From: Ramlibacter paludis
GTDB taxonomy: Bacteria > Pseudomonadota > Gammaproteobacteria > Burkholderiales > Burkholderiaceae_C
Direction of reading: 5' to 3'
NCBI RefSeq assembly: GCF_022012305.1
Contig: NZ_JAKLTM010000004.1
Location: 248,001-312,000, forward strand
Length of the DNA stretch: 64,000 nucleotides
The notes beneath the pieces are model-generated. The model was not told the DNA's origin. It saw only the letters and a list, made by a program, of their open reading frames with translations, and did not search any database. The first letter of the stretch is position 1, and each line of letters begins with the position of its first letter. The position numbers and the translations under genes were made by a program. Below are positions 1 through 64,000 of the stretch, piece by piece.

Positions 1-570
1 CGGCGCCAGGGTGCTGACGCGGCGGCCCTCGACCTGCTCGCGCGGCTGGCCCAGCAAGGCGCAGAACGCCGCGTTGACTTCGCGGAAAGCGCCGTCGTTG
101 TCGACCAGGGCGATTGCGCAGTCGACGTTTTCGAAGATGCCGCGGAAGCGCTTCTCGCTGTGGCGCACGTCGCCTTCGAACAGGCGCGAGCGGATCAGGG
201 CATCCAGCGTCGCCACCAGCACTTGCGGCTCCACGGGGCTCAGCAGGTAGGCGTCGGCCCCGGTGCGCAGGCCCATGGCCTGGTCGTCGGGCTTGACGTG
301 CACCGCGGAGACATGGATCACCGGCAGCGTCGCCGTGAGCGGCTGGCTGCGCAGCAGGCGGCACACCTCGAAGCCATGCAGGTCGGGCAGGTGGACGTCG
401 AGCACCACCGCGGCGACGCCCTCGGCGGCCATCTCCAGCGCCTCGGCGCCGCCCGCGGTTTCCAGCGTGGCGAACCCGGCGGCGCGCAGCACGCGGGCCG
501 TGGAGTAGCGCGCGGTGGGGTTGTCGTCCACCACCAGCACGGTGTGGGGACGAGCCGGGCTTTCCGTCAT
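1..570 (-). CDS. Receiver-PAS signalling protein, 3' part cut by window edge
   Basis: The reading frame is open from an ATG at 570 to the left edge (190 codons, no stop inside the window), so only the N-terminal part is visible. Residues 1-125 form a CheY-like receiver with the acidic pair in VLVVDDNP and the phospho-acceptor Asp in VVLDVHLPD. The conserved Lys before Pro is replaced: the sequence is YLLSPVEP, a form also seen in some multidomain receivers. Residues about 140-190 start a PAS domain (FENVDCAIALVDNDGAF). The missing part probably holds more PAS domains and a kinase or other output domain, but this cannot be seen. No promoter was identified upstream. Confidence 0.85.
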   Translation of the reverse strand, partial: MTESPARPHTVLVVDDNPTARYSTARVLRAAGFATLETAGGAEALEMAAEGVAAVVLDVHLPDLHGFEVCRLLRSQPLTATLPVIHVSAVHVKPDDQAMGLRTGADAYLLSPVEPQVLVATLDALIRSRLFEGDVRHSEKRFRGIFENVDCAIALVDNDGAFREVNAAFCALLGQPREQVEGRRVSTLAP

Positions 571-676
571 CGAGTGGGGTCCATGGAAGCTCAGCATAGC
601 GGAAGGCAGGCCGTTGCGCGCGCTGGCGCGTCCGCCGGGGAGGTGGGGCAAATGTCTGGCAGAGCCTGTGGGCGGC

Positions 677-686
677 GTCCTACAGG
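677..686 (+). promoter_or_regulatory. GTCCTACAGG motif (recurrent in window)
   Basis: Best match to the recurrent intergenic motif (G/T)TCCTAC(A/G)(C/G)GG. It points toward the structured region that ends at the 887 terminator. Function is inferred only from recurrence and orientation. Confidence 0.35.
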
Positions 687-714
687 GCGCAGCGCGCGCG
701 ACGCGGTTTACTAC

Positions 715-888
715 CGCCATCGAATTGCACGAAAGGTGCTTGCTCTCCCACAAACCGATCAAGCACCTTCGTCTCCCGGTCACCCCGACTCCTCTGAGTC
801 CCCTCCTCCTCCGGGGTGAGCTGGTCCGGCCCTCCGTCCCGCGACTGGCATTGTTACCCCCAGGTCTGACCTGGGGGTTCTTTTTTTG
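715..888 (+). ncRNA. Candidate small RNA of unknown family
   Basis: Three ordered secondary-structure elements precede a strong terminator and no open frame is apparent. A perfect 10-bp stem pairs 733-742 with 760-769. A nested pair follows: CACCCC 781-786 with GGGGTG 813-818 around GACTC 787-791 and GAGTC 796-800. The last is the intrinsic terminator at 856-887. The 5' end is a guess placed about 30 nt after the motif at 677. I do not recognise an established RNA family. It could instead be a long terminator or leader region. Confidence 0.4.
856..887 (+). terminator. Rho-independent terminator
   Basis: Nine-pair stem (856-864 with 870-878; CCCCCAGG against CCTGGGGG plus an A-T pair), loop of five bases, then TTC and seven T. 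No plus-strand protein gene ends just before it, which is why a small RNA is proposed upstream. Confidence 0.85.
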
Positions 889-991
889 GGCACTGCTAGG
901 TCGCTCGCGTCCGACGCGTATGGTCGGGCACAACCGGCATGTAAAGCGTTTCGCCGTAGTTACTCTGTAAACATCAGAGGAACAACAGCAC

Positions 992-1228
992 ATGCAAGAC
1001 GGACGACCCAACAACGAGCGCGACACGCCCCGGCGGCGCGCTTCCGACCGCAAGGGCGGCGGGCCGCGCAAGCAGCGCGACTTCGTGTCGCGGGCCACCG
1101 CCACGGGCCACAGCGGCCGCGGCAGCGAAAGCGTGCTGCCCCACCTGCGGGACCAGCTGCGGCTGAAGGCCCTGCTGCCCACGCCCTTCCCCGTGCCGGA
1201 GCAGGACATCCACCCGGCCAAGGAATAG
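992..1228 (+). CDS. Small basic hypothetical protein, 78 aa
   Basis: Starts at ATG 992 with AGAGGAA about 12 nt upstream. The product is very hydrophilic, rich in Arg and Lys in its first 45 residues (RPNNER, PRRRASDRKGGGPRKQRD), with no membrane segment or signal peptide. The C-terminal third is Pro-rich (LLPTPFPVPEQDIHPAKE). It looks intrinsically disordered and may bind nucleic acid, but I do not recognise a family and assign no function. It stands alone, 220 bp before glnS. Confidence 0.6.
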   Translation: MQDGRPNNERDTPRRRASDRKGGGPRKQRDFVSRATATGHSGRGSESVLPHLRDQLRLKALLPTPFPVPEQDIHPAKE

Positions 1229-1230
1229 CA

Positions 1231-1262
1231 AAAAGAAGGCCCCAGCCTTCCGGCCTGGGGCC
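1231..1262 (-). terminator. Hairpin with T-run on the minus strand
   Basis: GGCCCCAG (1238-1245) can pair with CTGGGGCC (1255-1262) and the A-rich flank at 1229-1237 gives a T-rich tail on the minus strand. It follows the 78-aa gene on the plus strand, where the tail is weak, so its main direction is uncertain. Confidence 0.5.
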
Positions 1263-1448
1263 AATTCGCTTGGAGATCCGGGTTTCCTTCAGGTGACAGC
1301 GGTCACTCGGGCAGCTTGCGCCTGCCCTGCGCCCATTAGACGTCGCCTCGCTTCCCCGCTGCAAGGATGGGGGCGTGAAAGCCATTGCGAGACGTAACCC
1401 GGCACCATTCCGGAGCGTCGTGACGAGCCATGACAAAATCCCCGGGAT

Positions 1449-3239
1449 ATGGCTTCCCCGATTGACAGCAAAGAAACCCCCGCCAAGCCCAGCAACTTCC
1501 TGCGGCAGGTGATCGAACGCGACCTGGAGCACGGCACCTATGCACAGCGGCACTGGGCCGGCGCACCCGGCGACGCCGCCAGCCAGCAGGCGGGAGCGCT
1601 GGACCCGGCGCGCATCCGCACGCGCTTTCCGCCCGAGCCCAACGGCTACCTGCACGTGGGCCATGCCAAGAGCATCTGCCTGAACTTCGGCCTGGCGCGC
1701 GACTACGGCGGCGTCTGCCACATGCGCTTCGACGACACCAATCCCGAGAAGGAGGAGCAGGAGTACGTCGACGGCATCCTGGATGCGGTGCGCTGGTTGG
1801 GCTTCAGCTGGGACGCCAACGGCACCAGCCACCTGTACGAGGCCAGCAGCTACTTCGACTTCATGTACCGCGCCGCCGAGTACCTGATCGAGGCCGGCCA
1901 CGCCTACGTCGACGAACAGACGCCCGAGGAAATGCGCGCCAACCGCGGCGACTTCAGCAAGCCCGGCGTGGACAGCCCCTTCCGCAGCCGCAGCATCGAC
2001 GAGAACCTGCAGCGCTTTCGCGACATGCGCGACGGCAAGATGGCCGACGGTTCCGCCGTGCTGCGCGCCAAGATCGACATGGCGAGCCCCAACATCAACA
2101 TGCGGGACCCGACCATCTACCGCATCAAGCATGCGGAGCACCATGCGACCGGCGACAAGTGGTGCATCTACCCGATGTACACCTTCGCGCACCCGATCGA
2201 GGACGCGCTGGAGAACATCACCCACAGCCTGTGCACGCTGGAGTTCGAGGACCAGCGGCCTTTCTACGACTGGCTGCTGGACCGCCTGGCCGAAGGCGGT
2301 CTCATCAACACGCCGCATCCGCGCCAGTACGAATTCGCGCGGCTGAACCTCACCTACGTGATCACCAGCAAGCGCAAGCTGAAGCAGCTGGTGGACCAGG
2401 GCCACGTGTCCGGCTGGGACGACCCGCGCATGCCCACCATCGTCGGCCTGCGCCGGCGCGGCTACACGCCCGAAGCCATCCAGCTCTTCGCCGAACGCAT
2501 CGGCGTGAGCAAGGCCGATTCCTGGATCGACTATTCGACGCTCGAGATCGCGCTGCGCGACGACCTCGACCCGAAGGCGGCGCGCGCGATGGCGGTGCTG
2601 GATCCGGTGAAGCTGGTGATCACGAACTGGGGCGAGGTGATGGGTGGCGACGACAAGCTCGACCCCTGCTCCGCGCCAGTGCATCCGCATGCGCCCGAGC
2701 GCGGCCTGCGCAAGTTCATGTGCGGCCGCGAGCTGTGGATCGAGAAGACCGACTACGAGGACACGCCGCCCAAGGGCTTCTTCCGCCTGTTCCCGGGCAA
2801 CAAGGTGCGCCTGAAGTACGGGCACGTCATCGAGTGCACCGGCGCCACCCGCGATGCGTCCGGCGCGCTGGTGGAAGTGCAGGCCAAGGTCGTCCCCGAC
2901 ACCAAGAGCGGCACGCCGGGCGCCGATGCGATCAAGGTGAAGGGCAACATCACTTGGGTGGGCGTGGCCGACGGCGTGAAGGCCGAAGTGCGGCTGTACG
3001 ACCGCCTGTTCTCGGTGCCGCAGCCGGATACCAGCGAGAAGGACTACCTCGAGGAACTGAACCCGGACAACCTGAAGATGGTCACGGCGTATGTCGAGCC
3101 TTCACTCGGCGCGGCGAAGGGCGACGAGAAGTTCCAGTTCGAAAGGCATGGGTACTTCGTGGCGGATCGGAAGGATCATCGCGAGGGGCATCCGGTGTTC
3201 AATCGCGTGACGGGGTTGAAGGACAGTTGGGCGAAGTGA
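1449..3239 (+). CDS. glnS: Glutaminyl-tRNA synthetase
   Basis: Cytoplasmic class I aminoacyl-tRNA synthetase charging tRNA-Gln with glutamine. The 596-residue length is normal for proteobacterial GlnRS. The HIGH-type motif lies in PPEPNGYLHVGHAKS (HVGH at residues 69-72). The KMSKS-type loop is ITSKRKL near residues 305-311, a variant of the usual MSKRKL. The C-terminal half carries the beta-barrel anticodon-binding domain. The gene stands alone: a 220-bp gap separates it from the upstream gene, and the following small gene starts 45 bp after its stop. The start is the only ATG in frame close to the conserved N-terminus (SNFLRQVIERDLEHGTY). Confidence 0.97.
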   Translation: MASPIDSKETPAKPSNFLRQVIERDLEHGTYAQRHWAGAPGDAASQQAGALDPARIRTRFPPEPNGYLHVGHAKSICLNFGLARDYGGVCHMRFDDTNPEKEEQEYVDGILDAVRWLGFSWDANGTSHLYEASSYFDFMYRAAEYLIEAGHAYVDEQTPEEMRANRGDFSKPGVDSPFRSRSIDENLQRFRDMRDGKMADGSAVLRAKIDMASPNINMRDPTIYRIKHAEHHATGDKWCIYPMYTFAHPIEDALENITHSLCTLEFEDQRPFYDWLLDRLAEGGLINTPHPRQYEFARLNLTYVITSKRKLKQLVDQGHVSGWDDPRMPTIVGLRRRGYTPEAIQLFAERIGVSKADSWIDYSTLEIALRDDLDPKAARAMAVLDPVKLVITNWGEVMGGDDKLDPCSAPVHPHAPERGLRKFMCGRELWIEKTDYEDTPPKGFFRLFPGNKVRLKYGHVIECTGATRDASGALVEVQAKVVPDTKSGTPGADAIKVKGNITWVGVADGVKAEVRLYDRLFSVPQPDTSEKDYLEELNPDNLKMVTAYVEPSLGAAKGDEKFQFERHGYFVADRKDHREGHPVFNRVTGLKDSWAK

Positions 3240-3284
3240 CGATTTGCCCCTATCCGCGGCGCTGAGCGCCCGAGTCCCTGCCCT

Positions 3285-3815
3285 ATGGCCTTCACCGTCA
3301 CGTCTTCCCGCCGCCGCCTGGCCATGGCGGCCCTGCTCCTGCTCGCCGCCTCCGGCGGCGTCATCCGCAAATTCGCGCCCGACCCTTCCGTGCTGCGCGA
3401 CATCGGCACGTTGCTGCTCGTGCTGTGGCTGCCTGCGATCGGCAACCTCATCGCCTTCTTCGTCGCCAGGATCCCGCGCAAGCCGCCCCCGCGCACGGAG
3501 TTCGAAGCGGGCGCCGCGTTCGCGCCGCAGCTGGAAGCCGAAGTCGAAGCAGCGAGCGTCGCGGCGGATGTCTGGGCCGCGCTTGCGCCCGACCTGCGCC
3601 AATGCACGATCCTGGTCGGCCGCCACGGCTTCACCGCGCGCCTGGCCGAGCCACTGCGGCAGGCGTTCAGCAGACCCGGCCAACAGACGCTGGCCTTCGA
3701 GTTATTGCACCCGGCCGTCGCGTTGCCCAAGCTGCCGGTGGGCACGGCGTTCCACCTGCTGGCCGGGACCTCGGGCATCGCCACCGGGCGCGTGGTCCGA
3801 CAGGATCATCGCTAG
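3285..3815 (+). CDS. Small membrane protein, 176 aa, unknown
   Basis: Begins with an Arg-rich stretch and a hydrophobic segment at about residues 12-27, then a second at about 40-62 (LLLVLWLPAIGNLIAFFVARI), so the N-terminus probably forms a two-helix hairpin in the inner membrane. The remaining 110 residues are soluble and should be on the same side as the N-terminus. No catalytic motif is recognised. No clear ribosome site precedes ATG 3285; a second in-frame ATG at 3324 is an alternative. Lies between glnS and another small membrane gene on the same strand. Confidence 0.65.
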   Translation: MAFTVTSSRRRLAMAALLLLAASGGVIRKFAPDPSVLRDIGTLLLVLWLPAIGNLIAFFVARIPRKPPPRTEFEAGAAFAPQLEAEVEAASVAADVWAALAPDLRQCTILVGRHGFTARLAEPLRQAFSRPGQQTLAFELLHPAVALPKLPVGTAFHLLAGTSGIATGRVVRQDHR

Positions 3816-3816
3816 C

Positions 3817-3826
3817 TTCCTACGCC
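3817..3826 (+). promoter_or_regulatory. TTCCTACGCC motif (recurrent in window)
   Basis: Variant of the recurrent CCTAC motif, 32 nt upstream of the ATG of the 77-aa membrane-anchored protein and pointing toward it. Confidence 0.3.
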
Positions 3827-3857
3827 CCGCAGGCCGCGCAGTCCGTAGATTGCAGCC

Positions 3858-4091
3858 ATGCCCCATCGCAGAAACCTCTACAAGCTCACCGGTGACACCC
3901 ACCTGCCGGACGTGGGCGACGATTTCTACTGGAACGACATCGATGTCGACGCCGCCGAAGACGAAGCACCGGCCTCGCCGACGCAGGCCATCGCGCAGCA
4001 GGCGAAGCGCGAAGTCGGCATGCATCCGCTGCTGGCCGCGGGCCTGGCCCTGGCGGCCGGCTACCTGCTGATGAAGATGGTGCGGCGCTAG
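3858..4091 (+). CDS. Small tail-anchored protein, 77 aa, unknown
   Basis: An acidic, soluble N-terminal two thirds (residues 1-50, with DVGDDFYWNDIDVDAAEDE) is followed by one C-terminal transmembrane helix (about residues 55-73, LLAAGLALAAGYLLMKMV) and a basic end. This is the layout of a tail-anchored inner membrane protein. No family recognised. A CCTACG motif sits 32 nt upstream. The gene is convergent with the lipoprotein gene that begins on the other strand; the stops are one base apart. Confidence 0.6.
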   Translation: MPHRRNLYKLTGDTHLPDVGDDFYWNDIDVDAAEDEAPASPTQAIAQQAKREVGMHPLLAAGLALAAGYLLMKMVRR

Positions 4092-4092
4092 G

Positions 4093-4392
4093 TCAGTCGA
4101 GCACGCGGCACTTGACGGGCGCCGAGCGCCCCGTCGTCCACGTCGCCTCGTCGCCCTTGCCGCGCAGCTGGTGCTGCGCCGTGGCGTAGGCGGTGCCCGA
4201 TCCGGTGGGCTGCAAGGGCAGCACCAGTTCTTCCTTGCTGGGCAGGGTGACCTTGGCCGTGCGTTCGCTGTAGTGCACGCGCAGGACCAGCCCGTCCTCG
4301 CAACGGTAGACGACCTTCGCCTCGCCGGGCTTGAGGGTCGTCTCGCAGCCGGCGAGCAGCAGGGCCGGCAGCAGCAGGGAAATGAAGCGCAT
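4093..4392 (-). CDS. MliC-like lipoprotein, putative lysozyme inhibitor
   Basis: 99 residues starting at ATG 4392, chosen because AGGAGG lies just upstream; an upstream in-frame start at 4416 would place charged residues before the signal peptide. The N-terminus is a lipoprotein signal peptide with a lipobox ending LLLAGC. The mature part contains YRCEDGLVLRVHYSERTAKVTL, the pattern of the MliC family (membrane-bound inhibitors of C-type lysozyme), and a C-terminal Cys (VKCRVL) that can pair with the Cys of YRC. Expected location is the periplasmic face of the outer membrane. Function is by family resemblance only. Confidence 0.75.
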   Translation of the reverse strand: MRFISLLLPALLLAGCETTLKPGEAKVVYRCEDGLVLRVHYSERTAKVTLPSKEELVLPLQPTGSGTAYATAQHQLRGKGDEATWTTGRSAPVKCRVLD

Positions 4393-4435
4393 CGCAAATC
4401 CTCCTGGCCGAACCATAGCGCAAGCCGGCCGCGAT

Positions 4436-5971
4436 TCAGGCCTTGTACGCCGCGCAGCCGATGACCACGTCGCCTTCGCGCCGCACGTAGGCCGTCTTCA
4501 GGAACACCTGCTTGCTCACCGGATGTTCCCACTTGTAGTCGACCCAGCCCTCGCCACGGTCGCGGGCCACCCTGGCCATCTCGACCGGGAACGCCTTGCC
4601 GTCGACGTCGCGCACGTCCGGTCCCTTGCCCAGCCGGCCGGGGTTGTTGCCGTGGCCGGTGAACACCGCGTCGTGCACGCCCAGCACCAGCAGGTAGAGG
4701 TCGCGGTGGATGAAGCGGCCCTGTTCGAGCTTGTTGACGTCCGCGTTCAGCGCCTGCAGGCCGTGGCTGCGCAGGAACTGGCAGGCATCGTGCACCAGGG
4801 CCACCGCTTCCTCCTTGCTGCCGTGTTCGTCGCTTCCCAGCTGGAAGCCGGCCACGGCGTTCATCAGCGAGGCCGCGCGTTCCTGCAGCGCCGCTGCCGT
4901 GCGGGCCGCGCCTTTCACCAAGCCGGCGTTGTCCTGCGTGGTGGTGTCGATGCGGTTGACCGCGGCGTTGATCGTCTCCAGGCCGCTGCTCTGCTCGCGG
5001 CTGGCGGTGTCGATCTGCGCGATCAGCTCCGCGACCTCCTTCACGGCGGCGACGATCTCCGCCATGGCGCGTCCGGCCTCGTCCACGCGCGTTCCGCCCG
5101 TGTCGACCTCCTGCACGGAGGCGCTGATCAGTTCCTTGACGTCCCGCGCCGCGCCCGCGCTGCGCTGCGCCAGCGAGCGCACTTCCGCCGCCACCACCGC
5201 GAAGCCACGGCCCTGTTCGCCCGCGCGTGCCGCTTCGACCGCCGCGTTGAGCGCCAGGATGTTGGTCTGGAAGGCAATGCCGTCGATCACGCCGATGATC
5301 TCGCGGATGTCCTGCGAGCTGGCCCGGATGGAGTCCATGGTCTCCACCACCTGCCGCATCACTTCGCCGCCCTGCTGCGCGCGGTCGCTGGCGGACTGGA
5401 CGAGGATGCGCGCCCGCTGCGCGGTGCCGGCGGTATGGCGCACCGCCGCGGTCAGCTGCTCCATGGAGGAGGCGGTCTCCTGCAGCGAATCGGCCTGGGT
5501 GTCGGTGCGCACGGACAGGGCATCGTTCTCGCGGCTGATCTGGGCGGCGTTCAGCGCCACGTTGGCGGTGCCAGTGCGCACATCACCGACCACGGCGGCG
5601 AGGCGTTCGCGCACCAGTTGCAGCGCCAGCATCAGCTTGCGCAGTTCGCCGCTGCCCTCCGCGTCGATGGCCGAACCCAGGTCGCCGGCGCTCAGGCGCA
5701 TCGCCGCGCCCGTTGCGGGGCCCAGCGGTTTCACCAGCCGGCGGATCAACCAGACTTCCGTGGCCGCGGTGAGCACCAGGCTGGCGAGTCCCAATGCGAT
5801 GGCCACCGTACCGGCCACGCCGGCGATGCGGCTCGCGGCGAGCCAGGTGGCGGCCGCCTGCAGCAGCAGCAGCGCGCCGAACGCAAGCCGCACGCGCACG
5901 CTCAGGTAGGTGCGCTCGCGTGGCGCCGAGGCCGGCTGCGCTGCCGGCAAGGCGAGGCTGCGCGCCGTCAT
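4436..5971 (-). CDS. Methyl-accepting chemotaxis protein with C-terminal Cache-like domain
   Basis: 511 residues from ATG 5971 ([11 protein letters not shown]), preceded by AGGGG; longer in-frame starts add Pro/Arg-rich sequence unlike the family. Two transmembrane helices lie at about residues 28-45 and 50-70 with almost no periplasmic loop, then a HAMP-like linker, then the signalling hairpin with its highly conserved tip ([35 protein letters not shown], seen as [20 protein letters not shown]). After the signalling domain, residues about 380-511 resemble a single Cache domain ([28 protein letters not shown]). That sensor would be cytoplasmic here, an unusual order. No che genes are nearby. 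Confidence 0.88.
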
Positions 5972-6003
5972 GGCGACCCCTGGAACATCGAGCACCCCTG
6001 GGA

Positions 6004-6023
6004 ACAATCTCTCAGGAGATTGT
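6004..6023. promoter_or_regulatory. Perfect inverted repeat upstream of the MCP gene
   Basis: ACAATCTC-TCAG-GAGATTGT, 33 bp upstream of the chemotaxis gene start. It may be an operator or a 5'-UTR hairpin. No regulator is assigned. Confidence 0.35.
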
Positions 6024-6179
6024 CGAGGCGGGAAGATGGCAAGTCCACCGGCCGCTTGGAGGGTCCCCACCCGCCCGTGCAAAGGGTTCGGGAGGCGCGT
6101 CGCCAATTCACGACAGCGTCCCCTGGGTGCCGGGCGCGCGCTTTGCTACATTTCCGTCCAACAACGGAAGGAGCGCACC

Positions 6180-6329
6180 ATGCCCAAAGGCGAACAGAAA
6201 AGCAACAAGTTGGCGAAGAAGCCCAAGAAGGACACTTCGCTGCCCAAGGAAGGCAGCGGCACATCCGACCGGCCGATGCCGCCGGTCACGACCGTCATGC
6301 CCAAGGGCAAGATGAAGAAGCTCGGGTAA
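6180..6329 (+). CDS. Small Lys-rich protein, 49 aa, unknown
   Basis: ATG 6180 is preceded by GGAAGGAG at a good distance, and a GCTACATT sequence about 30 nt further up could be a -10 element. The product is short, strongly basic (MPKGEQKSNKLAKKPKKD) and Pro-rich toward its end (DRPMPPVTTVMPKGKMKKLG), with no hydrophobic segment. The good ribosome site, clean stop and following hairpin favour a real gene. Function unknown; a disordered nucleic-acid or ribosome-associated role is possible but not shown. Confidence 0.6.
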   Translation: MPKGEQKSNKLAKKPKKDTSLPKEGSGTSDRPMPPVTTVMPKGKMKKLG

Positions 6330-6336
6330 CGAGCAA

Positions 6337-6356
6337 GCCGGGGTTGCCACCCCGGC
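6337..6356. terminator. Hairpin between convergent genes
   Basis: Perfect 8-bp stem GCCGGGGT / ACCCCGGC with a TGCC loop between the 49-aa gene and the aminotransferase gene. There is no T-run, so termination is inferred from position. Confidence 0.5.
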
Positions 6357-6364
6357 CTACGGGG

Positions 6365-7519
6365 TCAGGCGGGCTGGGGCTGGGGCGCGGTGACGCCCAC
6401 CCGGTCCAGCGCCGCCGCCAGCTGGCCCACGGTGCGGTCGACGTGGTGCCACTTCTCCAGGCCGAACAGGCCGACGCGGAAGGTCTTGAAGTCGCTGCCC
6501 TCGTCGCATTGCAGCGGCACGCCGGCCGCCGTCTGCAGGCCCTCGGCCAGGAATTTCTTGCCCGACTGGATGTCCGGGTCGCTGGTGTAGCTCACCACGA
6601 CGCCCGGCGCCTTGAAGCCCTCGGCCGCCACGCTGGCGAGGCCGCGGCCCTCGAACAGCGCGCGCACCTTGCGTCCCAGCTCCTCCTGCTCCGCCTTCAC
6701 CTTGGCGAAGCCGTAGGCCCGCGTTTCCTTCATGGTGTCGCGCAGGCGCGTGAGCGCGTCGGTGGGCATGGTGGCGTGGTACATGTGGGCGCCGCCTTCG
6801 TAGGCTTCCATGATCTGCAGCCACTTCTTCAGGTCCATCGCGAAGCTGGAACTGGTGGTGCCGTCGATGGCCTTGCGGGCGCGCTCGGACAGCATCACCA
6901 TCGCGCAGCAGGGCGAGCTGCTCCAGCCCTTCTGCGGCGCGGAGATCAGCACGTCGACGCCGGTGGCCTTCATGTCGACCCACATCGCGCCGGAGGCGAT
7001 GCAATCCAGCACGAACAGGCCGCCTTCGGCATGCACGGCGTCGGCCACGGCCTTCAGGTAGTCGTCCGGCAGGATCATGCCGCTGGCGGTTTCCACGTGC
7101 GGCGCGAACACCGCGGCAGGCTTGTTCTCGCGGATGGCCTTCGTCACTTCGGGCAGCGGCGCCGGGATCCAGGGCGCGGTCGCGCCGGTGGTGGTCTTGC
7201 GCGCCTTCAGCACCGTGGACCTGGCGGGGATGTTCCCCATCTCGAAGATCTGGGTCCAGCGGTAGCTGAACCAGCCGTTGCGCAGCACCAGCACGTCGCG
7301 GCCGCTCGCGAACTGGCGTGCCACCGACTCCATGCCGAAGGTGCCGCTGCCGGGAACGAGCGCCACCGAGTGCGCGCCGTACACCTCCTTCAGGATCGCG
7401 GAGATGTCCTTCATCACGCCCTGGAAGCTGCGCGACATGTGGTTGAGCGCGCGGTCCGTGTAGACCACGGAGAATTCGAGCAGGCCTTCGGGGTCGACGT
7501 TGGGCAGCAGTCCGGGCAC
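6365..7519 (-). CDS. Class V PLP aminotransferase, alanine/serine-glyoxylate type
   Basis: 384 residues, the usual length for alanine-glyoxylate or serine-glyoxylate aminotransferases. The Schiff-base Lys is K197 in SAPQKGWSSSP, and the PLP-binding Asp is in LDCIASGAMWVD. The N-terminal glycine-rich PGSGTFGMES binds the cofactor phosphate. It should transfer an amino group from alanine or serine to glyoxylate, or a related pair; the exact substrates cannot be read from sequence. The start is GTG 7519, supported by CCAGGAGAC five nt upstream. No glyoxylate or serine-cycle genes are adjacent. Confidence 0.85.
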   Translation of the reverse strand: MPGLLPNVDPEGLLEFSVVYTDRALNHMSRSFQGVMKDISAILKEVYGAHSVALVPGSGTFGMESVARQFASGRDVLVLRNGWFSYRWTQIFEMGNIPARSTVLKARKTTTGATAPWIPAPLPEVTKAIRENKPAAVFAPHVETASGMILPDDYLKAVADAVHAEGGLFVLDCIASGAMWVDMKATGVDVLISAPQKGWSSSPCCAMVMLSERARKAIDGTTSSSFAMDLKKWLQIMEAYEGGAHMYHATMPTDALTRLRDTMKETRAYGFAKVKAEQEELGRKVRALFEGRGLASVAAEGFKAPGVVVSYTSDPDIQSGKKFLAEGLQTAAGVPLQCDEGSDFKTFRVGLFGLEKWHHVDRTVGQLAAALDRVGVTAPQPQPA

Positions 7520-7605
7520 GGTGTCTCCTGGGATGTCAGCTTGGGGAAGTGGGGCCAGCTTAACACCGGCCCCAAAGCCCCTCCACCCGGTACATTTCCT
7601 CCCCC

Positions 7606-8187
7606 ATGAACATCCCCTTGCTGCTGCTGCCGCTGGCCCTGGCCGCCGGTGCGGCCTGGTACTTCGGTCGCGCCAAAGGCCTGCTTGCCTTCCTGGCGCT
7701 GCTGCTGGCGGGCACCGGGGCGGCCTACGTGGCCTCGACGAACGCCGCGCTGGCGATCGGCTTCGCGCTGGCCTTCGCCCTGCCCTACGTGATCGGCGCC
7801 ATCGCCCTGGGCGTGCTGGCCGGCTGGCTGGCGCGGCGCCGCCCGCGCTGGCTGGCGGTGCTGCCCTTCCTGCCGTTCCTCTATTTCGCGTGGTCGGTGC
7901 AGAACGCGGTGCGCGTCGCGCCGAACGAAGGCGAACTGGCGCTGGACTACGTCATGCAGCTGCCCCAGCTGCGCGTGCTTGCGGGGCGGCCGATCGACGT
8001 GACCTCGGTGGACCGGCAGAACGACTGGTACGTGTTCTCGCTGGCCGGTACGCGTCCCCTCTTCGTGCTGCTGGACGTGCGCCGCACCTCCGGCCGGCCG
8101 CTGTTCAAGCTGGCTTGCGTGACCAGCGTGGCGCCGGCGTCACGCGCGGACTGCGAAGGGCCTGGCGTCGTGCCGCTGCCGCAGTAG
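7606..8187 (+). CDS. Inner membrane protein, 193 aa, unknown
   Basis: The first 105 residues are largely hydrophobic and give about four helices (residues 3-18, 23-40, 45-70, 82-100), followed by a soluble C-terminal domain with VRVAPNEGELALDYVMQLP and two Cys (KLACVTS, ADCEGP). No family recognised. It is divergent from the aminotransferase gene and is followed after 24 bp by the thiamine-binding-family gene, so the two may be cotranscribed. Confidence 0.65.
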   Translation: MNIPLLLLPLALAAGAAWYFGRAKGLLAFLALLLAGTGAAYVASTNAALAIGFALAFALPYVIGAIALGVLAGWLARRRPRWLAVLPFLPFLYFAWSVQNAVRVAPNEGELALDYVMQLPQLRVLAGRPIDVTSVDRQNDWYVFSLAGTRPLFVLLDVRRTSGRPLFKLACVTSVAPASRADCEGPGVVPLPQ

Positions 8188-8211
8188 CATTCCGGAAACG
8201 AGGAGGTTTCC

Positions 8212-8520
8212 ATGGTGCTGCTCGAATTCGCGATGTCCCCGGTCGGCCACGGCGAGAGCATGAGCCGGCACGTGGCCCGCATCATCGACCTGATCGACCG
8301 CAGCGGCGTGCCCTACCAGCTCACGCCCATGGGGACCATCCTCGAAGGTGACTGGGAACAGGTGATGGGCGTGGTCACGGACTGCTTCCGCGCGTTGCAG
8401 GCCGACTGCCCGCGCATCTCGATGAACCTGAAGCTGGACTACCGCGAAGGCAGCGACTCGCGCCTGCGCAGCAAGATCGACGCCGTCGAAGGCCACGTGG
8501 GCCGCAAACTCAGGACTTGA
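8212..8520 (+). CDS. MTH1187-family thiamine-binding protein
   Basis: 102 residues matching the MTH1187/YkoF-like fold: start MVLLEFAMSPVGHGESMSRHVARII, then YQLTPMGTILEGDWEQVM, and a charged C-terminal helix. Family members bind thiamine or related pyrimidines in the cytoplasm. An excellent GAGGAGG ribosome site precedes ATG 8212. Its last 11 bp overlap, tail to tail, the end of the WYL regulator gene on the other strand. Confidence 0.82.
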   Translation: MVLLEFAMSPVGHGESMSRHVARIIDLIDRSGVPYQLTPMGTILEGDWEQVMGVVTDCFRALQADCPRISMNLKLDYREGSDSRLRSKIDAVEGHVGRKLRT

Positions 8521-9484
8521 GCCGCAAGCCGTAGCTCGCCGCCACGGTGGCGATGCGCGCCGTCACGGCGCGGCGCAAGGCCGCGGGTCTCAGCACTTCC
8601 ACCTCGGGCGCCAGGCGAAGCAGCATTCCGGCGGCCTGGGCCTCGGATTCGATCGGGATGTTCACGCGGACCCGGTCGCCTTCGGCCGGCGCGGCCACGT
8701 CGCGCAGCGCGCGCGCCACCGCAGCTCCGACGCGACGCAGGTCGGCCAGGCCGCGCGCGCTGGCCGCCACCTCGGCTTCGCCCGCGTACAGCTCCCGCTC
8801 GAAGCGCTGGACCGACTCCGCCCAGTACCTGGCCAGGTCGAAGCCGCGGGGCCGGACGCAACGGCCTTCCAGCACGCGCGCCGCGCCGATGTTGGAGACG
8901 CGGAAGGTGCGCAGCTTCTGCTCGCGTGCCGCCACCAGGTACCAGGCGCCGGCCTTCAGCACCAGCCCGAGCGGATGCACCACCTGCTTCGCAGCGCGGG
9001 TCCAGCTCTCGTAGGCGATCTCCAGCTGCCGCTCGTCCCAGACGGCGGCGGCGACCGTGGCCAGGTGCGCCGTCGTGTCGGGCTCGCGGTACCACTCGAT
9101 GGGGTCGAGGTGCAGGCGCGTGCTCACGCGCCCCGCGGCGCCGCGCATCGCGGCCGGCAAGGCGGCCTGCAGCTTCAGCTGCGCGCTTTGCACCTGCGCG
9201 CCGAGCCCCAGGTCGGCCGCGGGCCCCGGCAGCCCCGAGAGGAACACCGCCTCGGCTTCGGCCGGCGTGAAGCCGGTGAGCGTCGTCTTCCATCCCGGCA
9301 GCAGCTGGAAGCCGCCGGCGCGTCCGCGCTCGGCGTAGACCGGCACGCCGGCGGCGGTAAGTTCGTCGATGTCGCGGTACAGCGTGCGCACCGAGACCTC
9401 CAGCGCGGCGGCCAGCTGCGGCGCCGCCATGCGGCCGCGCGTCTCCAGCAGCATCTGGATGGTCAGGAGTCGGCTGGCACGCAT
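8510..9484 (-). CDS. HTH-WYL (YafY-type) transcriptional regulator
   Basis: 324 residues. An N-terminal DeoR-like winged helix occupies residues 1-60 (RLLTIQMLLETRGRMAAPQLAAALEVSVRTLYRDIDELTAAGVPV). A WYL ligand-sensing domain follows in the middle (HPLGLVLKAGAWYLVAA, FRVSNIGAARVLEGR) and a WCX-type end at about 260-324. Such proteins sense small molecules or nucleotides through the WYL pocket and mostly repress. It is transcribed divergently from the LysE exporter with 63 bp between starts, so that exporter is its most likely target. Confidence 0.88.
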   Translation of the reverse strand: MRASRLLTIQMLLETRGRMAAPQLAAALEVSVRTLYRDIDELTAAGVPVYAERGRAGGFQLLPGWKTTLTGFTPAEAEAVFLSGLPGPAADLGLGAQVQSAQLKLQAALPAAMRGAAGRVSTRLHLDPIEWYREPDTTAHLATVAAAVWDERQLEIAYESWTRAAKQVVHPLGLVLKAGAWYLVAAREQKLRTFRVSNIGAARVLEGRCVRPRGFDLARYWAESVQRFERELYAGEAEVAASARGLADLRRVGAAVARALRDVAAPAEGDRVRVNIPIESEAQAAGMLLRLAPEVEVLRPAALRRAVTARIATVAASYGLRLKS

Positions 9485-9547
9485 GGCCGGCAGTCTACGG
9501 CCAAATCCTGCCGCGCCTTGTCAGGTATTCCGCCGCACACTGCCGCC

Positions 9548-10174
9548 ATGGATGCACTCTGGCTCTTCGCCCTCCTCGTTTTCGGAATCGTCGCCCTGCC
9601 CGGCATGGACATGGCATTCGTGCTTTCGAGCACGCTGGCCGACGGCCGCCGAGGCGGCTTCGCGGCGCTGGCAGGCATCGTCGCGGGCGGCATCGTCCAC
9701 GTCGCCATGGGAACGCTCGGCATCGGCCTGCTGCTGCAGGCGTGGCCGGCGGCTTTCAACGCGCTGCTGGTCACGGGTGCCCTGTACGTAGGGTGGATCG
9801 GCTGGAACCTGTGGCGGCAGCCCGGGGCGCTGGGCGAGGTCGATGCGGGCGCGTCGCGCCCGGCGAGCCGGACCTTCCTGCGCGCGCTGGCGACCTGCCT
9901 GCTCAATCCCAAGGCCTACGTGTTCACGGTGGCGGTGTTCCCGCAGTTCATGCGGCCGGAAAACGGTCCGCTGCTCGCGCAGGCGATCGCCATGAGCGCG
10001 ATCTGCGCCTTTGCGCAAGTCACGGTCTACGGCGGGGTGGCGCTCGGCGCGGCGGGATTGCGGCAGCGGCTCGTGCACTCCGCCAGTGGGCAGCTGGCGA
10101 TGGGCCGTGGAGTGGCGTTGCTGCTGGTGGCCACCGCGGCATGGGCGCTGTGGCACAGCTGGCAGCGCGTGTGA
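9548..10174 (+). CDS. LysE/RhtB-family exporter
   Basis: 208 residues with about six transmembrane helices, beginning MDALWLFALLVFGIVALPGMDMAFVLSSTLADGRRGG, the usual N-terminus of LysE-family translocators, and carrying the typical LLNPKAYVFTVAVFPQF near the middle. It should export an amino acid or similar small solute by proton exchange; the substrate is not predictable. The divergent WYL-regulator gene is the likely controller. The start is ATG 9548; there is no strong ribosome site. Confidence 0.85.
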   Translation: MDALWLFALLVFGIVALPGMDMAFVLSSTLADGRRGGFAALAGIVAGGIVHVAMGTLGIGLLLQAWPAAFNALLVTGALYVGWIGWNLWRQPGALGEVDAGASRPASRTFLRALATCLLNPKAYVFTVAVFPQFMRPENGPLLAQAIAMSAICAFAQVTVYGGVALGAAGLRQRLVHSASGQLAMGRGVALLLVATAAWALWHSWQRV

Positions 10175-10183
10175 GCTGCCGCC

Positions 10184-10941
10184 TCAGGTCTTCAGCCGGT
10201 ACCCCGTCTTGAAGATCCAGGTCACGCCCGCCAGGCAGGCCGCCATGAAGAGCAGCGTCATTGCCAGGCTCACGCCCACGCCGACATCCGACAGGCCGTA
10301 GAAGCTCCAGCGGAACCCGCTCACCAGGTACACCACCGGGTTGAACAAGGTCACCTTCTGCCAGAACGGCGGCAGCATGTCGATCGAATAGAAGCTGCCG
10401 CCCAGGAAGGTGAGCGGCGTGATGATCAGCGTCGGGATGAACTGCAGCTTCTCGAACCCGTCGGCCCAGATGCCGATGATGAACCCGAGCAGGCTGAAGG
10501 TCACCGCGGTGAGCACGAGGAACAGCAGCATGAAGGCCGGATGCTCGATGCGCATCGGCACGAACAGCGCCGCGGTGCCCATGATGATCGCGCCCAGCAG
10601 GATCGACTTGGTCGCGGCCGCGCCGACGTAGCTGATGACGGCCTCCAGCGGCGACACCGGCGCCGACAGCAGCTCGTAGATGGTGCCGGTGAACTTCGGG
10701 AAGTAGATGCCGAAGGACGCGTTGGAGATGCTCTGCGTCAGCAGCGACAGCATCACCAGCCCCGGCACGATGAAGGCGCCGTAGCTCACCCCGCCCACTT
10801 CGGGAATGCGCGAGCCGATCGCCGAGCCGAACACGATGAAGTACAGCGCGGTGGACACCACCGGCGAGACGATGCTTTGCAGCAGCGTGCGGAAGGTGCG
10901 CGCCATCTCGAAGCGGTAGATGGCGCGGATCGCTTGCAGGT

Positions 10942-10945
<4 letters not shown>
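10184..10945 (-). CDS. ABC-2 type exporter permease (YadH-like)
   Basis: 253 residues with six predicted transmembrane helices. The family signature region reads [33 protein letters not shown] near residues 185-220, as in YadH and drug/polysaccharide exporters. ATG 10945 overlaps the TGA of the ATP-binding gene by four bases (ATGA), showing translational coupling. The pair should form a homodimeric exporter of unknown substrate in the inner membrane. Confidence 0.9.
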
Positions 10946-11877
<932 letters not shown>

Positions 11878-11899
11878 GGGGCGCGACGATACCGCATCG

Positions 11900-12274
11900 T
11901 CAGCAATGCAGCTTGCCGTAGCGGATCTTGGCGTTCAGGAAGTTCTTTTCCTGGGCCGCGGTCGGCGGCTGCGGCAGCTTGTCCAGCGCGGCCTTCTCGT
12001 CCGCCAGGGTCTGGTCCAGCGCATTGCACTCCTCGCGCTTCTCCGGCGGCAGCGACTGGCGCTGCACGCGCCGCGCCCGGTCCTGCGAGGGCACGGCGTT
12101 GCGGTCGCTGGTCTTCGCGTGCGGGGCGCCCACTTCGCGCGCGCCCGGGCAAGGCACCTGGCTGTAGGTGACGCCGTTGCGCGTGGTGCACTTGTAGGCG
12201 GTCTGGGCACCGGCCTGGCTCGCGCCCAGCGCGAGCACGCAGGCGGCGGCGACGCCCCAAAGTCCCTGGTTCAT
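11900..12274 (-). CDS. DUF4124-like secreted protein
   Basis: 124 residues from ATG 12274 ([23 protein letters not shown]), which gives a clean signal peptide and has GGGAGCAG upstream; an upstream in-frame start at 12301 would disturb it. The mature N-terminus [20 protein letters not shown] is the pattern of DUF4124 domains, with the two Cys likely disulfide-bonded. The rest is a charged, probably helical region ([23 protein letters not shown]) ending in a Cys. Periplasmic. Function unknown. It is 22 bp downstream of the ABC gene start region and read in the same direction. Confidence 0.7.
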
Positions 12275-12386
12275 GACGACTGCTCCCAACATTGGAGGCA
12301 TCGTACCGGCCGCCGCCTTGCCTTCCCCGGCACAGGCGATGCATGGCGCCCGCCGGCGGACAACCGGGCCGCGCCGTTGCCTGCGG

Positions 12387-13583
12387 TTACGCCTGGACGC
12401 CCGCGACGTCGTCGGCGGGCGACACCGGCGCCGGCGGACGCGCTTCGGCGGGCAGGCCCCCGCTCGGCGCGGACGGCCGCTTGCGCCGCGCGTACAGCTC
12501 CAGCACGCCCGCGCCCAGGCCGGCCAGCGCCACCAGGACCATCAGCACCGGCCCCGCGAAAGGAATGCGGGCCACCACCATCAAGAGCAGCAGCGCCGCG
12601 GTGAACCACCCCAGGGTGGGCCCGAAAGCTTGCGGCGCCGGCAGGCGGAAGGCCGGCGGCAGCATGCGCGCGACGAAGAGCACGCTCACCACGAAGCCCA
12701 GGAGCAGCGCCACCGGATACAGCGCCAGGATCGCGAAGGCGACCGGGATGCCCAGCACGGTGACGAACAGCAGCACCGCCAGCATCGGCAGCGCCAGCAG
12801 CGTGGCCAGGCCCAGGCCGAACGCCGTCCACGGCGTGGAGCGCACGCGCTGGGCCGCGGCTGCGCCGAATGCGGGCGCGGCCAGCAGGAACAGCGCGGCG
12901 ACCGCCAGCACGCCGAGGAAAGCAAGGATGCCGCCGACCCAGCCACCGCTGCCGCTGCGATGGCTGATGCGCACCGTGTGGCGCTCCCGCGCGGGCGGCG
13001 CGGCGCGCTCGTCGCGCGTCACGTTGCCGTTCACCTGCGCCCCGTCGGCCCGCACCGGCTCGTGGCCGGACACGTAGCGCAGGTTGCCGTCGATGCGCGC
13101 CTGCGGTCCGAGCTCGATGGTGTCCGCCGTCAGGACTGCATCGCCCTTGACCTCGCCGTTGATCACGATCCGCTCGGCCTTCACGTCGAGTTCGTCCTCG
13201 ATGCGCCCGGCAATCGTCACCTTGCTGCCGAACAGCCGGGCCCCACGGCCGACCACCGTGCCCGGCTCCAGGCTGATGTTGCCGCCCATCACCAGCAGCT
13301 CGCCGCCGACCGTCGCATCGATGCGGACCTTGCCGCCCGCGATGCGCAGGTCGTCGCCGATGGGTGCGCGCACCTCCACCGCGCCGCCGGCCAGGTTGGC
13401 GTCGCCGGAAATCGGATGGGTGATGAAGACGTCGCCGCCCGCCGCCGTGTAGTCGCCTTGCACCGGCGCGCTGGTGCGCACCTCGCCGGCGGCGGTGTAG
13501 ACGTTGCGTTCGGCCAGCGCCGGCCCGGCGCAGGCAAGCGTTGCAGCCACCAGCAGCAGGCGAAGGCGTGACGAGGCAGGCAT
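12387..13583 (-). CDS. Bactofilin-like (polymer-forming) membrane protein
   Basis: 398 residues from ATG 13583 (MPASSRLRLLLVAATLACAGPALA), a signal peptide with GGGAG upstream. Residues about 25-190 are a run of short repeats of the type GDxxxAGGxVxI (GDYTAAGGDVFI, GDANLAGGAVEV, GDDLRIAGGKVRI, GGELLVMGGNISL), a right-handed beta-solenoid like bactofilins. Residues about 220-370 hold four transmembrane helices. Bactofilins proper are cytoplasmic scaffolds; here the solenoid should lie in the periplasm, so the role is probably envelope-related but unproven. Confidence 0.7.
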   Translation of the reverse strand: MPASSRLRLLLVAATLACAGPALAERNVYTAAGEVRTSAPVQGDYTAAGGDVFITHPISGDANLAGGAVEVRAPIGDDLRIAGGKVRIDATVGGELLVMGGNISLEPGTVVGRGARLFGSKVTIAGRIEDELDVKAERIVINGEVKGDAVLTADTIELGPQARIDGNLRYVSGHEPVRADGAQVNGNVTRDERAAPPARERHTVRISHRSGSGGWVGGILAFLGVLAVAALFLLAAPAFGAAAAQRVRSTPWTAFGLGLATLLALPMLAVLLFVTVLGIPVAFAILALYPVALLLGFVVSVLFVARMLPPAFRLPAPQAFGPTLGWFTAALLLLMVVARIPFAGPVLMVLVALAGLGAGVLELYARRKRPSAPSGGLPAEARPPAPVSPADDVAGVQA

Positions 13584-13875
13584 GGCGGACTCCCGGACGG
13601 ACACGTCCGGCCACGGTGCCCGCAGCCCCATGCGCTGTCAAGAAGGCGCGGCCGTGGCGGCAAGCGGCCTGCCTCCCCACGCGCGCCTCGAGTCACATGC
13701 CGGACCGTTACAACTTGCCTGCGGAGAACTATCGTTCGCCTCGAGGCTTCTTCTCGCCGTACTGCCGAGGCAAGGCCGGCGAATAGGGTGTCGTTTTGAG
13801 AACAAATTGGCGGGAAACCGCAAGAGGAGCCCTTGCGGTTTGCAACGGATTGATACACATTGGGAACAAATCCCT

Positions 13876-14643
13876 ATGTCCCTGTCCCGCGTTACCTGCA
13901 TCGACCTCCACACCATGCTCCCCGATGAGCGGGAGGCGCTCGCGCGCCAGCTCTATGGCGTGCATGCCCAGATCTTTTCGGGACTCGATTTCGAGGGCTT
14001 CCGGAAATACGTGGTGGAGCGGCCCAGCTGGCATACCTGGATCTACATCCGCCACAACCAGCAGAACCAGCTGGTGGGCTACACGGCGCTGCACGAGTTC
14101 CGCCTGAAGATGAAGGGCAAGCCGGCCACGGTGATCCGCCTCGAAGCCGGCACCCTGCCCAGCGCCCGCGGCCGCGACCTGACCATGGTCTACGGCCTTT
14201 TCCGCCTGCTGCGCATCTGGATGGCGCACCCCTTGCAGCGCCTGTGCATCTTCGCGGCGCTCACGCATCCGAGCAGCTACACCTTCCTGGCCCGCTACGC
14301 GCCGGTGATCTTCCCGCACACCAGCGTGGAAGAAGTGCCGCCGTCGGTGATGGGCGCCATGGAGGAACTGGCCGAGGGCTTCGGCCTGGAGAAGGTCGAC
14401 GACGCGAATCCCCTGCTGCGCCGCGTGGACTGGGTGACGCTGGAAACCGAAAGCGACCGCCAGCGCTGGCAGACCAGCGCCCGCGAGGACACCCGCTTCT
14501 ACATCGCCAACAACCCGGGCTATCCGCAAGGCACCGGCCTCGTGACGCTGATCCCGGTGACCGGCCCGATCCTGATCCGCTCGATGCTGCGCTTCATCCG
14601 CGCCCGCGCCGGCCGCATCACCAAGGTGGCGATGGGCCGCTGA
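13876..14643 (+). CDS. GNAT-like protein of unknown function, 255 aa
   Basis: 255 residues, no signal peptide or membrane helix. The layout ARQLYGVHAQIFSGLDFEGFRKYVV, then TWIYIRHNQQNQLVGYTALHEF and TVIRLEAGTLPSARGRDLTM, resembles the strand-helix pattern of GNAT acyltransferases, with GRDL at the place of the acetyl-CoA loop. I cannot place it in a named family. The C-terminus is basic (RFIRARAGRITKVAMGR). ATG 13876 has no strong ribosome site; an upstream GAGGAG lies 50 nt away. It sits after a 292-bp intergenic region and ends five bp before the end of the convergent kinase gene. Confidence 0.55.
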   Translation: MSLSRVTCIDLHTMLPDEREALARQLYGVHAQIFSGLDFEGFRKYVVERPSWHTWIYIRHNQQNQLVGYTALHEFRLKMKGKPATVIRLEAGTLPSARGRDLTMVYGLFRLLRIWMAHPLQRLCIFAALTHPSSYTFLARYAPVIFPHTSVEEVPPSVMGAMEELAEGFGLEKVDDANPLLRRVDWVTLETESDRQRWQTSAREDTRFYIANNPGYPQGTGLVTLIPVTGPILIRSMLRFIRARAGRITKVAMGR

Positions 14644-14648
14644 GGCCC

Positions 14649-17453
14649 TCACGCGGGCGGCAAGGTAAACCAGAAAGTCGCGCCGGCGCCCGGCGCTCCC
14701 TCCGCCCACACCCGTCCGCCCATGCGCGTGACCGCGCGCGCCACGGTCGCGAGACCGATGCCCTTGCCGGGGAATTCGTCGTGGTCGTGCAGCCGCTGGA
14801 AGGTCCCGAACAGCCGGTCGGCATAGGCCATGTCGAAGCCGGCGCCGTTGTCGCGCACGAAGAACTCGCCGCGCTGCGACACGCCGCCGACCTCGATCTG
14901 CGCGCCTGACGTGCCCGCCGTGAACTTCCACGCATTGCCCACCAGGTTCTCCAGCACCGAACGCAGCAGGCGCAGGTCGCCCGAGGCCGCCATGTGCGGC
15001 TGCACCCGCCAGGCCACGCGCCGCTGCGGGTGATCGGCCTGCAGCCGCTGCAGGATGTGCGTGGCCATTTCGCTCAGGTTCACGGCCGAGCGGATCATCT
15101 CGACCTCGGACACCTGCGCCAGGTCCAGCAGGCCCTCGATCAGGTCGGTCATGGTGTCGGCATTGGCGCGGATGCGCGCGAGGTAGTGGCGCCCCCGCTC
15201 GTTGCCGGCACCGACGGCCTCCTCCAGCAGCCTGGCGAACGACTGGATGCGCTGCAGCGGGGACTGCAGGTCGTGCGAGACGGAATAGGCAAAGGCCTGC
15301 AGCTGCTCGTTGGCCAGCCGCAGCGCCGCGGCGTTGGCGGTCATCTCGGTGATGTCGGCGTCGATGCCCACCCAGAACAGGATCTCGCCGCGCTCGTCGC
15401 GCACCGGCACCGCGCGGTAACTGGTGGTGTGCCAGGCGCCGTCGCGCCCGCGCAGCCTGCGGGTGCCGGCATAGACGCCGCCGGTGGCGCGCGCCTGCGC
15501 CCAGTTGCCGCGCACTTCGGCCACGTCGTCCGGGTGCACCAGCTGCAGCCAGTCGTAGCCGTGCCACTGCGGCGGGGCGCCGCCGGCCAGCTCGTACCAG
15601 GCGCGGCTGAAGAACGTGACGCCGCCCTGGGGGTCGACCGTCCAGAACGGCAGGGGCGCCTGTTCGGCCAGCGTGCGGAACAAGGCCTCCTGCCGCTCCA
15701 GTTCGCCGGTGCGCAGCGCGATCTTGCCTTCCAGGCCGGCATTGAGCTCGCGGATCTCCTCCAGCATGCGCACGCGCTGGGTGATGTCCTGCTGCGCGCC
15801 CTGGATCGCCACCACCTGGCCGTCTGCGCCCCGCAGCGGCTGGCCGATGGAGCGCAGCCACACGTGGCGGCCTGTGGCCGTGACCATCTCCACTTCGACG
15901 TCGAAGGGCTTGCCTTCGTCCATGCAGGCCTGCAGCGCCTGCAGGCTGGACTCCAGCGAGCGCGGCGCGAACATGGCGATCACTTCCTGCATGGTGGGCT
16001 CGGCATCGGCCGGCAGGTCGAGGATGGCGGCCGCTTCCTCGGACCAGCGCACGCGGCCGCTCGCGAGTTCGACCGACCAGCCGCCCATGCGCGCGAGCCG
16101 GCTGGCGATCTTCAGCAGGCTCGCCTGCGCCTGCATGCTGGCCTGCGCGCGCTTGAGGTCGTCGATGTCGGTCGCGGTGCCGTACCAGGCATAGCGGCGG
16201 TCGTCGTCGCTGTCGGGGACCGGCACCGCGCGCAACAGGTGCCAGCGCCAGGCCCCGTCGCGGGAGCGCAGGCGCATCTCGAGCTCCATCTGCTCGCGCA
16301 TGTCCAGGGCCGCGCCCAGGCGTTCGACGACTTCCTCCGCGTCGTCCGGGTGCAGCACCTGGCGCCAGCGGACGCCCATCGCTTCTTCCGGCGGCAGGCC
16401 GGTCACTTCCTGCCAGCGGCGGCTGATGAAGGTGACGCCCCCCTGCGCGGCGGCGGTGAAGACGATCTGCGGCATCGCCTGCGCGAGTTCGGCAAAGCGC
16501 TTTTCGGTCTGCTCGCGCCGGCGCGCCTGCCGCAGCAGCTGGCGCGTGAGCGTCGCCGCCAGCAGCGCCCCCGCGGCCCAGCCGATGCCGGCCAGCAGCG
16601 CGAAGCGCCGCCACGGCGCCAGCAGTTCGTCGTAGCCCGAACCCACCGCCACCAGCAACTGCGGATACGGCCCCAGCACGCGGTAGGCCACCACGCGCTT
16701 CACGCCATCGACCGGGCTGGCGCGCACGAAGACGCCGCGCGGCGCGGCCGGCAGGTACTGCCGGAACAAGGGCGTCTGCGCGAAGTTGCGGCCCATCGCG
16801 GCTTCGTCCGGCGGGCTGCGCACCATCATCTGGCCGTTGCGGTGGTACAGCACCACCGCGCCGCTGGCGCCGAGGTCGATGCCGCGCCAGGGCTGCTCGA
16901 AGTAGCCCGGCTCCACGGCGGCCGTGATGACGCCGCGGACGCTGCCGTCGGCACGGCGCAGCGGGCGCGAGGCGCTCAGGAGCCAGGAGCCGGTGGTGCG
17001 GCTGCGCACCAGCGGGCCGATGAAGTACTCGGTGGCGGGGCTGCGCTGGTAGACCTGGAAGTACTCGCGATCGGAGAGGTCGAGGCCGAGGGTGGCCTCG
17101 TCCGAATCGAACATGACGCGGCCGCCCGGCCCCAGCACCCAGATCGCCCGCACGTACGGAAGGTCCTGGAGTTGCGCGCGCAGCATGGCACGGGCCGAAT
17201 CGGCGTCGAGCGTGCCGGCCTGGTCCAGCAAGTCGAGCCGGGTGGACGCGAGCTGCAGCCGCGCGTCCACCGACTGCAGCGTGCGCGTGGTCTGCTCGGC
17301 GATCACCTGCGACAGCGATGCGGTCTGGTCCTCGCCCATGCGCACCGCTTCGTTGTGCTGGAACACCAGCACCGACGCCAGCAAGGCGCCCGTCATCAGG
17401 GCGAAGCCCAGCACCAGCCGGGCGGCCCGCGGCACGCGCGCGGCAGACATCAT
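14649..17453 (-). CDS. Membrane histidine kinase: Cache, three PAS, HisKA, HATPase
   Basis: 934 residues from ATG 17453 (MMSAARVPRAARLVLGFALMTG), with AGGGAAAA upstream. Transmembrane helices at about residues 10-30 and 285-305 enclose a periplasmic double-Cache-type sensor (YFQVYQRSPATEYFIGPLVRSR, VITAAVEPGYF). Three PAS domains follow at about 325-440, 450-570 and 590-700. The phospho-acceptor is His727 in YSVSHDLQSPL, then a HATPase domain with an N box (LVGNAWKFTAG), DNGAGFDM and GKGIGLATV. No receiver is fused and no response-regulator gene lies beside it, so its partner is elsewhere. Confidence 0.9.
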   Translation of the reverse strand: MMSAARVPRAARLVLGFALMTGALLASVLVFQHNEAVRMGEDQTASLSQVIAEQTTRTLQSVDARLQLASTRLDLLDQAGTLDADSARAMLRAQLQDLPYVRAIWVLGPGGRVMFDSDEATLGLDLSDREYFQVYQRSPATEYFIGPLVRSRTTGSWLLSASRPLRRADGSVRGVITAAVEPGYFEQPWRGIDLGASGAVVLYHRNGQMMVRSPPDEAAMGRNFAQTPLFRQYLPAAPRGVFVRASPVDGVKRVVAYRVLGPYPQLLVAVGSGYDELLAPWRRFALLAGIGWAAGALLAATLTRQLLRQARRREQTEKRFAELAQAMPQIVFTAAAQGGVTFISRRWQEVTGLPPEEAMGVRWRQVLHPDDAEEVVERLGAALDMREQMELEMRLRSRDGAWRWHLLRAVPVPDSDDDRRYAWYGTATDIDDLKRAQASMQAQASLLKIASRLARMGGWSVELASGRVRWSEEAAAILDLPADAEPTMQEVIAMFAPRSLESSLQALQACMDEGKPFDVEVEMVTATGRHVWLRSIGQPLRGADGQVVAIQGAQQDITQRVRMLEEIRELNAGLEGKIALRTGELERQEALFRTLAEQAPLPFWTVDPQGGVTFFSRAWYELAGGAPPQWHGYDWLQLVHPDDVAEVRGNWAQARATGGVYAGTRRLRGRDGAWHTTSYRAVPVRDERGEILFWVGIDADITEMTANAAALRLANEQLQAFAYSVSHDLQSPLQRIQSFARLLEEAVGAGNERGRHYLARIRANADTMTDLIEGLLDLAQVSEVEMIRSAVNLSEMATHILQRLQADHPQRRVAWRVQPHMAASGDLRLLRSVLENLVGNAWKFTAGTSGAQIEVGGVSQRGEFFVRDNGAGFDMAYADRLFGTFQRLHDHDEFPGKGIGLATVARAVTRMGGRVWAEGAPGAGATFWFTLPPA

Positions 17454-17565
17454 CGTGACATTTTCCCTGCAAACGGCTGGCAGGCAGTCGAGCCGTAGTC
17501 CGACAGCCGGGTTGCGCACGCCGCTGCTGAAATGGGCACCCCTCATCCATGCAGGAGCCACAGCC

Positions 17566-17784
17566 ATGTCGCAGCAAGCCATCATCCGGGGAGAAGTCTG
17601 CTTCCGTGCCGGCGACGGCGTGATGATGCCCATTCCTGACGGCCCGGTCTCCATCGAGGTCGCCGACGACAGCGTCACGCTGGGCTGGGAAGAAGGCGCC
17701 GGCAACGCCGTGTCGGCCGCGATCACGCGCGACGAATACGAGCGCTATCTCGAAGAAGGCAAGATCAAGGTCAGCCAGGACTGA
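17566..17784 (+). CDS. Small acidic protein, 72 aa, unknown
   Basis: Starts at ATG 17566 with GCAGGAG upstream. A soluble, acidic product (MSQQAIIRGEVCFRAGDGVMMPIPDGPVSIEVADDSVTLGWEEG..., shown in part) that looks like a small beta-rich fold followed by one helix (RDEYERYLEEGKIKVS). No family recognised. The stop overlaps the start of the next gene (TGATG), so the two are translationally coupled. Confidence 0.6.
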   Translation: MSQQAIIRGEVCFRAGDGVMMPIPDGPVSIEVADDSVTLGWEEGAGNAVSAAITRDEYERYLEEGKIKVSQD

Positions 17785-18473
17785 TGGCACCCATGCCGCA
17801 AGCCGCTGCCGTCGTCATCCTGCTGCTGGCCGTGGCCGCATCGCTCGCGGTGCGTCCGTGGCGGCTGCTGCGCGGCGGCGCACTGGCCACGCCCTTGCTG
17901 GCCGCGCTGGCCCTGCTGCCTTGGCTGTGGGCCTGGCCCGCGCTGGCCGGCATGCCGATGGCCTTGCAATGGTCGGCAGCGCCGCTGCTGGTGCTGCTGC
18001 TTGGCTGGCCGCTCGCGGTGCTGGCCCTGGTGGCGGCCGGCCTGGGCACGATGCTGGTGGCCGGCGCGAGCTTCGCGCAGGCCGTGGCGATGACGCTCTG
18101 GTCCGGCGTGTTGCCGGCGACCGCGATGCTCATTCTCGGCTACGCCATCCGCGCCATTTTCGGCACCAACCCGGCCAGCTACCTGGCCGGGCGTGCATTC
18201 GCAGCCCCGCTCGTGGCCCTGCTGTTCTGCGACGGGCTCGCGGCGGCTTTCGGCCATGGGCCGCTGGCCCAGGGCGGCGGCCTGCAATATGTCGCCGCCT
18301 TGCTGCTTTCGATGGGCGAGGCGGGATGGACGTGCGCCGTGGCGAGCGCGCTGGTGGCCTGCCGCCCCGAGTGGCTCGCGACCTGGTCCGACCGCCTGTA
18401 CCTCAGCAGCGGCGCGACTCCCTCTCCCCTCAAAACAACCCGACCGCGGCGGCGGAATGGGACTGCATGGTAA
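17784..18473 (+). CDS. Polytopic inner membrane protein, 229 aa
   Basis: Six or so hydrophobic helices span residues 6-200, with few charged residues between them (PLLVLLLGWPLAVLALVAAGLG; YAIRAIFGTNPASYLAGRAF). The segment around NPASYLAGRAFAAPLVALLFCDGL is faintly like energy-coupling-factor permeases, but not enough to assign. The ATG overlaps the stop of the 72-aa gene. The last 20 residues are Arg-rich and probably cytoplasmic. Confidence 0.6.
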   Translation: MAPMPQAAAVVILLLAVAASLAVRPWRLLRGGALATPLLAALALLPWLWAWPALAGMPMALQWSAAPLLVLLLGWPLAVLALVAAGLGTMLVAGASFAQAVAMTLWSGVLPATAMLILGYAIRAIFGTNPASYLAGRAFAAPLVALLFCDGLAAAFGHGPLAQGGGLQYVAALLLSMGEAGWTCAVASALVACRPEWLATWSDRLYLSSGATPSPLKTTRPRRRNGTAW

Positions 18474-18483
18474 GGTTCAGCGG

Positions 18484-18897
18484 ATGTTTGCAGCCTTCTC
18501 CAGACTGATCGCCTTTTCGACGCTTTCCTGCCTGCTGCTGGCCCCCGTGCTGGCGCGGGCCGACACGGCCGCCGGCGCGAAGATGGTCCCCACCCGCGGC
18601 ACGCCGGCGCAGGTCGAGGGCACCTGGTGCGGCATCGGCCTGCTGCACGAGTTCACCCTGCAGATCAACCAGCAGTACCAGGCCTTCGAGGCGCGCCTGT
18701 CGCGCAAGAACAAGGTGCGCGAGATCACCGGGCAGATCAAGGGCGACACGCTCATCACCGACCCGCAGCGCAACGTGGTCCTGGTGCTCAAGGCCATGAA
18801 CGACGAGCTGCGCATCACGCAAGGCACCGGCCAGTTCGCCCTGGCGCAGGGCCAGGGTTTCGCGCGCGCGCGCAGCGGCGGTTGTAGCGGTACCTGA
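18484..18897 (+). CDS. Secreted hypothetical protein, 137 aa
   Basis: A signal peptide at residues 1-27 (LIAFSTLSCLLLAPVLARADTA) is followed by a soluble domain with GTWCGIGLLHEFTLQINQQYQAFEARL and a Cys near the end (SGGCSGT) that could pair with the first. The alternating hydrophobic pattern suggests a beta-barrel or lipocalin-like fold. Function unknown. It begins 10 bp after the membrane protein gene and ends six bp before the EamA gene, so 17566-19809 may be one transcript. Confidence 0.6.
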   Translation: MFAAFSRLIAFSTLSCLLLAPVLARADTAAGAKMVPTRGTPAQVEGTWCGIGLLHEFTLQINQQYQAFEARLSRKNKVREITGQIKGDTLITDPQRNVVLVLKAMNDELRITQGTGQFALAQGQGFARARSGGCSGT

Positions 18898-18903
18898 GCC
18901 GGC

Positions 18904-19809
18904 ATGAGCTGGCTCTGGGTGCCCATCGTCCTGTTCGGGGCGCTGGCCCAGACGGCACGCAACGCGGCGCAACGCTCGCTGGTCGCCCAGGCCGGCACCC
19001 TCGGCGCCACGCTGGTCCGCTTCCTCTACGGCATTCCCTTCGCCGCACTCGCGGTCGCGGTGCTGCACGCGCTGCCCGCCACGGCGGCCCCGGTGCCGCA
19101 CTTCCACGCGGGCTATTTCTTCTGGTTGGCCCTGGGCGCGCTGGGACAGATCGCCGCCACCGCCTTCATGCTGGTGGCGATGAAGGAGCGCAACTTCGTC
19201 ATCGGCGTCGCCTATTCCAAGACCGACGCATTGCAGGTCGCGCTGTTCGGCACGCTGTTCCTGCGCGAGCTGCCCGGCTGGGTGACCCTGCTGGCGATGG
19301 CCCTGGCGACCGCGGGCGTGATCCTGCTTTCGCTGCCGCCCGGACGCGGCGGCGAGACGCGCGCCTGGACCGGCCGGGCGGCCTGGTTCGGGCTGGCCTC
19401 GGGCGCGGGCTTCGCGATTTCAGCGGTCGGCTATCGCGGGGCCGCGCTGCAGTTGCCCGGCGTGTCGGCGTGGTTGATCGGCGCCTGGGGCGTGCTGTTC
19501 GCGCAGGCCTTCCAGAGCGCGCTGCTGGGCGGCTGGCTGCTGCTGAAGGCGCCGCAGGCGCTGCGCGCGCTGGTGACCGCGTGGAAGGTGTCGATCGTGG
19601 CCGGCGGCGCGGGGGCGCTGGCATCGCTCTGCTGGTTCACCGCGTTCGCGCTGACCACGGCAGCCAACGTGCGCACGCTCGGCATGGTCGAAGTGGTGTT
19701 CAGCTATCTCGTCTCGCGCCGCCTGATGCAGGAGAAGCTCTCGCGCGCCGAACAAGGCGGGCTGGCGCTGGTGGGCGTGGGCCTCCTTTGCCTCGGCTTG
19801 GCGGTGTGA
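18904..19809 (+). CDS. EamA/DMT-family transporter
   Basis: 301 residues with about ten transmembrane helices in two repeats, the fold of drug/metabolite transporters of the inner membrane. Typical features are the N-terminal WLWVPIVLFGALAQTARNAAQRSL and the repeat ends VLFGTLFLRELPGWVTLLAMALATAGVILL and VSRRLMQEKLSRAEQGGLALVGVGLL. Substrate unknown. Lies just upstream of dbpA on the same strand with 24 bp between. Confidence 0.8.
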   Translation: MSWLWVPIVLFGALAQTARNAAQRSLVAQAGTLGATLVRFLYGIPFAALAVAVLHALPATAAPVPHFHAGYFFWLALGALGQIAATAFMLVAMKERNFVIGVAYSKTDALQVALFGTLFLRELPGWVTLLAMALATAGVILLSLPPGRGGETRAWTGRAAWFGLASGAGFAISAVGYRGAALQLPGVSAWLIGAWGVLFAQAFQSALLGGWLLLKAPQALRALVTAWKVSIVAGGAGALASLCWFTAFALTTAANVRTLGMVEVVFSYLVSRRLMQEKLSRAEQGGLALVGVGLLCLGLAV

Positions 19810-19833
19810 CGGGCACCAATGAGAAAATGCGGG

Positions 19834-21228
19834 ATGACCGATCCCGCCGCGGCTGACCGCGCCTTCTCCTCCCTTCCCCTCGCCGCGCCCGTGCTCGCCA
19901 ACCTCGAGCGCCTGGGCTACGCCACCATGACGCCCATCCAGGCCGCGGCCCTGCCGCTGGCGCTGGCCGGGCGCGACCTCATTGCGCAGGCGCGCACCGG
20001 CAGCGGCAAGACCGCCGCCTTCGCGCTCGCCTTGCTGCAGCGCCTGGACACGCGCCGCTTCGACGTGCAGGCGCTGGTGCTGTGCCCGACCCGCGAACTC
20101 GCCGACCAGGTGACCACCGAGATGCGGCGCCTGGCCCGCGCCGAGGACAACATCAAGGTGGTGACGCTCGCCGGCGGCGTGCCGCTGCGCAACCAGGTCA
20201 ACTCGCTGGCCCACGGCGCGCACGTCGTCGTCGGCACGCCGGGCCGCGTGCTCGATCACCTGGGCCGCGAAACCCTCCAGCTCGATGCGCTGAACACGCT
20301 GGTGCTCGACGAAGCCGACCGCATGCTCGACATGGGCTTCCACGACGACATGGTGGAGGTCACCAAGCGCTGCCCGAAGGACCGCCAGACGCTGCTGTTC
20401 TCCGCGACCTATCCCGAGGGCATCGCGGAACTGGCGGCGCGCTTCCTGCGCCAGCCCGCCACCGTGAAGGTGGAATCGCAGCACAGCGCCGCGCAGATCG
20501 AGCAGCGCTGGTACGAGGTGCGCGAGGACGAGCGCCTGCCGGCCGTCTCGCGCCTGCTGGACCACTTCCGCCCCGCCAGCAGCCTGGCCTTCTGCAACAC
20601 CAAGGCGCAATGCAAGCAACTGGTGGAGCTGCTGCAGGCGCAGGGCTACAGCGCCCTCGCCCTCTACGGCGACCTGGAGCAGCGCGAGCGCGACCAGGTG
20701 CTGGTGCAGTTCGCCAACCGCAGCGCATCGGTGCTGGTGGCGACCGACGTTGCCGCGCGTGGCCTGGACATCGCGAGCCTGGCCGCTGTGATCAACGTCG
20801 ACGTGACTCCCGACGCCGAAGTGCACGTGCACCGCATCGGCCGCACCGGCCGCGCGGGCGAAAGCGGGCTGGCGCTGAATCTCGCGAGCCTGGACGAAAT
20901 GGGCGCGGTGGGCCGCATCGAACAGCTGCAGGGCGCGCCGTCGCAGTGGTATCCGCTGGCGGAACTGAAACCCGCGAGTTCCGAGCGGCTGCTGCCGGCG
21001 ATGGCCACGATCCACATCCAGGGCGGTCGCAAGGAGAAGATCCGGCCGGGCGACGTGCTGGGCGCGCTCACGGCCGACCTCGGCTACAGCCGCGAGCAGG
21101 TCGGCAAGATCGACGTCAACCAGTTCTCGACCTATGTCGCGGTCGAGCGCGGCATTGCCCGCGAAGCGGCCAAGCGGCTGGACGGCGGCCGGATCAAGGG
21201 AAAAGGTGTGAAGGCCCGGCTACTTTGA
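19834..21228 (+). CDS. dbpA: ATP-dependent RNA helicase DbpA
   Basis: 464 residues from ATG 19834 (MTDPAAADRAFSSLPL); an in-frame start five codons earlier is possible. DEAD-box motifs in order: Q motif, ARTGSGKTAA (I), PTRELADQ (Ia), VLDEADRMLDMGF (II), FSATY (III), and ATDVAARGLDI and HRIGRTGRAG (V, VI). The C-terminal 75 residues (GGRKEKIRPGDVLGALTADLGYSREQVGKIDV) form the DbpA RNA-binding domain, which recognises hairpin 92 of 23S rRNA during 50S assembly. Confidence 0.93.
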   Translation: MTDPAAADRAFSSLPLAAPVLANLERLGYATMTPIQAAALPLALAGRDLIAQARTGSGKTAAFALALLQRLDTRRFDVQALVLCPTRELADQVTTEMRRLARAEDNIKVVTLAGGVPLRNQVNSLAHGAHVVVGTPGRVLDHLGRETLQLDALNTLVLDEADRMLDMGFHDDMVEVTKRCPKDRQTLLFSATYPEGIAELAARFLRQPATVKVESQHSAAQIEQRWYEVREDERLPAVSRLLDHFRPASSLAFCNTKAQCKQLVELLQAQGYSALALYGDLEQRERDQVLVQFANRSASVLVATDVAARGLDIASLAAVINVDVTPDAEVHVHRIGRTGRAGESGLALNLASLDEMGAVGRIEQLQGAPSQWYPLAELKPASSERLLPAMATIHIQGGRKEKIRPGDVLGALTADLGYSREQVGKIDVNQFSTYVAVERGIAREAAKRLDGGRIKGKGVKARLL

Positions 21229-21251
21229 GTAAAGCTTGCACGGCTCATAGG

Positions 21252-21262
21252 TTCCTACACGG
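21252..21262 (+). promoter_or_regulatory. TTCCTACACGG motif (recurrent in window)
   Basis: Copy of the recurrent motif, 46 nt upstream of the TTG start at 21309 and pointing toward it. Confidence 0.35.
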
Positions 21263-21308
21263 AATGAGCATGGACACGCACGGGCGTTGAAGGTACAAGG
21301 AAGCAGCA

Positions 21309-21647
21309 TTGCAGGCATTCGCGAGCACGCACATGACCTTCGGCACCCTGCTGTACCGCTACTTCTTCTTCGGCTGGCTGTTCAAGGACGTCAACCGGGG
21401 AAACGTGTTCGAGCGTTCGGCGGCCTGGCGCCACAACCGCCAGCAGGCCCGCTGGCTGCCCACCTACATGCGGCGCTGGCTGTGGTGCGGCATCGTGCTC
21501 TACGGCCTCGGCGGCATCGTCGAATGGCTGTTGCATGCCCCGGGCTTCTCCGTCCTCTTCTACGTGCCCAGCGCATTGAGCGTGCCGGTCAACGCCGTCA
21601 TCGGCGCGGCGTGGGTGGGCCTGCGGGTGCTGCCGGCGCAGGTCTGA
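21309..21647 (+). CDS. Small membrane protein, 112 aa, unknown
   Basis: Two hydrophobic helices: residues about 57-78 (LWCGIVLYGLGGIVEWLL) and 83-108 (VLFYVPSALSVPVNAVIGAAWVGLRVL), with a basic cytoplasmic N-terminal half (WRHNRQQARWLPTYMRRW). TTG 21309 is chosen because AAGGAAG lies seven nt upstream; ATG 21333 (MTFGTLLYRYFFFG) is the alternative. The last 50 bp overlap the end of the LysR gene on the opposite strand. A CCTACA motif precedes it. Confidence 0.6.
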   Translation: MQAFASTHMTFGTLLYRYFFFGWLFKDVNRGNVFERSAAWRHNRQQARWLPTYMRRWLWCGIVLYGLGGIVEWLLHAPGFSVLFYVPSALSVPVNAVIGAAWVGLRVLPAQV

Positions 21648-22587
21648 GCCCGCCTTCCTTCCCCTCTTCTTCCACGCCCAGTCCCGCCACGTTGCGGCGC
21701 GCGTGCTCCGCCAGGTAATCGACGAAGGCGCGCGTGCGCGCCGGCAGGAACTTGCGGCTCGGCAGCGCGGCCATCAGGCTGATGCGGTTGGTGATCCAGG
21801 GCGCCAGCACGCGCCGCAACTGGCCGCTGCGCAGCATCGGCGCCACCAGGTCGACGGCCTGGCTGCTGATGCCGGCGCCGTCGACCGTGGCGCGCAGCAG
21901 CGTGTCGGTGTGGTTGGCCATCAGCACCGACGGAACGTCGACTTCGATCCGGCGGTCGCCATCGGTGGGGTCGATCATCGCCATGGGGCGCAGCCGCATG
22001 CCGGGCATGCGCAGGCGCAGGCAGCGGTGCCGCATCAGGTCCTCGGGCTGCAGCGGTTCGCCGTGCGCGAGCAGGTAGCCCGGCGCCGCGCAGAAGATCG
22101 TCTCGGCATGGTGGATGGTCCGCACGACGGCCGTCGAATGCATCGGGAGCAGGTCGTTGACGACGGCCACGTCGTAGTCCTCCACGTTCGGGTCCGCCAG
22201 GTCCTCCACGTGCACGTCCAGCACGATCTCCGGATAGCGCCGCTGGAATTCCGCCACGGCCGGGCCCACCAGGTGCGTGGCCAGCACCGGTGATGCCAGC
22301 ACGCGGACCGTGCCCGTCATCTCGCGCGAATGCGCGTGCACCATGGCGTCGGCCTCGTCGATCTCGCCCAGGATCGCGCGCAGCCGCCCCAGGTACACCT
22401 CGCCCGCGGGCGTCAGCGCCAGCCGCCGCGTCGTGCGCTGCAGCAGCCGCACGCCCAGGTGCTTTTCGAGGTCGCCCACCAGCCGCGTGACCACGGCAGG
22501 CGCCAGGTCGAGCTTGCGGGCCGCCGCCGCGAAGCCGCCCTCGTCCACCACCTGCTGGAACACCCGCATCGATTGAAGCCTGTCCAT
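21598..22587 (-). CDS. LysR-family transcriptional regulator
   Basis: 329 residues. The N-terminal winged helix-turn-helix is MDRLQSMRVFQQVVDEGGFAAAARKLDLAPAVVTRLVGDLEKHLGVRLLQRTTRRLALT, the closely conserved LysR pattern (given in part). The effector-binding domain covers residues about 90-295. The C-terminal 25 residues are Pro/Ala-rich and extend past the usual 300-residue end. Strong inverted repeats in its own upstream region suggest autoregulation and control of the divergent DUF4148 gene. Effector unknown. Confidence 0.88.
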   Translation of the reverse strand: MDRLQSMRVFQQVVDEGGFAAAARKLDLAPAVVTRLVGDLEKHLGVRLLQRTTRRLALTPAGEVYLGRLRAILGEIDEADAMVHAHSREMTGTVRVLASPVLATHLVGPAVAEFQRRYPEIVLDVHVEDLADPNVEDYDVAVVNDLLPMHSTAVVRTIHHAETIFCAAPGYLLAHGEPLQPEDLMRHRCLRLRMPGMRLRPMAMIDPTDGDRRIEVDVPSVLMANHTDTLLRATVDGAGISSQAVDLVAPMLRSGQLRRVLAPWITNRISLMAALPSRKFLPARTRAFVDYLAEHARRNVAGLGVEEEGKEGGLRPAPAAPAGPPTPRR

Positions 22588-22604
22588 ACACCTCTTCCTT
22601 ACGC

Positions 22605-22627
22605 CTGATTATTGCGTAATCAGCAAT
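22605..22627. promoter_or_regulatory. Palindromic operator candidate for the LysR regulator
   Basis: CTGATTA-TTGCG-TAATCAG (22605-22623) is a perfect inverted repeat, overlapped by ATTGC-N7-GCAAT (22611-22627). It lies 18 bp upstream of the LysR start and between divergent genes, the usual place for a LysR recognition site. Confidence 0.6.
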
Positions 22628-22767
22628 ACAAGCTTGAGTCTGACACTGTTTTTTGATCGGACTGCAAGGAATACAGTTCATCCATCGCCACCGACGCAGT
22701 CAACCAGAAAGCGCCCGGCGAGCGGACCCGACATGTCGCCGAGCCCGGACTCCTCAAGGAAAGCATC

Positions 22768-23136
22768 ATGAAGACCTCTCGTATCGCCCTCGCCACCGCC
22801 GTCCTCGCCACCGCCGCTTTCGGCGCCATGGCCGATGAAGCCGACGGTTCCCAGTACGCCGTGCAGTTCAACGGCGCCAAGACCCGCGCCGAAGTGCAAG
22901 CCGAACTCGCGCAGTTCAAGCAAGGCGGCGTGAACCCCTGGTCCATCCAGTACAACCCGCTGAACAGCTTCCGTGGCGCCAAGACCCGGGCGCAAGTCCA
23001 GGGCGAGTACATCGCCAGCCGCGACGCCGTCGCCGCCTTCACCTCGGAAGACAGCGGCTCCGCTTACCTGGCGGCCCGCAAGCCGGTGGCGACGACGCAG
23101 TTCGCCGGCCAGCCCGCCGGCAACGCCGCCGAGTAA
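22768..23136 (+). CDS. DUF4148 periplasmic protein
   Basis: 122 residues, a signal peptide (MKTSRIALATAVLATAAFGAMA) followed by the two-part DUF4148 pattern: GAKTRAEVQAELAQFKQGG at residues about 37-55 and GAKTRAQVQGEYIASRDAVAAFTSEDSGSAYLA at about 70-102. Such small proteins are abundant in Burkholderiales; their role is not established. A good ribosome site (AAGGAAAG) precedes ATG 22768. Divergent from the LysR gene and possibly under its control. Confidence 0.85.
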   Translation: MKTSRIALATAVLATAAFGAMADEADGSQYAVQFNGAKTRAEVQAELAQFKQGGVNPWSIQYNPLNSFRGAKTRAQVQGEYIASRDAVAAFTSEDSGSAYLAARKPVATTQFAGQPAGNAAE

Positions 23137-23146
23137 TTCACGTCCA

Positions 23147-23183
23147 GGCCCCTCGCAACGCGGGGCCGCCTGCCTCGGCAGGC
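23147..23183 (+). terminator. Two adjacent hairpins after the DUF4148 gene
   Basis: GGCCCC (23147-23152) pairs with GGGGCC (23162-23167), and GCCTGCC-TC-GGCAGGC covers 23168-23183. No T-run follows, but they separate the DUF4148 gene from the repair operon. Confidence 0.45.
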
Positions 23184-23190
23184 CGGGAAG

Positions 23191-23206
23191 CTGTATGCTT
23201 GTACAG
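23191..23206. promoter_or_regulatory. LexA-type SOS box
   Basis: CTGTATGCTTGTACAG is a perfect CTGT-N8-ACAG palindrome, the LexA recognition pattern known from gamma- and betaproteobacteria. Its last base is the first base of the GTG start codon of the repair operon, so bound LexA would cover the transcription or translation start. Confidence 0.75.
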
Positions 23207-24474
23207 TGATTCTCAAAGACAAGCTCGCGATCCTCGCCGACGCCGCCAAGTACGACGCCTCCTGTGCGTCGAGTGGCGGCGTCAAGCGCAATTCCCTCGA
23301 CGGCCGAGGCCTGGGCTCCAACGAGGGCATGGGCATCTGCCACAGCTATGCACCCGACGGCCGCTGCATCTCGCTGCTGAAGATCCTGCTGACCAACTTC
23401 TGCCAGTACGACTGCCTGTACTGCGTCAACCGAGCCAGCAGCAACGTGCCGCGCGCCCGTTTCACCATCGACGAAGTGGTGCAGCTCACGCTCGACTTCT
23501 ACCGCCGCAACTGCATCGAGGGCCTGTTCCTTTCCAGCGGCATCATCCGCAGCCCCGACTACACGATGGAACAGGTGGTGGAGGTGGCGCGGCGCCTGCG
23601 CGAAGAGCATGACTTCCGCGGCTACATCCACCTGAAGACCATTCCCGACGCCGCGCCGGAACTGCTGCAGCGCGCCGGCCGCTACGCCGACCGGCTGTCG
23701 ATCAACATCGAGCTGCCCACCGAGCAAGGCCTGGGCGCGCTGGCGCCGGAGAAGGACGGCGCGGCGATCCGGCGCTCGATGGCGCGTCTCCGCGTGCACA
23801 TCGACGACGCGAAGGGCGAAGCGCGCGATGCAGCGCGCATTCCCATCGCGTCCGTGCCCGGCGCGAAGCCGGCGCGCGCGAAGGCGCAGGCTTTCGCCGC
23901 CGCCGGCCAGAGCACGCAGATGATCGTGGGCGCGGACGGCGCCGACGACGCGACCATCCTCTCCACCAGCGCGCAGCTCTATGGCGCCTATCGCCTCAAG
24001 CGCGTCTACTACTCCGCCTTCAGCCCCATTCCCGACGCCGCATCCGCGCTGCCTCTGCAGGCGCCGCCGCTGGTGCGCGAACACCGCCTCTACCAGGCCG
24101 ACTGGCTGATGCGCTTCTACGGCTTCGAGGCGGGCGAGATCGCGTCGGAGCGCTCGGGTGGCATGCTGCGGCTGGAGGTCGATCCGAAGCTGGCCTGGGC
24201 GCTGGCGCATCCCGAGAAGTTTCCGGTGGACGTCAATCGCGCGCCGCGCGAACTGCTGCTGCGCGTGCCCGGGCTCGGCGTGAAGGCGGTCGATCGCCTG
24301 CTGCTGGCCCGCCGCGTGCGGCGCGTGCGCTCCGAGGACCTCAAGCGCCTGCACGTGCCGGTGGCCAAGGTGCTGCCCTTCGTGCTGTTGCCGGACCACC
24401 GGCCCGCCCCGCAGGCCGCCGTGACCGCCGCAGCGGCGCGCCCCGCGCCCGCGTTGCAGGGCGCGCTGTTCTGA
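23206..24474 (+). CDS. Putative DNA modification/repair radical SAM protein (TIGR03916 type)
   Basis: 422 residues starting at GTG 23206; the N-terminus MILKDKLAILADAAKYDASCASSGG matches where family members start, so the start inside the SOS box is probably real. The radical SAM cluster is CQYDCLYC (Cys66, Cys70, Cys73). A C-terminal helix-hairpin-helix (VPGLGVKAVDRLLLARRVRRV, residues about 348-370) suggests DNA binding. Family members resemble spore photoproduct lyase-like enzymes and are paired with a UdgX-type gene, as here. The actual lesion is unknown. No normal ribosome site lies close to the GTG, so a leaderless message is possible. Confidence 0.85.
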   Translation: MILKDKLAILADAAKYDASCASSGGVKRNSLDGRGLGSNEGMGICHSYAPDGRCISLLKILLTNFCQYDCLYCVNRASSNVPRARFTIDEVVQLTLDFYRRNCIEGLFLSSGIIRSPDYTMEQVVEVARRLREEHDFRGYIHLKTIPDAAPELLQRAGRYADRLSINIELPTEQGLGALAPEKDGAAIRRSMARLRVHIDDAKGEARDAARIPIASVPGAKPARAKAQAFAAAGQSTQMIVGADGADDATILSTSAQLYGAYRLKRVYYSAFSPIPDAASALPLQAPPLVREHRLYQADWLMRFYGFEAGEIASERSGGMLRLEVDPKLAWALAHPEKFPVDVNRAPRELLLRVPGLGVKAVDRLLLARRVRRVRSEDLKRLHVPVAKVLPFVLLPDHRPAPQAAVTAAAARPAPALQGALF

Positions 24475-24478
24475 AGCC

Positions 24479-25921
24479 ATGCTGGTCCGCCTCGCCAGCG
24501 AAACCGACCTGGCCGGCTTCCGGCAGGAAGCGCGCGCCTTGCTGGCCCGCGGCGTGCCGCCGTCGGAGGTGGTCTGGGCGGCGGAATCCGGGCAGGACGA
24601 CCTCTTTGCCGAGGACGTGCCCGCACCCGCCGGCGAGCCGCGCGCCGCTGCCGTCACCGTGTCGGTGCCGGCCGCTTTCCTCGAGTTGTGCAACACCGTG
24701 GTGCTGCACATCGACCCGCAGCGCTTCGCCCTGCTCTATCGCCTGCTCTGGCGGCTGGCGCGCGAGCCCGGTTTGCGCCACGATCCGCTCGACGCCGACA
24801 TGCTGCAGGCGCGGCAGCTCGCGCAATCGGTGCGGCGCGACATCCACAAGATGCACGCCTTCGTCCGCTTCCGCACGGTGGCCGACGACGACCCGTCGGG
24901 CGAGCCGCTGCACGTGGCGTGGTTCGAGCCCGAGCACCACATCGTCGAAGCGAATGCTCCGTGGTTCAAGCGCCGCTTCGCCAACATGCGCTGGGCGATC
25001 CTCACGCCCCGGCGCTGCGTCGCGTGGGACCGGCGCGAGCTGCACTTCCTTCCCGGCGCCGGCCGCGATGCGGCGCCGCCGCCCGATGCCGGCGAGCAGC
25101 TCTGGCTCACGTACTACCAGAGCATCTTCAATCCGGCGCGCCTGAAGCTGCGGATGATGCAGCAGGAGATGCCGCGCAAGTACTGGCGCAACCTGCCGGA
25201 GGCGCAGCTGATCGCGCCGCTGGCGGCGCAGGCGCAGGAGCGCAGCGGCCGCATGCTGGAAGCGCCGGCCACCATTCCCTTGAAGCGGATTCCCCTGTTC
25301 GCGGCCGTTCCGCAAGCGCCGGCCGGGCCTGGCCTGCCCGCGCTGAACGAGGCGATGCAAGCCTGCCGCGCCTGCCCGCTCGGCGCGACCGCCACGCAAG
25401 CGGTGCCCGGCGAAGGTCCGCTGCAGCCCGGGCTGATGTTCGTCGGCGAGCAGCCCGGCGACCAGGAGGACCTGCGCGGGCGCCCCTTCGTCGGCCCGGC
25501 CGGCCAGTTGCTCGATCGTGCATTCACGCAGGCCGGCATCGCGCGGCAGGAAATCTTCGTCACCAACGCCGTGCGGCACTTCAGCTTCGAACTGCGCGGC
25601 AAGCGGCGCATCCACAAGACGCCGCAGCAGCAGGAGGCCGATGCCTGCCGCCACTGGCTGGAGCACGAGATCGCGCAGGTCCAGCCGCGGGCGCTGGTCG
25701 CACTGGGAGCGACCGCGGCGCGCGCGCTGCTCGGGCGTGCCGTGCCGGTGCTGAAGGAACGCGGGACCTGGCACGCCCGCGGCGACGGCCTGCAGGTTCT
25801 GGTGACGCTGCACCCTTCCGCCCTGCTACGAATGCCTTCGGAGCAATTGCCGGCCGCTTTTGATGCTTTCGTTGGCGATTTGCGGCGCGCGGCAGCCGGT
25901 CCCGCGCCGGTAGCTGGCTGA
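24479..25921 (+). CDS. TIGR03915-UdgX fusion, uracil-DNA-binding repair protein
   Basis: 480 residues, four bp after the radical SAM gene. The N-terminal ~270 residues match the TIGR03915 family, which travels with the radical SAM gene. Residues about 285-470 are a UdgX-type uracil-DNA glycosylase: GEGPLQPGLMFVGEQPGDQED, GRPFVGPAG, TNAVRHFSFELRGKRRIHKTP and LVTLHPSALLR. The KRRIH loop with His379 is the UdgX hallmark; in characterised UdgX this His forms a covalent bond with the abasic site after uracil removal. It acts on chromosomal DNA and is expected to be SOS-induced through the upstream LexA-type box. Confidence 0.9.
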   Translation: MLVRLASETDLAGFRQEARALLARGVPPSEVVWAAESGQDDLFAEDVPAPAGEPRAAAVTVSVPAAFLELCNTVVLHIDPQRFALLYRLLWRLAREPGLRHDPLDADMLQARQLAQSVRRDIHKMHAFVRFRTVADDDPSGEPLHVAWFEPEHHIVEANAPWFKRRFANMRWAILTPRRCVAWDRRELHFLPGAGRDAAPPPDAGEQLWLTYYQSIFNPARLKLRMMQQEMPRKYWRNLPEAQLIAPLAAQAQERSGRMLEAPATIPLKRIPLFAAVPQAPAGPGLPALNEAMQACRACPLGATATQAVPGEGPLQPGLMFVGEQPGDQEDLRGRPFVGPAGQLLDRAFTQAGIARQEIFVTNAVRHFSFELRGKRRIHKTPQQQEADACRHWLEHEIAQVQPRALVALGATAARALLGRAVPVLKERGTWHARGDGLQVLVTLHPSALLRMPSEQLPAAFDAFVGDLRRAAAGPAPVAG

Positions 25922-26027
25922 GCCGCGTGCATCTGGTGACGCAGCTTTGCACAAGCGAACGCTGCGCGACGCAGGCTGGACATTTCCGGGGCGCACCATG
26001 CATGCATCGGAATAGGAGCAGTACCCC

Positions 26028-26546
26028 ATGAAGAAATCAGCCCTCGTTTGCGCCGTGCTCGCAGGCACCCTCGGATTCGGCACCCTGGCCTCGGCCCAGG
26101 ACTGGCGCGGCCGCCGTGACGGCGACCAGCGCACGGAACAGCGCCATGACCGCCAGGACCGCCAGGATCGCCAGGAGCGCCACACGCGGCGTGACGGCGA
26201 CCGCAACTGGAACGGCGGCACGGCGTACCGCCAGCCGGCCCAGGTGTACAACCAGCCGCGCGCTGTCTACAACCAGCCGCGCTACGAGTACAACCAGCCG
26301 CGCTACGTCTACAACCAGCCCAGCTACGGCTACTCCCAGCCGCAGTACTACGGCCATACGCAGCGCTACTACCGCGGCGGTTACCTGCCGCGCCAGTACC
26401 TGGCCAGCAACTACTACGTGAACAACTGGCAGGCCTATCCGGGGCTGTACGCCCCGCCCTACGGCTACCAGTGGGTGGACACGGGCGGCGACTTCGTGCT
26501 GGCGGCCATCGCTACCGGCCTGATAGCCAACCTGCTGGCGCACTGA
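26028..26546 (+). CDS. RcnB-like periplasmic protein with YNQPRY repeats
   Basis: 172 residues. A signal peptide (residues 1-24) is followed by an Arg/Asp-rich low-complexity stretch (RHDRQDRQDRQERHTRRDGDR), then five 7-residue repeats of the type YNQPRYx (residues about 73-107), then the RcnB-like end: YYRGGYLPRQYLASNYYVNNW...YQWVDTGGDFVLAAIATGLI. E. coli RcnB is a periplasmic Ni/Co homeostasis protein; the metal role is not shown here. TAGGAG precedes ATG 26028. The repeats suggest copy-number variation between strains. Confidence 0.75.
   Translation: MKKSALVCAVLAGTLGFGTLASAQDWRGRRDGDQRTEQRHDRQDRQDRQERHTRRDGDRNWNGGTAYRQPAQVYNQPRAVYNQPRYEYNQPRYVYNQPSYGYSQPQYYGHTQRYYRGGYLPRQYLASNYYVNNWQAYPGLYAPPYGYQWVDTGGDFVLAAIATGLIANLLAH
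26244..26347 (+). repeat. 21-bp tandem repeat coding YNQPRYx
   Basis: About five degenerate copies of a 21-bp unit beginning TACAACCAGCCGCGC, inside the RcnB-like gene. Copies 2 and 3 are almost identical; the last two are diverged. Confidence 0.85.
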
Positions 26547-26549
26547 CCG

Positions 26550-27455
26550 TCAGGAACCGCCCCGCGCCAGCCGCATCTCGTTGGCGCCCTGGGCGGCGCC
26601 GCTGCCGGGGACCTGCTCCCCGGCGCGGTCGCGCACGGCGTCCAGGCGCTCCAGCAGCCGCTCGGGGGCATCCGCTCCCAGGCCGATGTAGGCGCCCTGC
26701 GTCAGCGTGATGTTCGCGGCTTCGAAGCCGCCGGCGCCCGCGCACAAGGTCGTGCGCGTCGGCGCGCCTTCGCCGGCCAGCACCAGCATCGCCGGCACCA
26801 CCGCCTCGGGCCCGAAGGCATCCAGCATGTCGGGCGGAAACAGCTCCTCGGTCATGCGCGTGACGGCCGTCGGCGCCAGGCAGTTCACGCGGATGCCGTG
26901 CTTCTCGCCCTCGATGGCCAAGGTCTGCATCAGCCCCACCAGCGCCAGCTTGGCCGCCCCGTAGTTCGCCTGGCCGAAGTTGCCGTACAGGCCCGACGAG
27001 GACGTCGTCAGCACGATCCGCCCGTACTTCTGCTGCTGCATCAGCGGCCACAGCGCCTTGCAGCAATGCACCGCACCCATCAGGTGCACGTCGAGCACCA
27101 GGCGGAAGTCCGCCAGGTCCATCTTGGCGAAGCTCTTGTCCCGCAGGATGCCGGCGTTGCTCACGAGCACGTCGACCCGGCCCCAGGCGTCGATCGCCTG
27201 CTTCACCATGGCCTGCACCGCCGCGAAGTCGGTCACCGACGCGCCATTGGCGAGCGCCTCGCCGCCGGCCGCCCGGATCTCGTCCACCACCGCCTGCGCC
27301 GCCTTCACCGAACCGCCTGAGCCATCCACCGTCCCGCCCAGGTCGTTGACCAGGACCCGCGCACCGCGCCGGGCCAGCGCCAGCGCGTGCTGGCGGCCCA
27401 GCCCGCCGCCGGCACCGGTCACAATCGCCACCCGGCCTTGGAAATCCAAATGCAT
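26550..27455 (-). CDS. SDR-family oxidoreductase
   Basis: 301 residues from ATG 27455 (MHLDFQGRVAIVTGAGGGLG). The NAD(P)-binding motif is TGAGGGLG, the NNAG-type motif appears as VSNAGI, and the catalytic Ser and YxxxK are in TTSSSGLYGNFGQANYGAAK. The closest pattern is the 3-hydroxyacyl-CoA dehydrogenase domain of multifunctional enzyme 2 (VNDLGGTVDGSGGS, IRAAGGEAL, VNCLAPTAVTRM), including the C-terminal extension. It probably oxidises a hydroxyacyl-CoA or steroid-type substrate. It stands alone, ending three bp after the RcnB-like gene on the opposite strand. Confidence 0.85.
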   Translation of the reverse strand: MHLDFQGRVAIVTGAGGGLGRQHALALARRGARVLVNDLGGTVDGSGGSVKAAQAVVDEIRAAGGEALANGASVTDFAAVQAMVKQAIDAWGRVDVLVSNAGILRDKSFAKMDLADFRLVLDVHLMGAVHCCKALWPLMQQQKYGRIVLTTSSSGLYGNFGQANYGAAKLALVGLMQTLAIEGEKHGIRVNCLAPTAVTRMTEELFPPDMLDAFGPEAVVPAMLVLAGEGAPTRTTLCAGAGGFEAANITLTQGAYIGLGADAPERLLERLDAVRDRAGEQVPGSGAAQGANEMRLARGGS

Positions 27456-27626
27456 CGTCGTTCCACAGAAATTGAAGCGTCGACGAATGTAGCCCAGGAT
27501 CGTGCCTGAGGCCTTTTTGCACGGCGTCCCCCCTCTGTCGGATTGACGCCAGCTCGGCAGTTGCTCATCATTGCTACAACAACAAGTGCGACTCCCCGCG
27601 GGAGGCGCACGCCATCGGAGTCGGAC

Positions 27627-28286
27627 ATGGGAATTTTCGGGCGAATCATGGGCAAGGGCGAGCCGTCCAAGCCCGCCGGCTCCAGCCGCAGCGGCAGCAA
27701 CAGCAAATCGCCGGTCAACAGCACGCAGTTCGCGCCGTCGCAGGCGGCCAACTCGCGCGACCCCGCCACCAGCGTGCACGCCGTGCGCAAGGAAGTGCTC
27801 AAGCTGGTGATGCGCGAGACGCTCAACCGCAACGGCATTCCCGAAAACTGGCTGTCGGCCGACCTCCTGCGCACCAACAGCGCCCGGCGCGAGCAGGGCA
27901 TCCACGTGCGCCTGCTGCTGCGGCACTGGGACCCGCGCCTGATGCAGCACGGCGTGGCGCTCGAGCAGGAGTTCTACAAGCGGTTGCTGGCGCTGGACCC
28001 GACCGCGCCGAACTGGCTGATGGGGTTCTCCTGGCAGTTCGCGATGGAGGACCTGTCGGCCTGCCCGCCCCTGCCGCATCCAGGCTCCTGGACCGCCCCG
28101 ACGCAAGCCCAGGCGGGCGACGACCGGCCCACCACCCGCGCCGGCGACATCATCGAAGGCCCGGTGATGATCCCGCAGACGCAGGACGAGGTGCGCGCCG
28201 ACCTCGAGCGACTGCTCGCGCTGCGCGACGAAGACATGAAGCAGCACGGCGACGGCTTCGCGCCGACGCGCCCGGTGCAGCTCTAG
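27627..28286 (+). CDS. Conserved-looking cytoplasmic protein, 219 aa, unknown
   Basis: Start at ATG 27627 (MGIFGRIMGKGEPSKPAG), preceded by GGAG; the frame is open further upstream without a ribosome site. A Ser/Pro-rich N-terminal 50 residues leads into a helical domain (SVHAVRKEVLKLVMRETLNRNGIPENWLSADLLRTNSARREQG) and a strand-rich part (IHVRLLLRHWDPRLMQHGVALEQEFYKRL). The C-terminus again has charged helices. No family recognised. It is read toward the hybrid kinase, 32 bp upstream of it, and could be in the same transcript. Confidence 0.6.
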   Translation: MGIFGRIMGKGEPSKPAGSSRSGSNSKSPVNSTQFAPSQAANSRDPATSVHAVRKEVLKLVMRETLNRNGIPENWLSADLLRTNSARREQGIHVRLLLRHWDPRLMQHGVALEQEFYKRLLALDPTAPNWLMGFSWQFAMEDLSACPPLPHPGSWTAPTQAQAGDDRPTTRAGDIIEGPVMIPQTQDEVRADLERLLALRDEDMKQHGDGFAPTRPVQL

Positions 28287-28318
28287 GCCGCACGGGCCTT
28301 CCAAGCATTCCCGCGGCC

Positions 28319-31300
28319 GTGTCTTCGCGCCGCTTCGCCTTTCTGCTCTCCGCCTGGCTGGCGCTGTGGCTGCTCGCCGGCCCCGCCGGCGCGCGCACGG
28401 GGCCGGTTCGAGATGGGGCCCTGGACCTCGACGCCCGCTCGGCCGCCAGCGAGGTGATCGAATTGCGCGGGGACTGGGGCTTCACCTGGCGGCGCTTCCT
28501 CGACCCCGACCAGCCGGCAAGTGCCGGCGCCACCGCGCCCGTGCCGTCCAACTGGAACGCGGTCACGGCCGGCGGCAAGCCGCCCGGCACCGACGGCTAC
28601 GGAACCTACACCACACAGATCAATTGCCCGGCCGGCCAGCAGATGGCGCTGGTGGTGCCGGCGCAGCGCACGGCGATGAGCCTGTACGTCAACGGCCGGC
28701 TGGCGGCCAGCCAGGGCGAGCCCGGGAACACGGCCGCAGTGGCGCACCCGGCCATCGGCAGGCGCGCGGTGCTCACCGACAGCTTCCCCTGCCCGCTGCG
28801 CATCGTCGCGCACGTCTCCAACTACGAGCACCGCGCCGGCGGCATGGTGCGCGCGCCGGTGCTGGGCCCGCTGGAGGCGCTGTCGGCGCGCTTCAACCAG
28901 AACCTGGCGCTGGACACCATCCTGCTGGGCGCCTACCTGATGCTGGGCGTGTCGCCGGTGATCTTCTGGCTGGGCCGGCGCAAGGATGCGGCGCCGCTGT
29001 TCGCAGGCCTGTTCTGCCTGGCGCAGATGGTCTACGCCGACATGACGGGCGAACGCCTGCTGCTGCAGCTGCTGGGCCCCGAGACGCCGTGGGAGGCCTA
29101 CCTGCGTTCCGAGTACCTGGCCTGGTTCGCGTCGATGGCCTTGTTCCCGGTGATGGTCGACCGGCTGTTCCCGCGCACCTTGCATCCCGCAGCCGTGCGT
29201 CTGTGCGTGGCGCTGTGCGGCCTCGGCGCGATGGTGGTGGCGGTGACCTCCTCGCGCACCTTCAGCGAACTGGTGCTGTTCGGCCAGGTGGTCGGCGCGG
29301 CGATGGGCCTGTACATCACGGTCTCGCTGCTGCGCGTGGCCCGCCATGGCCGCACGGATGCCGGCGTGCTGCTGGCCGGCATGGGCTTCCTGCTGCTGGT
29401 GCTGGTGTTCAACCTGCTGCAGTTCTACACCGGCATCGCGCTCAAGACCTTCACGGCCTTCGGCCAGCTCTGCTTCGTGTTGTCCGCGCCCATGGTGCTG
29501 CTGCGGCGCCTGGCCCGCGCGCTGACCGCGGAGGAACTGCGCAGCACCGAGCAGCGCGAGAAGGTCGACCTGCTGGTGCGCACCACGCAGGCAGGCATCC
29601 TGGACTGGGACGACACCCGCAACCTGCGGCGCTATTCTCCGCGCTTGCTGGAGATCCTGGGCTACCCGGCCGGCACGGACACCGACGGCGAGGGCTTCCC
29701 GGATTTCTTCGGCCACCTCCATCCGGACGACCGCGGCCGCGTGCTGGACCTGTTTCGCAACCAGCTGCGCGACCGCTCGGTGAAGGGCGGCGAGCTGCGT
29801 CACGAGCCCCTCGAATACCGGATGCTGCGCCGGGACGGCAGCTCGGTGTGGGTGCATGCGGAGGCCATCAGCATCCGCGGCGACGACGGCCGCACGCTGC
29901 GCTACATCTGCTCCGTCCTCGACATCACGGAGCACCGCGCGCTGGCCGAGCGCCTGCAGCGGCAGAACGCGGCGCTCGCCGAGAACGCGCGCCTGCGCGA
30001 GGACGTGGAGCGCATGTCGCGCCACGACCTGAAGACGCCCTTGAACAGCATCATCGGCGTCGCGCGGCTGCTGGCGGAAGACGCCAGCCTGCAGGCGGAG
30101 CACCGCGAGCTGCTGGCGATCACCGAGCGCGCGGGCTACCGCATGCTGGAGATGGTGAACCTGTCGCTGGACCTCTCGCGCATGGAGCTGGGCACCTACG
30201 ACTTCCGGCCGCAGGCGGTGAACCTCGTGGACGTGGTGAGCCGGGTGATGCTCGACTTGCACAGCCTGGCGGAGTCGTCCGGCGTGCGCGTGCGGCTCGA
30301 CCAGGCCTTCAGCCGCCCCGTCTACGCCCGCGCCGAGGAGCTGCTTTGCTACTCGATCCTGGCCAACCTGCTGAAGAACGCGATCGAGGCCACGCCCGCC
30401 GGCGGCATGGTGCGCGTGGGCATCGTCCCCGGCGACCCGGTGCAGCTGCGGCTGCGCAATCCCGGCCGCGTGCCCGAGGCGGTGGCGGGGCGCTTCTTCG
30501 ACAAGTACGTGACCGCGGGCAAGAGCGGCGGCACCGGCCTCGGCACCTACTCGGCCCGCCTGATGGCGCGGGTGCAGGAGGGCGAGCTGGAGATGACCAC
30601 CGGCGACGACGGCACCGTTCTCACCCTCAGCCTGCGCGCGCTGGGCGCCGAGCAGCTGCCCGTGGCCGGCGCGCACCTTGCCAGTACGCTGGGCCGCGCG
30701 CCGCAGCCGGCCGCGGTGGCGCTGGCCGATTTCGCGCCGCGCCGCGTGCTGCTGGTCGACGACGACGAATACAACCGCCTGCTGCTCCTGCGCTACCTGC
30801 CCTCGCCGCCGTTCACCGTGGACACCGCGGCCAACGGGCGCGCCGCCACCGAGGCCTTCGTGCGCCATTGGCCGGACATCGTGCTGATCGACATGGAGAT
30901 GCCGGTGATGAACGGGCTGGAGGCCGTGGCGTGGATGCGCGAGCGCGAGCGCCAGGACGGCCGCCCGCCCTGCGTGGTGCTGATGATGTCGTCCAACGAC
31001 GACCAGGCATCGATCCGCCGCGGCCTCGCCGCCGGCAGCAACCGCTACCTGACCAAGCCTTTCACGCGGGAGACGCTGCTGGCGACCTTGCACGAGCTGG
31101 ACACGGGGGCGGCACCGGCCCAGGTGCCGCTGCAGCTGGAAGCACCGGCGCGTGCCGAAGACAAGCCACCGGCCGCGCCAGATGCGCCAGTGCCAGTCGA
31201 TGCGGAACTGCTGAAGGAAGTGCCGGCCTTCCTGGAGTCGCGCCGCGCCATGGCGGCAACCATGGCGCAGGCGCTCGCCGCCGGTGACCGCACCCAGCTG

Positions 31301-31468
31301 CGCTCGGTGGCCCACCGGGCGGCGGGCGGCCTGGCCTTGTTCGGATTCCAGTGGGCCGCCTGGCAAAGCCGGCGCATTTCGCACCAGGCCGCGGCCGGCG
31401 AGGCGCAGGCGCTGGAGCAGGAGATCGCGCGCCTGCGGGAGCACCTGGAGTCGGTGCGGGTGCGCTGA
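28319..31468 (+). CDS. 7TMR-DISM hybrid histidine kinase with receiver and Hpt
   Basis: 1049 residues from GTG 28319. A signal peptide (1-26) is followed by a periplasmic jelly-roll sensor (GDWGFTWRRFL...VPSNWN, about 45-195), seven transmembrane helices (about 205-400), a PAS domain (about 425-545), HisKA with His569 in MSRHDLKTPLNS, HATPase (about 660-785), a receiver with Asp858 in IVLIDMEMP and Lys in LTKPF, and an Hpt domain with His999 in SVAHRAAGG. It therefore holds a full internal phosphorelay. The final response regulator is not nearby. The sensor class often detects carbohydrates or related ligands; the ligand here is unknown. Confidence 0.9.
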   Translation: MSSRRFAFLLSAWLALWLLAGPAGARTGPVRDGALDLDARSAASEVIELRGDWGFTWRRFLDPDQPASAGATAPVPSNWNAVTAGGKPPGTDGYGTYTTQINCPAGQQMALVVPAQRTAMSLYVNGRLAASQGEPGNTAAVAHPAIGRRAVLTDSFPCPLRIVAHVSNYEHRAGGMVRAPVLGPLEALSARFNQNLALDTILLGAYLMLGVSPVIFWLGRRKDAAPLFAGLFCLAQMVYADMTGERLLLQLLGPETPWEAYLRSEYLAWFASMALFPVMVDRLFPRTLHPAAVRLCVALCGLGAMVVAVTSSRTFSELVLFGQVVGAAMGLYITVSLLRVARHGRTDAGVLLAGMGFLLLVLVFNLLQFYTGIALKTFTAFGQLCFVLSAPMVLLRRLARALTAEELRSTEQREKVDLLVRTTQAGILDWDDTRNLRRYSPRLLEILGYPAGTDTDGEGFPDFFGHLHPDDRGRVLDLFRNQLRDRSVKGGELRHEPLEYRMLRRDGSSVWVHAEAISIRGDDGRTLRYICSVLDITEHRALAERLQRQNAALAENARLREDVERMSRHDLKTPLNSIIGVARLLAEDASLQAEHRELLAITERAGYRMLEMVNLSLDLSRMELGTYDFRPQAVNLVDVVSRVMLDLHSLAESSGVRVRLDQAFSRPVYARAEELLCYSILANLLKNAIEATPAGGMVRVGIVPGDPVQLRLRNPGRVPEAVAGRFFDKYVTAGKSGGTGLGTYSARLMARVQEGELEMTTGDDGTVLTLSLRALGAEQLPVAGAHLASTLGRAPQPAAVALADFAPRRVLLVDDDEYNRLLLLRYLPSPPFTVDTAANGRAATEAFVRHWPDIVLIDMEMPVMNGLEAVAWMRERERQDGRPPCVVLMMSSNDDQASIRRGLAAGSNRYLTKPFTRETLLATLHELDTGAAPAQVPLQLEAPARAEDKPPAAPDAPVPVDAELLKEVPAFLESRRAMAATMAQALAAGDRTQLRSVAHRAAGGLALFGFQWAAWQSRRISHQAAAGEAQALEQEIARLREHLESVRVR

Positions 31469-31478
31469 GGGCAAACAA

Positions 31479-31498
31479 AAGCGGCCCGCAGGCCGCTT
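31479..31498. terminator. Terminator between hybrid kinase and infA
   Basis: AAGCGGCC-CGCA-GGCCGCTT hairpin between convergent genes. The minus strand has a T-rich tail (TTTTGTTT), so it should end infA transcripts most efficiently. Confidence 0.75.
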
Positions 31499-31502
31499 GG
31501 AC

Positions 31503-31769
31503 TCAACGCCGGCGGTATTGCGGCGGCGGGGGCGAACCGGGGTTGCGGTTCGGCAGGTGGCGGAACATGATCCGGCCCTTGGTCAGGTCGTACGGGGACA
31601 GCTCCAGGCTCACCAGGTCACCCGCGATGATGCGGATGTGGTTCTTGCGCATCTTGCCGCCCGTGTAGGCCACCAGTTCGTGGCCGTTGTCGAGGATCAC
31701 GCGATAGCGCGAATCCGGCAAAATCTCGGCCACCCGGCCGTTCATCTCGATCAGTTCTTCCTTCGCCAT
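31503..31769 (-). CDS. infA: Translation initiation factor IF-1, long form
   Basis: 88 residues from ATG 31769 ([24 protein letters not shown]). The S1/OB fold core has the conserved [34 protein letters not shown]. The C-terminus carries an extra Pro/Arg tail ([13 protein letters not shown]), making it about 16 residues longer than the 72-residue form of E. coli. Burkholderiales commonly carry a second infA of this kind outside the ribosomal protein operon. It binds the A site of the 30S subunit during initiation. It lies alone between the hybrid kinase and a LysR gene. Confidence 0.93.
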
Positions 31770-31789
31770 ATCCCGCGATTGTAGCCGGA

Positions 31790-32704
31790 TCAGGTGGAAA
31801 GCGCCGCAACACGCGCCAACTCCGTGCGCAGCCATTGAATGCCGCGATCGGCCCCGGCCCTGGCATCCCAGCACAGCAGCGACTGGTAAGCAGGCAGCGC
31901 GAAAGGCACTTCCTGGATGTGCAGGCGATCGGCGAACGCCCGGGCCACCCGGCCTCCGAGCACCGCCGCGTGGTCGCTGTGTTGCAGCTGGTGGACGATC
32001 TGGCCGAAGCTGGTGACGGCAATCTGGGCCAGCCGCTGGCGCCCGCTCCTGGCCAGGGTCTCGTCGATCAGGTCGTCCAGCATCGAGGCGCCGTAGCCCA
32101 GGAACACCTGCGGGATCGCGCAGAAGCTGTCCAGCGTCACCGGTTCGCCGGCGCGCGGATGGTCCTTGCGCATCACGTACACGTAGCGGTCTTCGTAAAG
32201 CACCTCGGTTTCCATGTCCTGCGGCCGCCGGATGCGCGCGACCACGGCCAGGTCCAGCTCGCCCTGGCGCAGGTGCTCCGCCAGCGACCAGGTGCCGGGC
32301 GGCACCCAGACCAGGCGGATGGACGAGCCCAGCGCGATCAGCGTGCGCGAGAGTTCCGGCAGCAGCATGCGGCTGGCGTGGTCCGAGCCGGCGATGCGGA
32401 AGATGCGGCTGCTGGTCGCCGGATCGAAGCCGGCGTCCGCCTCCAGCAGGCCGGCCAGGTCCGCCAGCAGCTTTTCCACCTGCGGCGCCAGCGCCCGCGC
32501 GCGTTCGGTCGGCAGCACGCCGTGGCTGGTGCGCGTGAAGAGCGGGTCGTCGAAGACTTCGCGCAGGCGATTCAGCGACGCGCTCACGGCGGGCTGGCTC
32601 AGGAACAGGCGGGCGGCGGCGCGCGACACGTTCTGCTCGCGCATCAGCGCGTCGAAGGTGCGCAGCATGCCGACGTCGAGGCCACGGATATCACGCCGGT
32701 TCAT
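31790..32704 (-). CDS. LysR-family regulator (NahR/NodD-like) beside a catabolic cluster
   Basis: 304 residues. Helix-turn-helix at residues 10-60: [46 protein letters not shown]. The wording [19 protein letters not shown] and the effector domain are those of the NahR/LeuO/NodD branch, which often responds to aromatic compounds. It is divergent from the Bug receptor and Rieske oxygenase genes, which it probably activates. The intergenic region holds ATGT-N9-ACAT. An annotated start at ATG 32704 fits the family N-terminus. Confidence 0.88.
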
Positions 32705-32721
32705 ATGTCATATCCAAACAT
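32703..32721. promoter_or_regulatory. LysR-type recognition site candidate
   Basis: ATGT-N9-ACAT (32705-32721) has the T-N11-A form of LysR sites, and ATATG-T-CATAT (32703-32713) is a second overlapping palindrome. It lies between the divergent LysR and TctC-like genes, overlapping the LysR start codon. Confidence 0.55.
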
Positions 32722-32786
32722 TGGACTGGACGGCCGGCGGCCGGCACGGGCAGGATGGACGAACCAGAAAAGCATCAGGAGACAAC

Positions 32787-33767
32787 ATGACGATCACGCG
32801 TAGAGCCTGGCTGGCCACGGCCGGCGCCACCCTGTCGGCGGCGGGCCTGCCCGCCTGGGCCCAGTCCGGCTTCCCCAGCCGGCCCGTGCGCATTGTGCCT
32901 TTCGGCACCGCCGGCGGCCCCATCGACACCATTGCCCGCGTCTACGCCGACAAGCTGTCGGCGCGCTGGGGCCAGCCCGTGGTGGTGGACGCGAAGCCGG
33001 GCGCGAGCGGCATCATCGCCGCCGACTTCGTCGCCAAGGCCGCGCCCGATGGCCACACCGTGCTGCTGACGCTGCCGCTCACGCACATCAACAACGCGAT
33101 CCTGCAGCCCAAGCTGCCCTACGACCCGGTGAAGGACTTCCAGCCGCTGTCGATGGTGGCCGCCGGCGGGCCGATGATCGTGGCGCGCGCCAACGCGCCC
33201 TACAACAACCTGCAGGAGTTCGTCGAGTTCGCGAAGAAGAAGGGCCGCATGACCTACGGCACCTGGGGCAACGGCTCCACGGCGCACCTGTTCGGCGAAC
33301 TGCTCAAGCGCCAGACCGGCGCCGAGCTCGTGCACGTCGCCTACAAGTCGGAAGCGGCGGCGCACAACGACCTGTTCGGCGAGCAGCTGGACTTCGCCTG
33401 GGCCAATCCTTCGACCGCGCGCAACCAGAGCCAGGGCGGCAAGATGAAGGTGCTGGGGATCGCCGCGACGCAACGCGTGTCGACCCTGCCCAACGTGCCG
33501 ACCTTCAAGGAACAGGGCTTCCAGGGCTTCGACGTCGAAAGCTGGATCGGCGTGTATGCGCCGGCGAAGACGCCCGAACCCATCGTGCAGGGCTGGGTGA
33601 GCGCTCTGCGCGAAGCGACGGCCATGCCGGACGTGCAGGCGCGCCTGATCGGCTTCGGCTTCGAGCCGCTGGGCAACACGCCGGCGCAGTTCATGGAGCG
33701 CTACCGCGCCGACTATCCGCGCGTCGCCGAACTGATCAAGGCGGCCGGCGTAACGCTGGACCAGTGA
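32787..33767 (+). CDS. Tripartite tricarboxylate/Bug-family substrate-binding protein
   Basis: 326 residues from ATG 32787 with CAGGAG upstream. A twin-arginine-like signal (TRRAWLATAGATLSAAGLPAWAQ) is followed by the Bug fold: PSRPVRIVPFGTAGGPIDTIARVYADKL, GQPVVVDAKPGASGIIAADFVAKAAPDGHTVL, and VKDFQPLSMVA. Bug proteins are periplasmic receptors for carboxylates and aromatic acids; many occur without TctAB membrane genes, as here. The Rieske gene follows after four bp, so it probably delivers or senses that enzyme's substrate. Confidence 0.9.
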   Translation: MTITRRAWLATAGATLSAAGLPAWAQSGFPSRPVRIVPFGTAGGPIDTIARVYADKLSARWGQPVVVDAKPGASGIIAADFVAKAAPDGHTVLLTLPLTHINNAILQPKLPYDPVKDFQPLSMVAAGGPMIVARANAPYNNLQEFVEFAKKKGRMTYGTWGNGSTAHLFGELLKRQTGAELVHVAYKSEAAAHNDLFGEQLDFAWANPSTARNQSQGGKMKVLGIAATQRVSTLPNVPTFKEQGFQGFDVESWIGVYAPAKTPEPIVQGWVSALREATAMPDVQARLIGFGFEPLGNTPAQFMERYRADYPRVAELIKAAGVTLDQ

Positions 33768-33771
33768 GCCC

Positions 33772-34965
33772 ATGAACGCACGCGTCATCCCCATCGTTCC
33801 GGACACGGGCACCGCCTACGGCCGGCCCGCGCCCACCTCGCGCAGCGAGCTCACGCAGGTCGGCGCCGGCACGCCCATGGGCGAGCTGCTGCGCCGCTAC
33901 TGGCACCCGATCGGCCTGGCGGGCGACGCCAACGCCACGCCGCGCAAGGTGCGCGTGCTCGGCGAAGACCTGATCCTGTTCCGCGACGGCCAGGGCCGGC
34001 CCGGGCTGGTCTATCCGCATTGCAGCCACCGCGGCGCTTCGCTCTACTACGGCAAGGTGGAGGAACGCGGCATCCGCTGCTGCTACCACGGCTGGCTGTT
34101 CGACGTGCAGGGCCACTGCATGGAGCAGCCCTGCGAACCCGAAGGCGGCCGTGCCCGCGCGGCGGCGCGCCAGCCCTGGTATCCGGTGCAGGAGTTGTAC
34201 GGCCTGGTGTGGGCCTACCTCGGCCCGCCGGACAAGAAGCCGGTGCTGCCCCGCTACGAATGCCTCGAAGTGCTGGACGAGGGTGAATTCCTGGAAGCCG
34301 ACGACGCCAGCATCGGCGGCGGCGGGCCGCAGGTCATCCCCTGCAACTGGCTGCAGCACTACGAGAACCTGGTCGATCCCTTCCACGTGGTGGTGCTGCA
34401 CTCGTCTTTCAGCGGCACGCAGTTCGTGCCCGAGATGGCGGTGATGCCGCAGGTGCAGTGGGACACGACGGAGATCTCGGTGCGCACGCTGTCGCAGCGC
34501 AAGTTGCCGGACGGGCGCAACTTCCGCCGCATCAGCGAGGCGGGGCTGCCCACCTTGCGCGTGATCCCGAGCCCGCGCGTGGGCCGCATGGGCCGCGTGG
34601 AGTCATTGGGCTGGGTGCTGCCGATCGACGACCACAGCTTTCGCATCTACGTGGTGGGACGCGTGCTGGAAAAAGGCGAACTGCACAAGATGCGCTCGCG
34701 GCCCGACGGCAAGAAGCTGTGGGAGGAACTCACCGAGGCCGAGCACCAGCAGTACCCCGGCGACTACGAAGCCATGGTCAGCCAGGGCGCGGTGGCGAAG
34801 CACTCCGAAGAGCACCTAGCATCGACGGACAAGGGCATCGTGATGCTGCGCCGGCTGCTGCAGCAGCAGCTGGAGGCCGTGCGCAACGGCAAGGACCCGG
34901 CCGGCGTGAGTTTCGATCCCGACGCCGCGCCGGTGAAGTTCAGCGCCGGAAACTGGATGGAGTGA
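33772..34965 (+). CDS. Rieske non-heme iron oxygenase, large subunit
   Basis: 397 residues. The Rieske 2Fe-2S ligands are CSH (residues about 84-86) and CYHGW (about 103-107). The catalytic domain has the bridging Asp and iron ligands in HYENLVDPFHVVVLHSSF. The layout is that of phthalate-type or phenoxybenzoate dioxygenase-type oxygenases working as a single oligomer with a separate reductase, which is not in the window. It should hydroxylate or demethylate an aromatic acid. Cotranscribed with the Bug gene and likely under the divergent LysR regulator. Confidence 0.9.
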   Translation: MNARVIPIVPDTGTAYGRPAPTSRSELTQVGAGTPMGELLRRYWHPIGLAGDANATPRKVRVLGEDLILFRDGQGRPGLVYPHCSHRGASLYYGKVEERGIRCCYHGWLFDVQGHCMEQPCEPEGGRARAAARQPWYPVQELYGLVWAYLGPPDKKPVLPRYECLEVLDEGEFLEADDASIGGGGPQVIPCNWLQHYENLVDPFHVVVLHSSFSGTQFVPEMAVMPQVQWDTTEISVRTLSQRKLPDGRNFRRISEAGLPTLRVIPSPRVGRMGRVESLGWVLPIDDHSFRIYVVGRVLEKGELHKMRSRPDGKKLWEELTEAEHQQYPGDYEAMVSQGAVAKHSEEHLASTDKGIVMLRRLLQQQLEAVRNGKDPAGVSFDPDAAPVKFSAGNWME

Positions 34966-34968
34966 CGC

Positions 34969-35436
34969 TCAGCGCATCAGGCCGTTGATGCCGTCGACCA
35001 CCATCATGGAGCCGAGGGCCACCAGCAGCACGTCGCCGGCCACGTTCACGTAGCGGTAGCCCGTGGGCACGGGCGGCAGCTGCACCAGCACCGGCTGCGG
35101 CACGGGGGTGTAGACCACCGTCGTCGGCAGGCGCTGGCCCACGTGCCACTTCTTCGCCTGGCCGGGAGGCATGCAGCCGTTGTGCTTCTTGGCCAGGCCC
35201 GGCGGGCAGTGCCGCGGCTCGGCGTAATAGGTGCGCACGACTTCGCGATGGTGGTCGTCGAAGTAGGCGCCCGGCGCAATGTGCCGTTCCTCGTGCTTCT
35301 CGTGTTTCTCGGCCTTGTCGTGGCCCTTGCCATGGCCCTTGCCGTGGCCTTCGCCATGGTCCTTGGCGTAAACCGGCGCGGCGGCCAGGACGGCGGCGGC
35401 CAGCATGGCCGGAAGGAAAGAAATGGACGCGCGCAT
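34969..35436 (-). CDS. RcnB/CigR-like periplasmic protein
   Basis: 155 residues from ATG 35436 (MRASISFLPAMLAAAVLAAAPVYA), a clear signal peptide. Residues about 27-52 are His/Lys/Gly-rich (DHGEGHGKGHGKGHDKAEKHEKHEERH), likely metal-binding. The rest has the CigR/RcnB pattern HCPPGLAKKHNGCMPPGQAKKW and YRYVNVAGDVLLVALGSMMVVDGI. Two Cys could pair. A GTCCTACGG motif lies about 54 nt upstream of the start. Second RcnB-type gene in the window; the role in metal balance or envelope stress is inferred. Confidence 0.75.
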   Translation of the reverse strand: MRASISFLPAMLAAAVLAAAPVYAKDHGEGHGKGHGKGHDKAEKHEKHEERHIAPGAYFDDHHREVVRTYYAEPRHCPPGLAKKHNGCMPPGQAKKWHVGQRLPTTVVYTPVPQPVLVQLPPVPTGYRYVNVAGDVLLVALGSMMVVDGINGLMR

Positions 35437-35489
35437 GTTCGACTCCCTGGATGAGATAGCCAGACTGTCGATGCAGCCGGCGACGCGGC

Positions 35490-35498
35490 CCGTAGGAC
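35490..35498 (-). promoter_or_regulatory. GTCCTACGG motif (recurrent in window)
   Basis: Read on the minus strand toward the RcnB/CigR-like gene, 54 nt before its ATG. Confidence 0.35.
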
Positions 35499-35515
35499 GG
35501 GCGCGCGTTGCGGCC

Positions 35516-37069
35516 TCAGACGGCGGCGAGCGCCGGCGCGACTGCGGCCTTGGTGAGGCCCAGGCGCTCCGGCGAGATGTACTGCTGCCGGTACTGCTCG
35601 AAGGGCATGCTGTCGCCGGCTTCCACCGCTTCCTGGTCCGCGAGCGATTGGCGGGCCACCGCATCCAGCTTCGTGTGCAGCGCGTCGGCATAAGGCAGCT
35701 TCAAAAGCTTGGCCTTCGCCTGTTCGGATTGCGCCAGCGTGAACGCCGCGAAGCTGTTCTCGTGGTCGCGCGCCATGGCCGCCAGCACGCGGGCGGAGGG
35801 CAGCATGTCGGGGGTCTGCAGCAGGGCCTCGGCGGCCCGCACGGCGTCGCCGTAGTCGGTGGTGCTGTGCACTTGGTCGAGCAGCGCGGCGAGCGGCGCG
35901 CACTCGGCCACGATCTCGGCGCCCCAGTCGGCCAGCGTCACCTCGCGGCCGCCGCGCTCCAGCGCCAGCCCCGGCTGGCGGCCGAAGGCCGCGGTGCGAT
36001 GCTGGTTGCGGCCCAGGGCGGCGATTTCGGCCGGCGTGTCGTCGGGGCTGTCCGAGAACAGGCAGTGCAGCAGGAAGACGTCGAGGAAGCGGATGGTCTG
36101 CGCCTTGATGCCGACGGGCACGAAGGGGTCGAGGTCCATCAGGCGCACCTCGACGTATTCGACGCCGCGCTCGCGCAGCGCATGCAGCGGCCGTTCGCCG
36201 GGACGAATCACGCGCTTGGGCCGGATCGTGCCGTAGAACTCGTTCTCGATCTGCAGCAGGCTGGTGGCGAGCTGGTTGTATTCGCCGCCCGGGTTGACGA
36301 TGCCGATCGCCTCGTAAGCCGGGTAAGGCCGCGTCAGCGCCTCGTGCAGCGAAGCCGCGTAGCCATCGAGGCTGTTGTAGCTGACGGCCAGGCTCGCCTG
36401 CGCGTCGCTCTGGTACCCGAGGCGGCCCATGCGCAAGGAGGTGCCGTGCGGCATGTAGACCGTGCCGGGCGACAGCGTCTGCAGTTCGTGCTTGCGGCCC
36501 GCCACGAAGCTGGAACAGGCGGCCGGCGAGGCGCCGAACAGGTACAGCAGCAGGAAGGCGTGGCGGCGGAAGTTGCGGATCAGGCCGAAGTACTGCGCGT
36601 CCGTGACGCCGGGCAGCGACCAGTTGTAGTGGATGCCCGAGATGGTCTGCATGCGGCGGCCGTAGCGGTGCGCCAGGCCCATGCGGTAGACGCTCTTGGC
36701 GCGGCCCACGTTGGAGGAGCCGTACCGGCCGATCGGGATGTTCTCGTCGGCCGGCAGCGTACAGGGCATGCTGCCCACCCACATCAGCTCGTCGCCCAGC
36801 GCGCGGTAGGTGTACTGGTGCACCTGGGTCAGCTCTTCCAGGCACTGCTCCACGCTGGCATGCACGCCGGTGATCAGCTCGAGCTGCGACTCGCTGTAGT
36901 CGGTGGTGATGTGGGGATGGGTCAGGGCCGAGCCCAGGCCGGCCGGATGCGGCGTGAGGGCCAGGGCGCCGGTGAGGGTGGCGCGCAGGCTTTCCTTCTC
37001 GATGCCGCGGCGGATGCCTTGCAGGCGCGCGGGCGCAAGCGTGCTCAAGGCCTGTTGCAGGTTGCTCAT
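35516..37069 (-). CDS. gshA: Glutamate-cysteine ligase
   Basis: 517 residues from ATG 37069 (MSNLQQALSTLAPARLQGIRRGIEKESLRAT); longer in-frame starts add non-family sequence. It is the E. coli-type GshA: GIEKESLR, TDYSESQLELITGVHASVEQCL, GRAKSVYRMGLAHRYGRRMQTISGIHYNWSLP, and YVEVRLMDLDPF. It makes gamma-glutamylcysteine from glutamate, cysteine and ATP, the first step of glutathione synthesis, in the cytoplasm. gshB is not in the window. The 188-bp region to the divergent phasin-like gene holds both promoters. Confidence 0.95.
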   Translation of the reverse strand: MSNLQQALSTLAPARLQGIRRGIEKESLRATLTGALALTPHPAGLGSALTHPHITTDYSESQLELITGVHASVEQCLEELTQVHQYTYRALGDELMWVGSMPCTLPADENIPIGRYGSSNVGRAKSVYRMGLAHRYGRRMQTISGIHYNWSLPGVTDAQYFGLIRNFRRHAFLLLYLFGASPAACSSFVAGRKHELQTLSPGTVYMPHGTSLRMGRLGYQSDAQASLAVSYNSLDGYAASLHEALTRPYPAYEAIGIVNPGGEYNQLATSLLQIENEFYGTIRPKRVIRPGERPLHALRERGVEYVEVRLMDLDPFVPVGIKAQTIRFLDVFLLHCLFSDSPDDTPAEIAALGRNQHRTAAFGRQPGLALERGGREVTLADWGAEIVAECAPLAALLDQVHSTTDYGDAVRAAEALLQTPDMLPSARVLAAMARDHENSFAAFTLAQSEQAKAKLLKLPYADALHTKLDAVARQSLADQEAVEAGDSMPFEQYRQQYISPERLGLTKAAVAPALAAV

Positions 37070-37257
37070 GTTCCGGGGATGCGCCAGTAGCGTCTGTCTT
37101 CTGAAGTGTGGCGAAGTTAACACCTTTGCGCAAAACCTGCTGGGGCGGGTTCAAGCCGGATTTGCTAGGGAAGCGGCTCTACGAGAAGCGCCTCCATTAG
37201 GTCGCCTGCCCTAGGCCGGATCCGGAGAATGGGCGTCAACAACCCGGAGCAAGAACC

Positions 37258-37590
37258 ATGAACACCGAACGTTTCGCCCCCGTGGCCGAGCAATGGATCC
37301 ACCTGTTCGACAACGGCGCCCAGCGCGCCATCGGCGCCTGGCGCGATGGCGGCGAGCAGCTGGGCGCCCTGGCGCGCGAGCGCTGGGACAGCGCCCTGGC
37401 CGCATCGCGCAAGGAGCTGTCGAAGGAAACGCTGCGCAACGCCGCCCGCACCCGCCAGGCCGTCGCCGGCGCCTACGCCAAGGGCCTGGAACTCTCGACG
37501 GCCGGCGCCGAGACCGCCGTCGGCACGCTCGTGCAGGCGGCCCGGGGCGCCGTGGCGCGCGCCGAAGCCTGGCGCGCCGCTCGGGCCTGA
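37258..37590 (+). CDS. Phasin-like helical protein, 110 aa
   Basis: 110 residues, nearly all alpha-helical and Ala-rich with no hydrophobic membrane span: FAPVAEQWIHLFDNGAQRAIGAWRDGG, RERWDSALAASRKELSKETLRNAARTRQAVAGAYAKGLEL. This resembles phasins, which coat polyhydroxyalkanoate granules, but it lacks enough signature to be sure. Starts at ATG 37258 with GGAGCAAG upstream. The SRPBCC gene follows 38 bp later on the same strand. Confidence 0.55.
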   Translation: MNTERFAPVAEQWIHLFDNGAQRAIGAWRDGGEQLGALARERWDSALAASRKELSKETLRNAARTRQAVAGAYAKGLELSTAGAETAVGTLVQAARGAVARAEAWRAARA

Positions 37591-37628
37591 CGCAGAATCC
37601 GGCCACCCCAACCAGCGAGGAGGCGGCA

Positions 37629-38102
37629 ATGACGGTCAGCGTGAAGATCGACCTGGGCTACGAGTTCGAGGTCAAGGCGAAGTTCGACACCGTCTTCGCG
37701 GTGCTGTCGGACGTGCCCAAGTCGGCCTCGCACTTCCCCAAGCTGGAGAAGCTTACCGACCTGGGCGACGGCGCCTACAAGTGGGAGATGCAGAAGGTGG
37801 GCACCGCGCAGGTGAACATCCAGACCGTCTACGCCAGCAAGTACGTGAGCGACCCGGCCAAGGGCACGGTGAAGTGGACGCCGGTCAAGGGCGTCGGCAA
37901 CGCCCTCGTCGGCGGCAGCTGGAAGATCACCGACAACAAGGGCAAGTCGACCAAATGCGTGCTGAAGATCGACGGCACCGTCGACGTGCCCCTGCCAGGC
38001 CTGATGAAGATGGTGGTCGAGCCGGTGGTCACCGCCGAATTCGAGAAGGCCGTCGAGAAGTACATCGACAACCTGATCAAGACCTTCGGCGGCGAGGTCT
38101 AG
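37629..38102 (+). CDS. SRPBCC-family lipid/ligand-binding protein
   Basis: 157 residues from ATG 37629 with GAGGAGG upstream. The sequence MTVSVKIDLGYEFEVKAKFDTVFAVLSDVPKSASHFPKLEKL opens a START/Bet v 1 fold typical of the SRPBCC superfamily, with a hydrophobic cavity and a long C-terminal helix (VVTAEFEKAVEKYIDNLIKTFGGEV). Probably cytoplasmic and binding a hydrophobic small molecule; the ligand is unknown. Convergent with the YidB-like gene, 11 bp apart. Confidence 0.75.
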   Translation: MTVSVKIDLGYEFEVKAKFDTVFAVLSDVPKSASHFPKLEKLTDLGDGAYKWEMQKVGTAQVNIQTVYASKYVSDPAKGTVKWTPVKGVGNALVGGSWKITDNKGKSTKCVLKIDGTVDVPLPGLMKMVVEPVVTAEFEKAVEKYIDNLIKTFGGEV

Positions 38103-38113
38103 CGAGGTCCAGG

Positions 38114-38695
38114 TCAGTGCGGCGTCGCCGACTCCCGGAACTGCACGTCCTCGATTTCCTTTTCCAGCGTCGCCCGGCCCTCGTCCAGCACCTCGTCGAC
38201 GTGCGGTGACACGTCGCCCTGCGGCGTCAGCTGGTCCACCATCTCCGGCATGATTTCGGCAAACGCCTGCGCGACCTGCTCGCGCGGCACGCCCAGGCGG
38301 TCGGCCATCTGCTGGATGTCGGCATCGCCGACGATCTGCTGCACCGCCTGTTCGTCCAGCGGCTGGTTGTCGCCCGGCTCCAGCCAGGAACGGGCCTGCT
38401 GGCCGTAGCCCTTCTGCTGCACGCGCTTGAGCACCGCGCCCAGGCCGCCGGTGTTCTGCACCCAGCGCATCGCCAGGGGCAGCAGCATCATCAGCAGCGC
38501 CGAGCGGTTGCCGCCGAGCGAACGGCCGGCGGCGACGCTGCCGCCCCGGCGCGCCATGGCGCCGCCCAGCACGCTGCCCAGGACTGCGCCGCCGAGGCCG
38601 CCACCCATGCCACCCATGGCGCCGCCACCGCGCCGGGCGAGCGCCCGGCCGAAGACGCCGCCCAGTACCTGCCCCAGCAAAGGATTCCTGGTCAT
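38114..38695 (-). CDS. YidB-like (DUF937) protein
   Basis: 193 residues from ATG 38695 (MTRNPLLGQVLGGVFGRAL), with AGGAG upstream. The N-terminal half is rich in Gly and Arg (RRGGGAMGGMGGGLGGAVLGSVLGG), the middle has VQNTGGLGAVLKRVQQKGYGQQARSWL, and the end has the YidB-type RLGVPREQVAQAFAEIMPEMVDQLTPQG. Proteins of this family are found in many proteobacteria; the function is not established. It is transcribed convergently with the SRPBCC gene and followed upstream by the esterase gene on the same strand. Confidence 0.8.
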   Translation of the reverse strand: MTRNPLLGQVLGGVFGRALARRGGGAMGGMGGGLGGAVLGSVLGGAMARRGGSVAAGRSLGGNRSALLMMLLPLAMRWVQNTGGLGAVLKRVQQKGYGQQARSWLEPGDNQPLDEQAVQQIVGDADIQQMADRLGVPREQVAQAFAEIMPEMVDQLTPQGDVSPHVDEVLDEGRATLEKEIEDVQFRESATPH

Positions 38696-38772
38696 CGAAA
38701 GCTCCTGTGTTGTTTGAACTGCTTTCGACACTAGCGGCGGCAAGGTCCTGGCGGTGTCAGCCGCCGGGCCGT

Positions 38773-39453
38773 TCAGGAGGTGGCCGGTTTCGCCAGAACC
38801 CGGACCAGCCAGGCATTGAGGTCGGCAACCTCTTCCATGCAGACCGAATGGCCCATCGGATAGCTGTGCCACTCGACCTGGTAGCCCAGCGCTTGCAGGG
38901 CATCGCGCGACGCCGCGCCGCGCTGCGGCAGCACGATGTCGTCCATGTCTCCGTGCGCCAGGAAGATCGGCGTGTCCTGGTTGGCCGGGCTCCGTTCGGC
39001 AGCGGTGGTGGAAGCCAGCGGCAGGTAGCCCGACAGGCCGGCGATGCCCGCGAGGCGTTTGCCATGGCGCAGGCCCGCCAGCAGCGACATCGCACAGCCT
39101 TGCGAAAAGCCCGCCAACACGATGCGCTCGGATGCGATGCCGCGCTCCTCCTCGCGCACCAGCAGCGCCTCCACGGATTCCCGGGAAGCGCGCAATCCCG
39201 CTTCGTGCTCGCGGCCCTGCATCTCGCTGCCGAGGATGTCGTACCAGGCCCGCATGCGGTAGCCGCCGTTGATCGTCACCGGCATCACGGGTGCATGCGG
39301 GAAGATGAAGCGCACCGGCCCCAGGGCCTCCAGGTCCAGCTCCTGCGCAATGGGGACGAAATCATTGCCATCGGCGCCCAGCCCATGGAGGATGATGATG
39401 GTGGCCGAGGGATGGGGACCCGACTCGGCTTCGATGGTTTCCAGCGCGGCCAT
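38773..39453 (-). CDS. Phospholipase/carboxylesterase-type alpha/beta hydrolase
   Basis: 226 residues from ATG 39453 (MAALETIEAES). The fold matches the phospholipase/carboxylesterase family (Abhydrolase_2): HGLGADGNDFVPIAQEL, and the triad Ser117 in GFSQG, Asp171 in HGDMDDIV and His201 in GHSV. It is a cytoplasmic esterase with short acyl-ester or thioester substrates; members act on small acyl esters and some on acyl-proteins. Its gene lies 77 bp upstream of the YidB-like gene. Confidence 0.9.
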   Translation of the reverse strand: MAALETIEAESGPHPSATIIILHGLGADGNDFVPIAQELDLEALGPVRFIFPHAPVMPVTINGGYRMRAWYDILGSEMQGREHEAGLRASRESVEALLVREEERGIASERIVLAGFSQGCAMSLLAGLRHGKRLAGIAGLSGYLPLASTTAAERSPANQDTPIFLAHGDMDDIVLPQRGAASRDALQALGYQVEWHSYPMGHSVCMEEVADLNAWLVRVLAKPATS

Positions 39454-39508
39454 GGACAGAACTCCTTGATGCGCGCGAGCATAGCAAGCGCAACGACCGG
39501 CAAGCGGC

Positions 39509-39518
39509 GTCCCACAGG
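39509..39518 (+). promoter_or_regulatory. GTCCCACAGG motif (recurrent in window)
   Basis: One-mismatch copy of the recurrent motif, about 76 nt upstream of the HPF-like ATG and pointing toward it. Confidence 0.25.
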
Positions 39519-39594
39519 CCAATAGCCCTTGTCCGACTTGCCGCCGCTGCCGTGGACCGCAGAGTAGAAGGTGGACCCCAAGAAAGGAAACCGC

Positions 39595-39987
39595 ATGAAA
39601 GTTCAAGTCAACGCCAGCAATGCCATCCACAACAAGGAGGCCCTCGAAACCTGGGCCAACGAGTTCCTGAACGAGCGCCTCTCACGCTTCGTGCAGGACG
39701 TCACCAGCATCGAAGCGCAGCTGACCGACGAGAACCATGCCACCAAGGGCGGCGACGCCGACAAGCGCTGCATGCTCGAAGCCCGGATGGCGGGCCGCGC
39801 GCCGCTCGCCGTCACTGCCTTCGGCGCCGACCAGAACCTCGCCTTCCGCGCGGCCACCGAGAAGCTCGAGCACGCGCTCGACCACGCCATCGGCAAGCTG
39901 GACCGCCGCGAGCACCGCGTGCGCGACACGATCCGCAAGGACCCGGAGATGGTGGACGCGATCGCCACCCTGCCGCCGCAGAGTTGA
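39595..39987 (+). CDS. HPF/RaiA-family ribosome hibernation factor
   Basis: 130 residues from ATG 39595, with AAGGAAA upstream. The pattern MKVQVNASNAIHNKEALETWANEFLNERLSRFVQDVTSIEAQLTDENHATKG followed by DKRCMLEARMAGRAPLAVTAFG and AFRAATEKLEHALDHAIGKLDRREHR is that of HPF/RaiA proteins (given in part). It should bind the decoding region of the 30S subunit during stress or stationary phase. It is not next to rpoN, where the usual hpf lies, so this is probably an accessory paralogue. Confidence 0.85.
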   Translation: MKVQVNASNAIHNKEALETWANEFLNERLSRFVQDVTSIEAQLTDENHATKGGDADKRCMLEARMAGRAPLAVTAFGADQNLAFRAATEKLEHALDHAIGKLDRREHRVRDTIRKDPEMVDAIATLPPQS

Positions 39988-39994
39988 GGCGGGC

Positions 39995-40894
39995 TCAGTA
40001 GCGCACGGGCACGCTGTAGCGCGGCTCGTAGTGCCAGTCCCAGTACATCTGCAGCACCCGGCGCGTGATGGCGCCGGGCTCGCCGTTGCCGATCCGGCGG
40101 CCGTCGACGATGGTCACGGGCAGCACGCCGCCGCCGGAAGAACTGAGGAAGGCTTCGTCGGCGGTGCGCAATTCCTCCGCTGGCAAAGCGCGCACGTCCA
40201 CCGGAACGCCCAGCGTCCCCGCGATCTCCACCACCGTGCGCCGGGTGATGCCTTCCAGCACGCCCTCCGCGGGCGTGACGAGGCGGCCGCCGCGCACCGC
40301 GAAGATGTTGAAGCCTGGCCCCTCGACGACGTTGCCCTGCGCATCGCTCAGCACCACCGTATCGGCGCCCGCATCGAGCGCATCGAGCAGGCCCATGGTC
40401 ATGTCGTTCCAGTGGTAGTTCTTGGCGGTGGGATCGACGCTTGCCGGCGGGATCCGCTGCACCTTGCTCACCTGCACGTGCAGGCCGTGCTGCCGCTGCT
40501 CCTCGTTGGCGATCCAGACGTAGGGCACGGCGAAAGCGCGGAACTGGTTGACCGCCTGGCGCGGGTCGCGCGAACCCCAGGGCGGCTGGCCGCGCGTGAC
40601 CAGCATCTCCACGTAGGCGCTGCGCAGGCCGGCCAGCTTCACGCACTGCGACAGGATCTCGACGATCTCCTGCGGCGTCCGGCCGGGGTCGAGCCGGAAC
40701 TTGCGGCAGCTGCGCAGGAAGCGTTCGAGGTGCAGGTCCAGCCGGAAGAAGGCGCCGTCCCAGACCGTGACCACGTCGTAGGCGGCGTCGGAACGCAGGA
40801 AGCCCCAGTCGGTCAGCGGGACGCTGGCCTCGGCGATGGGAACGTAGCGGCCGCCCTGCCAGGCCGCGCCCTTGGAATAGTCGGCACTGCTCAT
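39995..40894 (-). CDS. Class IV aminotransferase (D-amino acid/branched-chain type)
   Basis: 299 residues from ATG 40894 (MSSADYSKGAAWQGGRYVPIAEASVPLTDWGFLRSD). Fold type IV PLP enzyme: the Lys in PTAKNYHWNDM is the likely Schiff-base residue, with EGPGFNIFAVRGGRLVTPAEGVLEGITRRTVVEIA at the usual place. The family includes branched-chain aminotransferase, D-alanine aminotransferase and aminodeoxychorismate lyase; sequence alone does not settle which. It is convergent with the HPF-like gene. Confidence 0.85.
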   Translation of the reverse strand: MSSADYSKGAAWQGGRYVPIAEASVPLTDWGFLRSDAAYDVVTVWDGAFFRLDLHLERFLRSCRKFRLDPGRTPQEIVEILSQCVKLAGLRSAYVEMLVTRGQPPWGSRDPRQAVNQFRAFAVPYVWIANEEQRQHGLHVQVSKVQRIPPASVDPTAKNYHWNDMTMGLLDALDAGADTVVLSDAQGNVVEGPGFNIFAVRGGRLVTPAEGVLEGITRRTVVEIAGTLGVPVDVRALPAEELRTADEAFLSSSGGGVLPVTIVDGRRIGNGEPGAITRRVLQMYWDWHYEPRYSVPVRY

Positions 40895-40976
40895 CGGGGC
40901 ATTCTGGCGCACGGCCGCACTGCCCACCATGCGGGTCACCCCGCAAGGACCGATCGCCGCGGCGATCGTCGCAGGC

Positions 40977-41147
40977 TTACCTGGACGGCCCGCCGGCGAC
41001 GACGGCGTTCGCCGGGCCGTGGTAGCCCAGCATGCTGTTCCAGATGCCGTCGTTCCAATGCGAGTCCGCGGCAACGGTGCGCGGCACATTGGCGCATCCG
41101 CCCAGGGCGAACGCGACGGCCAGCAATGCGATCCAACGAGTCAACAT
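40977..41147 (-). CDS. Small lipoprotein, 56 aa
   Basis: 56 residues from ATG 41147 with AGGGGAG upstream. Signal peptide and lipobox MLTRWIALLAVAFALGGCAN, then a 38-residue tail with SHWNDGIWNSMLGYHGPANAVVAGG. Likely anchored in the outer or inner membrane. Function unknown. A CCTACAG motif lies 53 nt upstream, overlapping the stop of the serine hydrolase gene. Confidence 0.6.
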   Translation of the reverse strand: MLTRWIALLAVAFALGGCANVPRTVAADSHWNDGIWNSMLGYHGPANAVVAGGPSR

Positions 41148-41198
41148 GGTGCTCCCCTTGTATGTAGCACCCGATTGGATGCCGCGGCGGGCGGCGCG

Positions 41199-41213
41199 GC
41201 TGTAGGTTACAGC
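41199..41213. promoter_or_regulatory. Palindrome containing the CCTACAG motif
   Basis: GCTGTA-GGT-TACAGC is a perfect inverted repeat. On the minus strand it contains ACCTACAGC and points toward the 56-aa lipoprotein gene. It overlaps the stop codon of the serine hydrolase gene. Confidence 0.3.
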
Positions 41214-42253
41214 GCCTTCATCACGCGCGACACGAACCCCGGCGAGTGCGCAGGATCGAGCCAGCGTACGACGGCGACCAAGGCGTTCTCGGGATCGACC
41301 CAGGTGTAGTGGCCGCCTGCGCCCACCAGGAAGAAGCTGGCGCGCGAGGCGTCCGCGAACATCTGGCCCTCGCGGTTCAGCCAGGTGAGCCAGCCGTAGA
41401 ACGGTGCGACGGCCGAAGGCCGGCGCATGCGCGCGATCCAGTCCGCGGGCACCAGTTGCCGGCCGCCATGGGCGCCGCCATCCAGCATCAGCTGGCCGAT
41501 GCGGGCCTGGTCGCGTGCGCTGATCTTCACGCCGCCGCCCCAGTGCGTCCCGCCGGTCACCGACTGCATGCGCCGGCCGTCGATCTCCACCCAGGCGTCG
41601 TCGTAGCCTTCCCACAGGAAGCCCTCGCCGCCGCCGAGCGGGCCGAGGATCTCCTGCACGAACACTTCGGGCAAGGGACGGCGGAACAGGTGCAGCAGCG
41701 CCAGCGCGAACTGGTTGATGCGCACGTCGTTGTATTCCCAATAGGTGCCGGGCGGCTGCAGCTTGCGCGCCTCGCCCTTGCGCCCCTGCGGCGGCTTGGG
41801 GTCGTGGCTCACGCGCCGGTTGTGTTCGACCTGGTCGGGCATGCCGAAGCAGCTGCCCTGCCACTCGCTGGTCTGCTCCAGCAGGTGGGCCCAGCGGATC
41901 TCGCGGTTGTGCGCGTCGTCGAAGCCGATGCCGGGCAGGGCCTCGCCCACGCGCTGCTGCGCATCCAGCAGGCCGCGCGCCTGCGCGACGCCGGCCAGCA
42001 GCGCGAGATAGGTCTTGGCGACGCTGAAGGTCTGGTCGGCGCGATCGGGCTCGCCCCAGCGCGCCAGCTCTTCGCCATGGCGCCGGATCACGCCCGACAC
42101 GCCGCCGCGCACGTGCACCGGCCCGCGCAAGCGGTTGTAGGGCGGCGGGTCCTCATGGTGCACGCCCCAGCGCGCGGGGTCCGCCTGCGGGTCGCGCGGC
42201 CAGGGCACTTCGTGCGCCTGGGCGAAGGTGATGGCTTCCGTGAAATCCGGCAT
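41207..42253 (-). CDS. Serine hydrolase, beta-lactamase class C family
   Basis: 348 residues with no signal peptide, so cytoplasmic unless secreted otherwise. Nucleophile motif SxxK is Ser77-Val-Ala-Lys80 in QTFSVAKTY, and the YxN motif is Tyr174-Asn175 in YWEYNDVR. The third motif is HxG-like (GGHYTW). Members of this group act as esterases, D-peptidases or amidases rather than true beta-lactamases. The substrate is unknown. The gene is read toward the small lipoprotein gene, 59 bp away. Confidence 0.85.
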   Translation of the reverse strand: MPDFTEAITFAQAHEVPWPRDPQADPARWGVHHEDPPPYNRLRGPVHVRGGVSGVIRRHGEELARWGEPDRADQTFSVAKTYLALLAGVAQARGLLDAQQRVGEALPGIGFDDAHNREIRWAHLLEQTSEWQGSCFGMPDQVEHNRRVSHDPKPPQGRKGEARKLQPPGTYWEYNDVRINQFALALLHLFRRPLPEVFVQEILGPLGGGEGFLWEGYDDAWVEIDGRRMQSVTGGTHWGGGVKISARDQARIGQLMLDGGAHGGRQLVPADWIARMRRPSAVAPFYGWLTWLNREGQMFADASRASFFLVGAGGHYTWVDPENALVAVVRWLDPAHSPGFVSRVMKAL

Positions 42254-42299
42254 GGGAGGAGCATAGCGGCCCGGCCACGCCCTCTGCTAGTCTTGTCCC

Positions 42300-43169
42300 A
42301 TGGAATTGATGAAGGAGCGGGTCGAGTCGCCGGCGCTGGCGTCGGCCAGCGTGGTGCTGCTGCGCGACGGCGCGCAGGGCCTCGAGGTGTTCCTGCAGAA
42401 GCGGCACGGCCTGTCCGACGTGCTGGGCGGCGCCTACGTCTTCCCCGGCGGCAAGGTCGACCCGGAAGACGCCGACTGGGCGCTGCGCACCGATCGCACG
42501 CCGGCCGAATTGCAAGCAGCGCTGGCCGAACCCGAGCTCGAGCCGGAAGCGGCCGCCGCGCTTTTCGTAGCGGCGATCCGCGAAGCCTTCGAGGAAGCCG
42601 GCATCCTCTTTGCCGACGTCAGCCCGGAACAGGCGCGCGCCGACTGGGAAGCGCTGCGCCGCGGGCCACGCTTCGGCGAACTGCTGGAAGGCCGCGGCCT
42701 GCGCCTGGCCGCGAGCAGCCTGCTGCCCTGGTCGCGCTGGGTCACGCCCACGCTGCCCAGCATCAGCCGCAAGCGCTTCGACACCCGCTTCTTCCTGGCC
42801 ACCGTTCCGGAAGGCCAGGTCGCCTCGCACGACACGCACGAGGCGACCGAGAGCCTGTGGCTGCCGCCGAAGGACGCGCTGCGGCAGTACTGGGACGGCG
42901 GGATCGAACTCGCCCCGCCGCAGATCATGGGCCTGGCCCACCTGGCGCGGCATGCCAGCGTGGCAAGCACCTTTGCAGCGGCGCGCGCCCGCACGCCGCC
43001 TTGCATCCGGCCGCAGCCCTTCGACGTCGACGGCGTGCGCACGCTCTGCTATCCCGGCGACCCCTGGCACTCGTCGCCCGAGCAGCTGCTGCCCGGGCCG
43101 ACGCGCCTGCATTACCGGAACCGGCGCTTCGAGCCGGACGGCGGCCTCGCGGTATTGCTGGGCGAATAG
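42300..43169 (+). CDS. NUDIX hydrolase (NUDT7/NUDT19-like)
   Basis: 289 residues. The Nudix fold starts SASVVLLRDGAQGLEVFLQKRHGLSDVLGGAYVFPGGKVDPEDADW, and the Nudix box continues after an insertion as AAIREAFEEAGILFADV, with the REAFEE metal-binding helix intact. The insertion between the GG and RE parts is typical of the CoA-diphosphatase NUDT7/NUDT19 group, so cleavage of CoA esters or a similar nucleotide is likely. Divergent from the serine hydrolase gene with 46 bp between. Confidence 0.85.
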   Translation: MELMKERVESPALASASVVLLRDGAQGLEVFLQKRHGLSDVLGGAYVFPGGKVDPEDADWALRTDRTPAELQAALAEPELEPEAAAALFVAAIREAFEEAGILFADVSPEQARADWEALRRGPRFGELLEGRGLRLAASSLLPWSRWVTPTLPSISRKRFDTRFFLATVPEGQVASHDTHEATESLWLPPKDALRQYWDGGIELAPPQIMGLAHLARHASVASTFAAARARTPPCIRPQPFDVDGVRTLCYPGDPWHSSPEQLLPGPTRLHYRNRRFEPDGGLAVLLGE

Positions 43170-43475
43170 GAACCTGACGCCCGCGGTCGAGCGGGGACTA
43201 CAGCCGCTGCCGCCGTGCGCCTTCGAATTCGCGCCGGCCCGCCCGCTCCAATCCATTGAAAGCCAGCCGGACTCCGCGCTACGACGACAGGTATCGGACT
43301 CTCCGCCTCCGCAAGCGATCAGCGAGAACATTGTCCAGTGGACCGGTTGGCTTTTACCGCGGCGCGTCGCACACACGGGCTTCCCACGCAGCCGCGCGAC
43401 GGCGGACTACAGGGTCATTGCACCCCCCGGCCCTAAGCTCCCTGTGCAGTTTCCAAAGTACCAGGGAGAACTCCG
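43170..43475. other. Intergenic stretch of 306 bp
   Basis: No convincing gene. It contains two copies of GGACTACAG (43195-43203 and 43404-43412), the second followed by GG and placed 61 nt before the small gene at 43476. Near 43464 is the CAGGGAGAA ribosome site of that gene. No terminator was found. Confidence 0.6.
43404..43414 (+). promoter_or_regulatory. GGACTACAGGG motif (variant of recurrent motif)
   Basis: ACTACAGGG instead of CCTACAGGG, with a second partial copy GGACTACAG at 43195-43203. It points to the gene starting at 43476. Confidence 0.25.
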
Positions 43476-43628
43476 ATGAGCCCGCTGATGATGCGCTTCT
43501 TCACGCTGGTCGGCATTGCACTTGCCGCCGCCAGCATGCAGCTGAAGGCCCGTGCCGCGGCCCTGGACGAGCCCATCGTGCAGCAGCAGGTTCATGCCGT
43601 GCCCACCGCGAACAAGGGCGAGCGATGA
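43476..43628 (+). CDS. Small secreted or membrane protein, 50 aa
   Basis: 50 residues from ATG 43476 with AGGGAGAA upstream. The N-terminal 25 residues are hydrophobic (MSPLMMRFFTLVGIALAAASM), either a signal peptide or a membrane anchor, then a short charged tail (LDEPIVQQQVHAVPTANKGER). The TGA overlaps the next ATG (ATGA), so it is translationally coupled to the DUF4864 gene. Function unknown. Confidence 0.6.
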   Translation: MSPLMMRFFTLVGIALAAASMQLKARAAALDEPIVQQQVHAVPTANKGER

Positions 43629-44116
43629 ACGAGGACTTCGTCGGACCTTTTCGGCGCGCACCCCAGCCCGGCCGCTGGCATGGAGCCGCAGCTGCCTGGG
43701 CGCTGCTCTTCGCGCTGATCCTCGGCACCGCGGCCATGTTCGCGAGCGCCGCGCCCAAGCAGCACGAGGTGGACCCCGGCGTGCGCGAAGTCGTGCAGAG
43801 CCAGCTGCAGGCGCTGGCCTCGGAAGACGCGGGCAAGGCCTTTGCCCTGACCGACCCCGCGCTGCGCACCCGCTTCGGCAGCGCCGAGGCTTTCTACGCC
43901 ACCGTGCGCGAGCAGTACCCGATGGTGGTGCGGCCGGCCAGCGTGCTGTTCCTCAAGCCCGAGAGCGACGGCAGCATCGCCTTGCAGAAGGTGCGGCTGA
44001 CCGACAGCGACGGCTTCAACTGGGTGGTGACCTACCTGCTGAACCGGCAGACCGACCACCAGTGGCGCATCAGCGGCACGCTGGTGGAACGCGAAGGCGT
44101 GCACGTCATCGTCTGA
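43625..44116 (+). CDS. DUF4864-domain membrane-anchored protein
   Basis: 163 residues from ATG 43625, overlapping the previous stop. One transmembrane helix at about residues 22-40 (AWALLFALILGTAAMFASAAP) is followed by a periplasmic DUF4864 domain (VREVVQSQLQALASEDAGKAFALTDPALRTRFG, FYATVREQYPMVVRP, LNRQTDHQWRISGTLVE). This NTF2-like fold is common in proteobacteria with no assigned role. Confidence 0.8.
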   Translation: MNEDFVGPFRRAPQPGRWHGAAAAWALLFALILGTAAMFASAAPKQHEVDPGVREVVQSQLQALASEDAGKAFALTDPALRTRFGSAEAFYATVREQYPMVVRPASVLFLKPESDGSIALQKVRLTDSDGFNWVVTYLLNRQTDHQWRISGTLVEREGVHVIV

Positions 44117-44137
44117 GCCGGCCCACAACGCTTCGCC

Positions 44138-44482
44138 CTACTCCGCGCGTTCGATGGCGGAGACGAAGTACGCGCCGTCCTTCTTGTCGGCGGTGAACCG
44201 CACCTTGTCGCCTTCCTTGAGCCCTTCCAGCAGCTTCGGATCGCTGGCGGTGAATACCATCGTCATCGCCGGCATGTCGAGGTTGGCCAGCGGTCCATGG
44301 CGCAAGGTGATCTTGCCCAGCGCCAGGTCGATCTTGCGGACTTCGCCTTCGGACTGCGGCTTGCCCGCCGCCTGTTCGGCGTGGTGCCCCGCGTGATCGG
44401 CGGAGGGAGCCGCTTGCTGTGCGAAGGCGCCGGCGGATGCCAACAGGCTGGCGGCGATGACGAGCGTGTGCACTGCCTTCAT
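44138..44482 (-). CDS. CusF-like periplasmic copper-binding protein
   Basis: 114 residues from ATG 44482. Signal peptide (residues 1-21), a His-rich linker (SADHAGHHAEQ), then a CusF domain: GEVRKIDLALGKITLRHGPLANLDMPAMTMVFTASD, where the HG...MPAMTM pattern supplies the His/Met copper ligands. It should carry Cu(I) or Ag(I) in the periplasm. The ATG overlaps the end of the cupredoxin gene by four bases, so both belong to the operon led by the TolC-like gene at 47798. Confidence 0.88.
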   Translation of the reverse strand: MKAVHTLVIAASLLASAGAFAQQAAPSADHAGHHAEQAAGKPQSEGEVRKIDLALGKITLRHGPLANLDMPAMTMVFTASDPKLLEGLKEGDKVRFTADKKDGAYFVSAIERAE

Positions 44483-44967
44483 CGCACGACCACCTTTCCG
44501 ATCATGCCGGCCTCGAAGTGACCCGGCTGCAGGCACGCGAACTCGAAGCTCCCGGGCTGGGTGAACTGCCACACGATCTCGCCGCTGCTGCCCGGCTTCA
44601 CATGGGCCATGTTCGGGTCCGCATGTTCCATGCCGGGAAACTTCTTCATCAGCGCGGCATGCTCCTTCAGCGCTTCGGCCGTGCCGAGCACCATCTCGTG
44701 CAGGACCTGGCCCTCGTTGCGGACCACGAACTTCACCGTCTCGCCGCGCCTGACCGTGATGGACGACGGGGTGAACCGCATGCTGTCGGTCATGCCGACC
44801 TTCACGGTGCGCGACACCTTCGCCGGATCGCCCTCCTGCCCGAAGGCAGTCGCTTCGACCTTGCTCGCGTCGAAGCGGCGTGGAGCGGCGTGCTCGTCGC
44901 CATGCGCCATGGACTGCGTCGACACGAGCATCACCGAAAGGGCGGCGCAAATGGTGAGGGACTTCAT
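44479..44967 (-). CDS. Cupredoxin-domain periplasmic protein
   Basis: 162 residues from ATG 44967 (MKSLTICAALSVMLVSTQSMAHG), chosen because GGAG lies six nt upstream; an ATG two codons earlier sits directly on that site. Signal peptide, then a plastocyanin-like domain: FTPSSITVRRGETVKFVVRNEGQVLHEMVLG and WQFTQPGSFEFACLQPGHFEAGMIGKVVV. The type 1 copper ligands would be His (LHEM), Cys (FACLQPGHFEAGM), His and Met. It may pass electrons or copper to the oxidase encoded just upstream. Confidence 0.87.
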   Translation of the reverse strand: MKSLTICAALSVMLVSTQSMAHGDEHAAPRRFDASKVEATAFGQEGDPAKVSRTVKVGMTDSMRFTPSSITVRRGETVKFVVRNEGQVLHEMVLGTAEALKEHAALMKKFPGMEHADPNMAHVKPGSSGEIVWQFTQPGSFEFACLQPGHFEAGMIGKVVVR

Positions 44968-44981
44968 CTTCATCTCCTTGT

Positions 44982-46349
44982 TCAATGGCCCGCATGGCCG
45001 GAAGGCCGGCGCACGGACAGGTTCGTCTTTCCCGGGGCGGGCGGCTGGGCGCGCGCCGGCTCCCGCAGCTGGCCGGTGTATTCATAAACGACGGTGCCGG
45101 GCGGGTGCTTGTAGGCGCCGGGATCCTTGAAGTCGCCGGGACGGACGTCGTCGCGCACCTTCACCACGCTGAACATGCCGCCCATGCCCACCGGGCCGAA
45201 CGGGCCGCGGCCGGTCATCATCGGCAGGGTGTTGTCCGGGATGGGCATTTCCATCTCGGCCATCTCGTGCATGCCCTTCTCGCCCATGGCCATGTAGTCG
45301 GGCACGAGTTTCGCGATCCGTTCCGCTACGCCCCGCTGGTCCACGCCGACCATCGTGGGCACGTTGTGCCCCATGGCGTTCATGGTGTGGTGCGACTTGT
45401 GGCAGTGGATGGCCCAGTCCCCGGCCACGGCGTTGAACTCGATCGCGCGCAATTGCCCGACCCCGATGTCGGTCGTCACCTCCGGCCAGCGGGCCGCCTT
45501 GGCGATCCAGCCTCCATCGGTGCCGGTGACTTCGAAGTGCGGACCGTGCATGTGGATCGGATGGTTCGTCATGGTCAGGTTGCCGATGCGGATGCGGACG
45601 CGTTCACCGGTGCGGGCGACCAGCGGGTCGATGCCCGGAAAGACGCGGTTGTTCCACGTCCACATGTTGAAGTCGGTCATGGTGCTCACCTTCGGCGTCA
45701 TCGCGCCCGGCTCGACGTCGTAGGAAGCCAGCATGAACATGAAGTCGCGGTCGACCTTCATGAAGCTGCTGTCCTTCGGGTGCACCACGAGGCAGCCGTA
45801 CATGCCGAGCGCGAGCTGCAGCTGTTCGTCCAGGTGCGTGTGATAGAAGTGCGACCCCGGCCGCAGCAGCGTGAACTCGTAGACGTAGGTCTTGCCCACC
45901 GGGATGGGCGGCTGCGTCAACCCTGACACGCCGTCCATGCCAGAAGGCAGCAGAATCCCGTGCCAGTGGATCGCGGTCGGCTCCGGCAGCTTGTTGGTGA
46001 CGAAGATGCGGACGCGGTCGCCTTCCACCGCCTCGATGGTGGGGCCGGGGCTGGAGCCGTTGAAGCCCCACATGTTGACCTTCATGCCCGGGGCGAACTC
46101 GCGTACCACCGGCTCGCAGACCAAGTGGAATTCCTTGACGTTGGCGTTCATGCGCCAGGGCAGCGACCAGCCGTTGAGCGTCACCACCGGGTTGAACGGC
46201 CGCCCCGTGGGCGGGGCTGGCGGTGGCTGCGTGGCGGCCGAGGACTGGACCACGGCTTCCGGCAGCGAGGCAGCGCCGGCGCGGCTGACCGCACTGGCAC
46301 CGAGCGCGACGGCTCCTGCGGTCTTGAAGAAGTTGCGACGATTCGACAT
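44982..46349 (-). CDS. Multicopper oxidase, periplasmic
   Basis: 455 residues. A twin-arginine signal (NRRNFFKTAGAVALGASAV) directs export of the folded enzyme. Copper motifs in order are HWHG, FYHTHLDEQ, HPIHMHG and HCHKSHHTMNAM, covering the trinuclear and type 1 sites. The C-terminal third is Met-rich (GEKGMHEMAEMEMPIPDN), as in Cu(I)-oxidising enzymes. It likely oxidises Cu(I) to the less toxic Cu(II) in the periplasm. It follows the TolC-like gene by 12 bp. Confidence 0.92.
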   Translation of the reverse strand: MSNRRNFFKTAGAVALGASAVSRAGAASLPEAVVQSSAATQPPPAPPTGRPFNPVVTLNGWSLPWRMNANVKEFHLVCEPVVREFAPGMKVNMWGFNGSSPGPTIEAVEGDRVRIFVTNKLPEPTAIHWHGILLPSGMDGVSGLTQPPIPVGKTYVYEFTLLRPGSHFYHTHLDEQLQLALGMYGCLVVHPKDSSFMKVDRDFMFMLASYDVEPGAMTPKVSTMTDFNMWTWNNRVFPGIDPLVARTGERVRIRIGNLTMTNHPIHMHGPHFEVTGTDGGWIAKAARWPEVTTDIGVGQLRAIEFNAVAGDWAIHCHKSHHTMNAMGHNVPTMVGVDQRGVAERIAKLVPDYMAMGEKGMHEMAEMEMPIPDNTLPMMTGRGPFGPVGMGGMFSVVKVRDDVRPGDFKDPGAYKHPPGTVVYEYTGQLREPARAQPPAPGKTNLSVRRPSGHAGH

Positions 46350-46361
46350 GGTTGTTCTTTC

Positions 46362-47798
46362 TCAGTGCGCCTGCGACGGAACCGCACCGGTCGCAGTCCT
46401 TGGCTGCGCCAGGGCCGACGCGCCCGGCGACCCGCCCGTGAGCGCCGTCTGCAGGTTGGTATCCGCGACCCAGAAGTCGCGCAGCGCCTGCACGTAGCCG
46501 GTCACGCCCGCGACCTGTTCGCGCGCATCGGCCAGCAGCTCGAACACGCTGATCAACATGCCGTTGTAGCGAAGCAGGTTCTCCTCGGAGATGCGCTTGC
46601 GCAGCGGCACGACTTCGTCGCGGTAGTGCCGCGCCAGGTCGTACGCCGTGCGATAGGCCGAGTACGACTCGCGCACTTCGGAGCGCGCGTTGACGGCCAC
46701 TTCCGCCGTGCGGTTCACCGATTGCATGTAGATCGCTTCGGCGCGCGCCGCGCGGGTGGCGCCGAAGTCGAACAGCGGCAGTTCCAGCTCGATCTCGTAG
46801 CCGTCGGATCGCGGGACACCCGTCTCGCTCTTGTTCTGGTAGCCCAGCTCCAGCACGTTGATGAATCGCGTGGCCATCGTGAGCCCCAGCGACCTGGCAG
46901 CGGCCTCCGTGCCGCGCGTGGCCAGGAGGACGTCCAGGCGCTTTTCCAGCGCCGTGCGCTCCGCGTCGCGCGGGTCGGCTGGCTGTTTCGGCAGGTCCGG
47001 CAACCGCTCGGGGAGCCGGATGGCCGGGTCGCCGGAAAGTCCGAGCAGCCGGATGAGGCGTTCACGATCGGCAGTGGCCTGGTGCTGCGCGCGGGCCAGC
47101 TGCGCGCTTGCGTCCGCGTAGAACGCCTGCTCGCGCATCTGCGTGAGCTTGCTGAAGTTGCCGGCCTGCAGCATGCGCTTGGCGAGTTCATTGGAGGCAT
47201 CGGCCGCCTCCTTCACCTGCTGGTGGAACCTGACCAGTTCCTGCGCCGCCACGGCGTCGAAGTAGGCGCGCCGCACGGTGTTCGCCACGCCGACTGCGTC
47301 CAGGGCGGCCTGGTACTGGGCCTGCTCGAAGCGGCGCTGGCCGACTTCCGAAGCCACGGGCAGGGTGAGCAAGCCCAGCACGTTGAACAACACGCTGCGT
47401 TCGATTTCGACGCTGCCGCCGCCGGAAAGGCGGCCGAAGCGGAAGACCGGATTCGGCAGCCGCCCGGCACGCACGGCGTCGGCCTCCGCGATGCCGAGTT
47501 CACCCAGCCGGGCCTGCAGCCCGCGGTTGTTCAGGAAAGCGATTTCGACGGCGGCGTCCGCCGTGAGTGGTTGCGCAAGCAGTTCGGCAACGCGTCCCTG
47601 GGCCACCTGGCGCTCGCTGTCGGCGCGCTGCATCGCCACTTGCTGGCCAGTGCGCTCCTTGGTCAGCTGCGCCACCTTGTCGAAGCCGCCGTCGGCGGAG
47701 AAGGAGGCGCAGCCGGCCAGGAGCGCGGATGAGGCCGCGATTGCGCACGGGCGCAACCACGGAAAGGCTGCGGGCAGCCTGCAGGTGTTCTTGTTCAT
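46362..47798 (-). CDS. TolC/CusC-type outer membrane factor
   Basis: 478 residues with a lipoprotein signal ending SALLAGC. Two OEP repeats give the alpha-barrel: residues about 85-265 (RLPNPVFRFGRLSGGGSVEIE, ARAQHQATADRERLIRLLGL) and about 285-450. As a trimer it should form the outer membrane channel of an efflux or secretion system. The inner membrane pump and adaptor that normally go with CusC are absent here; the downstream genes are instead a multicopper oxidase, a cupredoxin and a CusF-like protein. Confidence 0.87.
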   Translation of the reverse strand: MNKNTCRLPAAFPWLRPCAIAASSALLAGCASFSADGGFDKVAQLTKERTGQQVAMQRADSERQVAQGRVAELLAQPLTADAAVEIAFLNNRGLQARLGELGIAEADAVRAGRLPNPVFRFGRLSGGGSVEIERSVLFNVLGLLTLPVASEVGQRRFEQAQYQAALDAVGVANTVRRAYFDAVAAQELVRFHQQVKEAADASNELAKRMLQAGNFSKLTQMREQAFYADASAQLARAQHQATADRERLIRLLGLSGDPAIRLPERLPDLPKQPADPRDAERTALEKRLDVLLATRGTEAAARSLGLTMATRFINVLELGYQNKSETGVPRSDGYEIELELPLFDFGATRAARAEAIYMQSVNRTAEVAVNARSEVRESYSAYRTAYDLARHYRDEVVPLRKRISEENLLRYNGMLISVFELLADAREQVAGVTGYVQALRDFWVADTNLQTALTGGSPGASALAQPRTATGAVPSQAH

Positions 47799-47892
47799 TC
47801 CAAAGCCAATCCGAATCGCCGACGGGGGTCGGCCGATGCCCGTGCGCAGCGCGCGCGAGCGCCATCAGGCCTCGTGCGGAGGCCTCAATGGG

Positions 47893-48273
47893 TCAGATGG
47901 TTCGGGGTGGGCGCTCCTGCCCGCCGCAGAAGAACTCGGCGGCCGGAGCCAGGTACTCGGAAGCCGGAGCCGCTGCGGGCGGCCCCTGGGGAAGCGTGAT
48001 GCTGGATGCAACCGTGGCCGGCACGGAACAGCAGGACGCGCACGAGCTGCACTTGTCCGTGCCGTCGTGGCCGCCGCCGTGATCGTGTGCGGCATTCGGC
48101 TGGGCAGCCGCTTGGTCGTGGCTTGCCTGGTGCTCATGGCCGTGGTGGCCGCCGGCGGCTGCAACGTGCGCATGCGTGCCGGAGGGCGCGCACAGCATGG
48201 CAGCGGCCATCGCACCCCGCATCGGGAGTGCGAACGCCAGCAGGACCAGGAGCCACACGCGAATCAACTTCAC
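47893..48273 (-). CDS. His/Cys-rich periplasmic protein, 126 aa
   Basis: Start is GTG 48273 (MKLIRVWLLVLLAFALPMRGAMA, a clear signal peptide). The mature protein is rich in His (HAHVAAAGGHHGHEHQASHDQ, HDHGGGHDG) and has a Cys cluster KCSSCASCCSVP, both typical metal-binding stretches. It somewhat resembles DUF2946 proteins of copper loci but is not firmly assignable. It is divergent from the copper chaperone gene and lies 94 bp upstream of the TolC-like gene on the same strand, so it may lead that operon. Confidence 0.65.
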   Translation of the reverse strand: MKLIRVWLLVLLAFALPMRGAMAAAMLCAPSGTHAHVAAAGGHHGHEHQASHDQAAAQPNAAHDHGGGHDGTDKCSSCASCCSVPATVASSITLPQGPPAAAPASEYLAPAAEFFCGGQERPPRTI

Positions 48274-48328
48274 AGTGCTTAGGTTAACACGGGCGGAAAA
48301 GTTCCATCGACGCCGCGCAAAATAGTCC

Positions 48329-48359
48329 TTGACCTTGCCACCATGGGAAGGTTGATCAT
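48329..48359 (+). promoter_or_regulatory. CueR/MerR-type copper promoter
   Basis: -35 TTGACC at 48329-48334 and -10 GATCAT at 48354-48359 are separated by 19 bp, the long spacer typical of MerR-family activated promoters. The spacer holds the dyad ACCTTGCC-ACCAT-GGGAAGGT (48332-48352), very like CueR operators. It faces the CopZ-like gene and, beyond it, the Met-rich and CopA genes. No merR gene is in the window. Confidence 0.8.
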
Positions 48360-48389
48360 TGCTCCATCACCATCGCATCGGAGCACTCC

Positions 48390-48695
48390 ATGGTCACTTT
48401 CAAGATCCCCGACATGACCTGCGGCCACTGCGCCGCAACCATCGCCAAGGCCATCGCTGCCGAAGACGCAGGCGCGCGCGTGGAGTTCGACCTGCCTGGT
48501 CACCTCGTGCACGTGGCCGGCAACTCGGCCATCCCCGCGGAACTCGAATCGGCGATCCGGGAGGCGGGCTATTCGCCGAGCGCCGTTGAAGCCCAGCCGG
48601 CGCGCTCCGGAGGCTGCGGTTGCGGCTGCGGCAGTCCGAAGGGAGTTGACCTGCCTCAAGCGCAGGGGAGCGCCAGGGGCGGATGCTGCATCTGA
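48390..48695 (+). CDS. CopZ-like copper chaperone with Cys-rich tail
   Basis: 101 residues. An HMA domain at 1-66 has the metal site MTCGHC (residues 9-14). After it comes a tail GGCGCGCGSPKG and a final GGCCI, which supply six more Cys; ordinary CopZ proteins stop at about 66-70 residues. It should take up Cu(I) in the cytoplasm and hand it to the P1B ATPase encoded downstream. The CueR-type promoter lies 31 bp before the ATG. Confidence 0.85.
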   Translation: MVTFKIPDMTCGHCAATIAKAIAAEDAGARVEFDLPGHLVHVAGNSAIPAELESAIREAGYSPSAVEAQPARSGGCGCGCGSPKGVDLPQAQGSARGGCCI

Positions 48696-48713
48696 TTACC
48701 TGGGAGCACTTTC

Positions 48714-49175
<462 letters not shown>

Positions 49176-49242
49176 TCCCGGGCGGTCACCAGGCTCTGCG
49201 CAACCCTTGGCGCAGGCCTGAAAGAAAACAGGAAACGCTGCC

Positions 49243-51441
49243 ATGCAAGTTCCCTCCATTCACGCGGAGCACGGCCACCACCACGCCCCCACCGCCCCGG
49301 CCGCTCCGCTGACCGGCCATCAGGACGGCAAGGCCGTGGAATACACGTGCCCCATGCACCCGCAGGTTCGCCAGATGGGGCCCGGCCATTGCCCCATCTG
49401 CGGCATGGCCCTCGAACCGGTGCTTGCCACGGGCGACGCCGAGAGCCCGGAACTGCGCGACATGACCCGCAGGTTCTGGATCGGGCTGGCCCTGACGGCG
49501 CCGGTGTTCATCCTGGAAATGGGCGGGCACCTCCTCGGCTGGCATCTCCTGCCCGGCCAGGCGTCCAACTGGGTGCAGCTGCTCCTGGGCACGCCGGTGG
49601 TGCTGTGGGCCGGTTGGCCGTTCTTCGTTCGCGCACTGGCGTCCGTGAGGAACCGCAGCCTGAACATGTTCACCCTGATCGCCCTGGGCACCGGGGCGGC
49701 GTGGCTGTACAGCATGGCCGGCACGCTGGCGCCGGGCCTGTTCCCGCCGGAGCTGCGCGCCCACGATGGCTCGATCGCGGTGTACTTCGAGGCCGCGGCG
49801 GTCATCACCGTGCTCGTGCTGCTGGGCCAGGTGCTGGAACTGAGGGCGCGCGAGAAGACGTCCGGCGCGATCAAGGCCCTCCTCGACCTCGCGCCCAAGA
49901 CCGCCGTGCGCGTGGGGCACGAAGGCGCCGACGAAACCGTCCCGATCGACACCATCCAGGCCGGCGAGCTGCTGCGCGTGCGGCCCGGGGAGAAGGTGCC
50001 GGTGGACGGCGAGCTGGTGGAAGGAAAGGGAACCGTGGACGAGTCCATGGTCACCGGCGAGCCGATGCCGGTCGCCAAGGCGCCGGGCGCGAAGGTCACG
50101 GCGGGCACCTTGAACCAGACCGGTGGCTTCGTGATGCGCGCCGAGAAGGTCGGCGCCGAAACGCTGCTGGCGCAGATCGTGCACATGGTGGCCGCAGCGC
50201 AGCGCAGCCGCGCGCCCATCCAACGCATGGCCGACCAGGTGGCCGCCTGGTTCGTGCCCCTCGTGCTCGCGGTGGCGCTCGCCACCTTCGCAGCATGGCT
50301 CGCTTGGGGGCCGGCTCCGGCTTTTTCGTACGCACTGATCGCCGCGGTCGCGGTTCTCATCATCGCCTGCCCCTGCGCCCTGGGGCTGGCGACGCCCATG
50401 TCCATCATGGTGGGCGTGGGGCGCGGCGCCCAGCACGGCGTGCTGGTGCGCGACGCCGAGGCCCTGGAGCGGATGGAGAAGATCGACACCCTGGTCGTCG
50501 ACAAGACCGGCACGCTGACGGAAGGCCGGCCCCGCGTGGTCCACGTCGAGCCGGCCGCCGGCATCGAGGCCGACGACCTGTTGCAAAAGCTGGCCAGCGT
50601 GGAGAGGAACAGCGAGCATCCCCTGGCCATGGCGATCGTTGCGGCCGCGCTCGAGCGCGGGCTGACCTTGTCCGCCGCGACCGACTTCGATTCGCCGGTC
50701 GGACAGGGCGTGGTCGGCCGCGTCGAGGGCGTCGACGTGGCCAGCGGCGCGCCCCGCTTCCTGGCGCAACACGGCGTCGACGTGTCTTCGCTGCAAGCCG
50801 CCGCCGAGCAGCAGCGCGCCCGCGCCGCCACCGTGATCTTCGTCGCCTTCGATCGCCGGCTGGCCGGCTTCGTCGCCATCGCCGACCCGATCAAGGCGAC
50901 CACGCCCGCCGCGCTGCAGGCCTTGCGAGCCGCCGGCGTGCGCATCGTGATGCTCACGGGCGACGGCAAGACCACCGCCGAGGCCGTGGGCCGCGAGCTG
51001 GGAATCGAGGAGGTGGTGGCCGAGGTGTTGCCGCAGGACAAGGCCAGCACCGTGCAGCGCCTGCGCCAGCAGGGCCGCATGGTGGCCATGGCCGGCGACG
51101 GCGTGAACGACGCGCCGGCCCTGGCGGCCGCCGAAGTCGGCATCGCCATGGGAACCGGCACCGACGTGGCGATGGAAAGCGCCGGCATCACGCTGCTGAA
51201 GGGCGACCTGATGGGCATCGTGCGCGCACGCAAGTTGTCGCACGCGACCATGCGCAACATCCGCCAGAACCTCTTCCTGTCCTTTGCCTACAACGTGGCC
51301 GGCATCCCGCTCGCGGCAGGCGTGCTCTACCCGTTCTTCGGGCTGATGCTGTCGCCGGTGGTCGCGGCGGCCGCGATGGCGCTGTCCTCGGTGAGCGTGA
51401 TCGCCAACGCCTTGCGGCTGCGCACGGCCCGCGTCGACTGA
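49243..51441 (+). CDS. copA: Copper-exporting P1B-type ATPase
   Basis: 732 residues. The cytoplasmic N-terminus is His-rich ([10 protein letters not shown]) and carries a short heavy-metal-binding domain [26 protein letters not shown] instead of a full HMA domain. Transmembrane region follows with CPC (Cys376-Cys378) in helix 6, the phosphorylated Asp420 in DKTGT, HP in SEHPLA, and [10 protein letters not shown]. It exports Cu(I) from cytoplasm to periplasm. The copZ-like and Met-rich genes precede it and the CueR-type promoter should drive all three. Confidence 0.95.
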
Positions 51442-51456
51442 ATTCCGGCGCCGCAA

Positions 51457-51487
51457 GAAAAAAGGCCCGCGACTGCGGGCCCCTTTC
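51457..51487. terminator. Rho-independent terminator between copA and the 120-aa gene
   Basis: Stem GGCCCGC (51464-51470), loop GACT, GCGGGCC (51475-51481). The A-run before it gives a good T-run on the minus strand, and the plus strand has a weaker CCCTTTCC tail. Confidence 0.8.
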
Positions 51488-51503
51488 CTGGCGCCAGGCG
51501 CGA

Positions 51504-51866
51504 TCAGCCGCGGTCGGCCTTGACGACCTTCTTCTTGGCCTTCTTGGTGGTGTGCTTGGTGCTCGACTTGGAGCCCATGTCATTGCCGGCCATCGTGGTC
51601 GACGAACCGGCGGTGGTGCCGGCGTTGGCGGCGGCGCTGGTCGCAGCGGTGCTGCCGGCGCTGCTCGTGCCCATGCTGCCCTGCGCCGTGGCGCCGGCGC
51701 CGCCCGGCGTGCCGGTCGTGCCCATGGGGGTGTTCTGGCTGCTGCGCTGGCCCGCGCCCTGCGCGGGGTTGGCCACCGCGGGGTTCGGCGGGTTGCCCTG
51801 GGCAAAGGCAAGGGCGACGGTGGCGGTGGCCAGACCGGCGACCAGGGTCTTCAGGATGGTGTTCAT
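51504..51866 (-). CDS. Secreted low-complexity protein, 120 aa
   Basis: Signal peptide (MNTILKTLVAGLATATVALAFAQG), then a Gly/Thr/Ser/Ala-rich stretch (GTTGTPGGAGATAQGSMGTSSAGSTAATSAAANAGTTAGSS) and a very basic end (KHTTKKAKKKVVKADRG). Looks disordered, with the basic tail perhaps binding envelope or DNA. AGGAG precedes ATG 51866. Function unknown. Ends before the terminator shared with copA. Confidence 0.6.
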   Translation of the reverse strand: MNTILKTLVAGLATATVALAFAQGNPPNPAVANPAQGAGQRSSQNTPMGTTGTPGGAGATAQGSMGTSSAGSTAATSAAANAGTTAGSSTTMAGNDMGSKSSTKHTTKKAKKKVVKADRG

Positions 51867-51985
51867 GGTTCAGATCTCCTAGCTATGGTGTACGTTGTAA
51901 CCGGCAGATGCCAGCCCGCCCAGCGTGAGGAGAATGACGCAACGGCTTCGTCGGTGCCGCGCTTGCGGCTGTGTCGGACGGCGCC

Positions 51986-52624
51986 TCAGGACGCTTCGAG
52001 CGCGGCGAAGAAGGACTTGGCCGGTCGCGATTCCGGCAGCACGTAGACCACGCTGCGGCCGGCGCCGAGCACGTTGGCGACCACACCTTCGTAGAACGCC
52101 ACCGGCACCACGACGCAGCCCCAGGACACCCGGTTGTCCGTGGGCGTGGCCGTCGCCAGGCGCTCGGCCCGCGCCTTCCAGGCCTTGCCCGGACGCACGC
52201 GGTGGATGGCGAAGGCGCTTTCGTAGTCGACCCAGACCACGTCCTCGCCCTGCAGGTTGCGGCCCGGCTGCGCCTCGAAGCGGCCGGCCGGCGTGGTCTT
52301 GTCCTCGTTGCGCAGGCTGCCGGCCGCGGTGCGTTCGCCCACGCCCGGCACGATGTGGTCGCCGCGCGCCGACCCGAGCAGGGCCACGCTGCTGCCGGCG
52401 AGTCGGCCGTCGGCGTCGAACACGTAAAGCATGGCGTGGCGCTTGTCGACCAGCGCAAAGGGTCGGCCCTGGGTGTCGCCGCTGGCCTTGATCCAGGCGA
52501 GCAGCCTCTGCGCCTCGGGCAAGGCCTTGAGCAAATAGGGCTGGCCGGCGCCCGCTGCAGCGGCCAGCATGCAAAACGCCGTACAGACGGCTGCTTTGCG
52601 CAGCCACCGGCTTGCCATCGACAT
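51986..52624 (-). CDS. L,D-transpeptidase-like protein, first of a tandem pair
   Basis: 212 residues from ATG 52624 with a signal peptide (residues 1-26). A YkuD-type domain covers about 50-205: AMLYVFDADGRLAGSSVALLGSARGDHIVPGVGERTAAGSLRNEDKTTPAGRFEAQPGRN, with the catalytic region IHRVRP...NRVSWGCVVVP. The catalytic Cys is Cys170, but the normal SHGC motif reads SWGC. It should cross-link peptidoglycan or attach proteins to it in the periplasm. A paralogue follows upstream. Confidence 0.78.
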   Translation of the reverse strand: MSMASRWLRKAAVCTAFCMLAAAAGAGQPYLLKALPEAQRLLAWIKASGDTQGRPFALVDKRHAMLYVFDADGRLAGSSVALLGSARGDHIVPGVGERTAAGSLRNEDKTTPAGRFEAQPGRNLQGEDVVWVDYESAFAIHRVRPGKAWKARAERLATATPTDNRVSWGCVVVPVAFYEGVVANVLGAGRSVVYVLPESRPAKSFFAALEAS

Positions 52625-52734
52625 CCGAGTCCCCCGTGCCGAGCGGTGGGTGGCTCAGCTGGGGTCGGATGCTAGCAAGCCCGCTCGGCGGTGGGCAAGG
52701 GATGTAAAGGTAACAGCCGGGCCAGGCCCGACGT

Positions 52735-53565
52735 TCAGCGCTTGAATGCGACTTGTTGCGCGTGCGCGTTGCCGGCTTGCGCCTGCAGCACGTCGTAGGC
52801 GCCGAAGACCTGTTCGGCCGACCGCGTTTCGGGCAGCACGTAGACGATGGCGCCGTATTTCTTCACGGTGGGATTCAGGACGTCTTCGTAGAAGCTCACC
52901 GGCAGGTTGATGCAGCCGAAGGAAATGCGGTTGTCGTCCACGGTCAGCGTGGCCAGGCGCTCCAGGCGGCGTTCGGCGGCCACCAGCGGGCGGATGCGGT
53001 GCATGGAGACGGCCGCTGCGTAGTCCACCCAGACGACGTCTTCGCCGTTGGCGTTGCGGCCCGGCTCGGCGACGAAGCGGCCGGCCGGCGTGGTCTTCTC
53101 TTCCGGCAGCACCTGGGCGATCGGCTTGTCGCCCACGCCCGGGAAGGTGTCGTCGCCGCGGGCGGCGCCCAGCAGCGCGGGAGCGCTGTCCTTCAGCTTG
53201 CCGTCCGGGCCGAACACGTAGACGCGGGCGTCCTTCTTGTCGACGATCACGAAGGCGTGCTTCTTGGCGTCGCCGGTGAAGACCGCCCAGTTCGCCACCT
53301 TGAGGGCGTCGGCGGAGGGCTGCTCGCCCTTGAAGTCGGCCAGCTGCACGCCGTTCACGCTGTCGGGTGCGGGAGCCGCGGCGGGAGGCTGCTGCGTGGC
53401 CGGGGCAGTCGCCACGGCCGCATGTTCGGCCGCCTTGTTCTTCTGCGCCATGCGCAGCGGCGGGATGATGATCACCAGCAGCGCGATGCCGACCAGGGCG
53501 CCCTTGCGCAGCGCATCCCAGAACTCGTTGCGTTCGGTGTTCTCTTCGGGCTTGTCGGATTGCAT
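52735..53565 (-). CDS. L,D-transpeptidase-like protein, second of a tandem pair
   Basis: 276 residues. A short cytoplasmic N-terminus and a transmembrane helix at about 25-40 (GALVGIALLVIIIPPL) anchor it, then an Ala/Pro-rich linker leads to the YkuD-type domain (VYVFGPDGKLKDSAPALLGAARGDDTFPGVGDKPIAQVLPEEKTTPAGRFVAEPGRN...MHRIRP...NRISFGCINLP). Catalytic Cys218; the SHGC motif is SFGC. About half the domain is identical to the neighbouring protein, pointing to a tandem duplication. A CCTACAGG motif is 82 nt upstream. Confidence 0.78.
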   Translation of the reverse strand: MQSDKPEENTERNEFWDALRKGALVGIALLVIIIPPLRMAQKNKAAEHAAVATAPATQQPPAAAPAPDSVNGVQLADFKGEQPSADALKVANWAVFTGDAKKHAFVIVDKKDARVYVFGPDGKLKDSAPALLGAARGDDTFPGVGDKPIAQVLPEEKTTPAGRFVAEPGRNANGEDVVWVDYAAAVSMHRIRPLVAAERRLERLATLTVDDNRISFGCINLPVSFYEDVLNPTVKKYGAIVYVLPETRSAEQVFGAYDVLQAQAGNAHAQQVAFKR

Positions 53566-53646
53566 GGCTACGGCGGAGGAAGTGGGCAGGTGGCGGCCAG
53601 CTTAGGAAGCGGGCCGCTCAGCCCGGGTGGGCGGAAGGCGGCGTCG

Positions 53647-53654
53647 CCTGTAGG
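53647..53654 (-). promoter_or_regulatory. CCTACAGG motif (recurrent in window)
   Basis: Flanked by GCG on both sides and oriented toward the larger L,D-transpeptidase gene, 82 nt before its ATG. Confidence 0.3.
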
Positions 53655-53677
53655 CGTCCGCGCCCTCCCGCTTCGCT

Positions 53678-53854
53678 TCAGGAAAGTTCGCGCGGCGCGG
53701 GACTGGCCTCGGTGGACCAGCACGCGATGTGCAGGGACGGGTCGGCGCACTCGAAGCCGAGGGCGTAGTCGAAATCGTCCTCCGGGGCGGCGGCCATGGC
53801 CACGGCGGGGGGCAGGCCGGCGGAAGCCGGATCGGGCTGGTGCAGGTCAGGCAT
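53678..53854 (-). CDS. Small acidic protein, 58 aa, unknown
   Basis: 58 residues from ATG 53854 (MPDLHQPDPASAGLPPAV), with GGGAGAAG upstream. Acidic and without a membrane segment: PEDDFDYALGFECADPSLHIACWSTEASPAPRELS, including two Cys. No family recognised. An inverted-repeat copy of the CCTAC motif lies 77 nt upstream. Confidence 0.5.
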   Translation of the reverse strand: MPDLHQPDPASAGLPPAVAMAAAPEDDFDYALGFECADPSLHIACWSTEASPAPRELS

Positions 53855-53928
53855 GGACTTCTCCCTCAATCGAAGAGCCATTCTTGGGGCGCGCGTGCAA
53901 TCGCCCTATCCGCACAAGGCGCAAGGCA

Positions 53929-53948
53929 GCGTAGGAAGGCCCCTACGC
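53929..53948. promoter_or_regulatory. Inverted repeat GCGTAGG-N6-CCTACGC
   Basis: Two arms of the recurrent motif face each other; the minus-strand arm reads TTCCTACGC toward the 58-aa gene. It could be an operator or a double promoter element. Confidence 0.35.
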
Positions 53949-53975
53949 ATGAGCGGTAACCCTAGGGTGGGCGCG

Positions 53976-54896
<921 letters not shown>

Positions 54897-54936
54897 GGAG
54901 GAAGGAAGGGTGGGGGCCGGCCATTATCATGGGACC

Positions 54937-55230
54937 ATGAAAGATGAGGGGGCGAACGCGCCCGTCTACCAGGCGGTGCTGCTGCCCTCGGGCCGGCGCT
55001 TCAGCGCGCGCGGCGACCGGCCGCTGCTGCTGTCGGCGGCCGACGCGGGCTTCGCGCTCGCGAGCTCGTGCCGCAACGGCACCTGCCGTGCCTGCCTGCG
55101 GCCCTTGCACTCCGGGGCCGTGCGCTACCGCATCCCCTGGCCGGGACTGTTGCCGGAGGAAAAGGCGAGCGGCGGCTGGGTGCTGCCCTGCGTCGCCTTT
55201 CCCGAAGGCGACGTCGTGCTGGGGGACTAG
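54937..55230 (+). CDS. Small 2Fe-2S ferredoxin-like protein
   Basis: 97 residues from ATG 54937. The plant-type ferredoxin cluster CRNGTCRAC (C-x4-C-x2-C) and a distant Cys in LPCVAFP supply the four ligands, as in ISC-unrelated small ferredoxins and oxidoreductase ferredoxin domains. It probably carries electrons in the cytoplasm. The partner is not identified. The gene's last four bases overlap the end of the 65-aa gene on the other strand. Confidence 0.8.
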   Translation: MKDEGANAPVYQAVLLPSGRRFSARGDRPLLLSAADAGFALASSCRNGTCRACLRPLHSGAVRYRIPWPGLLPEEKASGGWVLPCVAFPEGDVVLGD

Positions 55231-55424
55231 TAATTCCCGGTGCGGTACGGGCTGCGCGGCACGTACTTGTGCTCGCCGTCGGGAATCGGTTCGGCCTTGG
55301 GGTCCGGACGGTGCTGGACGGCGTTGGTGCCCTCTTCACCCTGCGGCGGCCGCCGGCGCGGACGGTCTTCGGCCTGCTGCCTGGGCTTGCTGGAGCGTCG
55401 GTAGAGATTCATGCGACTCACCAT
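55227..55424 (-). CDS. Small basic protein, 65 aa, unknown
   Basis: Start is ATG 55424 (MVSRMNLYRRSSKPRQQ), with AAAGG upstream; ATG 55412 is a possible shorter start. The product is hydrophilic and Arg/Pro-rich (EDRPRRRPPQGEEGTNAVQHRPDPKAEPIPDGEHKYVPRSPYRTGNY), with no membrane segment. Function unknown. A GTCCTACACGG motif lies just upstream. Confidence 0.5.
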   Translation of the reverse strand: MVSRMNLYRRSSKPRQQAEDRPRRRPPQGEEGTNAVQHRPDPKAEPIPDGEHKYVPRSPYRTGNY

Positions 55425-55442
55425 AGTGAGCGCCTTTCGCGG

Positions 55443-55454
55443 CCCGTGTAGGAC
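55443..55454 (-). promoter_or_regulatory. GTCCTACACGGG motif (recurrent in window)
   Basis: Oriented toward the 65-aa gene, 19 nt before its ATG (31 nt before the alternative start). The short spacing favours an operator over a -35 element at this copy. Confidence 0.3.
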
Positions 55455-55526
55455 GAGCCCCCTGCGCTTGTCCGCTGGCTGCCGACGGGGCGGGACGCGC
55501 GCGTCAACAATGGCATAGTCCCGCGG

Positions 55527-56294
55527 ATGCGCGACATGATTTTTTTCCTGGCGATGGGCGTGGCGGCAATCGCCGCCACCGCCGCGCCGGTGCGTTTCGA
55601 GGACACCATCGCGCAACGCACGCTGGCTTGCACCAGCTGCCACGGCCGCGAAGGCCGTGCCGGTCCGGACGGCTACTACCCGCGCCTGGCCGGCAAGCCG
55701 CAGGGCTACCTGTACAACCAGCTGTTGAACTTCCGCGAAGGCCGCCGGCACTACGGCTTGATGAGCGCCCTGCTCGATCCGCTGTCCGATGCCTACCTGT
55801 ACGAGATCGCGCAGCACTTCGCTTCGCTCGACGTGCCTTACCCGCCGCCGCAGCCCGCGGGCGCGCCACCAGAAGTGCTGGAGCGGGGCCGCGCGCTCAC
55901 CTTGCACGGCGACCCCGCGCGCCAGCTGCCCGCCTGCATCAGCTGCCACGGCAAGGCCTTGACCGGCGTGCAGCCCGCCGTGCCGGGCCTGCTGGGCCTG
56001 TCGCGCGATTACCTCAATGCGCAGCTGGGCGCGTGGCGCACCGGCCAGCGGCGCGCGCATGTGCCCGACTGCATGGGCGAGATCGCGCGCCGGCTCGAGC
56101 CGGAAGACCTGGCGGCGGTCACCGCCTTCCTTGCGGCCGAAGCGTTGCCGCGCAATCCCAAACCTGCCGCGGCCCCGGTGGCGGTTGCGCCCGTGCGGCA
56201 CAAGGGCCGGCGCGGGGCACCCGCCGCGGCCGTCGAACCCCCACCGCCGATGCGCTGCGGATCCGCGCAGGCGCCGGCCGGAGCCAGGCCATGA
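55527..56294 (+). CDS. Periplasmic diheme cytochrome c (c4-like)
   Basis: 255 residues with a signal peptide (MIFFLAMGVAAIAATAAP). Two heme-binding CXXCH motifs, CTSCH (residues about 36-40) and CISCH (about 138-142), and the repeat GREGRAGPDGYYPRLAGKPQGYLYNQLLNFREGRR give the cytochrome c4-like two-domain fold. The C-terminal 50 residues are Pro/Ala-rich and may bind a partner. The stop overlaps the start of the next cytochrome gene (ATGA), so both are made together. Confidence 0.87.
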   Translation: MRDMIFFLAMGVAAIAATAAPVRFEDTIAQRTLACTSCHGREGRAGPDGYYPRLAGKPQGYLYNQLLNFREGRRHYGLMSALLDPLSDAYLYEIAQHFASLDVPYPPPQPAGAPPEVLERGRALTLHGDPARQLPACISCHGKALTGVQPAVPGLLGLSRDYLNAQLGAWRTGQRRAHVPDCMGEIARRLEPEDLAAVTAFLAAEALPRNPKPAAAPVAVAPVRHKGRRGAPAAAVEPPPPMRCGSAQAPAGARP

Positions 56295-57571
56295 TCAAGC
56301 GCGTGCTCTGGGCGTTGCTGGCGCTGCTGCTGGCCGGCGCGGCGCTGGTGTGGATGATCAACTTCGGCAGCGGCCCGCGCATCCAGGACCTGGCGCCGAC
56401 GGCGGCGCCCAGCGGCGAGCAGGTCGCGCGCGGCGCCTACCTGGCACGCGTGGGCAACTGCATGCTGTGCCACACCGAGCGCGGCGGCCCGCCCTATGCC
56501 GGCGGCCGGCCGATCGCCACGCCTTTCGGCACGGTGTTCTCCAGCAACCTCACGCCCGATGCGCGCACCGGCATCGGCAGCTGGTCGGCCGCGCACTTCC
56601 GGCGCGCGCTGCACGAAGGGCGGTCCCGCGACGGCCGCCTGCTGTACCCCGCCTTCCCCTACACGCACACGACACTGGTGACCGGCGCCGATGCGGATGC
56701 CCTCTTCGACTACCTGCGCAGCCTGCCGCCGGTGAACCGTCCCAACCGGCTGCATCGCCTGCGCTTTCCCTACGACAGCCAGGCGGCGCTGGCCGTGTGG
56801 CGCACGCTGTACTTCCGGCCGGAGAAGTTCGAGGAGGACGCGGCCCACACGCCCGAGTGGAACCGCGGCGCCTACCTCGTGCGCGGCCTGGGCCACTGCG
56901 GCGCCTGCCACACCGCGCGCAACGCACTGGGCGGCTCGCGCGACCTGGCCGACCTGTCGGGCGGGCTGATCCCGATGCAGAACTGGTACGCGCCTTCGCT
57001 GTCCTCGCCCAACCAGGCCGGTGTCGCGGAGTGGCCGATTGCGGAGATCGAGCAGCTGCTGTCCACCGGCGCCTCGCGCAATGCGATGGTGCAAGGGCCC
57101 ATGGGCGAGGTGGTGCTGCACAGCCTGCAATACCTGGAGCCGGTCGACATCCGCGCGATCGCGGTATTCCTCAAAAGCCTGCCGCCCACGGGCGGCGACA
57201 GCGATCCGCGTGAAGTGCCGCAAGCCGGCGCGCAGCTCCTGGCACGCGGCGGCAAGATCTACGAGCAGCACTGCGCCGGCTGCCACGGCGACGCGGGGCA
57301 AGGCGTGCCCAATGCCTATCCGGCGCTGGCCGGCAACCGCGCGATCACGCTGCCGGTGACCGCCAACCTGGTGCAGGTGGTGCTGAACGGCGGCTTCGCG
57401 CCGGCCACGCGCGGCAACCCGCGGCCCTTCGGCATGCCGCCCTTCGCGATGCAGCTGAGCGATGCGGACGTCGCTGCCGTGCTGACCTTCGTACGCGCGT
57501 CCTGGGGCAACCGCGCGGCACCGGTGTCGGAGCTGGAAGTGACCCAGCAACGCAGCAGCGCGCGACCATAA
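56291..57571 (+). CDS. Triheme cytochrome c, alcohol dehydrogenase cytochrome subunit type
   Basis: 426 residues with one N-terminal transmembrane helix (residues about 4-22). Three CXXCH motifs, CMLCH, CGACH and CAGCH, and typical SNLTPDARTGIGSWSAAHFRRALHEGRSRDGRLLYPAFPYTHTT are those of cytochrome subunits of membrane alcohol or aldehyde dehydrogenases. It should pass electrons from a periplasmic dehydrogenase toward quinone or oxidase. No dehydrogenase gene is adjacent, so its electron donor is unknown. Confidence 0.88.
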   Translation: MIKRVLWALLALLLAGAALVWMINFGSGPRIQDLAPTAAPSGEQVARGAYLARVGNCMLCHTERGGPPYAGGRPIATPFGTVFSSNLTPDARTGIGSWSAAHFRRALHEGRSRDGRLLYPAFPYTHTTLVTGADADALFDYLRSLPPVNRPNRLHRLRFPYDSQAALAVWRTLYFRPEKFEEDAAHTPEWNRGAYLVRGLGHCGACHTARNALGGSRDLADLSGGLIPMQNWYAPSLSSPNQAGVAEWPIAEIEQLLSTGASRNAMVQGPMGEVVLHSLQYLEPVDIRAIAVFLKSLPPTGGDSDPREVPQAGAQLLARGGKIYEQHCAGCHGDAGQGVPNAYPALAGNRAITLPVTANLVQVVLNGGFAPATRGNPRPFGMPPFAMQLSDADVAAVLTFVRASWGNRAAPVSELEVTQQRSSARP

Positions 57572-57577
57572 TCCGCC

Positions 57578-58054
57578 ATGGCTTTGCGACGCGTCCACCT
57601 CCCGCCCGAAGTGCCCGGCCAGTTGTGGCTGGGCTCGATGCCGGGCCGCTTCGAAGCCTGGTCGGCTTTCGAGGCGCAGGCCGACCGCACGCGGCTGCGG
57701 CTGGTGGTGTGCCTGACCCCGCGCCAAGAGCTGGCCGAACTCTCGCCCGACTATCACGCGGCCGTGGTGGCGGGGCGCGTCAACTTCCGCTGGCAGCAGG
57801 TGGCGATGCGCAACTTCGGCGTGCCCGAAGACCCGGCGGCCTTCCGCCGCGACATCGCCAACGTCGTCACCGCGCTCCAGACCGGCGACGCCGTGCTGCT
57901 GCACTGCGCCGCCGGGCTGGGCCGCACCGGCACCGCCGCCGCCTGCGTCCTCAAGGCCCTGGGGCTGGACACCGGCGAGGCACTGCAGCGCGTGCGCGAG
58001 GCCGGGTCGAATCCGCAGAATGCGGAGCAGTCGGGGCTGGTCGACTGGTTCTAG
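57578..58054 (+). CDS. Dual-specificity-type protein phosphatase
   Basis: 158 residues with no signal peptide. The P-loop HCAAGLGRTG holds the catalytic Cys110 and Arg116 (C-x5-R). The upstream part LWLGSMPGRFEAWSAFEA and VVCLTPRQELAELSPDY fit small bacterial tyrosine phosphatases. It should remove phosphate from Tyr (perhaps Ser/Thr) residues of cytoplasmic proteins. It follows the cytochrome gene after six bp. Confidence 0.82.
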   Translation: MALRRVHLPPEVPGQLWLGSMPGRFEAWSAFEAQADRTRLRLVVCLTPRQELAELSPDYHAAVVAGRVNFRWQQVAMRNFGVPEDPAAFRRDIANVVTALQTGDAVLLHCAAGLGRTGTAAACVLKALGLDTGEALQRVREAGSNPQNAEQSGLVDWF

Positions 58055-58057
58055 GGG

Positions 58058-58087
58058 CCCTGGATCCCCGCCTGCGCGGGGATGACA
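58058..58087. repeat. REP-like palindrome
   Basis: CTGGATCCCCGCCTGCGCGGG and GGATGAC form an extended hairpin (ATCCCCGC ... GCGGGGAT). The same wording is frequent as scattered intergenic repeats in many GC-rich proteobacteria. It sits between the phosphatase and atpE-like genes and may also act as a terminator for both. Confidence 0.55.
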
Positions 58088-58378
<291 letters not shown>

Positions 58379-58864
58379 TCATGCTGGCGATGACGCGGGA
58401 GGTAATGCGGTGATGCGCTGGGAGGCGACGGCTTGCAGTTCGTCCCCCGTGACGAGGTGCGGTGCGATCTCGGCGAGCGGACGCAGCACGAAGGCGCGTT
58501 CGCGCATGCGCGGATGCGGCACGACGAGCGACGCGCTGCCAACCTGCGCCGAGCCGTACAGGAGCAGGTCCAGGTCCAGCGTGCGCGGCGCGTTGCGGTA
58601 AGGCCGCTCGCGCCCGGCGCCCTGCTCGATCGTTTGCAGCTGCGCGAGCAAGGCATAGGGGTCGAGGGCGGTGGAAATCGCCGCGACTGCGTTGACGTAG
58701 TCAGGCCCGCCCGCATCGATCGGCTCGGAGCGGTAGAAGGACGAACGTGCAAGCACCGACGTTGCCGGCAGCTGCGCGAGCGAAGCCAGGGCGTCGTTCA
58801 GCGCCCGCGCGGGATCGCCGAGGTTCGCGCCCAGCCCCACGTAGGCAGTGACCGGGTCGCGCAT
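58379..58864 (-). CDS. folK: 6-hydroxymethyl-dihydropterin pyrophosphokinase
   Basis: 161 residues from ATG 58864 (MRDPVTAYVGLGANLGDP); a longer open frame upstream lies inside pcnB. Hallmark HPPK residues are GLGANLGDP, NAVAAI, and the signature RTLDLDLLLYG (residues about 95-105) with ATP and metal contacts. It transfers pyrophosphate from ATP to 6-hydroxymethyl-dihydropterin in folate synthesis. Lies four bp after pcnB, the common Burkholderiales order, and before the extra atpE. Confidence 0.93.
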   Translation of the reverse strand: MRDPVTAYVGLGANLGDPARALNDALASLAQLPATSVLARSSFYRSEPIDAGGPDYVNAVAAISTALDPYALLAQLQTIEQGAGRERPYRNAPRTLDLDLLLYGSAQVGSASLVVPHPRMRERAFVLRPLAEIAPHLVTGDELQAVASQRITALPPASSPA

Positions 58865-58868
58865 GGCC

Positions 58869-60425
58869 TCAGGACGAAGCGTCCTGTCCCTGGCCGTCGC
58901 CGCCGCCCTGCCCCGCGGGCTTGCGGCGGCGCCGCCGGCGCTTGCGCGGGGCGTCGGCGCTGGCGCTGCCGGCTTCCGCATCCTCGGCCTCGGGGGCCAC
59001 GGAATCGGGCGCGGATTCGTCGCGCGGCGGCGCCGGCGGCCGCGGCTTGCGCACGCCGCGCTGGTGCTTCTGCTGCTCGTCGCGCAGCTGCATCACCAGG
59101 TCCTCGCGCACGGCGTCGCTGGCCTGGCTGAACTCCTGCCACCAGTCGGCCAGCACCACGTCCACTTCGCCGATGTCGGCGCGCAGGCGCATGAAGTCGA
59201 AGGCGGCGCGGAAGCGCGGCTGCTCCACCAGGCTGAAGGGCGTGCTGCCCATGCGCTTCTCGAAGCGCGGCTGCATCATCCAGATCTCGCGCATGTCGGC
59301 GCCGAGCTTGCCGCGGCCCGAGATGTCGCCGATGCGCGACTCGAACACTTCGTCGATCGCTTCCTGCAGCGCCGGGAAAGGATGCTGCCGGCGGGCGAGA
59401 CGGGCGGCCCAGCCGTCGCGCACGTCCGCCCACAGCACGCAGGCCAGGAGGAAGCTGGGCGCCACCGGCTTGTTCTCGGAGACGCGGCGGTCGGTGTCCT
59501 GCAGCGCCGCGCGCACGAAGGGCTGCTCGGCGCGCTCGACCACCAGGTCCAGCAGCGGATAGATGCCGCGTGCCATGCCGAGGAACTTCAGCTGCTCGAT
59601 CGTGGCCAGCGAGTGGCCCGTCTGCAGCAGCTTGAGCATTTCGTCGAACAGGCGGCTTTGCGGCACTTCCTGCAGCAGCGACAGGCTGGGCAGCAGCGGC
59701 GCCTTGGTCTTGGGATCGAACTTGAAGCCCAGCGCCGCCAGCTTGGCGGAGAAGCGCACCGCGCGGATGATGCGCACCGGGTCCTCGCGGTAGCGCGCAG
59801 CGGGGTCGCCGATCATGCGCAGCACCAGCTTCTTCGCGTCCTTGATGCCGCCGTGGTAGTCGACCACCACGCGCCGCTCGGGGTCGTAGTACATCGCGTT
59901 GATCGTGAAGTCGCGGCGCGCCGCGTCCTCTTCCTGCGGGCCCCAGACGTTGTCGCGCAGCACGCGGCCGGCGGAGTCGACGGCGTGCTTCATGCCCGCC
60001 AGCTGGCTCTTGCTGGTGCGCTCGTTGCCGCTGACGGATTCCGCCGCGGCGCTGTCCATGTAGGCGCGGAAGGTCGAGACCTCGATCACCTCGTGCTCGC
60101 GCCCGCGGCCGTAGACCACGTGGACGATGCGGAAGCGCCGGCCGATGATGAAGGCGCGGCGGAACAGCCCCTTCACCTGCTCCGGCGTGGCGCTGGTGGC
60201 CACGTCGAAGTCCTTGGGCCGCAGCCCGAGCAGCAGGTCGCGCACGGCGCCGCCGACGATGTAGGCCTCGAAGCCCGCTTCCTTGAGCGTGTGCACCACG
60301 TTGAGGGCGCGCTCGTCGACCAGCGTGGGGTCGATCGCGTGCTCTTCGGGGCCGACTTCCTGGCGCTTGCCGAACTTCGGCGGCTTGCCGCCCCCGAGCA
60401 GGTTTTCGATGAACTTTTTAATCAT
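58869..60425 (-). CDS. pcnB: Poly(A) polymerase I
   Basis: 518 residues. The nucleotidyltransferase head is YIVGGAVRDLLLGLRPKDFDVATSA with the Asp pair DFD, and the second acidic motif is in EVSTFR. The middle has RRDFTINAMYYD and DPVRIIRAVRF. The C-terminal 60 residues are Arg/Lys-rich (PRKRRRRRRKPAGQGG), a normal nucleic-acid-binding tail. It adds 3' poly(A) tails that promote mRNA decay. It overlaps the HAD gene by eight bases and precedes folK. Confidence 0.95.
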   Translation of the reverse strand: MIKKFIENLLGGGKPPKFGKRQEVGPEEHAIDPTLVDERALNVVHTLKEAGFEAYIVGGAVRDLLLGLRPKDFDVATSATPEQVKGLFRRAFIIGRRFRIVHVVYGRGREHEVIEVSTFRAYMDSAAAESVSGNERTSKSQLAGMKHAVDSAGRVLRDNVWGPQEEDAARRDFTINAMYYDPERRVVVDYHGGIKDAKKLVLRMIGDPAARYREDPVRIIRAVRFSAKLAALGFKFDPKTKAPLLPSLSLLQEVPQSRLFDEMLKLLQTGHSLATIEQLKFLGMARGIYPLLDLVVERAEQPFVRAALQDTDRRVSENKPVAPSFLLACVLWADVRDGWAARLARRQHPFPALQEAIDEVFESRIGDISGRGKLGADMREIWMMQPRFEKRMGSTPFSLVEQPRFRAAFDFMRLRADIGEVDVVLADWWQEFSQASDAVREDLVMQLRDEQQKHQRGVRKPRPPAPPRDESAPDSVAPEAEDAEAGSASADAPRKRRRRRRKPAGQGGGDGQGQDASS

Positions 60426-61101
60426 TGGTATCGGTGAACAGGTCGAGGATACGCCAGCCGCGCTCCAGGGCGATGGCGCGCAGCCGCGGGTCCGGATTGG
60501 TGGCGACCGGATGGTCGACCTTCTCCAGCAGCGGCAGGTCGTTGGTGGAGTCCGAATAGAAGGTCGTTTCCACGTCCAGCCAGTCCTGGCCGCGCGCGCG
60601 CAGCCAGTCGGCGACGCGTACCACCTTGCCCTCGCGCATCGAAGGCACGCCGGCGATTTCGCCGGTGATCCAGCCGCCGGCGTCGCGCACGAGGTCGACA
60701 GCGATCAGCTCCGGCACGCCGAAAGCCTCGGCGATCGGACGCGTCACCAGCTCGTTGGTCGCCGTCACGATGGCCACCGCGTCGCCGGCCTGCTGGTGGG
60801 ACCGCACGAGGTCGACGGCCGCGGCACGCAGCGGCAGGATGTGCTGCCGCATGAAGCGGGCATGCGCATCCGCATAAGCCGCTGCGCCCTTCAGGCGCAG
60901 GGCTTCGGTGGCGAAGCGCACGTAGTCGTGCACGTCCAGCGTGCCGGCGACGTAGTGCGCGTAGAACTGGTCGTTGCGGCGCTTGAACTCCACGCGATCG
61001 GTCCACCCGATCTCCTGGGTGAATTCGCCCCAGGTGTAGTCCGAATCGATCGGCAGCAGCGTGTGATCGAGGTCGAACAGCGCAATCCGGGGTTTGCTCA
61101 C
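60418..61101 (-). CDS. HAD-IB family phosphatase (SerB-like)
   Basis: 227 residues from GTG 61101. HAD motifs: the nucleophile Asp in ALFDLDHTLL, the Thr/Ser of IVTATN, and DxxxD in YSDSTNDLPLL. This is a SerB-like IB-type phosphatase; family members hydrolyse phosphoserine or related small phosphates. The GTG overlaps the hda stop and the stop overlaps pcnB by eight bases, so translation is coupled through the block. Confidence 0.88.
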   Translation of the reverse strand: MSKPRIALFDLDHTLLPIDSDYTWGEFTQEIGWTDRVEFKRRNDQFYAHYVAGTLDVHDYVRFATEALRLKGAAAYADAHARFMRQHILPLRAAAVDLVRSHQQAGDAVAIVTATNELVTRPIAEAFGVPELIAVDLVRDAGGWITGEIAGVPSMREGKVVRVADWLRARGQDWLDVETTFYSDSTNDLPLLEKVDHPVATNPDPRLRAIALERGWRILDLFTDTND

Positions 61102-61778
61102 TCGCTCTCCAGCATGGATCGGATCAGGGGAATGGTGATGGCGCGCTGCGTCTGCAGCGCATAGGCATCGAGGTGGTCCAGCAGCTGCATCAGGCTGGCG
61201 AGGTCGCGCGAGAAGCGCGAGAGGATGAAGTCCATCACCTCGTCGCTGAGGAACACGCCGCGCGCGTCGGCCGCCTGGCGCAGCACCGCGCGGCGCTCGG
61301 GCTCGCTCAGCACGTGCAGCTGGAACACGTGGCCCCAGCCCAGGCGCGTGCGAAGGTCCTCGCGCAGCTGCAGCTGCACGGGTGCATGCAGGCCGGCGGA
61401 CAGCACGCCGCGCTGCAGGGCCTGCGCCTGCACGAACCAGGAGAAGGCGGCCTGCTGCTGCACCGCCGAATAGAGATGCACGTCGTCGAGCAGCACGACC
61501 GCCCAGCGTTCGTCGAAGGGCGGCGGCTCCGCCAGCGAAGGATCGAGCCAGCCGGTGGCGGCGCCCTGCTCCCGCAGGCTCTCCTCCACCGCGCGCAGCA
61601 GGTGCGTCTTGCCGCTGCCCGGCTGGCCCCAGAGGTAGGTCGGCACCGGCGAGCGGGTCGGGTTGCCGGCCCAGAGCTGCAGGTGCCTCCAGGCCGCTTC
61701 GTTGGGGCCGGCGAGGAAGCTCGCGAGGCTGGGCGCGCGGGCCAGGCCGATGTCGAGTGCGAGTTGCTTCATCGGCAT
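61098..61778 (-). CDS. hda: DnaA regulatory inactivator Hda
   Basis: 226 residues from ATG 61778 (MPMKQLALDIGLARAPSLASFLAG); a shorter start at 61772 is possible. A DnaA-like AAA+ domain has Walker A GQPGSGKTHLL and Walker B VLLDDVHLY, and the QLALDIG start holds the clamp-binding motif. Hda with the sliding clamp stimulates hydrolysis of DnaA-bound ATP and limits re-initiation. It follows the AI-2E transporter gene and overlaps the HAD gene by four bases. Confidence 0.93.
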   Translation of the reverse strand: MPMKQLALDIGLARAPSLASFLAGPNEAAWRHLQLWAGNPTRSPVPTYLWGQPGSGKTHLLRAVEESLREQGAATGWLDPSLAEPPPFDERWAVVLLDDVHLYSAVQQQAAFSWFVQAQALQRGVLSAGLHAPVQLQLREDLRTRLGWGHVFQLHVLSEPERRAVLRQAADARGVFLSDEVMDFILSRFSRDLASLMQLLDHLDAYALQTQRAITIPLIRSMLESE

Positions 61779-61783
61779 GGCGC

Positions 61784-62854
61784 TCACCCGTGGTACAGCT
61801 GGCTGGCGAGGTAGCCGCTGCGCGCGCGCCGCACGGCCACCAGCAGCACCGCGCTGGCCGGCAGGGCGACCAGCACGCCGACGAAGCCGAACAACTGGCC
61901 GAAGGCGAGCAGCGCGAAGATCACGGCCAGCGGATGCAGGCCGATGCGCTCGCCGACGAAGCGCGGCGTGAGGTAGAAGCCTTCGATCACCTGGCCGGAG
62001 CCGTAGACCACGCCCACCATCACCAGCGCCTTGATCGAAGCGAATTCGAGGAAGCCGGCCATCAGCGCCAGCACCAGCCCGATGCCGAAGCCGACGTAGG
62101 GCACGAACATCGCCAGGCCGGTGAACACGCCGATCGGCACGGCGAGGTCGAGCCCGAACAGTGCCAGGCCCGTGCTGTAGAAGATCGCCATCACGACCAT
62201 CACCAGCAGCTGGCCGCGCAGGTACTGGCCCAGCACCTGGTCGGCCTCCGCCGTGAAGGCATCGACGCCGGGACGCGCACGCGGCGGCACCAGTTCGAGC
62301 ACGCGCGCGACCACCTGCTTCCAGTCCATCAGCAGGTAGAACAGCGCCACCGGGATCAGCACCAGGTAGCCGACGACGGTGAGCGCGACGTTGCCACCCA
62401 TCTTGACCGACGACCAGATCGAGCCGAGGCCGAGGCCGCTGCCGGTGCTGAGGTAGTCCACCAGCTGGGCGCGCAGGCTTTGCAGGTCCAGCGAGATCTT
62501 CAGGCCGAACTCCGCCAGCAGCGGCGACAGCGCCGCATGCAGGCGGTCGAACAGGACCGGCAGCTGCTCGCGCATCAGCGGCAGCTCCTTCACCAGCACC
62601 GGCACGATCAGCAGCACCAGCGACACCAGCGCCAGCAGCACGATCAATTCCACCAGCACCACCGCCAGCACGCGCGGCATGCGGCCGCGCCCCATGTCGT
62701 CGAGCCGGTCCACCAGCGGCGTCAGCGCATAGGCCAGCACCGCGGCCACCACGAAGGGCGCCAGCACCGGGCCGAGCGCGCGCAGCACGAGCACGGCCAG
62801 GAGCGCGATGCCCAGCCAGGTTGCGGCCCGCTTCTGCGTGGGGGTGAATTGCAT
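61784..62854 (-). CDS. AI-2E family transporter
   Basis: 356 residues with about eight transmembrane helices. The first pair is WLGIALLAVLVLRALGPVLAPFVVAAVLAYALTPLVDRL. Middle regions PYVGFGIGLVLALMAGFLEF and the end VIFALLAFGQLFGFVGVLVALPASAVLLVAVR follow the family. Members (YdiK/PerM/TqsA type) are proposed exporters of small molecules; evidence for AI-2 is mixed. It lies between the AIR-synthase-like gene and hda, as in other Burkholderiales. Confidence 0.88.
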   Translation of the reverse strand: MQFTPTQKRAATWLGIALLAVLVLRALGPVLAPFVVAAVLAYALTPLVDRLDDMGRGRMPRVLAVVLVELIVLLALVSLVLLIVPVLVKELPLMREQLPVLFDRLHAALSPLLAEFGLKISLDLQSLRAQLVDYLSTGSGLGLGSIWSSVKMGGNVALTVVGYLVLIPVALFYLLMDWKQVVARVLELVPPRARPGVDAFTAEADQVLGQYLRGQLLVMVVMAIFYSTGLALFGLDLAVPIGVFTGLAMFVPYVGFGIGLVLALMAGFLEFASIKALVMVGVVYGSGQVIEGFYLTPRFVGERIGLHPLAVIFALLAFGQLFGFVGVLVALPASAVLLVAVRRARSGYLASQLYHG

Positions 62855-62875
62855 GCGAGGGAAAGCGCGCCTTTT

Positions 62876-64000
62876 TCAGCGGAGCTGCAGGTCCTCGTCG
62901 CTGAAGCGGATGCCCAGCGGTTCGATCAGCAGCTGCTTGTCGCCCGCCTCGACGCGGCCCGCGAGCGTGGCGGCGATGCCCAGCGACTGCGCGATCTCCA
63001 CGGTGCGCTGCGCATCGCCCGCGGCGACGAACAGCGCGAAGCCCGCGCCCATGTTCAGCGTGCTGTAGGCCTCGCGGTCGTCCTGGTTGGCCTGCTGCTG
63101 GATGAAGCGCAGCACCGCCGGCACTTCGGGCAGCGCGGCTATGCGGTACGTCAGCTTCGCCTGGTGCCGCAGCAGCTTGCGCCAGCCGTGGCCGGTGACG
63201 TTGGCGCAGTAGTGCGGCGTGATGCCGGCCTTGTACAGCGCTTCGGTCACGGGCGAATACAGCACGGTGGGCGCGAGCAGCGCCTCGCCGTAGCTCTGGC
63301 CGTCGGGCAGCTTCGTGAGATAGCCCTGGGGCAGGCGTTCGACCAGCTTGCGCGCCAGGCTCAGGCCGTTGGCGTGGATGCCGCTGGAGGCGAGCAGCAC
63401 GATTGCATCGCCGGCGGCCAGCTTGTCGCCCACCGAGAGGCGTTCCTTGGGATTGATCAGGCCGGTGCAGGAGGCCGCCAGGTCGATGCGCCCGGCTTCG
63501 ACCACGCCGGCCAGCGCCGGCGTCTCGCCGCCGCCCCAGGCCACGCCGCAGGTGTCGCAGGCGCGCTTCCAGCCTTCGACCAGGGCCTGCGCGCGCTGGG
63601 CGTCGCCGAACCAGTCGGAGCCGCCGGCGGCCCAGTAGGCCTGCACCACCAGCGGCGTCGCGCCGACGGTGATCAGGTCGTTGACCGCCATCGCGATCGT
63701 GTCCTGGGCGATCGCGTCGTAGTAGCTCTTGCCGGTCAGTTGCCGCATCTCGTCGGCCACCAGCGCCTTGGAGCCGAGGCATTCGACGATGGAAGCCAGG
63801 TAGAACGGGCCGACGTCCACGACGTAGGCCGACTCGCCGCGCGAGGCCTTGACTTCGCTGAAACCGTGGGCCGCCAGGTGGCCGGCGGTCGCGGCCGCGG
63901 ACCGCTGCGCAGCCACCTTGAGGGGATCGATCAGGTCGTAGTTGACGCCGGCCTGCTCGTAGCTGAGGGTGGTGGCGGAGGACGCGGCTTTCGGATTCAT
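62876..64000 (-). CDS. AIR synthase (PurM)-family protein, divergent
   Basis: 374 residues; the ATG lies exactly at the window edge and the N-terminus MNPKAASSATTLSYEQAGVNYDLIDP fits a real start. It has the AIR-synthase fold motifs SYEQAGVNYD, GSKALVADEM, DTIAMAVNDLITVGATPLVVQAYWAAG, and ASSGIHANGLSLARKL. However, the usual signatures of betaproteobacterial PurM (DGVGTK, GGETAEMPG and SSGLHSNGYS) are replaced by ECLGSK, GGETPALAG and SSGIHANGLS. The gene is in the place where PurM usually stands beside hda, so it may act in purine synthesis or be a related enzyme. Confidence 0.78.
   Translation of the reverse strand: MNPKAASSATTLSYEQAGVNYDLIDPLKVAAQRSAAATAGHLAAHGFSEVKASRGESAYVVDVGPFYLASIVECLGSKALVADEMRQLTGKSYYDAIAQDTIAMAVNDLITVGATPLVVQAYWAAGGSDWFGDAQRAQALVEGWKRACDTCGVAWGGGETPALAGVVEAGRIDLAASCTGLINPKERLSVGDKLAAGDAIVLLASSGIHANGLSLARKLVERLPQGYLTKLPDGQSYGEALLAPTVLYSPVTEALYKAGITPHYCANVTGHGWRKLLRHQAKLTYRIAALPEVPAVLRFIQQQANQDDREAYSTLNMGAGFALFVAAGDAQRTVEIAQSLGIAATLAGRVEAGDKQLLIEPLGIRFSDEDLQLR

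Follow-up and report, generated by a model that had tools for sequence, protein, structure and literature searches.

A radical SAM gene in Ramlibacter paludis begins on the last base of a LexA-type palindrome and is followed, on the same strand, by a gene whose product ends in a uracil-DNA glycosylase of the UdgX type. The locus lies in a stretch of 64,000 nucleotides that was analysed as a whole and is referred to here as the window. Its arrangement raises the question of whether the palindrome places the operon under SOS control, and whether one short element might serve at once as operator, promoter and start of translation. The original prediction, made from the letters alone, was one of SOS induction and tight repression, with a leaderless transcript suggested by the placement of the site over the start codon.

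Operator, start codon and gene products

The arrangement on which that proposal was built is confirmed. The palindrome CTGTATGCTTGTACAG occupies positions 23191-23206, its last base being the G of the GTG start codon of the radical SAM gene (23206), and the described gap of four bp is present, the radical SAM ORF ending at 24474 and the TIGR03915-UdgX fusion ORF beginning at 24479. The features of the locus are as follows.

23191..23206, + strand: LexA-type operator CTGTATGCTTGTACAG; its final G opens the GTG start codon
23194..23199, + strand: putative -10 hexamer TATGCT (TAnnnT) inside the operator; predicted transcript start at ~23206
23206..24474, + strand: radical SAM DNA repair/modification protein, TIGR03916; 422 codons, GTG start; 544.7 bits, cut-off 343.5
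23401..23424, + strand: CxxxCxxC cluster motif of the radical SAM protein (C66, C70, C73); three Cys invariant in 31 aligned sequences
24479..25921, + strand: TIGR03915 (DUF4130)-UdgX fusion protein; 480 codons, ATG start 4 bp past the first gene
24497..25204, + strand: TIGR03915/DUF4130 domain, residues 7-242; 226 bits
25208..25888, + strand: UdgX domain, residues 244-470; TIGR03914, 276.9 bits, cut-off 189.95
25445..25462, + strand: UdgX motif A GEQPGD; invariant in 33 aligned sequences
25601..25615, + strand: UdgX R-loop KRRIH with the cross-linking histidine H379; R377 and H379 invariant, K375 in at least 90% of 33 sequences
25811..25831, + strand: UdgX motif B HPSALLR; H445, P446, L450 and R451 invariant in 33 sequences

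Judged from the reading frame, the GTG at 23206 is the sole usable start of the radical SAM gene in the window: no in-frame start lies between it and the upstream stop at -72, and the next in-frame start codon is found 41 codons downstream. A mis-annotated start is unsupported for the window. In an alignment of 31 sequences, this start falls at M1, a nearly invariant position. The claim that no ribosome site lies nearby was nearly right. A purine run GGGAAG (23186-23191) is present, but it stands 14 nt upstream of the GTG, too far for a usual Shine-Dalgarno sequence. The Shine-Dalgarno energy over the 20 nt before the GTG is -3.6 kcal/mol, the strongest among the 27 loci with the same box-GTG fusion that were measured (mean -0.55 kcal/mol, near zero), and six other gene starts in the window, a small control, range from -1.7 to -8.8. 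The two features by which a leaderless start is recognised, the lack of a usable upstream start and of a Shine-Dalgarno sequence, were thus both found in the window, the latter relative to this small control.

The first protein belongs to TIGR03916, a family that bears the name 'putative DNA modification/repair radical SAM protein' and that we take to be identical to COG4277. Its predicted model has a mean pLDDT of 78, with residues 15-45 below 50. The 50 matches listed in a fold search with this model are radical SAM enzymes of general kinds, among them HydE, biotin synthase and viperin, and none of them points to a lesion, and a profile search against solved sequences gave 0 matches at E 0.01.

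The fusion protein was modelled with a mean pLDDT of 87. Foldseek aligned its UdgX domain with Mycobacterium smegmatis UdgX (PDB 6ail) at E 1.5e-21, with a TM-score of 0.88 by target length and 50% identity. UdgX structures fill rows 1-30 of the 50 matches listed for the fusion, and apart from a single DNA polymerase entry, all 50 are DNA glycosylases of the uracil or thymine type; among them, the DUF4130 half has no informative match. Residues E324, Q325 and H379 are invariant in the 33 UdgX sequences. According to the consulted section of PMC10359453, UdgX is defined by GEQPG, by KRRIH, in which the R-loop His acts as nucleophile, and by HPS(S/A)(L/V)(L/V)R. The intact motifs, the score above the TIGR03914 cut-off and the predicted fold together indicate that the second half of the fusion is a member of UdgX. 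It shares GEQPG, KRRIH and HPSxLLR with the M. smegmatis enzyme, the solved chains of which are single domains of 205-229 residues, whereas the UdgX domain of the window stands behind DUF4130, and its operon, headed by a LexA box, also contains a radical SAM gene.

Conservation of the operator across orthologues

Taken alone, the palindrome is not statistically significant. The window contains no perfect CTGTN8ACAG besides CTGTATGCTTGTACAG, but at least one arises in 42 of 100 shuffled versions (mean 0.51). Throughout the 5.0-Mb genome there are 27 perfect sites, compared to 5 for the reversed pattern; despite this low control count, we rejected the genome-wide number as evidence: scaled to 5 Mb, the shuffle rate predicts ~40, so that 27 sites are not above dinucleotide chance. 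A weight matrix was built from 28 distinct lexA- and recA-promoter boxes of congeners, with the two boxes of this genome excluded. It scores CTGTATGCTTGTACAG at 16.4, far ahead of the runner-up in the window at 9.1 (an order-1 Markov null predicts 0.083 per 64 kb), yet ranks it 15th of the 27 perfect sites in the genome. Judged by core composition, the site is therefore not among the best in the genome, which the suggested scan was to find out, and the claim of an outstanding site was dropped. Such palindromes are not more frequent genome-wide than chance allows, and counting them, the check originally proposed, would not have decided the question of LexA control.

The same type of box precedes other genes of this organism. 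Perfect boxes are found before lexA (CTGTATTTTTCAACAG), recA (CTGTTGATCGAAACAG) and imuA (CTGTTTCTTTATACAG, which scores highest among the 27), and a further one separates a UvrD-type helicase gene from a DUF72 gene (CTGTATATTAGTACAG). CTGTN8ACAG is presumably the LexA box of Burkholderiales in general. The genome has a single lexA match (TIGR00498, 227 bits), and in the genus lexA is present in 37/37 genomes and recA above the cut-off in 34/37. Within the 230-250 nt searched, a box with at most one mismatch lies upstream of lexA in 29/30 loci and of recA in 22/30, this genome included.

Orthologous loci were taken from the best 80 of 545 confirmed homologues and from two genome surveys. In one survey, 14/61 genomes had a match above the cut-off, and among genomes of the order Burkholderiales 22/399 did so (own genome included in both), which indicates that the operon is sporadic in this order. 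The closest named homologue among the matches listed is that of Ramlibacter terrae, with 90% identity over 295 residues. Each locus was anchored on a conserved KLxIL codon near the N-terminus, and the 100 nt before the anchor were scanned. The set of 57 Burkholderiales loci leaves out three duplicates (L042, L034 and L151, of L021, L029 and L145, respectively), a locus with no anchor (L133) and the below-cut-off matches L030-L032, L035 and L146-L150. L021 and L042, one of them from Ramlibacter aquaticus, are identical over the region compared. L049 was scored as boxless, though it retains the right half and the GTG, and the gammaproteobacterial L083 was kept out of the box rates, its upstream sequence being too short.

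CTGTN8ACAG with at most one mismatch precedes the anchor in 49/57 Burkholderiales loci (31 perfect) and is missing at this stringency in 8/57, compared to 76/5622 control windows of the same loci (1.4%; 2/5622 perfect), which were taken in 50-nt steps and overlap. The alphaproteobacterial loci have this box in 0/44 cases. Instead, a perfect GAACN7GAAC, which we assume to be the LexA box of alphaproteobacteria, occurs in 22/44 of them (control 6/5717). Among the 22 lacking it, 17 are Bradyrhizobium-type, which means that not every copy of the operon is under LexA control. In gammaproteobacteria, the Burkholderiales-type box was seen in 1/12 loci, with one mismatch (Halomonas, L106). The operator thus changes together with the specificity of the repressor itself, which is strong evidence for LexA. 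It is this conservation among orthologues that lifts CTGTATGCTTGTACAG above chance, and on comparative grounds the predicted control of the radical SAM-UdgX operon by LexA is well supported.

Two other readings of the palindrome have to be set against these data. That it is a chance occurrence with no function would agree with the 27 genomic sites that do not exceed dinucleotide expectation, but chance hardly accounts for a box kept at a fixed place in 49/57 orthologues and exchanged for the alphaproteobacterial type in the corresponding clade, and we give this reading next to no credence. Alternatively, the operon might be controlled by a different repressor with a CTGTN8ACAG-like site, for example one of phage type or a second LexA-like protein; extra lower-scoring matches to the lexA model in 16/36 congeners fit this idea, as does the replacement of ACAG by CCAG in about half of the boxes fused to a start codon. 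However, this genome has a single lexA match, and its lexA, recA and imuA boxes are of the same type as the one at the operon, which makes a second repressor very improbable.

Fusion of the box to the start codon

As in the window, the last base of the box opens an in-frame GTG in 28/57 Burkholderiales loci. The fused box stands exactly 30 nt before the anchor in 26/28 of these; the other two, L134 and L074, have in-frame N-terminal insertions after the GTG and retain the fusion. Start codons and Shine-Dalgarno energies were surveyed in 27 of the 28 (L036 absent). No upstream in-frame start at all exists in 15/27, among which ten loci have an in-frame stop only 6-21 nt upstream of the GTG and no start codon in the interval, and an in-frame start codon lies somewhere upstream in the other 12/27. 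In 24/27, at least 25 codons separate the GTG from the next start downstream. In the window and in those 15 loci, the lack of an upstream in-frame start means that translation must begin at the last base of the operator.

The fused boxes also differ from the unfused ones within the operator. Box positions T4, A5 and T9 are invariant in the fused loci (28/28). T9 occurs in 28/28 fused versus 6/21 unfused boxes (Fisher p 3e-8, uncorrected for the relatedness of the loci) and, with identical boxes counted once, in 19/19 versus 5/16. Its dyad partner A8 is kept in only 7/28 fused loci, and the dyad does not require T9. The resulting TAnnnT at positions 4-9 is found in 28/28 fused and 4/21 unfused boxes, and this register is the best match to TATAAT among all registers, with a mean of 4.25 of 6 in the fused loci; the candidate hexamer of the window, TATGCT, matches at 4 of 6. 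TAnnnT holds the key bases of a -10 element. As a start 7 nt downstream of it would fall on the G of the GTG, a leaderless mRNA is predicted. The proposed leaderless transcript is thereby supported as a prediction, by the GTG being the only usable start and by the asymmetric TAnnnT of fused boxes, which fits a -10.

The same fusion is found at a second gene of this genome, the DUF72 gene, which is unrelated to the radical SAM gene and the start of which is likewise fused to its box. Among its 23 best homologues in the genus, own genome included, 21 are fused, and all 21 have TATATT at positions 4-9; the exceptions are L173, which is unfused, and L171, in which no anchor was possible and no box was seen. 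When 59 genomes of the genus were scanned with CTGTANNNTNNTMCAGTG, 74 places were found, spread over 48 of them, versus 3 for the reversed pattern. As the pattern was derived from the radical SAM and DUF72 genes, the scan is not an independent discovery of these two. Of the 74 places, 47 were read, comprising 30 loci returned and 17 chosen as unassignable. Fifteen of the 30 mark the start of a radical SAM gene, 14 that of a DUF72 gene and one neither; the 17 comprise one radical SAM, four parE-like and one imuA-like gene, and 11 places without an assigned gene. One parE-like gene was scored (686 bits, under the cut-off of 723); the other three, and the imuA-like gene, were assigned by likeness only. 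The motif followed by TG therefore also occurs outside the radical SAM and DUF72 genes. CTGTN8CCAGTG, the CCAG variant of the fused box, occurs at four sites in this genome.

A leaderless start at the GTG has to be weighed against transcription that starts farther upstream, in which case CTGTATGCTTGTACAG would be a real LexA operator that works as a roadblock or blocks an upstream promoter, and the mRNA would carry a leader with no Shine-Dalgarno sequence. Such a start is favoured by a sigma-70 scan for -35 and -10 elements at 16-18 nt spacing, which found none in 22700-23400 at its threshold; the idea of a canonical promoter with a -35 was dropped on this result. Moreover, a DUF4148 gene (22768-23136) lies upstream on the same strand, and no terminator-like site was found on the + strand near the box, so that read-through is possible. 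Several observations point the other way. TAnnnT is invariant in fused and rare in unfused loci, and every fused DUF72 box has TATATT. Conservation is low over the 40 columns preceding the box, except in the last few, and GC-rich inverted repeats were seen by eye between the DUF4148 and radical SAM genes. Altogether, we regard an upstream start as unlikely.

With transcription starting at the box, the conserved 18-bp module CTGTAnnnTnnT(A/C)CAGTG would combine LexA operator, -10, transcript start and start codon, and would make leaderless SOS genes. We lean, with moderate confidence, towards this view. Within a single genus the module is found before two or more genes that are not related to each other, those of the radical SAM-UdgX operon and of DUF72, and in Comamonadaceae it would couple the timing of the SOS response to a uracil-DNA cross-linker that sacrifices itself.

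Proposed induction of the operon and its relation to known systems

The site, its conservation, the start codon, the protein families and the motifs are read directly from the sequence. They are best explained, and quite probably so, by an SOS operon in which LexA covers the -10 and start, damage induces a leaderless mRNA and UdgX acts by cross-linking. We propose that LexA occupies the 23191-23206 palindrome and, by covering the -10 region and the start of the transcript, would keep RNA polymerase off. Upon DNA damage, RecA filaments would trigger self-cleavage of LexA, and the operon would be transcribed from ~23206, with the 5' end of the mRNA at the GTG or one or two bases from it, all within a single 18-bp operator/-10/start module. 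A point against a leaderless start is that E. coli often translates leaderless mRNAs poorly when they begin with GTG. Translation of the operon would yield the radical SAM enzyme and, past the 4-bp gap, the DUF4130-UdgX fusion. The UdgX half is expected to remove uracil and to join its histidine covalently to the sugar, the likely benefit being that uracil or abasic sites are capped during the repair of heavy damage. In the division of labour that we infer, the radical SAM and DUF4130 parts may act on the lesion or on the protein-DNA adduct.

This scheme fits what has been proposed for UdgX elsewhere. In the consulted section of PMC10359453, UdgX activity is stated to have been shown for Bradyrhizobium diazoefficiens, its physiological role is called largely unknown, and the enzyme is proposed to guard the genome from fragmentation at abasic sites, with adducts perhaps resolved by RecA-dependent pathways or proteases. 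Induction of the operon together with RecA would agree with that RecA-dependent resolution.

SOS control of such an operon is already a known kind, as, according to PMC8565304, a UDG-based repair system has been reported to be SOS-regulated in Verrucomicrobia and Alphaproteobacteria; for Bacteroidetes, that paper predicts an operon of COG1573 and COG4277 with LexA-type motifs. The latter is apparently the same gene pair under LexA as here; the present case differs in belonging to Burkholderiales, in its CTGTN8ACAG box, in the fusion of the operator to a putative -10 and the start codon, and in a UDG half recognisable as UdgX. The association of DUF4130, SplB-like radical SAM and UDG proteins has also been described, in the part of PMC3765255 that we consulted without operator or start-site analysis. 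For leaderless SOS genes, the closest parallel is the lexA mRNA of M. tuberculosis, in which, according to an excerpt of PMC2897130, transcript start and translation start were measured to coincide; there the start is measured, whereas here it is predicted, in a betaproteobacterium, with the operator supplying the first base of the start codon. Among open-access papers, we found none that links UdgX with LexA or UdgX with radical SAM proteins. What is new here is the conserved fusion of operator, putative -10 and start, and the link between UdgX and LexA.

Control by LexA would tell when the cell wants its cross-linker, and hence which stress to use in the search for a UdgX phenotype. That the operator differs from clade to clade suggests that control of the operon by damage has been selected for repeatedly. 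The fused module would be a compact design, in which any drift of the operator would alter the start codon as well, and it may offer a simple class of leaderless SOS genes in betaproteobacteria.

Palindromes upstream of the operon in Xanthomonas-type loci

Alignment of the homologous loci (L-numbers) at the KL codon, a conserved N-terminal anchor of the radical SAM gene, revealed that a TCTCAN5TGAGA palindrome replaces the LexA box in all nine loci fetched from Xanthomonas, Stenotrophomonas, Pseudoxanthomonas and Luteimonas, mostly extended to GTCTCAN5TGAGAC. The same upstream comparison found no TCTCAN5TGAGA in Rhodanobacter and Luteibacter loci.

TCTCAN5TGAGA, ~54 nt 5' of the KL codon: L066, L073, L075, L078, L095, L096, L098, L099, L100

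Whole-genome counts of exact sites were 3 and 2 in two genomes, with 0 for the reversed control, and their neighbors are uvrA, a PA0069-type radical SAM gene, DECH-box helicases and the radical SAM-UdgX operon. Together, these sites perhaps represent a small putative DNA-repair regulon. This reading is weakened by the one-mismatch sites of the same genomes: these total 13 and 6, against 0 and 2 for the control, and those read add no further repair gene.

GANTC clusters in Bradyrhizobium-type loci

Within the 100 nt before the KL codon of Bradyrhizobium-type loci, the alphaproteobacterial LexA box GAACN7GAAC was not found. The same segment carries 4 or 5 sites of GANTC, the CcrM methylation motif, in 12 of 17 loci, the background elsewhere in these loci being ~0.1 per 100 nt.

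GANTC cluster, 100 nt 5' of the KL codon: L052-L057, L060, L064, L070, L072, L079, L113

Variation and gene context of LexA-type boxes

In fused boxes, whose last G is the first base of the GTG start, about half read CCAG in place of ACAG at position 13 (13/27 fused loci of the radical SAM gene and 12/21 fused DUF72 boxes). This substitution recurs and is one-sided, falling in the right half-site.

In addition, four congeneric genomes possess a LexA-type box followed by TG upstream of a parE-like topoisomerase gene, assigned by a test in one of the four loci and by likeness in the other three. These boxes resemble the SOS control of parCE described for Bacteroidetes (PMC8565304).

LexA-type box and TG before the parE-like gene: L219, L223, L230, L231

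Another box lies between two genes of the Ramlibacter paludis genome (G000).

L014:1501-1516 = G000:C12:740039-740054: LexA-type box between UvrD-type helicase and DUF72 genes

It overlaps the GTG of the DUF72 gene and is 14 bp from the minus-strand helicase gene. As one box lies between both genes, it may serve as a single putative operator, making their joint control possible.
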